Below are positions 1-64,000 of a stretch of DNA of 64,000 nucleotides, piece by piece (within the stretch, counting starts at the first letter, position 1; each line of letters starts with the position of its first letter). Under the pieces are notes generated by a model that was not told the origin of the DNA, did no database searches, and worked only from the letters and a program-made list of their open reading frames with translations. The stretch is from assembly GCF_038396675.1 (NCBI RefSeq), contig NC_088933.1, forward strand, positions 16,076,001-16,140,000, written 5' to 3'. This DNA is from Hydra vulgaris. Lineage: Eukaryota; Cnidaria; Hydrozoa; Anthoathecata; Hydridae. Made by a program: the position numbers and the translations under genes.

Positions 1-505
1 ACTCAATGATGTATTAAGAATAACAATTATAAATTAAGAATATGTATTCCTAATATATCATTAAAAATACTTATTTCAGATCTATTATTAACTTATTTTA
101 CTGTCATTAGTTATGACAATTTATGTAGAGTGTATTTTTTAGCTAATTTTTTTAACATTAATGGTAATGTAATAAAAAACTCGTTGCAAAGAAATATTTA
201 CCTTTAGATTTAAGCGTGAATAAATTAGCATCTACAGCCAAAACCACTGGCATAAACTTGGATAAATAGGAAACTTTAATTGTTTTAGACATTATAGTCA
301 CAGAATATGTGGTAGATTATTCGAGCTTACTGAATTATTCCAATTCTTGCGCAAAACTCAAAACGAGGATGTGTTTTTAAATTATAGCCGTTAGATTTGT
401 TCCAAAAATTGTTGTTTTGATTTTTACGCATTAGGACGGAATATTTCAGGCGGATGGAATAACCTACGATTATAGTAGATTATTCCAATATTTGTATTTG
501 TTTTT

Positions 506-696
506 TTTTACTGTAAATCATGCGCGGAGTGTTGCTACATCAACTAACTTATACTTGACTCGGAGTGCTGCTACATCGAGTGACAAATAGCCTGACTCGC
601 AATGGAGTGCTGCTACATCGACCATCTTATAGCCTGATTCGCAAGGGAGTGCTGCTACATCGACTGAGGGTTTGGTTGGGGCAGGCACTCTACCAA
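506..696 (+). repeat. 42-bp minisatellite, copy 1
   Basis: GAGTGCTGCTACATCG recurs at 563, 605 and 647 (42-bp period), with a variant unit at 527. Between copies is a spacer like AGCCTGACTCGCAA. The flanks (CTGTAAATCATG on one side, GGTTTGGTTGGGGCAGGC on the other) are shared with an inverted copy at 63068-63382. Because 42 is divisible by three, the array reads as an open frame of a 14-residue repeat; I think this is coincidental and not a gene. Confidence 0.75.
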
Positions 697-701
697 GTAA
701 T

Positions 702-832
<131 letters not shown>

Positions 833-2280
833 GGATGGAACAATCTACTATAATCGTAGATTATTCCATTTGCCTGAAATATTCCGTCCTAATGCGTAAA
901 AATCAAAACAATTATTTTTGGAACATTTCTTACGGCTATAATTTAAAAACGCATCCTCGTTTTGAGTTTTGCGCAAGAATTGCAATAATTCAGTAAGCTG
1001 AAACAATCTACCACAACACTCATACGTTTTATTAGTCACGCGACATTTAGCGCGTGGCGCGAAATTTATTAGTATGGTGTGACATTTAAACAATTATACT
1101 CTCAGTGACAATTATAAGTGCTTGTAAACTGTAATAAGTCGCGCAACTTAAAGCATTTCTTTTGTAAAGATTTAAAATTGCCGTGAAATTTAATCATTTT
1201 GATGGGACGTTTAAGAATGTGGCGTGACATTTTTTACTGTGTATTTATATTTTTTTAAAGCGCGTCTTGAAAAGGTTTGTATCTTATGTGGTTTAAATTG
1301 GTAAAAGGTAAAAAAAAGTCGAATGTTTTAGATAAGCACATTGAAATGTTTAAATTCACGAAATGAATTGAATACGTAATGAAAAAATTACATTGTTCAT
1401 GTCTCAACATATCTCAGTTTTAGTTTGTAGCAAATGTTGTAAAAAATGGTTGAAATTAATTTCATTAGAAATAAATACAAATAAATACATTACGTTCTTC
1501 AATATAATTTTTCATTAGAATTAATTAGTATTAGGGTGGATATTGTTTTATCTCATTCATTTTTGATCGAGCTTCGTTTAGGTAATGAAGGCTAACATCT
1601 GGTAATGTTAGACTTTTTCTTGAAATTTCACAAATACAGCATTTATCCATTAACATTAGTTATTTATTATTAGTTATTAATTTATCTATTAGTTAACATT
1701 AGTTAACAAATATTTTAAAATATTTTTGTATTAATTTATCATAAATTATTTTAGCATTGAATATTGAAAAAAAAACTATTTCAACATAAATTATTATAAA
1801 TTATTATAGCATAATAATAGCTTAGATAGAGTTTTTTATTACATTACCATTAATGTTAAAAAAATTAGCTAAAAAATACACTCTACATAAATTGTCATAA
1901 CTAATGACAGTAAAATAAGTTAATAATAGATCTGAAATAAGTATTTTTAATGATATATTAGGAATACATATTCTTAATTTATAATTGTTATTCTTAATAC
2001 ATCATTGAGTATTTTAAGCTCGTAAGAGTTAACAAAGGTAAAATCACGATATGATTTCATATGTATAACTCTTTATAATTTTCCTTAGGATAAAGTTTAC
2101 AAAAGTAAACTAAACAATATGGCTTCAAAAAGAAGCATTCAACTGAACACGCAGTGGTTTTTTAATTTATTTTAGTGGTTTTTTAATTTAATAATTCGAA
2201 TTTAGAAACATTTTAAAACATTCTTTTTACAAATTTCATAATTAAAATAGAAAATAGGCGAATGATATGAGATAGTAGAT

Positions 2281-2422
2281 GGTGTAAATTGTAAATAAGT
2301 AAGGTTTTACTTGTAATTTTATTGTAATTGTATTGTAAATTGTATTGCAAATTATCTTGTAAATTGTACTTGTAAACTGTAATGTAAATTGTTTAAGTTG
2401 TAAATATGTAAGGTTTTACTTT
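2281..2422. repeat. Degenerate short tandem repeat (TGTAAATTG-like)
   Basis: Repeated variants of TTGTAAATTGTA, bounded by two copies of a GTAAGGTTTTACTT-like segment (about 2300 and 2408). It lies just outside the next TIR element. Confidence 0.55.
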
Positions 2423-2429
2423 TTGTAGG

Positions 2430-3599
2430 GGAGAGTGTGTATGAAAGAGCCAGGTTTTGAAGGAGCCAAAACCATTATTTCTAACTTACTGGCATCTGAT
2501 CCTTATGTATTTAACTCTTTGTGTGGCAACACTGGATACCTGTAACCCACAAAAAATGTACAGTTCTACTAAAATAAATAGCGTCGTAAGGGAGCACTAA
2601 AGATTTTGAAAATGAAAAGTAATTTTTTGGTGGTTTACTTATTTATTTTTAAGATTAAGTGTAATATTTTATTTGGTAAAAGAAACATGCTGCATTCTTA
2701 TATATATATTTGCCCTTCATTTACACAAAAAATATTAGATTAAAGCTTTTGTCAAAATTGTTTAATTAAGGTTATGTATTTAACCAAACAATTTTTGAAA
2801 GAGCCGACTGTTTATGCTATGAATAAGCCGACTTGTTTATTTACCTTTTTTTATACTAAATAATCGTTTTGCGCTTTAACGACTTCATATATTTTTAGTA
2901 ATGCTTCATTGAGCTTATTCTATCGAAATTAGTTGTTTTAATGACTTTTCCTGAAGTTGTAAAACATAGCTTTGAAATAGTTTGAATTTAAAATAATATT
3001 TGATAAAATTTTTTTAAGTCAAAGTTCTGAAAAAGCCATTTTTTTTTAAAGTTTAAATAATTTTTTAAAACTTTTTTTGTATTGTTTGATTCATTTTATT
3101 ATATTCTATTACGTATTTATTATATTATTATGTATTTTTATTATTATGTTATTTCATTATTCTCATTCTCATTTAATTTTTTGATTTTGAATAATTTGTA
3201 AAACTATTATTAAAGCTGTTTTATCATTTGTTATCATAAAATTATAAAACTTTAAGTACAATCTGATTTTTAGAAGTCTATTTAACAGTTTAACATTTTT
3301 AAAAGACTTGATAGTGTTCAAAAAAAAGTTATGGCTGATAGTCGTTCGAAAAAAGTTACGGCTTATTCATGGTACAGAGGTGGCTCTTTCATTGAAACAA
3401 TGTTATGAAAGAGCTGTTTTCTTTCTTTTTTTAAAACAGGTGTATGATAGATTATTAGCATTGTTATTCGATTTACTTTAGTTTTAAAGTATTACCCAAT
3501 AATGTAATTATTGAATAAAAAAAAAATAGAAATAAAAAGTTATTACAATTGAGTTTTTTTCACGCCATTTTAAAACTGGCTCTTTCATACACACTCTCC
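2430..3599. mobile_element. TIR element with GGAGAGTGTGTATGAAAG ends
   Basis: The left end GGAGAGTGTGTATGAAAGAG is matched by its reverse complement at the right end, giving about 29-bp TIRs 1.17 kb apart. The interior has further copies of a GAAAGAGCC motif in both orientations (near 2797, 3030, 3370 and 3410). No transposase frame was recognised. It is probably a non-autonomous DNA transposon; its superfamily is unknown and I could not define a target duplication. Confidence 0.65.
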
Positions 3600-3730
3600 G
3601 CTAAATTGTATACGTAAAGTATTTTTCACAAATTTATATAAATATATAATTATATAAAAGCAAACTACAACAATACTAAAATAAAAAAGCTACAACATAA
3701 TGAAGAATTAATATATAAAATTTGCTCTTT

Positions 3731-3836
3731 CCCAGTGGGCACGGTACGTTTTTAAAACGTTTTATAGACGTTTTTATACGGTTTAAACCTAATAAAAACG
3801 TCCAAAAAACGTTTTAAAAACGTAGTGCCCACTGGG
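3731..3836. mobile_element. 106-bp MITE, CCCAGTGGGCAC ends
   Basis: A near-complete palindrome: CCCAGTGGGCAC at the left and GTGCCCACTGGG at the right, followed inward by ACGTTTTTAAAACGTTTT on both arms. It is a short MITE-like hairpin without coding capacity. Confidence 0.8.
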
Positions 3837-4387
3837 TTACTCTTTGAGAAAAATAATGTTTCCAAATCCATAATTTTCATAAATTTTGATGAAAAATTAT
3901 TTTTTTAATATAAAATAAATATTTTAAATAATGCTAATCGTATTTTAAAGGAATTCTTTAAAATAAGATTATTGTTATTTAAAAACTATATTTCCGGACT
4001 CCAAGAGTTGCATATCTAAATTGAATCATTCGCACTTGATCTGGCTTTTGAAATTGAATAAAATTGTTTCATACACCATAAATAGGAAAAACGCATAGCA
4101 TTAAATATGAAGACATGCAAACAATTTCCCACCCCTTCATTCAATATACAATGCGCGATTGTCACACATGTTTTTACTGAATTACTAATGACCTATTATG
4201 GGTGTGGCTGCTTTTGCATCTGCCACAAACTGATTTTCTTGTGCCGCATACAAAAAGCTGATTTTCTGTAAATTATCAGTCCACCGATATCTTATGTTGT
4301 AACGATATGGTGGAAATTTTTTTTAATCTTTATTTAAGTTTCAGTGACATAACGTAAGTTGCATATTGTGTAAAAATAATACTTTTG

Positions 4388-4541
4388 TTTTTTTTAGGTA
4401 ACTTCTAACAGGGCTTTTTTTTTCACAGAGCACCACGGAAGTTCACACTTTCTTTCATACTAATGTCGCTTATTGGGCTGGAGCTGGCTTCGAACCTCGG
4501 ATCTCGGACCTCTTGGTTCTGAGCCAGAGCTCTTAACACCA
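4388..4541 (-). mobile_element. tRNA-derived SINE, 5'-truncated copy
   Basis: Read on the minus strand this contains a perfect Pol III B box, GGTTCGAAGCC (4486-4496), preceded by sequence seen in three other copies in the window (27032, 29866, 34098). The A-box end is lost here. The 3' part contains CACCACGGAAGTTCACAC-like sequence, shared with the other copies as a GAGCACCGYGG segment. Confidence 0.7.
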
Positions 4542-5099
4542 TATTAAAAGTTTTAATACAGTTCACTACAACGATTTGCAGAAATCTGACCTTAAAGTTG
4601 AAACATTTTTTGACATATTTTTTTAGGTAATGTAAGTTAAACGGTACTTTTGGTCAAAGTTTCGCCATCCTTTTGTCAGACTCAAAACTTTTTAAACTAT
4701 TTTAATCTTCAGACTAACAGCTTTTATCTATAATAGCTAAAAATTAATTAAGCAGTTTAAATATTTGATAATGTTGATGGCGTGTAAGTTAAACGTGGAA
4801 CGTGCTATATATACTTTCTTTAACGCTGAAAAGTAAAAAAAAATTCGTAAGGAAACAAAAAAGTTTGTATGTGGGTTTACTTAAATATTAACTAGTATTT
4901 AGTTTAGCAGAAAAGAATGAATTGAAATGTCTTATTAATAAAGATTGCATGAAGCGGTTTACTTTGTTCCTTTCTTTTTACGGCATTACATACGTTGAGC
5001 GTATGTAAGCCAGAGCTAACACTAGTTGCTAAAGCAAGTATCTTCAATGAACATAATGTAAATAAGTTTTTCAGATAGCTGAAGAAGTTAACTAAATAT

Positions 5100-7010
5100 C
5101 AACATTATGCATCTCTCGAATATACAAAGCAGATAAAACTGGAATCACAACTGTTCAAGGCGAGACAACAAAGCTAGCAGGTAAAGCTAGCAGTACCTTA
5201 GATTGATCGCAGCCTAATAGGTTTAATAAGATGAAAAAAATAATTTCTAAAGTTGAATTGCTCTGTTGGTTGGAATGATGCTACTTTGAAAAAGCAGTAT
5301 AAGAAAATGTGTAAAACCATGGAATACAGCATTCTTATAGTTAGAAATAAACATGAAAATTAACTTTCCATAAAGCCTATGAAAAATCTAAAAGTGTTAT
5401 TTCATTACACAAACAATCAGCGAACTGCAAAGAATTTTATTAAAGCCTTAATGAAAAACGATGACTTTGTAACAAACGACTTGAAAGAAATAGTACGTGT
5501 TTTAAATGAAACACTTTACGAGTATTTTGTTTGTGATGAACTAGGAAATCTTCCAGATTTTAATTAAAGGAATAAATGAAAAATGTTTAGATATTGAGCA
5601 TCTTACTATAACGTATGATGAAGTTTGCAAAAGATTAAAAAAAACTTAATCCAGATCGATCGTGTGGAGCAGATAACATATAACCATGTCTTCTTAAAAA
5701 CTGTGCGGACAGCCTGGGACTCTAAGAATTATTAGAGTGCGGTTATCTACCTATTCAATGGAGATCGGCTAATGTTACGCCATTATTTAAAAATGGAAAT
5801 AAATTACTTCCCAGAAACTATAGATTAGCCTCGCTGGCTTCTTTACCGCGCATAGAAGGCATAGTAGGGGAGTTGGTTATGAAACATATGGCTGAAAATA
5901 ATTATTTCGTCTCTCAACATTGTGAAGAATAAGTCATGCAGCACAAATTTTCTTAAAATTTAAATTATATCTGAAATCAATTTAGCCTTGGTTATCCAGT
6001 AGTAGTCCTTTACTTGGACTTTGTGAAGGCTTACAATACAGTACCTCATCGCAGATTGATACATAAAATAAAAGGGTATGGGTATTGGTAAGCTGCTAAA
6101 ATGGCTTGAAGCTTACTTTAAAAATAGAAGACAACGAATTGTACAAGGTGAAGTAGTCTCTGAGTGGAGAAATATTGCAAGCGGCATGTCACAAGGATTG
6201 GTAATTGGGCCGATTTTGTTTGTAATATTCATTAACAACCTAGCAGAACATTTTAACTGTAACTCGAAACTTTATGCGGATGATGCAATGTTAATTAGTC
6301 AGGTCAAAGATAGATATGATGTTGAGTTATTGAAATTAGACTTAAATAAAGCTGTTGAATGGTCGAAGGCGTGGCTTGCTAAGTTTAATGCTAAAAAAAC
6401 ATGTAGTTAGGCATTTAAGTAAAAAAAAAATTAAGTATGAATACTCTATGTACAGGAAATCACTCTGAAAAACAAACTTAGAGAAAGATCTTGGAGTATT
6501 ATTTTTTTCAAGCTTGAAATGGAAAGATCATGTAATGGTTTGTACCTCAAAAGCAAATAGAAAGATGGAGATGTTGAAAAGTATTTTTTATAAAATTGAA
6601 GTTTGTATGTTCAGGTTATTTTATACAACATTTGTTCGGCCTCTTATTGAATGGGCAGTGCCTATTTGGTCTCTTTGCTTCAAAGGTGAAGTTGAAGCTA
6701 TAGAAAGAGTGCAACATTACTCTACTAGAATTGTTACATTGTTGAAGAATTTGATGTATGACAAAAGGTTGAAACGTCTAAATATTACAGATCTTTATAT
6801 GCGAGTGTATAAAATTAAAAATGGTTTGGAAGAATTTAAACTAAAAAATAAATTTGAGTTGAAAGCATTTCAATCTAATAGAGAAAATAACTGTAAATAT
6901 GACCGTGAAATTACTAAATATCAACGTAAACACAATTACCTATTCAACAGAGTTGCTCTTATTTGGAATATATTAGTCACAGCTTATCACTATTACAACT
7001 ATTACTATTA
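5100..7010 (+). pseudogene. CR1/jockey-like LINE relic: reverse transcriptase
   Basis: Fragments of one non-LTR retrotransposon ORF lie in order with frameshifts and stops. A pre-RT part (5379-5567, with ..ELGNLPDF) leads to an RT finger region around 5740-5900 (SANVTPLF.., NYRLASLAS), then LDFVKAYNTVPH (about 6015), SGMSQGLVIGPILFVIFINN and the catalytic YADD box (6270-6281) in 6078-6410, and a thumb/C-terminal part in 6514-7000. The SGMSQG and YADD motifs identify a non-LTR reverse transcriptase. The 5' endonuclease part is missing or unreadable. The copy ends in an (ACT)n tract, which may be the element's own 3' repeat. It is not functional. Confidence 0.85.
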
Positions 7011-7057
7011 CCACTACTAATACTACTACTACTACTACTGCTACTACTACAACTACA

Positions 7058-7118
<61 letters not shown>
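6988..7118. repeat. (ACT)n microsatellite at the LINE 3' end
   Basis: Almost pure ACT trinucleotide repeat with a few ACA and GCT variants, directly after the LINE C-terminal coding relic. Confidence 0.95.
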
Positions 7119-8586
7119 AGTTTTGTAGTCATTTGAAACTTGGTATTTTACATAGGTTTTTTTAATCCCTAGTTTGATGCAACAACTGCATATAAAAACT
7201 ATGCTAGCGCCTTCAACCAGTTTGTTTTATTTGATGTTTTGTTTGTTGGTAAACTCGACATACTTCTTGTTCGAGGAAATTCTAGAAAGGTGCAGTAATG
7301 ATATTATTCCACCAAAGCACCGTTGTTGGGCAGCTCAAACAATGAGCATGTTAACTTAAATTGTCAAGCTGGAGTTGAATTGCAGGCCATTTTTTTAAAG
7401 CCAACTAAAAATACCCAGGGAATATAGAATCCCCAAAATAGGATGGTTGTGATGGTAAACAACATTAGGGCAGCCCTGAGGTTGGCGACACCAGTGATCA
7501 CCAGTTTAAAGTTCTATTATGAAGCTTTAAAATACCTATTAATCAAAGTACATAATTTTCTATATTTTTTTGTTGTATGTAAATATAACAATCCAAACTT
7601 TCTATAATGTTTACATTTGAACGGTACTTCCATTCTTTTATGCATCCATATTACAAGCTGTCAGTTGTCAGCTATATTTGCCATGAATATAGCATAATGG
7701 ACGATACAATAAATTGAGTGAAAAGATGCATTATGAGGGATCTCTTTTGCCTAATCAACACAAAAAACTAGATTTTGTGCCAGAATCCAACAAGACTCAC
7801 CAGGCGGATCCGGGCGACATTGATGTAAATAACAATTTACTCATAATATAAACATAACATAAAGTGAAAATACTGAACAAAATAAAGTGTAAAACACTGT
7901 ATGATGTTTAGTATCATAAGTATGTTTAATAAAAGCGTAACTATTATCCCATACGAATGATAACTTTAAATCATCCCATACAGATGATAACTTTATATTA
8001 TCCCATATGTAAGTTGATATGGATATCAAAAAGTCAACGTGAGAGAGGAGGACAGTAACGTTTTTTTTTATTTGCTATTCTAAAAAAAATTTAAAAATTT
8101 TTTTTTGGTATTGGACTTAAAGCGGACTAGCGCTACTAATTTTAAAGTTTGAAAAAGAAGCGGGGAGCAATAGCGGTTTCTGGTTATCTGAGATGCAAAA
8201 GGTAGTAGCAGCGCTTTCGGAAATTTGGTAGAGATACCAAATTCTGTTAAAGACAAACAGTTAGGCAAGTGTTCATGTCAAACAAACAAAATAACAAAAT
8301 GAACCGAAGATGAAGTGATTTAGGTAACGCAGGATTGAAAGCCAGATGTTGAATGAGCAAATATAAGCATTTTTATCCCCATAATAGTAAGTATAGATAA
8401 CAACACAATACGATGGACATAAATTAAACTAATTTCTAGTTTTTTTGTTGCTGAAAAACTTTAGTTAAAAGATAAGTAAAATCATACTATAATATCATTT
8501 TACATATGTTTTTAAGATTTTGTTTCTAAATACTAAGCATTTAGTATTTTTTTTCTGGCATTTTTTTAAACGCATATTTTAATTTT
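7119..8586. other. Intergenic, no gene recognised
   Basis: Only short open frames without recognisable motifs. About 7940-8010 holds roughly three degenerate copies of a 27-bp unit containing CCCATACNGATGATAACTTTA. Confidence 0.5.
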
Positions 8587-9284
8587 AGGGTAACATTGAC
8601 AGGAATGCTCAAGTCATCTTTTGGGCCTCAAGCAAAGAAATCAAGGGAATCGAGCAAAGATTGGTGGAATATCTAACATTTGATGAATTTTTCACGATTA
8701 CATAAAATAGAAAACTAAAAAAAGTTAATTTTTAAAAAGATGTATCAATAAGTGTCAACGGATCTAAAAACCAACTCTTGCAGAAAGTTACATAACACTT
8801 AATGGTTTGCATAATACTGCTAGAAACAAAACATCAGAACATGAAGATTTATCTCGTTCTTTCAGAAATTGAACCAAACACTAAAAAGCCTGTCAAAAAA
8901 AATCCATCAAAAAATTACAACGCTGAGAGATTTTGTTGGAGCCAGATATTGGTTCAGTGTTGTAGAGTTTACTATTTTAACAATTCTAAGACATAGCCAA
9001 GAAAAAAAGTTTTTAATCATAAATTAATATATTTTTTTTATATCTTCAAGTCGATACTATTAGAACTTAAGCTTATTGATATCTTTGAAATAAAAATATT
9101 TCATTACATTTTTATTGCAATTTTACAACTTTTTAATGCTGCTAATTTCAAGAACCAACATGTAGATTGGTGCTAGTATATATTTAAAATGTTTTCTCCG
9201 TTAATTTTTTTTTGTCAAAACTACAATGATAACTCTCACAACATTCACGGCATAAAACATACTAATGTCAATGTTAACCCGTAT
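8587..9284 (+). mobile_element. Small TIR element, GGGTTAACATTGACA ends
   Basis: GGGTAACATTGACAGGAATG near 8588 pairs with the reverse complement of CTAATGTCAATGTTAACCCG near 9265-9284. The interior around 8850-8990 encodes a short basic stretch followed by FVGARYWFSVVEF, reminiscent of the C-terminal end of some pogo-type transposases, but too short to assign. A further TIR-like AACATTGACATTAGGGG lies just outside at 9292. Confidence 0.45.
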
Positions 9285-10374
9285 AGAGGATAACATTGAC
9301 ATTAGGGGTTGTACACCAATAGCAATATCAACAATCTATCAATATATTACATACCTAATTAAATTTGTATTAGTTTACGGCAACAATACCATTGGTAAAC
9401 ACGTAAAAATATTTCATATCAAAATTCATTAATCAAAATATTTCATATCAAAATCACATTAAGAAGAAAATATATTTTCTAAATGTTTAATGTTACACCA
9501 CATGGTGCACAGGAACATGCTCTAAGACCTTGCAACACATTCTTATATTTTATTTTTGTTTATCATCAGAAGACTCTTCCTTATTCCAAAAATGTAAATA
9601 TTATGAAAGACTTGATAAGATTATATTGTTATAGAGAACTTGTAGAAGACTGAATAAGTATCATTGGAACCTTGGGGTAATACGCAAAATACAAAATACA
9701 TAACCTTATCATTGAGAACTTTGGTGTTATACGCAAAAAACACATAAACATTGTGATTCTTATATTTTAAATATTTAACAAATTTACAAATATTTTAAAT
9801 ATTATTGGGATAAAGTTTTGTTTTGTTTTTTCCAGTTGAATTATGATTTGCGTGTGTGTGTATTTTTTTTTTTTTTTTTATGTTTTTAGGATAAATTGTT
9901 ATTAATATATTTTTAGAATTTTTATATTTGTTATATAAATAGGGGCCGCAATGAGAGATAGAGAATTAAGAGTTTTTTTTTTGGGGGTTCGATAAAGTTA
10001 CCAGTTGCTGCTGTGTTAAACTTATTGGTAATTGAATAAAAAAAGTTTTCTGTAAATCGTGAATGAACTAATCCCATTTTATATTTTAGCACAAAGTGTA
10101 TATTAGCGTAGATATTAATTTGATAAATGTTTAGCGCTTTCATCTTTTATGATGTATTATTCTAGAAGCATGTTTCTGCCATCAATAAAGAGACATTAAT
10201 TTTCTTTTGTGTGTGCTTCCCCATGCAATGTTAGCGAATGCAAAATGATTATGTATAAACGAAAAGTAAAGAACTTTCAAGTTTTTTTTTGTGATAAAAA
10301 TGAAAAAAGCTTTGAAAAAAAAAAAGCTTTGAAAAGTAAACCAAGATTTTTAGATACTTAAGTGTTGATGACCT
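9285..10374. other. Intergenic, no gene recognised
   Basis: AT-rich sequence with homopolymer runs. Around 9660-9745 a segment containing GGTAATACGCAAAATACA is followed by a diverged second copy. No convincing coding or RNA feature. Confidence 0.4.
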
Positions 10375-11275
10375 TTATGTAAGCTGTCCATGAAATATTT
10401 TTGTCTATGACCGCTTTAAGAAATTTAGTTGTTTGGGTATTTCAATGTTGTTGTAATCGATACTTAGAGAGGGAAGAATTGATGGAAGTGTCTTTTTTTG
10501 TTGAAAAAAATATATTTAATTTTTTGTACGTTTATTGATAACTTATTAGCACTGAACCATGTTTTAAGTCGTTGAAGCTCAAGATTAACTTAATCATAAA
10601 GGTCATCAGTAAAAGAAGATGAATAAAACAGATTTGTATCATTTGCAAATATTATGCAATCAAGATTTGTAGAGGCTTTAAGAAGATCATTAATGTATAT
10701 AAGGAACAACAAAGGGGAAAGATCCCTGTGGAACACCACATTTTATTTTCAGTAGCTTTGAATAAGAAATTTCTTCAATTATGACACATTGTTGCCTATT
10801 ATTTAAATAACTGATGAACCATTTAATAGTTTTATTTTTTATGCCATACTTCATTCAATCATTTTTTCAATCATTTTTTCAATCATTTTTACAATCATTT
10901 TTTCAATACTTTTTTCAATACTTTTTTCAATCATTTTTTCAATCAGAATTTTATGGTTGACCATATCGAAAGCTTTTGTAAGGTCAATAAAAACTCCCAA
11001 TACAAACTGTTCTTTATCAATAGATCAGCTGATGTTGTTTATGAGGTCTATGGTTGCGTGTTCCGTTGAATGATTTGTTAGAAAACCGTACTGGTATTCA
11101 ATTAAAATTTTGTGAGAGTCTATTGTAGATTATTCGTACCAGAAGCTTAGAAAATACTAGAAGAATTGAGATATTCAAGAAGAATTAAAGAATTGAGTTT
11201 TATAATCATTTAGTGATGCCGTGTCTTCAGTTTTAAACACTGATAAAATTTTTCTCATTAACCCTCTGAAATAAC
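10375..11275 (-). pseudogene. CR1-like LINE relic: reverse transcriptase
   Basis: The minus strand encodes, in order from high to low coordinates, FSKLLVRIIYNRL (about 11150), YQYGFLTNHSTEHATIDLI, FIDLTKAFDMVNHKIL (about 10960), YGIKNKTIKWFISYLNNR, CGVPQGS (about 10725), LFLIYINDL and FANDTNLF (about 10640), then LKTWFSANKLSINVQK. This is the motif order of a non-LTR reverse transcriptase. The catalytic box has decayed from an F/YADD type to FAND and there are internal stops and a frameshift after CGVPQGS. A 12-bp minisatellite interrupts it between HKILI and the YGI segment. Both ends are truncated. Confidence 0.85.
10855..10947 (-). repeat. 12-bp minisatellite inside the LINE coding sequence
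   Basis: On the minus strand about eight copies of ATTGAAAAAATG (variants AGT, GTAAAAATG) lie between the codons for HKILI and the YGI segment of the reverse transcriptase. The period keeps frame and would add repeats of a four-residue Ile-Glu-Lys-Met/Ser unit. Confidence 0.85.
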
Positions 11276-11850
11276 TTTGAATGGTCGCAACTTTTGAACG
11301 AGAATTTTTTTTGATTAAATTTAACATATGTCAATGAATTCAGCAAATTTATTTACAGATGCCAGGCAAATAAATTTATTCAAGTTTAGAATAACACAAA
11401 AAAATTTAAAAAACTTGAAAAATTTCTTTTAGAAACCATACCCTTGGGGTTGGACTGGTTAGAGATTCTTTTCAAACACCACAAGATTGCATAAATAAAA
11501 CTTGCGAGCATGCTTTTTGAGTTTCAAAAGTGAAATTGCAAACTGAACTATAGACTTTATTAACTACTTACTACTATTGCTATTTCAGTTATAAATATTG
11601 TTAGAATTCAGTTATTACAATTACTATTTCAAGTATTAACAATTAGCGACGGCTAGCCATCGTTAGTTGTTAATACTAACTCATATAAAATTGAAATAAT
11701 AACTCCTAACACGCGTTGACGTAAACTGTAAACATGCTTTTGATCATTACATTGAAATATAATTAATGAGCCGATATATCATGAAAATATTATAAATGCA
11801 TATAAGAAGTTTTTATTTGAAGTATTCTTTTAAAATGCCTAATCACGTTG
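11276..11850. other. Intergenic, no gene recognised
   Basis: AT-rich, with an imperfect inverted pair around 11620-11680 (AAGTATTAACAATTAGCGAC against AACTAACGATGGCTAGCCG-like sequence). No coding relic recognised. Confidence 0.35.
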
Positions 11851-11859
11851 ATTTTGTTA

Positions 11860-13150
11860 AAATGTTTTGCATTTGCTGCTTCAGGAAAGGCAAGGATTTA
11901 AGACCTATAAATAATGATGAAACAACATATATAAATCTAAATTAAAAGAAAAAAGACTACTCAAACCTTGTCAAAATTATATTCTGGAAAGAATATTCAT
12001 CTAATAACTCAGATCTTCGTAAAATGCTTTGTTCATTGTAGAAAACTCAAATTTAGAAAAAATCTTGCTAGAACTGACCCTTATTTCACTATGCGACCGT
12101 GTTATGAAGGTAAAATATACATTTTTATATATAATGTACTTAAGTTAAAATTTAGTTACGTTATTATGACATCTATAGTTAATAGACACAAGCTATGAAA
12201 TTTAGACCTGAACACCAGAATTATCAGAGGGAGAAAATGTGAATGTTTTATATGTTAAAAATGGTGCAAATCAAAAATAGAAAAAATATTGGCCCTTATT
12301 GTTGAATGTGTTTCTTGAAAACCTGTTTATAAAGGCACCGAAGATGTTTTAAATAAATCGGCAAAAAACTTTTTTGTCCAAATTGCTATGTTTAAGTGTC
12401 ACGAGGAACTCCACATTCCTGCATTAAGTTAGAAAGACAAAAGAATTTGACGGCCATTGTAAGATCGAAATCTTCAACAACGCAAGGATAATTTCTGTCT
12501 AGTTCTATTAAAGGTTTAAGCACAAACGAATCAGGGAACACTTTAGCTTTGAAAACTTTTGGTTCAAAGCACCTTGTTATCTCTGTCGAGAGTTACTGAC
12601 TGAGGTTAAGATATCTTTCTCTTTTTTTTGGACAAAAATTGAACAAACTTCAACTAAAACTACATAGCAGGTAAGGTTTTGATGCTTAAATTTTTTTCTT
12701 TTAATAATTCACTTATGAGTTTAAAGACAATTTTTAACGTAATTTTGTTATGGCTAAGTAATTGCAATATGATGGAAGATGCACACTTTCTGAGGAGTGA
12801 AGGAGGACGAAAAAGTGTGAAATCTGGTTTCTATATTAAACAGACTGAGAACAACAAGCTGGTTGCAAAAATTGTTCGATTGTGACATATTCCCTTTATT
12901 ATTAGAAGTAAATGAAAACAAAAAGGGAAGTGATCTATTAACTAAAACTTTTTTCAGATAACTAGAATACAATCTATATCATTCATTTTGATTTTCTATG
13001 CATGTATAGTATAAAAAAAGATACTCCTTTAGTGAATTGCAATGACGTTGAAGAGCTTGCAGTGATGGTGCTTAATCACAGACATAAAGAAACAAACGGT
13101 GTTGGTATTAAACTAGGTGTAGATGGAGGGCAGGGGTTTTTCTATTCTAA
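11860..13150 (+). pseudogene. Unrecognised coding relic, possible zinc-finger transposon-like family
   Basis: Broken plus-strand frames carry short stretches that look protein-like: a CxxCFRKxKDLRPI segment near 11872, a C-x-C-x2-C-rich stretch near 12238, and DVEELAVMVLNHRHK followed by KLGVDGGQGFF near 13050-13130. I have a vague memory of orphan, repeat-like animal proteins with an N-terminal Cys pair and an LGVDGGxGF motif, but cannot name the family. Many stops and frameshifts mean it is dead. Confidence 0.35.
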
Positions 13151-14075
13151 AACTAGAGTTAGAAAATAATAAGATCCCAAATAGATAGTGAAAGTTATCT
13201 GGATACCTTCATAAGTTTGCATAAAAATAACCATATTAGTCGTAGCATTAGCAGTATAGTTCATTTTTATTGTCAGTAGACTCTTTCCATTTTTTAAAGT
13301 ATAGAAAAAAAACTTTCAAGCCATTCAAAACGTACATCGTTAATAGATTCAAATGGTGTTAGATTTTTTTGAAATTGTTGATAGCTTTATTTTTACTTTA
13401 AACATTCAAACAGTTAAAATGTATATGCATCATAAACAAAATTGAGCAGTTCTATTACATTCGGGAGAACCAATTTCTTTCAAAACTTTGCCAACTGTTT
13501 CACTTAACGCATTACTGAATATGGTGTTAACTTATGTGAGTACTTGTTAGTTTATTTACAAATCTTAAATACACATTCTAAGCCCTCATAATAAAATTGT
13601 AAAGTATGACGCCACACTAGCTGTTTAAATCAAGTGGGAAGCATCTGAAAAAAGTATATGTAACGTTTTTCGTTTGAGTAAATACTCTGTGCTCTGTAAA
13701 CTAAATCATTACATAAATTCATATTTATGTTCTTATTCACTCTAAAAAAAAATTCCTGTTGGCACAGGCACCATCATCTGTTGCGGAAATAACCTTTAAG
13801 TTCATACTTTCAGGGCAACACGCAGCTTTTCAAAAAATAGCTCAAATAATATAGTCTCAGTGGTTGCAAAAGTTGCAATGACAACTTACTAACTGAATGA
13901 CAAATTATTAACTTTTTACTTAGTTTTTTTACAAGAAACACAAGAATTTGAGTTACTGACTCTTTTAAATTTTTAAAGTAGAAGTATTTATTTCTTTATC
14001 GCTTAAAGCAACAAAACCATTAAGCCTTCCAGTAAATTTGTTACAAACTAAATCTTCTTCGATCTTCATACTCAT
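13151..14075. other. Intergenic, no gene recognised
   Basis: No open frame or repeat with recognisable identity was seen. Confidence 0.35.
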
Positions 14076-14079
14076 TTAT

Positions 14080-14431
14080 TGAAAGGAAAATGAACCTATG
14101 TGTTTAATTTGCAATACTGAACTTGCCTTAGTAAGACATGTGATGTTAAACGCCACAATGAAACAAAAAATATGTATTTTTCTGAGAAATACCCAACAAA
14201 TTTATGTCATAGAAAATATAGAATTGAATTGCTCAAAACAATATTTAAAAATCAACAGATAAATATTTCATCTTCCGACAAAGATTCAAATATTACAACA
14301 GCAGTAAGTTTTATTATAGCTTGGAATATTGCAAGAAGTAAACATCCTTAAACGTATAGAGAGTTTGTAAAACAAAATCTTTTAGATGTGATCTTAGTTT
14401 TAAATCCTAATAATAGCAAAGTTTAAAGGTT

Positions 14432-14468
<37 letters not shown>

Positions 14469-15175
14469 TTCTTTTATCTTTACAATATTGTGATTCTATC
14501 TATATAACTGATACAAATTTTCAATTTTTATAAAATATATGATGGTAGGAGAAAAAATAAAATCTCACAACTTTATAGAATACAAAGAATATAACTGCAG
14601 GGTATCATTATTATTAAAAGAACGCGGGAAACTTGCAGAAGACCAGATGGTCTTGTCATCAAGAAACCGCTTGTACTAGTAATATTTTTTGTATTTTTGT
14701 TTTTACATGTTTCTAGTTTCACAAAATATAATGGTAGTTCATTTTATATTGGATTCACATATAATAAAATGTAAGATAAAAAATAATTGATAAATGCTAG
14801 ATTTTGCACACATAAATATATGATTAGGCATAAATAAAATTTAATTTAAAATATTTCTGTTTCTCGACATACAACTGAAAGAAGAATATCAAAGATTAGT
14901 GTCGAAGTTGAACAGCATTTGTTTAAAGGCTTAAAAATTATAAAGCCTTTAGTTTAGCATTGAATGCCTTAACAGATTCATCTAATGCTAGACTGAATGC
15001 TTGACAATTGTTTAACAAAAGTTTATCTTGAACAGATAAATTCAAGATAAATCTCAAATATTTGTTAGATATGTAACATCAGATGCACTTGTGAAAGATT
15101 TTGTGAAAGAATTGCTAGATTTGGTAGAGCTAAAAGGCACAATTCGTGGAATTGATTCAAAGCAGGAGGGGGGCC
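14080..15175 (+). pseudogene. hAT transposase relic (first)
   Basis: Plus-strand fragments match the order of a hAT transposase of the ZBED/GTF2IRD2-like type: CLICNTELALVRHVMLN (about 14100), a decayed zinc-finger region, then EKYPTNLCHRKYRIELLK, SFIIAWNIARSKHP (about 14310-14350) and FVKQNLLDVILVLNP. After a poly(T) run and unrelated sequence it resumes with TTERRISKISVEVEQHL (about 14870) and TSDALVKDFVKELLDLVEL (15080-15130). There are several frameshifts and stops, so it is inactive. The assignment rests on motif memory, not a search. Confidence 0.6.
14434..14467. repeat. Poly(T) tract
   Basis: A run of about 34 T residues that interrupts the hAT relic. It may be the poly(A) tail of a minus-strand retroelement fragment. 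Confidence 0.9.
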
Positions 15176-15239
15176 GCATCCGGCCCTTAGCGACCATTTG
15201 TTCTCATAATATTTTAAGGATGTACTATAATTCAAAACA

Positions 15240-16306
15240 TTCAAAAACTTATAATTAGTTTGTCAACAAGATTCGAAAAAAAAAGCAAAAAAATCAAAAC
15301 ATAAGCTTGTTTGACAATAAGACTTGTTAAAAAAAGGGCAAAACCGAAACTAAAAATACTGCTGTTCCAAGCTATGAATTGTGAACCATTTAGTAATGAG
15401 GAAATTATTAAGGAGTCTCTTGAAATTATGATCAAATTCACTAACCCTGAAAAATTCAAAATTTTGAACAATCATTTTCTCTCGAGACAAACAAATACAC
15501 AAAAAAAAAGGTGATATTGCGATTAACCTGCGCTTGTCATTGGCTGAAAGAGCAAAAGTATTTCAGTATTATTCAATAGATGTTGATGAATAGACCGCTA
15601 TATTGCCTATTTTTATTCGTGATATTAACAAAAATTATCCTGTTACTGAAAAGCCACTTGACATCTATCCCATGCAAGGCAGAATAACAGAAGAAAATAT
15701 TTCGCTGGCCAATAAGAAAGTTTTAAAAAAGGTTTAATTTGACTTACAACAGATTAATTTCAATCATTGACAAATACTAACTTGCAAACTTGAAAAATAT
15801 TTTAAAAATCGCAACAAGTCAGTTGCCATTTGGCATTAAAAACGTTGTTAAATAAAGGCAGAATCGTGATCACCAAAAACTACTAGTTGTACTGTACCTG
15901 ATAGCTAGCTAGTATATGTGGGCGTGGTATTCATTCGCGAGACTACTATTAATAAATTAAAAGAATCAGTATTTTAAATTAAAATATTTTTACAAACCTC
16001 CGGCTTAATTGCTAAAAACCCCCAGTTAACTGCTAAAAACTAACTTTGGTCCTCATCAAAAACGTTGCGGCCACCCTTGATAAAAAGGACACCCTCAACA
16101 TTGTTGTGGTGAAAGTCAATGCCCCTAAGAACAAGCTTGTTGGTGTTGCTACAGATGGTGCACCAGCAATGGTTGGAAAACATGTCGGGTTTATTGGCTT
16201 ACTAAAAAGTGGCAAAACCAAACAAACTAATCTCGGGCACTTTAACGACCGTAAACGTAGAAAAGGGGTGCCCATTAAGTTCGAGGATGTGCTATATACA
16301 AAGTAG
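15240..16306 (+). pseudogene. hAT transposase relic (second)
   Basis: A short open stretch at 15311-15514 is not clearly assigned. From 15520 come AERAKVFQYYSIDVDE, ILPIFIRDINKNYPVTEK and YPMQGRITEENI (15600-15700). At 16046-16306 is an open frame with LVGVATDGAPAMVGKHVGF, a typical hAT DDE-core segment. These follow the order of one hAT family transposase, but frames change between them. The GC content of 16046-16306 is clearly higher than its surroundings, suggesting a more recent or differently composed insertion. Confidence 0.6.
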
Positions 16307-17503
16307 AGCGGAATACACGGAAATATTAACATACATTAAAACGTTTGACTAGAAAAATTTATTCAACAGCCTTTCAATAAATAACTGTAAGCAACTTTTT
16401 TTTCAAAAGCGAGAAAATGCTTGCAAGCGTTATATACCAACAACACTACTTTTGCCGAAGCCTCCGACCCTTAACACCAACAATTGGTTGTTACCAAGAG
16501 ATAATCGATAAAAAAAAAAACACTGCGGTTAAAATACTGAGCTGTTAGACGCTTTACACAAAATCCTTCGAAAAAACACATCAAATCATGCAAAAAGTTA
16601 GCTAAAGAATTATAAAAAGTCGATCCATCTTTACATTAGCAAAAGGAAAGAAAAAAAAATGCGAGTTTCATAGGCCAGTGAAGGAAAAAGTACAGTCGAT
16701 GAGGAGGCAATAAGTCAAAATTTAAATAAGCACTTTCACTGTGTTTTTGTAATAATCAAAGTCTGATGCTTGATTTAAATGTCAATGCGTGAATCGACAT
16801 GCATCTGTTAAACATGTTACTTCCGTGAAGCGTGAACGAAAGTGGCATGTGCAACACCGACACAACTTATTATACGTTATGAAGTACAGAAAAGACTCGA
16901 AGCCCTGAACAATAAATGTATATGGGTATAGACTGCAGCCATCCGTGGTTACTCAAAATGGGTGGAATTGGAAACACTCTTAATAATGAACCTCTTATTT
17001 TAAAAAAATAAAAAATCATGAATCTCTTATTTTGCAAAAACAATTTTATATATTATTTGTTTTTACTGCAATATTATTAATTACTACAATTTTATATATT
17101 AGTTTCTTTTAACAATCATTTGCTGAAAGTTATCAACAAATTTTTCAGATATTATCACTAAAAAAAAAGTATATTCAGGTATTCATCAAAAAAACATGTG
17201 GATTCAGTGTATTATCATTTGAAAAAAAAAAAAAGTGGAAACAGATATAATAACCACAACGAGAAAAAAATGTTGAAAAACTATTTCATAGTTTTTAATT
17301 TATTAAAATACAATAAAATTTAATTTACAAATAACTTTATTTAAATGCGCAAACTATTAAAATATCTTTTAGCAAAATCAATTGTCGGAATCAATAATGT
17401 GCATAAACATTTTTTGATCTAATAATAAAAAAAATTACATTAAAAAAATTAAAGGAACAAATTGTTGAATTAGTTACAGTAGAGAGATAAAGAAAAAGTA
17501 AAC
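16307..17503. other. Intergenic region downstream of the astacin gene
   Basis: No open frame of note. If the last visible astacin exon is spliced onward (a GTGAGT donor overlaps its stop), a further exon would lie here; I looked for a Cys-rich segment on the minus strand and did not find one. Confidence 0.4.
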
Positions 17504-27996
<10,493 letters not shown>

Positions 27997-28002
27997 TTTC
28001 AA

Positions 28003-28865
28003 ATTTACTATATGATAAATTTTATAATAAACTTATCGAGAAATTAGCATAAGAAAAAGTGGAAAGTGGATCGACAATTAACGATAATATAAATATAAAC
28101 TATAAATATAAAGCTATTTTTGACAGCAAAAAATGTGTAAAAATAATTATTGATTAAATTATTTTTAATTATTTTTTAGTATTTGACGTTATACTTTACA
28201 AATTACCTGAAAATCTTAATTAACTATTAGCAGCACTACTTGTAACATAAAATAAATAAAAATAAAATAAGTAAAATAAGTGAAAATGACTTGTTATTAT
28301 ATAACTTATTTCGTAATAACATGTCATTTTGTCACTTTTTTGTAAGCTTATTTAAACTTTAGAATACTTTACCATTTCAAATTTGAAATCATAATTAAAA
28401 AAAAACGCAACTGTTTAGAAACCGTGCTATGTTCAATTGCTCGTTTAAACTGTGATTTTATCGTGAATAAAGATACGGTTTTATGTAAATTGGCAATAAT
28501 AGTATTATGCATCAGTTGCATGTTTCATCCATGCTTCAATTTGTTTTAGTCCATTCAAATAAACAAAATATAATTATTTTGTTTAATAACATTGGCATTT
28601 ATTTTATTGACATTTACTTTTTAATTGAAGTGTATATTCTGTTGTTTTTTTCCTTCTTTTTTTTTTTCTTCTAATTTTGAAAAATTTTGTAATAATTTTG
28701 AATTTATATTATGAACTTAAGGGAGCGTAAGACTCATTCATTCACTCAAATTCATTCATTTATTCATTTATATTTTAATCGTATGAAGAATAAAATAGCT
28801 GTTAAAATGATGTAAGTTTCATTTATACGCTGACAAGAAATATTTTATCTTACTCGTGAGAAACC
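28003..28865. other. Region upstream of the astacin gene
   Basis: It should hold the astacin promoter and 5'UTR, but no clear TATA/initiator pair could be chosen in such AT-rich sequence. An imperfect hairpin lies at about 28284-28332 (AAAATGACTTGTTATTA against its inverse). Confidence 0.4.
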
Positions 28866-28965
28866 GGTCAACGAGAAACAATCAAATCCTGGAATAGGTT
28901 GCCATTTGAAAAAAAAAAAGTTAAAAGTATTACCTTATTAAAGCTAAGTTAGACTTAATTGAGTA
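28866..28965 (+). pseudogene. Possible LINE 3' end fragment
   Basis: The short frame reads TIKSWNRLPFE followed by a KAKLDLIE-like end, similar to the C-terminal end of CR1-type ORF2 proteins. Very short, so the call is weak. Confidence 0.35.
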
Positions 28966-29263
28966 TATTTGACTTTCTCATTTTGTCTGCAATATTTCTA
29001 ACATAGCGTTATTTTTAACATGGCGTTAAATCTTAACTGTATTTTATTATTGTCACATTAGTTAGTAAATGGTGGTGGTGTATGGTGGTAAATAGTGGGG
29101 GATAGCAACCGTAATTAATAAGTTTGTTTTTTTTAGCAACCCAGCCGACACAATTCCATAAAAAGTTACGCATGGTTTTGTTGCGTGTTCGAAACCTCTT
29201 TAAACAAAATAAATAACGCGTTTCAAGAATAAGGTTTCAATTCCGTGAAATTAACTAATAATA

Positions 29264-29524
29264 TTTGAGCCCCTAAGATGCATAGTGGTATAAGTCACTC
29301 ATATCTAGTTTTGAGAAGTCTGACTAATACCACTATGGATGTGAACAAAAACAGCTGTTTAGTGAGGAGCATAACAAAAAATAATTCCAGCATCATTATC
29401 GATATCATTAGACTTATACCACTCTGCCATGTAATAGAATAAACAAAATGCTAGCCATTGGTGGCAATAACTCAAAATATTGAAAAAAGTGACTTATACC
29501 ACTATAAATCTCATGGGCTCATTT
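29264..29524. mobile_element. 261-bp MITE with GTGGTATAAGTCAC ends
   Basis: The ends (TTTGAGCCCCTAAGATGCAT.. and its diverged inverse at 29490-29524) are followed inward by ATAGTGGTATAAGTCAC. Two further copies of the GTGGTATWAGTC motif in the opposite orientation lie inside (about 29318-29337 and 29408-29426), making a symmetrical, multi-hairpin element. Confidence 0.75.
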
Positions 29525-29865
29525 ACCGAAACACAAGTTAGGATATTAGGTTTTATTAATGGTTTCACCGTTACAAAAACGTACCATAATATGATACTAA
29601 ATTTTTGTAAAAAATGTGAAACTGAATTTGACTTTAAAACCTCATAAAACACGTGTTAAATTCGAGTAAAACTCCCCGTGAAATCAACTTATTTTTAGTT
29701 TATTCCTTTTTGTGTCCAGATGTAAAAAAAAAGAGGATAAAAATTTTAATAAGATAAAAAGATAAAAAAATAATAATTTAACAAATTGGTCTACTATCAG
29801 TATTTCAAATGTGTCCTAATATCTTTTGTTGTTGTTATTGTATTTGTTTTTGTTTTTTTAAGTTT

Positions 29866-29937
29866 GTTTTTTTATTAAGGTGCTCCCAGAAGTTCTTACG
29901 GTCTTATCACAGAGCACCGCGGAAGAGCATTTAACAA
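29866..29937 (-). mobile_element. SINE 3' fragment
   Basis: The sequence GGTGCTCCCAGAAGTTCTTA through GCACCGCGGAAGAGCATT matches the 3' part of the SINE at 27032; the tRNA-like part is absent. 5'-truncated insertion. Confidence 0.7.
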
Positions 29938-30486
29938 ACAAACAAAACACAATAACGTAGTCAAACAACGATGTAAGAAATGATTTTACATTTTATAGAC
30001 ATCTCTATTTATAGACATTCTATGCATACGTAAAATTTTGTATAAAAATTAACATTTTTTTTATGTATTAGCTAAATATAAAAAATTTGTTTGGAAAAAA
30101 AAATTCTTAATAAAAATTGTACAAAGTATATTTACTAAAAATATTTGTTATTGTTGTTTTGTTTTGTTTTAGTCATTTTTTGTGTACCATTCTGACGTGA
30201 TTAATGAAATGCTTATCCTTATATCTTAATCCGTCATATTACGTAGTTAGAACACGTTCTAGAAGAAAAAGATTAGAATATTGTTAAAAAAAATTTTAAT
30301 AGGCAATATCTATAACATTGTCGTTATAATTATAAGTAATAATAAGTAATGTAAATTAAAAATCTTTATTAAATACATGGCCTACTTTATTTATACGGCC
30401 GGATATTTTGCATTTTGAAGAAAAAAATAAAAGGCCAGTTTTCTCAAAAAGTGTTTTGAAAGAAGCAGCTTTGGAAGTTCAAAAAG

Positions 30487-33037
30487 ATGGTTAACAAATG
30501 TTACGTTGTAAATTGTCGTTTAAATTATCATAATTATGGTGAAGTATCTACAGTAGTATTTTCGTTTCCAAAAACTGTAAAGTTAAAAAAAAATTGGATT
30601 AAATTTGTAAATAGAAAAGATTGGACACCTACTAATTCTTCCGTTATATGCATCAAACACTTTGAAAAAAAATATTTTAAGAAAGGTTAGGCGAATCAAC
30701 GTTTTAGATTAATAAAAAAACTAAATCCTATTCCAACTATTTTTGATTGCACAAATTTGGCTGAAGAAGGTTCATCACAATTTATAAAATCTTCTAATAC
30801 ATTAAGAAAATCACCAATTAAAAGAATATTTCAGCCAGATCAATATGAACAGTTTTTATTGAATGATTTAATTAGTAGTTTTGACGATATTACTGAAAGT
30901 CTTGCTCCAGATGATTTTTCATTCTTGAAGTATCATGATCATGTAATTTTTTATAAATTGAGTCATAGTATTCCAGAAGTTACAGAGTGCATTTGTGTAA
31001 ACAATGAGATGCATGTTAAATTATTTCACAAAGGTTGACCTCTGCCATTGCCTCAGTCTGAGGCAATGGCAGAGGTGAACCTTTGTGACTACTGAGGCTC
31101 AGTGGTTTCATCAAGGAAGAGATTGTCGTTTATCTTGTAAAAGTATGCTTCATAATTTTCCTACCAACATTAAATCACAAGCCGAACAATTTTCATCTGT
31201 ATTCACTGAATTACAGCAAATTAAATATATGAAAAAACCTATTTATTCAGCCAATATTATAAAGTATTCACTGATATTACGATATACTTCTATGCAGTCA
31301 TACCAACTTTTGCGTGAAGTCATACGTGAACTTTTGCCTTTACAATCATTATCACTACTTAAAAAAATAACTAGTGGAAATATTGATGCTCTAAGTTGTG
31401 CAAAACGTTTAAAATTATAAGGTAAGATATCTCAAGACATTTGCTTGATTTTTGATGAAATGTACTTGCAAAAATGTGAGGAGTATTTTGCTGGAGAGAT
31501 GATTGGTAGTGATGAGTCTGGAGAAATGTATAAGGGAATAGTTTGTTTTATGATAGTTGGCCTGAAACAAAATATTCCATATGTGATTAAAACATCTCCT
31601 GACAAAACAATCAATGCTGAATAGTTGAAAGAAGAAATTTTTGAATGTCTTTGAATCTTAACTGAATGTGAATTTAATGTTAGAGTTATTTTGTGTGACA
31701 ACCATTCCTCTAATGTTTCTTGTTTTAAAAAAATTCTTTGTGCATCAAATCAACAAGCCGAAGATTTGTTTTTTATTTACAATCTAAAAAAAAATTACCT
31801 TTGTTTTAATGTTTTACATCTTATTAAAAACATCAGAAATAATTTGTTAAATTGCAAAAGATTTTTATTTCCAGATTTTAACTTTAATGGATTTAAAGAT
31901 CCTGATAATTGTATGTGGAGGAGAAATTAAATGGAGCACCTTCCACAATATTTATGAAAAAGACCTTGCTCTTGATGCTGGCTTGCGTAAAGCACCAAAA
32001 ATAACAATGAAAGTATCACAAATCCTGGCAATTTTAAACAAAATGTTTCTTAGCACTTGCAATTTTTGATGAAACTACATCTGCAGCGATTCACTAAAAT
32101 TTTCCTGATCTTAAAATTAGTGCAGATTTTACATTATTTAACAAGTGGTGGGTTTTATAAAATTCTAAATGTCAGTATTCAACATGTAATATTTTAAGTA
32201 ATGCAGTTGTTTCTGGTGATAAAAAACCTGAATTTCTTAGAGAAATGGCCCATTGGATTAAAGCTTGGCAATCACAAAAGATACCAAACTGTGAGAAGTT
32301 TACTTTAAGTGTTCAGACAGCTGCAGCACTAATAAGAACACTTAATAGTCATGCCTTATTGATTGAGGACTTACTTAATGATGAATATTACTTTGTTTTA
32401 ACTGCGAGATTTCAAAGTGACCCATTAGAAAGGAGATTTGGACAACAGAGACAAATGAGCGGTGGGAGATTTTTGGTGGGTTTAAAAGATGTCACTATTT
32501 CTGAAAAAATATTAAAAATCAAAAGTATAGTTAAAGAAAGTATTAACTTTGATGATAGTTTGAAAATGCCTCTTGAGTCAGAAAATAATTTAACAGATTT
32601 GAAAAACTTTCTTCTTGATATTAATAAAGCTCAGTGTACTCAAGAAATCATGACACTTGCACCAGAAAGTAGGGAAGTAGGTGCTCATATTGCTGGATAT
32701 ATAGCAAAGAAACTTAAAAAAACGTTTTGGTACATGTTGTAAAGAATTTTTATGTTGTGTCAATATTGATGAAAGCAATCCTGATCATACTTATTTAACA
32801 ATTATTTCTAGGGGTGGTCTCACTATTCCTTCACCATCACTTTTGGATTATGCTTGCACATCCTTTGCTATGATTGACTACTCTTATAACAAAATAAAAA
32901 AATTTAATTTACATGCAAGACAAGCTTTAGAATATTTTTTAAACCGCTTTTATGACTCTATTCAGACTATTTCTTGTCCCATGCATGAGAAAACTGGGAT
33001 AAAACTTGCTGGAAGAATTGTTATCAACATTTTTTGA
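30487..33037 (+). pseudogene. P-element (THAP) transposase, inactivated
   Basis: The ATG at 30487 opens a THAP zinc-finger domain: C-x4-C near the start (CYVVNC), W..F.NRKDWTPT, then C-x2-H (ICIKHF). A TAG at 30688 is followed in the same frame by a linker and the start of the catalytic region (to 31038). After a 46-nt insertion the frame moves by one and continues with WFHQGRDCRLS (31105), LRYTSMQSYQLL, FDEMYLQK (about 31455) and CDNHSSNVS (31696). Frameshifted parts follow: NKMFLST (32040), then QSDPLERRFGQQRQMSGGRF (32413-32472), the C-terminal P-element signature, and a final part to 33037. Several stops and three or more frame changes make it inactive. Confidence 0.9.
31022..31102 (+). 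repeat. Hairpin-forming inverted duplication in the P transposase
   Basis: CACAAAGGTTGACCTCTGCC..CCTCAG (to 31056) is followed at once by its inverse TCTGAGGCAATGGCAGAGGT..CCTTTGTG (31057-31087) and a short scrambled end with GAGGCTCAG (to 31102). Removing 31057-31102 (46 nt) brings CCTCAG next to TGGTTTCATC and rejoins the transposase frame. Confidence 0.85.
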
Positions 33038-33119
33038 AACATTACGATTTTAAAAACTGGCCTTCTATTTTTTTCTTCAAAATGCAAAATATCCGGCCGT
33101 ATAAATAAGGTAGGCCATG

Positions 33120-33793
33120 TTAAATAATAATAAGATTATAATTGAATTTTTATTTTTATTGCATTACTATATTTCTGAAAACCATAGCAACTTTATAAGT
33201 TTTAAAAATTGAACAACAAAGACACCATATGTGTTGCGTCGCGACACACTCAGTGGCCCGTGGACAAAGCTCATCCTTTTAATAATTTTTCTGCAATTTT
33301 TGTAATCCTGTAATAAACTCGGTGACAGGGGCGATCCTATGAATGGGGGTGATGGTAAGATACCCTCCAAAGAAGGGTATCTTCTTAAGATTTTCAAGGT
33401 ATAGTCGGTTTTTTGAGGAAAGTAAAAGGTTAGTTAGGCATTTCTCATTTTTCAGTCAAGTGATTTTTAGTTTTGAGAACTTTTTTTTTTAGAAAACCGT
33501 TGGCACTTTTAAAGGATTTGCCCCCTTATTTTATTCCTATATACATTTATTCTTGCTCGATTGCCCTTAATCCAGACCTTGCCTACCGAAAATTCGTTAT
33601 TTTATTTAAAATTGTTATAAAAACAAAATTATAAATTACAAAACTAGTTAATGAATTTTAGTAAATTAACTCATCAGCTAATGAAGGACAACTTTTAAAC
33701 GTTTTTTCTTTTTTTTTCAAAAAAAAGTTCTTTGAATGCAATAAAAGAAAGACAAAACAAATAAAAAAACTAAATACAAAAAAATAATATAAA
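33120..33793. other. Intergenic, no gene recognised
   Basis: A small inverted pair at 33357-33383 (GATACCCTCC..GGGTATC). No coding relic recognised. Confidence 0.4.
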
Positions 33794-34081
33794 TACCCAG
33801 GAAAAAAAGTTCTATAGAATTTCTATAAACTTTTGAAACATATTGCCCATAAAAATTCTATAGAATTTCTAAAGAATTACTACAGAACTTCTGTTAATTT
33901 CTATAGAAGTTCCTAAAGAACTTTTTTTTCTACTTTTTTTCCTATAGAAAAAAAGTTTTATAGCAACTTCTATAAAAATCAATAGACATTCTATAAAAAT
34001 TCTGTAGAAATTCTATAAAATTTCTATAGGCCATTTGTTTCAAAAGTTTATAAAAGTTCTATAGAACTTTTTTCCTGGGTA
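33794..34081. mobile_element. MITE with TACCCAGGAAAAAAAGTTC ends
   Basis: TACCCAGGAAAAAAAGTTCT and its inverse ending CCTGGGTA delimit about 286 bp full of TTCTATAGAA-type palindromic units. The outer TA pair could be the target duplication. Non-coding. Confidence 0.85.
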
Positions 34082-34097
34082 ATGATGAAATTTTATT

Positions 34098-34166
34098 TGG
34101 CACGAGCTAGCAATGTACTTCGGATCTCTTGTTTCTGAGCCAGAATTCTAACCACTGCGACGTTTC
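34098..34166 (-). mobile_element. SINE 5' (tRNA-like) fragment
   Basis: On the minus strand it has the A-box side (CGCAGTGGTTAGAATTCTGG) joined to CAGAAACAAGAGATCCGAAG, as in the other SINE copies. The 3' body is missing. Confidence 0.6.
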
Positions 34167-34966
34167 TAAATATACTTTTTATGGCAATTATATGGCAAGC
34201 AATACATTTAACTTCTCTCCTTAACAATTTTAGTTGATTGATAACTTGTAATTATGAAAACAAAATCAATTTATGAAAAATTTTTGTTAAAATCTTTTAT
34301 ACTGAAATGCTGAGCGTAATGAAACAGCTTTTAAGGAAACTTTATACAATAAAAAGCAACCTTAGTATTCAAAATCTTGGTGGGCACTTGAATTAAGTTC
34401 CAATAAAGAAGTTTTTTTTGACTCAAGTTAAAAAACTACATCTAAATAAAAGAAAGCTAAAAATATTTCAAACTATTTCAGACAGAATTAACAAACGGCG
34501 TAATAAATACTTTTATCTCCTCTTTTCTTCCACAGCGGTTGTCAGCTGCTTTCCAAAATCTCCTTGGTAACAAAAGCTATTCTGGCTAAACCTGTGAAAT
34601 CAAATAAATCTCAAAACTTTTTTTTGGCACATTTAAAATGTGTGACTTTAACACAATGGCTTACACATTTTTTATCACTATGTTGAAAAAACTTCAACTA
34701 ATATTTCGCCAGCATATTATTAATTTTCTCTTTCCAATTGTAAGTTATCATCACTACCATGTGATATGCCTGCGCTCATCATTGGTAACAATCATATAAA
34801 AAGAGTCATGCATAGAAATCTTTTAGGTGTTAAAATAGATAAAAAATCTCTAATGGAAATACCACATTTTGAACTTATGAAATAAAATTGCGAAATGTAT
34901 TGGAATTCTTTTATAAATTGAAAAGCATTTAATTCGACATTTAACTCAACTTACTCTTTGATTCAC
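34167..34966. other. Intergenic, no gene recognised
   Basis: No recognisable gene. A weak plus-strand stretch near 34820-34885 (HRNLLGVKIDKKSLMEIP) might be a LINE remnant but is too short to call. Confidence 0.3.
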
Positions 34967-35058
34967 TGTCACATTAGTTATTTGATGTTACATTAGTTAT
35001 TTGATGTCACATTAGCTATTTGATGACACATTAGTTATTTGATGTCGCATTAGTTATG
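34967..35058. repeat. 19-bp tandem repeat, five copies
   Basis: TGTCACATTAGTTATTTGA repeats at 34967, 34986, 35005, 35024 and 35043 with point changes. Confidence 0.9.
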
Positions 35059-35139
35059 GCAAAATTGTCTGGGGAAGTAAAAGTAAGTTAAAACCTCTAG
35101 ATTGTCAGGGGTAGCATGTAGTCAAATAACTAATTGAAG

Positions 35140-35380
35140 TATCCAGAAGTTTCCAGAAGTTTCCAGAAGCATGCAAAAGCTTCCAGAAGTTTCCAAAAGA
35201 AGCATCTGGAAGCATCCAGTAGCATCCAGAAATATCCAGAAACATTCAGAAGCATCCAGACGTATCCAGAAGCTTCCAGAAGCATCGAAAAGAAGCATCT
35301 AGAATCTTCCAGAACAGGTTCACACAGGTTCATTTTACTATATAAGAGACATGTAAATCAACATGTAATTCAGTCAGTAT
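35140..35380 (+). promoter_or_regulatory. Heat-shock-type promoter: HSE array, TATA box, possible initiator
   Basis: From 35146 the sequence reads GAA-n2-TTC-n2-GAA-n2-TTC-n2-GAA without breaks, and degenerate units with the same 10-bp period continue to about 35290. A further perfect unit AGAATCTTCCAGAA lies at 35301-35314. A TATA box (TATATAAG, 35339-35346) follows about 25 bp later, and a TTCAGTCAGT initiator-like site about 30 bp after that (35369). Alternating GAA/TTC is the binding pattern of heat-shock factor trimers. The downstream gene is the Tc1 transposase at 35631. Inferred function: heat- or stress-inducible transcription of the transposase. It might instead be an LTR or a captured hsp promoter. 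Confidence 0.7.
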
Positions 35381-35557
35381 ATGGAAGTCAATCAGTCAGT
35401 ATTATCAAGACAGTTTATCGAAGTGAGTTTTATCAAAGTGTTTTATCGAAGAACATCAATACAAGAAGTGAAATACAACAAGTGTTTCATTACGTCAATA
35501 CAGTCCACATCCAACCAAGACGTTGTGTTCCACAGAGCATTATTGCATCATCACAAG

Positions 35558-35623
35558 GTAAATGTAACTCAGTAAGCCTTGAGAAGCGTGATTATTTATT
35601 TTTATTATTTTTATAACTTCAAG
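35558..35623 (+). other. Possible 66-bp 5'UTR intron of the Tc1 transposase
   Basis: Donor AAG|GTAAAT at 35558 and, after a T-rich tract, acceptor TTCAAG at 35623, eight bases before the transposase ATG. Small GT-AG introns are plausible in this genome, but no transcript is available. Confidence 0.4.
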
Positions 35624-35630
35624 CGCAAAA

Positions 35631-36642
35631 ATGGCTCCCGACAGTCTTGGATTGGAACTAAGAAAGAAAATTATTGGCGATTACGTAAGTGGAATGTCAC
35701 AAAAAAGTATTTGTGATAAATATCGCGTGAAAAAATGGATCGTATCAAGACTATGTTCCAAATATCGTTCTACGGGGAAGTTGGCAGCAGATAACATAGG
35801 TGGAAGCCCGCGTTCCACCACTTCTAGAGAGGATTCTATGATTGTCAGATCCTTCAAGAAGGATCCCTGGATATCATCAGTCGAGATACAAAAGCAATTA
35901 GAGCTGCTTCAATCGGACCGAACAATCAGACGACGTTTTGTTGAAGCCGGATTTTCTCGACGCCCTGCAAAGAATTCGCTGATTTCACTAAAAAACCAGA
36001 AGAAAAGACTCCTGTTTGCTACATCTCATATTGACTGGAATGTACAGAAATGGCGAACTGTCCTGCTCAGTGATGAATCGAAGTTCAACATCATTGGAAG
36101 CGATGGCATTTGCCGTGTTCGTCGACTGGCCGGAAAACGCCTCGATTTACGTTACTGCCATAAAACCGTGAAGCATGGTGGAGGCAATGTAATGGTCTGG
36201 GGATGTTTTTCTGCTAACAGCTAACGGTCTAGGTCCAATACATCGAAACGATGGAATAATGGACCGTTTCATGTATAAAAATATCCTGAAAGATGTTGTG
36301 TTACCTCACGCTGAATGGAATATGCCAATAAAATGGGTTTTTCAGAAAGACAACGATCCGAAACACACTGCAAAAATAGTCAAGCAATGGTTTCAAGACA
36401 ACCACCTATCGGTGATGGATTGGCCGCCTCAATCTCCGGATCTCAACCCTATCGAGAACCTGTGGGAGATCGTCAACCGCAGAATTAATCGTGAAGGTGT
36501 TCGTAATAAGGATCAACTGTTTAAACAAATCCAAAAGGCCTGGGCAGCAAGTCCACAAAGTTTCATTGATCACCTGATCAAATCTATGCCTCGAAGATGC
36601 GAGGCTGTGATCGACAACAAAGGATTCGCCACGAAATATTGA
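35631..36642 (+). pseudogene. Tc1-like transposase (DD34E) with a 7-bp duplication
   Basis: The ATG at 35631 starts a paired-like HTH region (MSQKSICDKYRVKKWIVSRL), a GRPR-like linker (GGSPRSTTSREDS) and a second HTH (QSDRTIRRRFVEAGFSRR). The DDE core has LLSDESKFN (first Asp), VKHGGGNVMVWGCFSAN, QKDNDPKHTA (second Asp) and PDLNPIENLW (Glu), with 34 residues between the last two. A tandem GCTAAC-A/G duplication (36213-36219 and 36220-36226) shifts frame after GCFSAN. Removing one unit joins it to GLGPIHRNDGIMD and the rest to the stop at 36642. Otherwise the gene is intact (about 336 residues, normal for Tc1). A second copy lies at 63617-64000. Confidence 0.92.
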
Positions 36643-36655
36643 TAGCGAAATACAG

Positions 36656-36896
36656 CTTGGTCAACATTTTGTCGAGTTGCACTTGTTTTGTCCAGAAGGA
36701 AATCAACTTTTTTTAATACTTTTGATTAATTTATTAATTTTCGTGTACAAATAATGAAGTTTGTGATGAATAAAACTTGAAGAACTTTGTCTCTAAACAG
36801 TTACATAGTTATTTCTCTAAATTAAAAAAATGCAGCACTTTTATATAAAGAAACTAAATTAGCATTATTTGGTTGCACTCGTTTTGTCCGATACTA
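36656..36896 (+). mobile_element. Right end of the Tc1 element, IR/DR type
   Basis: An inner repeat GTTGCACTTGTTTTGTCC (about 36676-36693) and an outer copy GGTTGCACTCGTTTTGTCC (36871-36889) form the two direct repeats of an IR/DR end. The outer end matches, inverted, the end at 63617. No matching left TIR is visible upstream of the transposase. Only an internal TIR-like stretch GTCAAATAACTAATTGAA (35120-35137) remains, so the left tip may be lost. Confidence 0.8.
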
Positions 36897-36902
36897 TATG
36901 TA

Positions 36903-37072
<170 letters not shown>

Positions 37073-37376
37073 TGCACTTAAAGTTAAATAACTCCGCTTG
37101 TTTTTTGAATTTCAAATGAATGCTTTAAAATAAATAAAATGGAACATAAACTGAATCGAACCATATCAAGCAACAAGTATTTTTATGATGAAAATATTGT
37201 TAATTTTTAATTTTAAAAAGCGAAGTTTTCGTTCGGAATAAGAAACACATGTTCCTAATTCTGAACGTACATATCAAATCCCCAAAAAATAGCATTCAAT
37301 TTAAAATTGTAAATAATTTATACTCGTGTAGACCTCTAAATTAAATAAAATTTAAAATTACGTTTATATTTTAATG

Positions 37377-37642
37377 TAAGGGATCATCCTTAAAGTACGC
37401 ACACTCTGAGAGGAAGAGGGGGTTTGCAAATGGCGTGTATGAGACGTGGGGGGGGGGGTCAGTAGGTCAATTATAAAAGTATGGAGACAATTAAAAAAGG
37501 ATCATAAAATGTTGGGTTGGTAGGTTAAAAGCGTAGGCACTTTTAGGGAGGTAGAGGGTACTCAAAAAAGCGTATGGGAAATGCGGTTGGGAGGGGGGAG
37601 GGTATTCGAAAAAAAGCGTACGTACTTTATGGTCGATCCCTA
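37377..37642. mobile_element. MITE with TTAGGGATCNNCC ends
   Basis: TAAGGGATCATCCTTAAAGT at the left pairs with the inverse of AAGTACGTACG..GGTCGATCCCTAAGG at the right. The interior is G-rich on the plus strand (GTGGGGGGGGGGTC). Its ends are of the same general type as the MITE at 26819. Confidence 0.75.
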
Positions 37643-37807
37643 AGGGCATAACATTATGCTCGTACAGAGTGTGCTTTATCTATTTATTCAATCTTGTCTT
37701 CCATTATTTCTTTTGTAATCAGTTAAAAAAAAATCTTCACTGTCACTGTTTCTGTCAGTGAACCACTTTTAACCAGCAGAAATCTAAATTATTAATATCA
37801 GGTTGGT

Positions 37808-38042
37808 TGCAGCCTTAGCGAATGCTCCCCCATTAATAAAATAGGTTTACCGGTCTTGAATAAATGAACTTGTTTAGATTCCTTTAAATAGTTTTTGACC
37901 ACAGTTAAAATATTCTTTCTTTTTAAGCTGGAGCCAATGTCACTCATAAACAGTACAAGTTTAACAATAAACCTCTCCGTTATTTGGCTTGTTGCTCTTG
38001 GCCTACCAACACCAGCAGTTCCATTTATTCTTTTTAATCTGA
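37808..38042 (-). pseudogene. CENP-B/pogo-type HTH fragment
   Basis: Behind a TTTTTCAG acceptor-like site the minus strand has an uninterrupted frame containing GVGRPRATSQITERFIVKL, then LKRKNILTVVKNYL and LFKTGKP, ending at a TGA. This follows the pattern of the DNA-binding N-terminal part of pogo-like transposases (GRP.. then a KxxLLxxVxxYL helix and an F-x-N/T-G-x-P motif). No DDE part follows. Confidence 0.55.
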
Positions 38043-39167
38043 AAAAATAGTGTTTTAAGAAATCTTATAACATAAAGCGGCTTCTGAAAATGACATCTTC
38101 TTATTATTGATAGCCTCAATACAAAGTTTAATTTTACTTTCATTTTTTTAATTTTTAACCTTTTTTTTTAATTAACAAACATTAAGATAAACAAGACGTT
38201 TAGAAATTCATTAAAAAAGTTAAAAGCGTTTATTAGTTTTTAAGCTAATGTTTAAAGTTTATGTTAAGTTAAAATTTTGTTGTTCATTATTTGCATGTAA
38301 AAACGCCAACTTTTACAAAAAATTAAATCCATTCCGGAATTTGGGAAATGTTTAAATTATGCAGAAAAGTACTGTTTTTTAAATCTTACAAAGTATTTTT
38401 AATTTTTGACTTTTTTATCAGATAAATAATCACCTGAATGTTCTTCTAAAGCATTAAAAAATTTCCAGTTTACACAGGGTCCATCCATAAAAACTTGTAT
38501 TAATTTAGGCAAAAACATGTCCCCAATCACTGCATTAAAGCTATCTTTCAGTTTATTAACAGTTGCATGCCCTAAAAAAGCAGATGAGAAGTAACGAGTA
38601 TTTGCTTTATGCTTTTCTATATCCCAAAAGCGCCCATAATTATCTATTTGGCTTTGCTGTATTAATCTATCAAGTGTCGAGTCAAACATGCACAGAAAAT
38701 TACATTTCAAAACATTTTTCAGAAGAGCATCAAAAAAATAGGGGGCAATACCATGAGTTATGTTATAGACTAGACAGCGGACAACCGCGATTTTCGATTA
38801 TCGATTAATGACCAACCAAATTAAAAAATTAATCATTAATTCGATTAAAGTTGTGTGACCGTTTTAATCAGTTTCGAGTAAACTACTAATCATTTTAATC
38901 AAATTGTCTAACAATTAGTCATTTTATTTATTTTAAATCTAGTTAGATTTTTTAAATTTCTAATACTCCTTGTTCATAAAAAACTCGATAAAATATTTTT
39001 TTTTATTTTAAGAGAAAAACACAAAATGAAAAACACAATGAAACACATTTTGTTTTAATATTTATTGTACAAAAATCACGAACACATTAAAAGATGGCAA
39101 ACAAAAAGTCTCTCAGTTAGTTTAGATATTTTTGTTGGTTTGTTTAAGAGGCAAGGCTTCAGATGAT

Positions 39168-42100
39168 TTAGGAATTTTTCCTCTTTTTTGAAGGCTGTTG
39201 TGTTGGCTGCTCTGCCAAAGCATTATCTTCAAGTTCATTTAAATCTGAGGTTCTTCCAGGATTGGTTGAGTCAGAACTTGTGGCAGAAGAAGGTTCAGAC
39301 TCTGAAATATCATCCAAACTCTCAGCAGGGACATCCTCCTTGTTCAAATACCACTTTCCTTTTACCAAGTCTTTTAAATGATCATAATTTTTGTTGATGT
39401 AAATCATTTTCTCAGTTGTCTTTGGATTTAGATTATGCCTATGTTTTGTCAGCAGTTTCCCTGCAGTGGAAAAAGCTCTCTCTGATGAAGATGAAGTTGG
39501 TGGAATGGCCAATACCCCTCTTGCAATTTTGGCAAGCATTGGAATTACCTTTTCATTATTCCTCCACCACTCCAGGATGTCTGTGTTTGTTCCAACACGT
39601 GGCAACAGTGCATAGTCATTGAACTCTGATCTAAGAGTCTCAATTTCCATTGAACTTAGAGACAGTGACCCTTGGGCAGCTAACGAAGTGTTAAGCAACT
39701 CTGCCATGTTCTCTTCACAAGTATCATCATTTGGTTCAAACAGCAAATCTGGTTCAACAAGGACAAGTTTGTTTTCTCTGAATTGAAGTGTGGATTCATG
39801 TTCCTCTATCAACAAGTTAATCATGCTTTCTTTTAAATCATCTGGAAGAAGTGAACCTCGTACAACTGGATTAAACAAGTGTCCAAGAGCAAGTGCACTA
39901 ATCTTTGCACCTTCCAAAGGGAATTTTTCTGTCAAAAGATCAAGTGCTTTGTTTAAAAAAGCTTTGTATGAATGAGAGCCTGCATCTTTTTGAATCTCTT
40001 TTCTGAGAGTCAAAAACAAAGATTTGATTCGCACAAGAGCAAAATCATTTCTCACTTCCTTGTCACAAGACATCCATTCACTTGTTTTCTTGATTGTTTG
40101 CAAAATGGGGAGAATTTCCTCTAGTGGTGTGATATCCCCATGAGTCAAGAGAACTTTTTCAAAATGATTTGAAATGTCATACACATTTAGATTTAAAATT
40201 GCCTCCTTCATCTGCACCATTGTTTGAATCATGATACAGTGTGAATTCCACCTCGTTTTGCATGGCTTGGGTATAACTTTGTAGGTGAGTTGTGTGTCTT
40301 GGCACACCTCAGAGAGAAGGGCTCGACATGGTGCAGAATGTGATAATCTAGTGGTGATTTTGTTTAGTTTTTGGATAGCTGCTTTAAGTATTGGGTCTGC
40401 TTCAACAGCTATTTGAAGAATATTATTAAGCTTGTGATCAATGCATTGAAGGCCTCCACTGTTTAAGCTCTTGACAAATTTTGCATTACTCAAACCTGAC
40501 CTCATGTTTGCTGCACCATCCACAACACAAAAAATCTCATCTGAAGTTTTGAGAACAGGGAAGTCCAGGGAAATCAGTTTATCAATTTCTTTGCCAATGT
40601 TTACACCAGTATGCTTGCCTTTGAACTTGGCAACTTTAAGTGTGTATGAATACAACCTCCACATCGGACAAATGTAATGTATTGTGAAGCATTGAAATGA
40701 GTCTCCAGGCTTAGATGTCCAGTGATCTGTTGTTAGTGTAACTGCCTGGCCATTTAAATCATTCTCAAGTTTTTTCTTCATGGCATCACGAAGGCAATTA
40801 TTGAAGTAGAGGTACCTTATACTTTGCTAAAGTACTGCTGCGCTTTGTGTTTGCCTCAGGATGGATGTCAAAAAGAAAATCTTTCCATGCATCAGTATCC
40901 ACAACATGTAGTGGTAGGTTCAAGCGTACAAGAAATCTTGTGATAGACATATCAATTTCTTGTTGGCGAGGACTTTTGTATCCATACTTTACAGATGACT
41001 TTTTTGAGTTCAAACAACTTCCTGTTTTTTGTGACAAGTATCGTATTTTATCCTCCACACTTTTCTTCTTTAAGTCTTCCAATTCATCATTTTGTTCTGG
41101 GTGTTTGGTTCTAAGATGGAATAGCATCGTAGATGTTGATCCATTTTTGTAAGAGAAATACACAGATAGACCTTTCTCATGGCATGTATCACATCGTGTT
41201 CTATCACCTAAAAACACAAAAATTACTATATTTGTCTGTGGCAAAGCATATGCAGGCCTAGTAATTACTTGAGTTGTTGATGTTAGATCCAGAGAACGGG
41301 CTGAGGGCTTGGGGGTCAGGGGGTCTACACATGGTATGAGGCTGTTATCATTCATTCTATGCAATTACCTTCTGTTGTCCAACAATCTTTAACTATATAT
41401 GAATCACTTTATGCACTATATAGGTAATAAATAATTAGTTTTTTAACTTTTTGTCACTAATTTTGTTGTAATGTTTAAAGATATTGTATAGAGATGGGCC
41501 GATTCCGAAAAATACCGATTCCACTCAGAATCGCATCTTTTTGTTCAATTAAACGGCTCAGCATGTGGAAGGTGCTATTCCATCTAGTTGGCTCATCTTG
41601 AATAATGCTGTGTTTAGGCAGTCCCAGAATCTCCTGAGATTGTCTCAAAAGTTTGTATGACTTAACTGAATGTTTAAAGTGTCCTACTATTCTTCTACAG
41701 GTAGCAGTTAGTAAAGATATGCGTTCATTGTTGAGGCAGCCGTCTTTCACAACCAACTGAAATGTATAGGCAAGACAAGTAATATTTGTAAACTTCCCGA
41801 CTTCCATAGCAGAAAAAATATTTTTGGCATTATCTCTTACTACTACATTGAGTTTTTCAAGTAGTCCCCAACGCTCAAATGATTCATTCATAGAGTTAAC
41901 AAGATTGGTTGCGGTGTGGGACTCATAAGGAAAAGGTACCACACCGTAACCAATCTTGTTCTGTTGGCTCCACATGTCGGTATTTATACTATCATGATTA
42001 GCTTTTTTTGCCAAGAACTGAATTTTACTTGATACCTTCTGATAAATGCTAGGAATTTCAATAGTCGAGAAGTATTTTCTGCTTGGTATCGTATACCTTG

Positions 42101-42652
42101 GCTCCAAAAACTGTAGTAACCTCTTGAAACCGGAATTTTCTACTATACTAACAGGTTGGTTATCTGTGCATATCATTTCAGCAATAAGCCTTGTAATTTT
42201 TATTGCCTTCGGATCTGTAGATGTGAGAGGCTTCATTTTTATAAAACTAATTGTGGAAGAAGAGCTTCTAGTATTGATCTCCACATCCTCAGACTTAGGG
42301 TTGAGACTTGTGAATGCAGATGCGAGTGTAGTAGATCAAGGTTCCCTTGGCATAGGAGTTTCAAAAGCAGGGTTAGGACTGGATTTACAAGATGGTCCTG
42401 CGGTAGAGCTATCCTCGCATATATTAAAATCGATAACGCTAGCTTTATCATGTTTCTGATTTTTGATTTCAGATTTATGAAAGGTCTTTAAATGCTTTAG
42501 CATGTTCGATGTTGTGTATGACTGACAAACTCTGCCACCACCCCTGGATATAACAGTTTTTCAAAAGTTGCATATTGCAGAGTTAGTGTCATTTGAGTTG
42601 ATCACAAAATAGTCCCATACTTCGCTTTTTTAACGTTTCGGCATGATAATGA

Positions 42653-42713
<61 letters not shown>

Positions 42714-43501
42714 TATATTCTGAAATTAAAACAGCATTTATAATAATAATAATACTAATAAAAAATAATAATACTAAACAAAATAATAATACTAACAGTA
42801 ATAATTATTATAATAAAACAAGCAAATAAGATTTTTATGATAATACTTACCGTCGGTAAATTGATTAAAATCGAAAAAAATAAATCAATTGAAATTTAGA
42901 GTATAAACTTTTACTTTTATTTTCAACGTTTACTGTTGTTAAGGTTTTTCTTCACAGTTACTTAACTTCAACGATGGTATTAAATGCGAAAGTGAAGATT
43001 TAACGTAAATTAAACAAAAAAAAATCTCATTTAAAGTGTATATATTAACTTAAATTATCAAGGGAGTAATAATAAAAGAAGTGAAGTCGTTAAAAAGTCT
43101 TTTAAAAAAGAATCGGAATCGTTAAAAAAAGTTGAGAATCGCGATTCTTACGATTTCTTGAGAATCGGTGGAATCGGGAGAATCGGAAGGAGAGTCAATA
43201 CGCATTATTGTGTTACATTAAAAAGCGCCTTTTAAAGCTTTTTCATTAATAACTTAAGATATAAAATAGTATGGAATTATTTATTTTGTTTAAGAAAAAT
43301 CTTAATTTGCATTTTGTGGAAAAAGGCTAAAACCATTAAATATTATTTAATTTTCTTTAAAGAAAAGTATTACATTTACATTTTGTGAAATGAGGATAAA
43401 AATCATTAAAAAATAATAAATACACTTTATTTTTTTTATTATACTTAAACAAAAATCTTACCTTCACATTTTGTGAAATATTGCCAAATCAAAGACGGCA
43501 T
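39168..43501 (-). CDS. hAT transposase with BED zinc finger (two exons, one frameshift)
   Basis: Exon 1 is 43501-43462 (MPSLIWQYFTKCE) with a GTAAG donor. The acceptor TTTTTAG at 41208 joins G|GT in frame to DRTRCDTCHEKG, completing a BED finger (C-x2-C ... FHLRTKH). The body follows: HTRFLVRLNLP-type region, DAWKDFLF, then after a one-base frameshift near 40805 the 537-codon frame (40781-39168): TLTTDHWTS (first Asp), CVVDGAANM (second Asp), QCIDHKLNNIL (CxxH), CKTRWNS, and the C-terminal dimerisation block ILEWWRNN..IPPTSSSSERAFSTAG with the catalytic Glu. The C-terminus is acidic/Ser-rich with a KKRKNS end. About 690 residues; apart from the single frameshift it is intact, so the insertion is fairly young. 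Confidence 0.9.
41475..42644 (-). pseudogene. BED-hAT transposase, truncated (ZBED-like)
   Basis: The start MPKR (ATG at 42644) is followed by a TAA and then SEVWDYFVINSNDTNSAIC and NMLKHLKTFHK, a BED finger. A spacer with one more stop leads to the open frame 42284-41475: DPKAIKITRLIAEMICTDNQ, GFKRLLQFLEPRYTIPSRKY, VVVRDNAKNIFSAMEV, CLAYTFQLVVKDG, CRRIVGHFKHS, QDEPTRWNSTFHML. It then runs into terminal sequence, so the C-terminal dimerisation block is missing: an internally deleted, inactive copy. Confidence 0.8.
41487..43195 (-). mobile_element. Second hAT element nested in the intron of the first
   Basis: The low end begins TAGAGATGGGCCGATTCCG, and the high end (43100-43195) is made of GAATCGG-rich sequence in inverse orientation (GGAGAATCGGAAGG). 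Boundaries are approximate because no clean 8-bp duplication could be read. It lies wholly between exon 1 and exon 2 of the larger hAT transposase. Confidence 0.6.
42655..42711. repeat. (TA)n microsatellite
   Basis: About 55 bp TA repeat within the nested hAT element, upstream of its BED exon. Confidence 0.97.
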
Positions 43502-44800
43502 TTTCTTCTCACTTTTTACAGCACAACCACTTCAATAGCCAAAAGTAAACTGAAAAATAATTTATTCGAGTTATTGCAGCTACCTTAATTAAAAAAATCA
43601 AATCGATTAAAAATCAAATTTCATGAATATTAATCATTTTAATCATTTAGACGCTCTCTTGTCACGCGATCGTTTATAGAAAACTCGCTCTAATTAACTT
43701 TTTAATCGTTTGGTTTTTTTTTTTTTATCATTAATCGAAATAATCGATATTAACGAATAAAATGATCACATAGGACGGTTGGCCAGTCTCTATTATAGAC
43801 AGTCTTTGTATTTCCAAGCTTGAACTGCTTAGCTATTTCACTGTCAGAAAATATTTGTTGAAATGTTTTTCCTATATTAGTACAGGACCTATTAGATTCA
43901 TGAAGGGATACAACTCGTGAAGCCAAGTTAATTTCTGTTTTTATGACTTTATCTCGTTTAGCATAGCTATAAATTGTTGTGTAAATGCTTGCAGGGCTTA
44001 TATCACTCAATGCACGTGATCTGTTTCGGAAAAATACTGTTCTTGTTTGATTTGTATCTTTTACAATACTGTTTGAAGCTAATTCTTGGATTTTATATTA
44101 ATAAATAAAGAATAGATTGGCAAATGGTTCTTATACAAACTAACGGCATGCTTTTTACTTCTTTCATGACTTTTCACTGCCTGAATGCCCATGTTACTTA
44201 AATCAAATGTTTTTTGACAAATAGAACACATAGTCTGTAGAAGACTATTAAAAACTTCTTTTAACCAAAAACAATCAGTGTAAAGGGTCTTATTTAACCA
44301 ATCTTTGCTGAAGTAACATTTTGAATATATAATACTAAACAATGAATATATTGAACAATGTTTTGACATTGTTCAATTTATAAATATTTATTTTCTAAGC
44401 AAATGATGTAAACACATTTATATAAGTTTTATTTATATACATATCATTTATATACTTTTTTTTATATTTATGAATTAAAAGTATGAATATAAACTCAAAA
44501 CAAACACTATGTATATTTAAAAAATTTGATTACAGTGATGGATAACAAAACAACTACAGTGATAGATTTGAAAATTAACTAGTAACACAATATGATAAAA
44601 TGAAAATTTTGTTCATATTCACACATTTAGTCAATTTTTCCTTTTAATCCTTCAAATTTAATCTTTTTTGAAAAAAGTTAAAAAAGCGATTGCTACAAAT
44701 TGCTTCACTGTTTGGTTTGGAAATAATATTGACAAAATATTTTTGAAAATTAGCCCTTTTGAATTAGATGAACTAAAAAAATTTTTTTGGAAACAGAAAT

Positions 44801-46528
44801 ACAATGGCTTTCATAAATTTAGACAGCACTATTTAGACGCACTCATTTTTTTTTACTTATATGTAAGAAAATACTTAAAATAAAAATAAAATAAAAGTGC
44901 TACCGCTATGTTTGATATATAGTTTAATAGAGGAAGTGAAACTCTATTATAGAGTACCTTAATTTTTTTTACAGGATATTTATTACTCATTTTATATCAA
45001 TTAACACAAAAAAGTTAATTGATAAGCTTGATTTGATTTTATTCATAAATTTAGACGCACGATCAAAAAAGTCTTATATCCTAATAATTGATAGTTAATT
45101 AGTAGTTTTTTCCCCATATTTCTTATTAATAGGCCAAATTAATTGATTTTTTCAAAAAACCTTATATAAATATTACTTACCTGGAATAAGTTAATCATTA
45201 TTTAATAAATAAACAAAAGTTAAGTTAGTTTTGCACAAAAAAGACGCGAAAAATGGGCAAAAGACGTATCGCTCAAGGTGAAAGATGGCAAGCTATTGCT
45301 CACATCAAAGAAGGAACCAAAAGTAATAGAGAAATCACCAGGTTCATTGGAGTTTCTGAGAAATGCATTCGGACAACGAAGCAAAACTTTCGTCACACTG
45401 GTGGTGCCAGCGAGAAAGCGAGGCCAGATAGACCCTTGTCAACCAACAGAAAGGACGATAGTGCCCTTTTTAGAGCTGTCAGAGCTAATCCAAGAATTAG
45501 TTACAAAGAATTGACCACAGAATTTAATACAACGCGAAATACATCTATTTCTCAAAGCACAGTCCACCGAATACTTATCAAATACAAGATTGGAGTCTAC
45601 TCTGCTTCGAGGAAACCGCTCCTGCGTCCATATGAAGAACAAAGGAGACTAAAATGGTGTCGTGAAAGAAGGTACTGGACAATAGAACAATGAAAAAAAA
45701 AAATGTTGTGGAGTGATGAGAGTAACTTTGAGCTTATCAATCGCAAATCTAACTTAACAGTCAAAAGATTGGCTCACGAAAAGTATTACACCAGGTACAT
45801 TAGACCGACTGTACAAAGTGGAGGAGGCTCGATAGGAATCTGATCATGCTTCAATTACAAAGGTGTTGGTATGTGCCAAACATACACCGGAAGAATCAAC
45901 TCCAGAATATACTTAAAAGTACTGGAAAACAACCTAATTCCATCAATTGACCTGCTTATGCTCAATGATAAACCATGGAAACTTCAACAAGATGGCGCTA
46001 CTGCACATACTGCATATTATACAAAGGAGTTGTTCAAATATAATAATATCAAGACAACACCGTGGCCTCCATACTCACCTGATTTGAACCCGATTGAAAA
46101 CATTTGGGCTTGGATTGACCGTAAATTGGCAAAGGTTCAAATTTCTACATTTGACTAGCTGAACGTCCTTAAGGAGACCTGGTATAGGGTCCCAGAAGCG
46201 ATGTGCAAAAATCTTGTTGAGTCTATGCCTAGAAGAGTTCTTAGTTGTATTAAAGCAAAAGGCGGATACGCAAAATACTGATTGGTTCATAAATTAAGCC
46301 TCCTAATGTATCGTGCGTCTAAATTTATGAATTTTTTTTGTTTGTTTTTTTAATACCATGTAGTTATACCTAATTATTACTTAGTATTTGTATTTTTTTT
46401 TTGTAAATTTTGTTAAAATTTACAAAAATTAAAACCCCGAAATCTTTTTTCGTTATTGTTTTATCGTTAAAAAACTAAAAATTTCTATTCTCAAATGAGT
46501 GCGTCTAAATTTATGAAAACTACTGTAT
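44801..46528 (+). mobile_element. Tc1-like transposon with IR/DR ends
   Basis: Four copies of TTCATAAATTTAGACGCAC mark the ends: outer left near 44811-44845 (locally rearranged, ..AGACAGCACTATTTAGACGC), inner left 45050-45068, inner right 46308-46330 and outer right 46494-46520. The left pair faces the right pair. TA lies at the outermost positions (44800-44801 and about 46527-46528). This arrangement is the IR/DR type known from Sleeping Beauty-like elements. Confidence 0.85.
45253..46281 (+). pseudogene. Tc1 transposase (DD34E) with three in-frame stops
   Basis: The ATG at 45253 (MGKRRIAQGERWQAIAHI) leads through an HTH (EITRFIGVSEKCIRT), a GRPR-like PDRPLS linker and a second HTH (SQSTVHRILIKYKIG). 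The core follows in the same frame: LWSDESNFEL (first Asp), SGGGSIGI, QQDGATAHTA (second Asp) and PDLNPIENIW (Glu), 34 residues apart, ending GGYAKY at 46281. Stops are TGA at 45691, TGA at 45841 (between GI and SCF, where Trp is usual) and TAG at 46156. No frameshift is needed, so decay is by point mutation only. Confidence 0.9.
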
Positions 46529-46862
46529 GAAAAAGGATAGTAAACTTTTACAAAATGTATATACATTTTGTAAAAGTTTATTTTTCTTTTTAATATTAAA
46601 AGTTATTATTTTTATTTCAGTTTAAAACACTTTCACCATAAAATTATGATTATTTATTTTAACTAAAAGTGTATTTAATGGTTTGTATTGCATCAGAACA
46701 AATTATGCTTTCCAGTGTAGCAGCCATTATAAAATAGCAAATTTTTTGTTATTTATTAAAATTCACAATATAAATAATTAAAATAAAATAGACTATAAAA
46801 TATTAACAGCAGTTGCCACCTATACTAAAATACTTGTATAAGATTTTTAGTTGCTAACACGC

Positions 46863-46896
<34 letters not shown>

Positions 46897-47321
46897 TAAT
46901 TTGTTACTGAATCCATCAAAATTCCCTGACTTTTGGAAAGTTGTTAAAATATATATAATTTCCCTGATTTTTCCAGGCCACCCTGTTAAAGTACCTTAAT
47001 TAAATAATCAATATTCGTACAAAATATATACCAGTAAACATTACGATTATTTAACTGGTACATAATATGTTGGATTTAGTGAAGTAAGTGCTGAAATATT
47101 AGTAAAATTCAATTTTATTTATCCAGTCCACAAATTTTCGGATACAAATTTTTTATGTTTGTATTTGACGATTTTAATTCATTTTAATACATTATTTTTT
47201 ATAAAATTAAAAGCAAAATAAGAAAATTCGTGAAAGTATAAAATACCATACTGCTTTTATTTATTCGATTGTATTTACATTTTTTTATAGAAATATTGAT
47301 ATTGCCAACTAAAAAATAACT
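46529..47321. other. Region downstream of the SPICE1-like gene
   Basis: It contains a short palindrome AACTTTTACAAAATGTATATAC and its inverse (46544-46580), an A run with a TA tail (46864-46898), and a repeat-like TTCCCTGATTTTTCCAGGCC / TTCCCTGACTTTTGGAAAG pair (46921-46985) of a kind common in animal genomes. No gene seen. Confidence 0.45.
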
Positions 47322-54863
<7,542 letters not shown>

Positions 54864-55679
54864 CTTGAAAAAAAAAAGAAAAAAAAAATATATGTCACTT
54901 GTTAAAAATTCGAAATATCACTTGTTAAAAATTCGAAATATCACTTGTTAAAAATTCGAAATATCATTTGTTAAAAATTACTATACATAAGCATAGATAA
55001 AGTATGACAAATGCATAAGAAAACAAATTATTTAACACAAATTCTACAAATTATTGAATGTAAAACAATTTTAAGCACAGTTTTTGAACACTTGTAGAAG
55101 TTGGTGTCCTTTTTTAAAGACCATAAGCATCATCAAGCATTTTTTATACACACAATAAATATAGCTCAGTAATTAGTAAAACACACCACACCACATTCAC
55201 TAGACAGTAATTAGCATAACACAGTCTTTTAAACTAAGTGAAACGAAGTTCTATAGAATTGTTCAATATGCAAAACCATTAAAACTTAAAAATGGTAATA
55301 TCTCAAAAAATACACAATTAACTTCTGAAATATTTTATATTCTTTACCTGTTAGTATGACTTAAAAAATGTTAAATTTTTCACTATTAGAGTGGATCAAA
55401 AAATAACAATTCGAAAAGAAATACTTGTAATAGCTCTAAATGTATTCTATGTAATAAAAAAACACTGGAGCTTAATGCTTGGCAGAGACAAGAGCCAAGG
55501 GGCCAAGTATCAAGCTCCAGTGTTATTTTAGAAGAAGGCATAAATTAGCCTTATCATTGAACCCTAATAGTAACGCTTTAAAATATCCATATCATATAAG
55601 CAACAGCATTTAAAAGAAGGATAATTTTAAGACGTGAAGAAATAAAAAAAAAAAAAAGATTAAAATATAGTATGCGTGT
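54864..55679. other. Region upstream of the first visible SPICE1-like exon
   Basis: Three copies of TCACTTGTTAAAAATTCGAAATA lie at 54896-54966. No further exon could be identified with confidence; a possible acceptor/donor pair near 55360 gives no coding support. Confidence 0.4.
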
Positions 55680-58650
55680 ATATGTATGCATGTATATTTT
55701 TTTTTCCGCCATCTTCAGTTCCAACAAGGCTGCAAGCAACTACTATTTTAAGTTGGAAGTTACTGGAAAAAAGATGAAGTTTATAGAGCAAGAAAACGAT
55801 TGATAGACGACTTAAAAGTTTGCAAATTATATGAATTAGAAAAGAAAAATTAAGAAAGCGAATTACAAAGAACCAATATTCAACAAAAAAAAACGAATAA
55901 GAGTTTTTATAGTACTTAGGAACAGTTGCAGTAAAAGGATGAGTAAAATGAGAATGAATTTTAGTAGATAGCACAAGAGACGCTAGCTCTTTAGAGAAGT
56001 GCCCTTTATGGTAATTGTAAAAAAGAGAAAGAGAAGCAATATTACGACGATGTGATAATGATTGGAGGTTGGCTGCAAAACAGATTTATGATTTGTAGAG
56101 GTGTTGAGTACGATAAACAGATGTAACCTTAACAGATGTTAGTTTTGCAATAGATTTAATATATATGGTTTCCAAGAAAGATTGGAATTACGAATTAAGC
56201 CTAGAAGAGGAAGAATAGATGACTCATCGAGTACATTACCATTCATAAATATAAGAAAATCTAAATTACTGCAATATTGATTGGCTGAAAAAAATTGGGT
56301 TTATCTGAATTAAAGTTCACCAGTTACTGTGAGCCCTATGCTGTAGCAGAAGTGAAATCCTTTTCAAGCTCAAATGCCCCCTCCAAGCAATCAGAGAGTA
56401 TTGGCTTCTTATCAAGACAAGAATAAATGGTAGTATCATTAGCAAACAATGCAACCTTGGATGTGAGAATATCCAGAAGATTGTTAATGTAAACTAAAAA
56501 AAGTATAGGGCCAATTATAGAACCTTTTGGAACCCCTAAAGTTTCAAGATATGAAAAAGAGTACTGTCCATCGAGGAAAACTTTTTTACTATGATTGGTA
56601 AGAAAGGAGACAATAATCTAAAGATGTTACCTGATACAGCGTAAGAAGAAAGCTTCCAGAGAAGATTGCCAAACTTTATCAAAAGCTTTAGAAGTGTCAA
56701 GAGCGATAGCCTTAACCACACCACCTCTAATGTATGATAAAACCTGTTGGCTATTACTTTTAGCAAACCAGCTGTAGAACGAAAAGATTGAAATCCATAA
56801 TGATGATCAGAAAGTAAGTTATTAGAATCAAGATGAGAGATTAAGTTTTTGTAAACTAAAGTTTCAAAAACCTTGCTTATGATAGGAAGAAGACTAATGG
56901 AATACTAGTTGGACGAATCAGATTGCTCTCTAGAATTTTTGAAAATAGGGATAACAGATGCCGCTTTCAAGCAGACTGGAAAACAAGACTCTGATTAGCA
57001 CTTGTTAAATAGTTTTGAAAGTATAGATGATAGCTCCGAAGAACACTTCTGCAAGACTACAACAGGTATGTTGTCCGGACCACAAGTTGCAGAAATGTCT
57101 TAACAGGAAACCATTTTAGATAAAGACGCTGGAGTAATAAGAATGTCAAGCAATGGATCAACCTGTTTGTCTGTAATATCAGGTAGATTGCAACTAGTGG
57201 AATCAAGAGATGATATTGATGAAAAGTTCTTATCAAACAATTCTGCTTTGCGTTAACGTGAAAATGTAAAGTCTGAACCATATAAAAGTGGTGGATTAAC
57301 CCTGGTGGATTTGCCCTTATATTAATACTGTTAAAGATTCTCCAGAAGTCACGAGAGCCTAATTTTTGAGATGAAATAGGAGATTTCATGACCTGAGAAT
57401 AGCGGACGTTGGCATTAGACAAAACCTTTTTACAATGGTTTCTAGCAATAGTAAACAGACTTCTATTTGCTAGAAAATTATTTTGCTGATAGATATGGAA
57501 GTAATAGTATAAAAAACGAAAATATAGAAATTGCAGCAGCACAATGTGAGGTAAACCATGGAGAAGAGTGAGGCTTGACCTGGAATCGTCGAGAGGGAAT
57601 AAAAGATTCCATGCCAGTATTAATCTACGAAGTTATGTAAGAAGGACATTTGTCAGTTGGAAAAGGAAAGATTTCTAGCCAAGTCAGGTTAAAGGCAGTT
57701 GTAAGAGGTGCGATGATAGGAGGATTCTGATGATGAAGAATGAGATTGAAAGAATGAGTTTTAGAGAGATCAAACCGTGATCAGAAGCACCTTTTAAAAA
57801 CACTGAGCACCGACTAGGATCAGAAACAAGACATGGATTGAGTTGAGAACGTTGAGAAATGGTTCGAGTTGTCTGAAAAGCGAGTTGGAAAGTTGACTAT
57901 TTGAGTTAGAGATTGAGAAAGGTAAAAGTTAAGAGCCTTAATGCCAGCAGAGTCACTGACACTAGAACCAAGCCATTCAGTGCGATGAGCATTAAAGTCA
58001 CTAACAACAACGATATTGGCTGATGGATAAAGAGAGAGGGTGTGGTCAATTTGATCAGAAATTGACCTCGAAAAAGAGTGCAGTCTTGAGATGAAGGAGA
58101 GCAATATAGAACAAAGAGAAAGGTGATAGGGTGAAGTGGTGCTAAACAAAAGCACATATAAGAATAGTCAGTGGATTCAAACCTAGTTTCCAGACAAAAG
58201 GGTGAATTCTTATGAATGTAAATGCCCAGGTCAAGCATGTGACTACTCGAGCCTTTTTGAATTAAAGGAAGAAAAACCATCAACGCTAAGATCACAAAAT
58301 GACACACCCAAACTCAAATTAGTCTCACACAGAGCAAGTAAGTCTGGTGAACTTTCCAAGAGATTAGACTTAACAGAAGAAAAGTTACTTCGAACTATAA
58401 ATATTAGTGAATGATAGGTTTAGAGAAGTTGGTGATGATGCTGGTTTTTTATGTTTCATAGTTTTTGGTACTTTAGTCATTTTAAATTTTTTAAATAACT
58501 TAAACCAAGAGTACAAACAGGAACATTATCCATGCGCAACTGTTAATACTCTGATATTTTTCAGCTGTTGATGGAATCAGCCTCTCTAAGAGCTACCACA
58601 GAGCTCGGGAAACCTGACTACAAGCTGGCCTCAGAACCATAAAATTGAGT
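55680..58650 (-). pseudogene. Jockey/CR1-like LINE relic: endonuclease and reverse transcriptase
   Basis: Minus strand, high to low: an APE-type endonuclease part with CLETRFESTDYSYM and VVVSDFNAHRTEWLGSSVSD (58220-57950), a linker with NFLANRSLFTIARNHCKKVL and GSRDFWRIFNSIN (57470-57310), RT with SLSKMVSC..CGPDNIPVVVLQKC (57110-57040), FKNSRES, YGFQSF, SYAVSGNIFRLL, GVPKGSIIGPILFLVYINNL (56540-56480) and FANDTTIYS (56420). The DFNAH endonuclease motif and GVPxGS/FADD-type boxes identify it. Many frame changes and decay of the catalytic box to FAND show it is dead. About 58330-58650 is probably its 5' leader. Confidence 0.85.
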
Positions 58651-58863
58651 TTTAGAGCTCTACCCTCATTAGGAGATAATAGAATAAGTTGCCTAGTCAT
58701 AAAAACAAAGATACTAGCTAAACCCATGCACTGAGTCTAGAAAATCCACCATTCAACATCTTAAACTGGAAACAATGTATCATAAATATATGTGCCAGAC
58801 TAATAGATGAAAAAGGGGTGCAAAGCTGGTCAACAGATAGAACCTGTTTACCCTTTAAGTCTG

Positions 58864-58865
<2 letters not shown>

Positions 58866-58951
<86 letters not shown>
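58866..58951. repeat. (TA)n microsatellite
   Basis: About 85 bp of TA repeat, 75 bp from the next transposon. Confidence 0.98.
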
Positions 58952-58953
<2 letters not shown>

Positions 58954-59025
58954 AGAATTGTGTTAATATTTCCTGTGAGAGTGCTCATTACAGTGTAGTA
59001 TATAATTCGTTGAGTAAGTAATATA

Positions 59026-60332
59026 ACCACTGGTGACAAAAACTTGGCACAATCTTTGATAAGCTAAAACTTATTGAATTTTTAGTTATCCAGTCTTAAT
59101 TTTTTAGTTATTTTGTTTATAAAGTGTTACTTATCTTTTACTGAAAGTTTTGTTTACTTTGATTAATTAATAAAAAAGTTATCCAAAAATGAAGTCGACT
59201 ACATTAATTGAACAAGTGTACAACTATTGTAATTTGCATCCTAACGCTAAAACGAAGAGCACCATAGAGTATTTTGTTGCCTCTAATCACCCCGAAAGAA
59301 CCATTAAATATTATATGGCAAAGTGGAAGAACAATGAGCCAAAGTCTCATAAGCCTGGATCAGGCAGAAAACCAAAAATTATGACTGCTGGGAACATCAA
59401 TCGCCTGAAAGGTCTTTTGAACAATCGGTCTGGAACTTCAACAAGAAAAATTGCAAATAAATTCAAGTGTGATCATTCCTACATTGTAAAAACAATAAAA
59501 AACAAAACAAACATTTGTTATTTTAATCCCTGATCGCACTGAGAAAAAGTTAAAGCAGTTGTAACTGAAGTGTGGAAGAATTTGTCGCAAATTCCGAAAC
59601 CGTGACTTTGTCATTGACGATGAGCCTTATTTTACATTTAAACATACAAATAAAAATTTGAATGTTGGATTTTACTCAGATGACGCAAAAAATGCACCAA
59701 AAAATGTAAAATATAAGCGCAAAAGCAAATTTGAAAAAAAAATTCTTGTGTGGATTACCATATCCCCTCATGGAATCTCGAAACCATTTATTGTTCCTGC
59801 GAGACTGGCAATTAACCAAACAGTGTACAAAAATGATTGCATCATCAAACGATTGATTCCTTTTATCAACAAACATCACAGTGATGGTAATTATGTATTC
59901 TGGCCTGACTTGGCCTCTTCACATTATGCTAGAAGTGTGACCAATTACCTCGATGAGAAAAATATCTGTTATGTAACAAAATTTGATAATCCAGCATGTG
60001 TCCCAGAATTACGACCAATTGAAGATTTCTGGTCGATTCTTAAAGGCTATGTGTATGAAAACAATTGGGAAGCTGAAAGTGAAGATCAGCTGCAAAAAAA
60101 AATCCATTCTTGTTTAAAAAAAATTGATAAAAATCTTGTACAAGGCATGTGTGAACATATACAAAATAGTTGATGCCGTACGTCATAATGGCGAGAAATC
60201 ATTATTGCAGTCCCGAAAATAAAAAACTAATATATTGTTTAATATTCTGTACAATATTTTTTGATCATTAAACTTTTAGTTGTACTATTACTGTCTGTGT
60301 TTATTTTGTGCCAAATTTTTGTCACCAGGGGT
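59026..60332 (+). mobile_element. Tc1/mariner-superfamily transposon, 1.3 kb
   Basis: Left end ACCACTGGTGACAAAAACTT and right end (inverse of ACCCCTGGTGACAAAAATTT) are flanked by TA (59024-59025 and 60333-60334). One transposase fills the element. A single TIR pair is present, without the inner repeats seen in the other Tc1 elements here. Confidence 0.92.
59189..60173 (+). pseudogene. Tc1/mariner-type transposase with D-37-E spacing
   Basis: The ATG at 59189 gives an HTH region (TKSTIEYFVASNHPERTIKY), a GRPK linker (GSGRKPKIMTAG) and a second HTH (TSTRKIANKFKCDHSYIVKT). A frameshift near 59520 and a TAA near 59560 precede RDFVIDDEPYFTF (first Asp). The open frame 59658-60173 then has KKILVWITISPHG, YVFWPDLASSHYA (second Asp) and CVPELRPIEDFWSILKG (Glu). 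By count 37 residues separate the second Asp and the Glu, against 34 in the other Tc1 copies here. It belongs with the D37E branch of the superfamily. Confidence 0.85.
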
Positions 60333-60656
60333 TAGTAAAAACTAAATAATTATTAGGATATTTCAATTACATAACTAGAAGTTTCACGCAATAGCGATCA
60401 TTAGATGTAACAATAAAAAAGTAAAGACAAAAATTATATACAAAAAATGCTATGGAGTGTCTGCTTTGATGACATTAAAGATTTTTATTAATAATTTATT
60501 TTTATGGCGCCACTTTGATGCAAGCTGGGTTCATTTATTATGCAAATTTAATGGTGGCATAATAATGTGATATTTTTCTCTCAAGCATAAATTTACCACT
60601 AAGTTTGAATGACTTTACTTTTGGCTGACTTTAATTTTCTCAATTCCAAGGGCTGT

Positions 60657-60664
60657 ATGTGTGT

Positions 60665-60742
<78 letters not shown>

Positions 60743-60763
60743 ATATATATATATATATATATA
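60657..60763. repeat. (TA)n microsatellite
   Basis: TA/TG repeat of about 100 bp between the two MITE-type ends. Confidence 0.97.
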
Positions 60764-60973
60764 CAACCCTCGGTATAAGGGTCGACACTCGGCAATGCCG
60801 ACCTAACGGCAGGCCTTAAATTGTTTGAGGCCACAAAAAAATTGTCGACCTCATTTCTATGTTTTATGGTAAGACCTTTGTATTAAACTTCTATTGCCGA
60901 CCTGCTGCTGACCTCTAAAAGATTGAGGTCGGCAAATTATTGCCGACCTGATTTTTTCTAATTCCGAGGGTTG
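60764..60973. mobile_element. 210-bp MITE rich in GCCGACCT motifs
   Basis: CAACCCTCGG at the left and its inverse CCGAGGGTTG at the right (60964-60973) lie directly between (TA)n arrays. The interior has at least five GCCGACCT/AGGTCGGC-type motifs in both orientations and is much richer in GC than its surroundings. A diverged end of the same type (CCAAGGGCTG, 60645-60654) lies on the far side of the left (TA)n array. Confidence 0.8.
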
Positions 60974-61219
<246 letters not shown>

Positions 61220-61221
61220 TA

Positions 61222-62845
61222 CAGTTATGGACAAAATAATAGTAGTGTGATTAAAATTAACGAATTAATATTATTATCTTTAAACAGTTACTGAAAATGA
61301 AATTGTAATACTGGATTATTAATTAAATAGGTGTGAGATGATAAACTAATTAGTAGAAAATTTTAAATTTTTGCTTTTATTTATAATAATTATATAAGTA
61401 TAAAAAAGAGGTTGGACATAGTAATGGAGGTATTTATTTATTTAATGTTATATTGTAAATAATTTATTTTATTAACAAAAAAATAATATAAATTTAATTA
61501 AACAATAGTAAAAAATTAATATTTTATCGCATCCTCCCAGTTTTTTATCACAGCTTTGCATCTATTCCGGATTGAGTTAATCAAATTTTGACAACATTCT
61601 AAAGGAATGTTGTTCCAAGCATTCTGGACAACTTGCCATAACTCCTGCTGATTTTTTGGTTTTTGACTATAAACTGCCTCTTTTACATCCGTCCAAAGGT
61701 TTTCGATCGGATTGAGATCTGGTGACTGTGCAGGCCAATCCATAACTGCAACCCTATTCTTGATGAACCAACTTTTTACCCTGCAACTGGTATGCTTGGA
61801 TCATTGTCATGCATATAAACCCATCTTAGGGCATATCTTCTACTGCATAGGGCAACATGGTATTTTGTATAATTTGAAGGTATATGTCTTGGTCCATAAT
61901 ACCATTAATCTTATAGATCGGCCCTACGCCATAATAAGAAAAACAACCCCAAATATTTATTTTTGCTCTGCCATGTTTTACAGTTTTTATGATGTATTGC
62001 GGTTTGTATGCAGAGTTAGGTGGCCTCCTTACATACATCCTGCGCCCACTTGACCCAAATAAAACAATTTTGCTTTTATCAGACCACAAAATATTACGCC
62101 ATTTTGAAACAGGCCAATCTGCATGCATTTTTGCAAAATGTAATCTTGCTACCACATGCCTTTTTTTCAAAAGGGTAAATTTTCTTGGGCTTCTGGCGAC
62201 TAACTTACTTTGTACTAACCACCTACGTACTGTTCTTGAAGAATAGCTTAAATTTAAATCTTCTTTAATATGGCGGGAGGTTACAAAAGGATCGGCAACA
62301 GCAGCACGTTTTATCAATCTGTCTTCATGTTCAGTCATTTCTTGTTTTCGGCCCCTTGTTTCGCCTACATTTTTGCATTTTAGAGCATTTCTAATCATCT
62401 AATGTTCTAATGTTTTCCCTTCTTGTTTTAATTTAATAATTAGTTATCTCTTTTCTGCACTACAATGCTTTGCATGACCCATAATTTCTATTTATAAAAT
62501 AAATTTATACGATTATTTTATATATTTCATTAAATTAACACTAAAATTAATCTTACCTTTAATTAGTCTTACTGAAACCAAATAAACAAAAAGCTAATAT
62601 AAATAAATTAATAGGAAACAACAGATATGTTATTTTAACCTACAAAAATATATATGTCTGTATATAACAGTCGGGACTTCCTTAAAGTAATTTGAACAGT
62701 GTTACCAACAGTTTTTACTCCAATTTCATTATTCAGTGTTTGTATTACTGTTATGCTTAAATTTATCAATTTATATTTAAATTTACATAAAATTATTATC
62801 ACAAATCATTGTTTTACTAGCCACTACTATTATTTTGTCCACGAC

Positions 62846-62847
<2 letters not shown>
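61222..62847 (-). mobile_element. Tc1-like transposon
   Basis: Left end CAGTTATGGACAAAATAATA and right end (inverse of CAGTCGTGGACAAAATAATA). TA is present on the left (61220-61221); on the right the flanking pair reads TG in a TG/TA array. Microsatellites lie on both sides. Confidence 0.9.
61516..62482 (-). pseudogene. Tc1 transposase (DD34E), several small lesions
   Basis: The ATG at 62482 (MGHAKHCSAEKR) is soon followed by a stop and a short deletion in the first HTH. The frame from 62398 continues: MIRNALKCKN, GRKQEMTEHEDRLIKR (linker), SYSSRTVRRWLVQSKL (second HTH), LWSDKSKIVLFGS (first Asp kept, but DESK has become DKSK), KINIWGCFSYYGVGPI. One-base deletions near 61827 and 61805 shift the frame before and inside HDNDP(K)HT. 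The frame 61743-61516 then carries MDWPAQSPDLNPIENLW (Glu) and the end IKNWEDAIKY. About 310 residues if intact. Confidence 0.88.
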
Positions 62848-62852
<5 letters not shown>

Positions 62853-62884
<32 letters not shown>

Positions 62885-62936
62885 TATATATATATATATA
62901 TTGTTTATATATATATATAAACAATATATATATATT

Positions 62937-62970
<34 letters not shown>
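62853..62970. repeat. (TA)n with ATTGTTTATA interruptions
   Basis: TA repeat broken three to four times by ATTGTTTAT or its inverse, making a palindromic core (ATTGTTTATA..TATAAACAAT, 62920-62940). Confidence 0.95.
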
Positions 62971-62972
<2 letters not shown>

Positions 62973-63067
62973 CTCTTATATGTTGTCAGAAAGTTTTTTC
63001 CGTATTTTGTTGACAAAATGTAAAAATTAAAATGCAAGACCGGAATTTTTTTTTTAGTAATTGATAG

Positions 63068-63382
63068 ACTGCCTGCCCCAACCAAACCCTCAGTCGATGT
63101 AGCAGCACTCCCTTGCGAGTCAGGCTAAAAGATAGTAAAAGTAGCAGCACTCCGTTGCGAGTCAGGCTATTTGTCAGTCGATATAGTAGCACTCCATTGC
63201 CAGTCAGGCTATTTGTCAGTCGATGTAGCAGCACTTTGTTGCGAGTCAGGCTATTTGTCAGTCGATATAGCAGCACTCCGTTGCGAGTCAGGCTATTTGT
63301 CAGTCGATGTAGCAGCACTTTGTTGCGAGTCAGGCTATAACATAGATGATGTAGCAACACTCTGCACATGATTTACAGTAAA
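63068..63382 (-). repeat. 42-bp minisatellite, copy 2 (inverted relative to copy 1)
   Basis: About seven units of AGCAGCACTCCGTTGCGAGT plus CAGGCTATTTGTCAGTCGATGT-type sequence. The block has the same flanks as copy 1 read in reverse: GCCTGCCCCAACCAAACC on the low side and CATGATTTACAG on the high side. More units than copy 1 (about four), so unit number varies between copies. Confidence 0.85.
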
Positions 63383-63423
63383 AATAATAAAAATAAAAAC
63401 ATTTTATTAAAAAAAATAAAAAT

Positions 63424-63506
63424 AAAAACATTGTTTATATTGTTAAAAACATTCAGAATGTTTTAAAAACATTCTGAATGTTTTTAACAATATAAACAAT
63501 GTTTTT
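63424..63506. repeat. Perfect palindrome, 40-bp arms
   Basis: 63424-63463 (AAAAACATTGTTTATATTGT..) is exactly inverted at 63467-63506 with a 3-base spacer. It could form a near-perfect hairpin or cruciform. Confidence 0.95.
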
Positions 63507-63616
63507 AAAATGTAATTAAAAGTGACGTATTTGTTGGCATAATCATTTTTTTCCTTCCGTACTCCCAAATGTCCCAAATGCAACAAACTATAGAACTATA
63601 TATATATATATATATA

Positions 63617-64000
63617 CAGTATCGGACAAAACGAGTGCAACCAAATAATGCTAATTTAGTTTCTTTATATAAAAGTGCTGCATTTTTTCAATTTTGAGAA
63701 ATAACTATGTAACTGTTTAGAGACAAAGTTCTTCAAGTTTTATTCATCACAAAGTTCATTATTTGCACACGAAAATTAATAAATTAATCAAAAGTATTAA
63801 AAAAAGCTGATTTCCTTCCGGACAAAACAAGTGCAACTCGACAAAATGTTGACCAAGCTGTATTTCGCTATCAATATTTCGTGGCGAATCCTTTGTTGTC
63901 GATCACAGCCTCGCATCTTCGAGGCATAGATTTGATCAGGTGATCAATGAAACTTTGTGGACTTGCTGCCCAGGCCTTTTGGATTGGTTTAAACAGTTGA
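63617..64000 (-). mobile_element. Second copy of the heat-shock-linked Tc1 family, cut by the window edge
   Basis: The outer end CAGTATCGGACAAAACGAGT (63617, preceded by a TA array) and inner repeat CCGGACAAAACAAGTGCAAC (63818) match the right end at 36656-36896 in inverse orientation. The element continues past 64000. Confidence 0.92.
63871..64000 (-). CDS. Tc1 transposase C-terminal end (partial)
   Basis: The minus-strand frame from the window edge reads FKPIQKAWAASPQSFIDHL and ends DNKGFATKY, stop at 63871. It is nearly identical to the C-terminal end of the transposase at 35631, indicating a recent common source. No lesion is seen in this part; the rest lies outside the window. Confidence 0.9.
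   Translation of the reverse strand, partial: QLFKPIQKAWAASPQSFIDHLIKSMPRRCEAVIDNKGFATKY

Follow-up and report, generated by a model that had tools for sequence, protein, structure and literature searches.

Results

Anatomy of the Tc1 copy in the window

The window, i.e., the whole stretch of 64,000 nucleotides analysed here, covers C14:16076001-16140000 in the Hydra vulgaris genome (911,502,276 bases, 15 contigs) and holds a damaged Tc1 transposon copy on the forward strand with a putative heat-shock promoter ahead of its transposase. Tandem Repeats Finder delimits a period-10 repeat, GAAGCATCCA, with 17.3 copies at 35136-35314. This array of 17 units of 10 bp contains perfect alternating GAA/TTC runs, i.e., heat-shock elements (HSEs), one of five units (GAAnnTTCnnGAAnnTTCnnGAA, 35146-35168) and three of three units (35181-35193, 35269-35281, and 35302-35314). 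Most copies have a second 5-unit HSE that includes the run starting at 35181 and that has decayed in the window copy. The last run ends 25 bases ahead of the TATA box TATATAAG (35339-35346), and an initiator-like TCAGTC (35370-35375), recognised as a consensus match, places the predicted transcription start at the A at 35372, 31 bases past the first T of TATAAG. The window copy has the layout of a heat-shock promoter, with at least three alternating nGAAn units ahead of a TATA box. An earlier sequence-only reading had pointed out the GAA/TTC alternation with its perfect part at 35146-35168, a further perfect unit at 35301-35314 (the 3-unit HSE at 35302-35314), the TATA box 25 bp downstream, and the TCAGT initiator-like site, and our scans bear it out on these points.

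The predicted 5' UTR exon (35372-35557) is followed by a predicted 66-bp UTR intron (35558-35623, AAG/GTAAAT...CTTCAAG/C), which reads as had been proposed. Its splice sites are kept in the 20 copies compared, its divergence among 40 copies is low, and its acceptor could also take a spliced leader. The transposase ATG lies at 35631. Domain matches place an N-terminal part with HTH_Tnp_Tc3_2 at 35631-36224 and a C-terminal part with DDE_3, in another frame, at 36193-36642; PF01498 and PF13358 both score above their cut-offs, as in a Tc1-type HTH and DDE_3 transposase. With the residue that we take to be the second catalytic D, 34 residues separate D and E, which is the DD34E/Tc1 spacing. On the reverse strand, the right inner repeat (36676-36693) and the right terminal inverted repeat (TIR; 36871-36896), then TA, close the element.

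The window copy lacks the left arm, which measures about 290 bp elsewhere in the family, with the breakpoint at 35125-35136; no counterpart of this arm was found upstream of the array within the window. The description of this transposase as nearly intact overstates its condition, as the frame shifts near 36193-36224 and the left arm is absent. The window copy is dead, and because the left arm and the reading frame are lost it cannot move by itself; it could still bind heat-shock factor (HSF) and start an RNA. A second copy contributes its right end at 63617-64000 on the reverse strand, where the window edge truncates it.

The TIR-like stretch at 35120-35137, previously taken as a hint that the promoter lies inside the element, is not the left TIR of the family (CAGTATTGGACAAAACATTTGCAACC). 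It looks like the core of a period-19 repeat (TGTCACATTAGTTATTTGA, 4.8 copies, 34967-35057) in inverted form and sits at the left-arm breakpoint, and together the two may mark the rearrangement that removed the left arm of the window copy.

The window contains further repeats. Other Tc1/mariner-type transposase pieces, with PF13358 or PF01498, lie at 20259-20945 (reverse strand), 45229-45693 (forward), 59565-60173 (forward; this one scores below the Pfam cut-off), and 61826-62398 (reverse), and BLAST joins them to the HSE-array family by one 54-bp stretch only (61693-61746). A hAT transposase with a long open frame (PF05699) occupies 39168-40826 on the reverse strand. A 42-bp tandem repeat (5.9 copies, 63090-63338) has a translation that resembles that of a repeat near the window start, at about 559-996 (open reading frames 559-996 and 62986-63372). 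A search of the window against Rfam gave no matches.

The HSE runs exceed chance

Outside the array, the window holds two 3-unit runs only, at 1617 and 47222. In 100 dinucleotide shuffles of the window, three-unit runs numbered 1.03 per shuffle on average and four-unit runs 0.01, and a run of five units never arose. When the array itself was shuffled 2,000 times, the longest run was of four units, obtained once, and five units were never reached. The HSE runs of the array exceed chance.

The promoter is part of a Tc1 family

A search of the genome with the block 35140-35640 gave 1,081 candidates, of which the best 40 were scored, all at 96-100% identity, and 39 copies other than that of the window were fetched. 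Two pairs among them (L024/L025 and L045/L046) look like local duplicates, so the copies are not fully independent. Tc1 left-arm sequence stands beside the array in 39 of these 39 copies; it abuts the array or lies within 10 bases of it in 38, and the remaining one has a small deletion there. At least 90% of the left arm is kept in 34 of the 39, and the shortest piece measures 38 bases. In these other copies the left TIR lies about 290 bases and the left inner repeat about 70 bases ahead of the array, giving the order left TIR, inner repeat, HSE array, TATA box, UTR with intron, transposase, and right TIR. Both ends are present in 28 of the 39 copies, with lengths of 1,584 to 2,128 bp (median 2,047.5), and TA flanks both sides in 22 of these 28. 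The family has the TIRs and TA target duplication of a Tc1 element, the left end being missing in the window copy.

Because the 39 copies had been picked using the array, we also sampled from the right end (745 candidates, 40 scored, eight loci cut out, one of them that of the window). Left arm, array, and UTR are together in five of the seven non-window copies, and the other two (L053 and L055) are cut inside the UTR, akin to the window copy cut at the array. Exact whole-genome counts are likewise independent of choosing copies by their array. The exact start of the open reading frame, AAAATGGCTCCCGACAG, occurs at 1,298 places, 882 of which have TATATAAG at a fixed spacing, 268-290 bases upstream, and the left inner repeat is followed within 60-90 bases by the array start at 892 exact places; the reversed-pattern control gave 0 in each of these three counts.

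Protein records carry a trace of the same arrangement. P0003 fuses the translated array to the N-terminal region of the transposase, and in P0121, P0126, and P0003 the string (G)QNK.N is the translation of GGACAAAACAAGTGCAAC upstream of the array, GGACAAAACAAGTGCAAC being the right-end inner repeat. P0126 corresponds in nr to Hydra vulgaris LOC124814402, in which the block appears in translation; it aligns to 70% of the query at 73% identity.

The left arm beside the array in all 39 fetched copies and the 892 exact joins show that the promoter is part of the Tc1 family, not an LTR. In the family at large the array and core promoter lie between left TIR and ATG, the arrangement that the earlier reading had proposed to look for across genomic copies, and neither a short left end without the array nor a solo LTR was seen among the fetched copies. 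A copia-like LTR with HSEs, considered as a candidate, was dropped on account of the left Tc1 arm upstream of the array in other copies. In viral_contigs, the transposase search turned up 24 pattern stretches with no relative among them, and the array, TATA, and TIR patterns had no matches; the TATA pattern also had no matches in genome_contigs.

Divergence among copies

A run of at least five units is kept in 39 of 40 copies (the 39 fetched and that of the window), and the majority sequence of the 40 has two 5-unit and two 3-unit runs. The stretch from the TATA box to the splice donor is less divergent than the intron (93 of 8,315 vs 52 of 2,640 letters, p = 0.0016), a comparison that is weak because the copies share ancestry; it fits, weakly, a transcribed and spliced leader. 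The UTR is also less divergent from the majority than the open reading frame (median 1.27% vs 2.87%); since the query used to choose the copies spanned the UTR, this choice accounts for at least part of the difference. From the position of the start codon, the frame is short (6 to 216 residues) and broken in all 39 fetched copies, and the ATG is lost in three, so the current activity of the family is doubtful.

Long HSEs in the Hydra genome

The perfect 5-unit HSE, GAANNTTCNNGAANNTTCNNGAA, has 1,187 + 1,155 = 2,342 matches in the genome, compared to 12 + 10 = 22 for the reversed pattern. Matches are not loci, as one copy can hold two HSEs and longer runs match repeatedly. The first 100 of the 2,342 matches, which cover contig 1 up to 38.8 Mb, resolve into 65 loci. 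Among these listed matches, 44 of the 65 loci lie near an exact open reading frame start or a left-repeat-plus-array place. As to the other 21, the HSEs of 12 are identical to one of the two majority 5-unit HSEs of the family, those of 5 are one letter off, and those of 4 are two to five letters off. The Tc1 family thus holds at least 44 of the 65 loci with long HSEs in this stretch of contig 1, and the figure is probably about 61. Read from the element, a 5-unit HSE lies within 900 bases upstream of 27 of 46 exact open reading frame starts and within 400 bases of 22 of the 32 left-repeat-plus-array places (contig 1 to 38.8 Mb in both cases). In the Tc1 HSEs, the TTC-GAA spacers begin with C. 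Five-unit HSEs in which neither spacer does so have 136 + 127 = 263 matches (control 21), some of which are long Tc1 runs on the other strand and others unrelated sites.

HSF and HSP70 genes of the host

HSF is present in the genome, as a heat-shock promoter requires, with five matches to its DNA-binding domain (PF00447) over the cut-off, one of them with internal stops. HSP70 genes have 44 genome matches. No 5-unit HSE lies within 200 kb of the HSP70 gene at 27.27 Mb on contig 1, and none of the 37 matches to 7-unit HSEs of the non-Tc1 spacer type, all of them listed, lies near a listed HSP70 match. Six-unit HSEs have 168 matches (control 4), those listed lying ahead of the HSP70 genes that contigs 10 to 12 carry. 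Hydra's own HSP70 genes are thus not clearly marked by long perfect HSEs.

Two arrangements were observed in passing. Three 6-unit HSEs that are not of the Tc1 spacer type are spaced by ~7 kb at C7:6985194, 6992133, and 6999088, possibly a tandem of heat-shock genes. The HSP70 genes at C12:14.34 Mb, C12:19.60 Mb, and C10:38.57 Mb form inverted pairs with equal scores, their members separated by about 9 to 17 kb, and look as though gene conversion had kept them alike.

Discussion

A probable stress-responsive promoter inside a Tc1 family

We consider it likely that Hydra harbors a Tc1-type family of DD34E spacing with its own internal promoter of HSEs, TATA box, and initiator, through which HSF would have driven the element under stress while it was active. 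The heat response of the promoter is what we infer from its motifs. Heat or protein-damaging stress would free HSF, whose trimers would bind the 5-unit HSEs at the far end of the array and the 3-unit HSE 25 bases before the TATA box. Transcription would then start near 35372, the UTR intron would be spliced out or a spliced leader added at 35623, and the transposase would be made, so that transposition would have been coupled to stress during the active life of the family. The earlier proposal that the element carries a heat-shock promoter stands insofar as the HSE array and core promoter lie inside the Tc1 family, and falls for the window copy, which is no working element. Heat may once have mobilised the family and may still act through its copies. 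Weighing against this reading are the broken frames of all 39 fetched copies and the lack of a 5-unit HSE near the HSP70 gene of contig 1.

The array could also be a minisatellite in the Tc1 5' region, grown by slippage, with an accidental likeness to HSEs and a TATA promoter that works independently of heat. We regard this as unlikely. In its favour, the length of the array varies mainly by 10-bp steps (26 of 39 copies measurable), and two further observations also weigh against a functional reading: TTC is found in only 6 of the 17 units, with 11 of 17 not being perfect HSE units, and the HSE core letters show no significant conservation beyond the rest of the array among the 40 copies (1.70% vs 2.06% divergence, p = 0.38). 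Slippage accounts poorly for the runs, however, since shuffles of the array hardly ever give them (four units once in 2,000, five units never), and for the position of the units just upstream of a well-spaced TATA box and initiator. Across the 17 units, GAA and the TC of TTC hardly change whereas the spacers vary; the HSE letters are less variable than the spacers when the sixth position (TTC vs ATC) is left aside (p = 0.015, a post hoc choice), compared to p = 0.16 with that position included.

An array that serves the transposase or another host factor, as a transposition enhancer or a part of the left end, would agree with its place in full-length copies, about 70 bp inward of the left inner repeat, and with the two ends of the element being unlike apart from their repeats. 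Its resemblance to the TIR repeats is not above chance, however, and it is placed against the TATA box, and we find such a role quite improbable. The least probable account by far, and in our view hardly tenable, is that of a solo LTR, or of a captured host promoter, present beside the window copy only. The window by itself would suggest it, as there is no left arm upstream of the array; yet none of the blocks fetched has flanks of its own outside Tc1, the left arm standing beside the block in 39 of 39 other copies (among the best 40 of 1,081), and left repeat and array are joined at 892 exact places. A Tc1 family with a built-in, HSF-responsive promoter remains our preferred reading.

Consequences for the host genome

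It is conceivable, if short of probable, that this family has brought a heat-shock promoter to at least a thousand sites in Hydra and thereby become the chief source of strong HSF sites there. Under heat, HSF would occupy arrays throughout the genome and RNAs would start into neighbouring sequence, which would reshape or buffer the heat-shock response of the host, in convergence with the Helitrons of C. elegans. If HSF uses the arrays, a large part of Hydra's potential heat-shock wiring would be transposon-made. Few animal cases bear on the long-standing question of whether DNA transposons are mobilised by stress through promoters of their own. In this family the parts of such a promoter can be read plainly and recur in hundreds of copies, in a laboratory animal with a chromosome-level genome.

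TcMar-Tc1 is named among the Hydra elements with cell-type-specific expression in one study, where the putatively active TcMar-Tc1 elements, which may or may not include the HSE-array family, are all expressed at least in interstitial stem cells; the term "heat shock" is absent from that study (PMC12220107).

Comparison with known systems

The open-access literature searched yielded no report of HSEs in a transposon promoter of Hydra or another cnidarian, and no DD34E/Tc1 element in which an HSE array separates the left inner repeat from the open reading frame. We know of no such DD34E/Tc1 element. Sleeping Beauty-like DD34E/Tc1 elements have inner and outer repeats, with the inner repeat about 200 bp in, and a TA target. 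The Hydra family shares with them the TA target, the TIR with an inner repeat at about that distance, and the transposase of HTH and DDE_3 domains. ONSEN (ATCOPIA78) of Arabidopsis is an LTR retrotransposon with heat-responsive HSEs in its LTR; like the Hydra Tc1, it is a mobile element with HSEs upstream of its own start site, whereas the Hydra Tc1 has no LTR.

The nearest precedent is Helitron1_CE of C. elegans, which is reported to carry HSEs in its transposase promoter and to be induced by heat, and whose kin hold almost two thirds of the HSEs of C. elegans (Garrigues et al. 2019, PMC6927752). Helitron1_CE and the HSE-bearing Caenorhabditis Helitrons are, like the Hydra Tc1, DNA transposons with clustered HSEs in the transposase promoter. 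On both sides the elements hold most HSEs, the Hydra figure referring to long perfect HSEs in a sampled stretch. Helitron1_CE is a rolling-circle element of a nematode for which HSF-1 binding and induction were tested, whereas the Hydra Tc1 is a cut-and-paste element of a cnidarian for which both are predicted from the sequence. The Hydra Tc1 family would be an independent case of a DNA transposon equipped with clustered HSEs in its transposase promoter.
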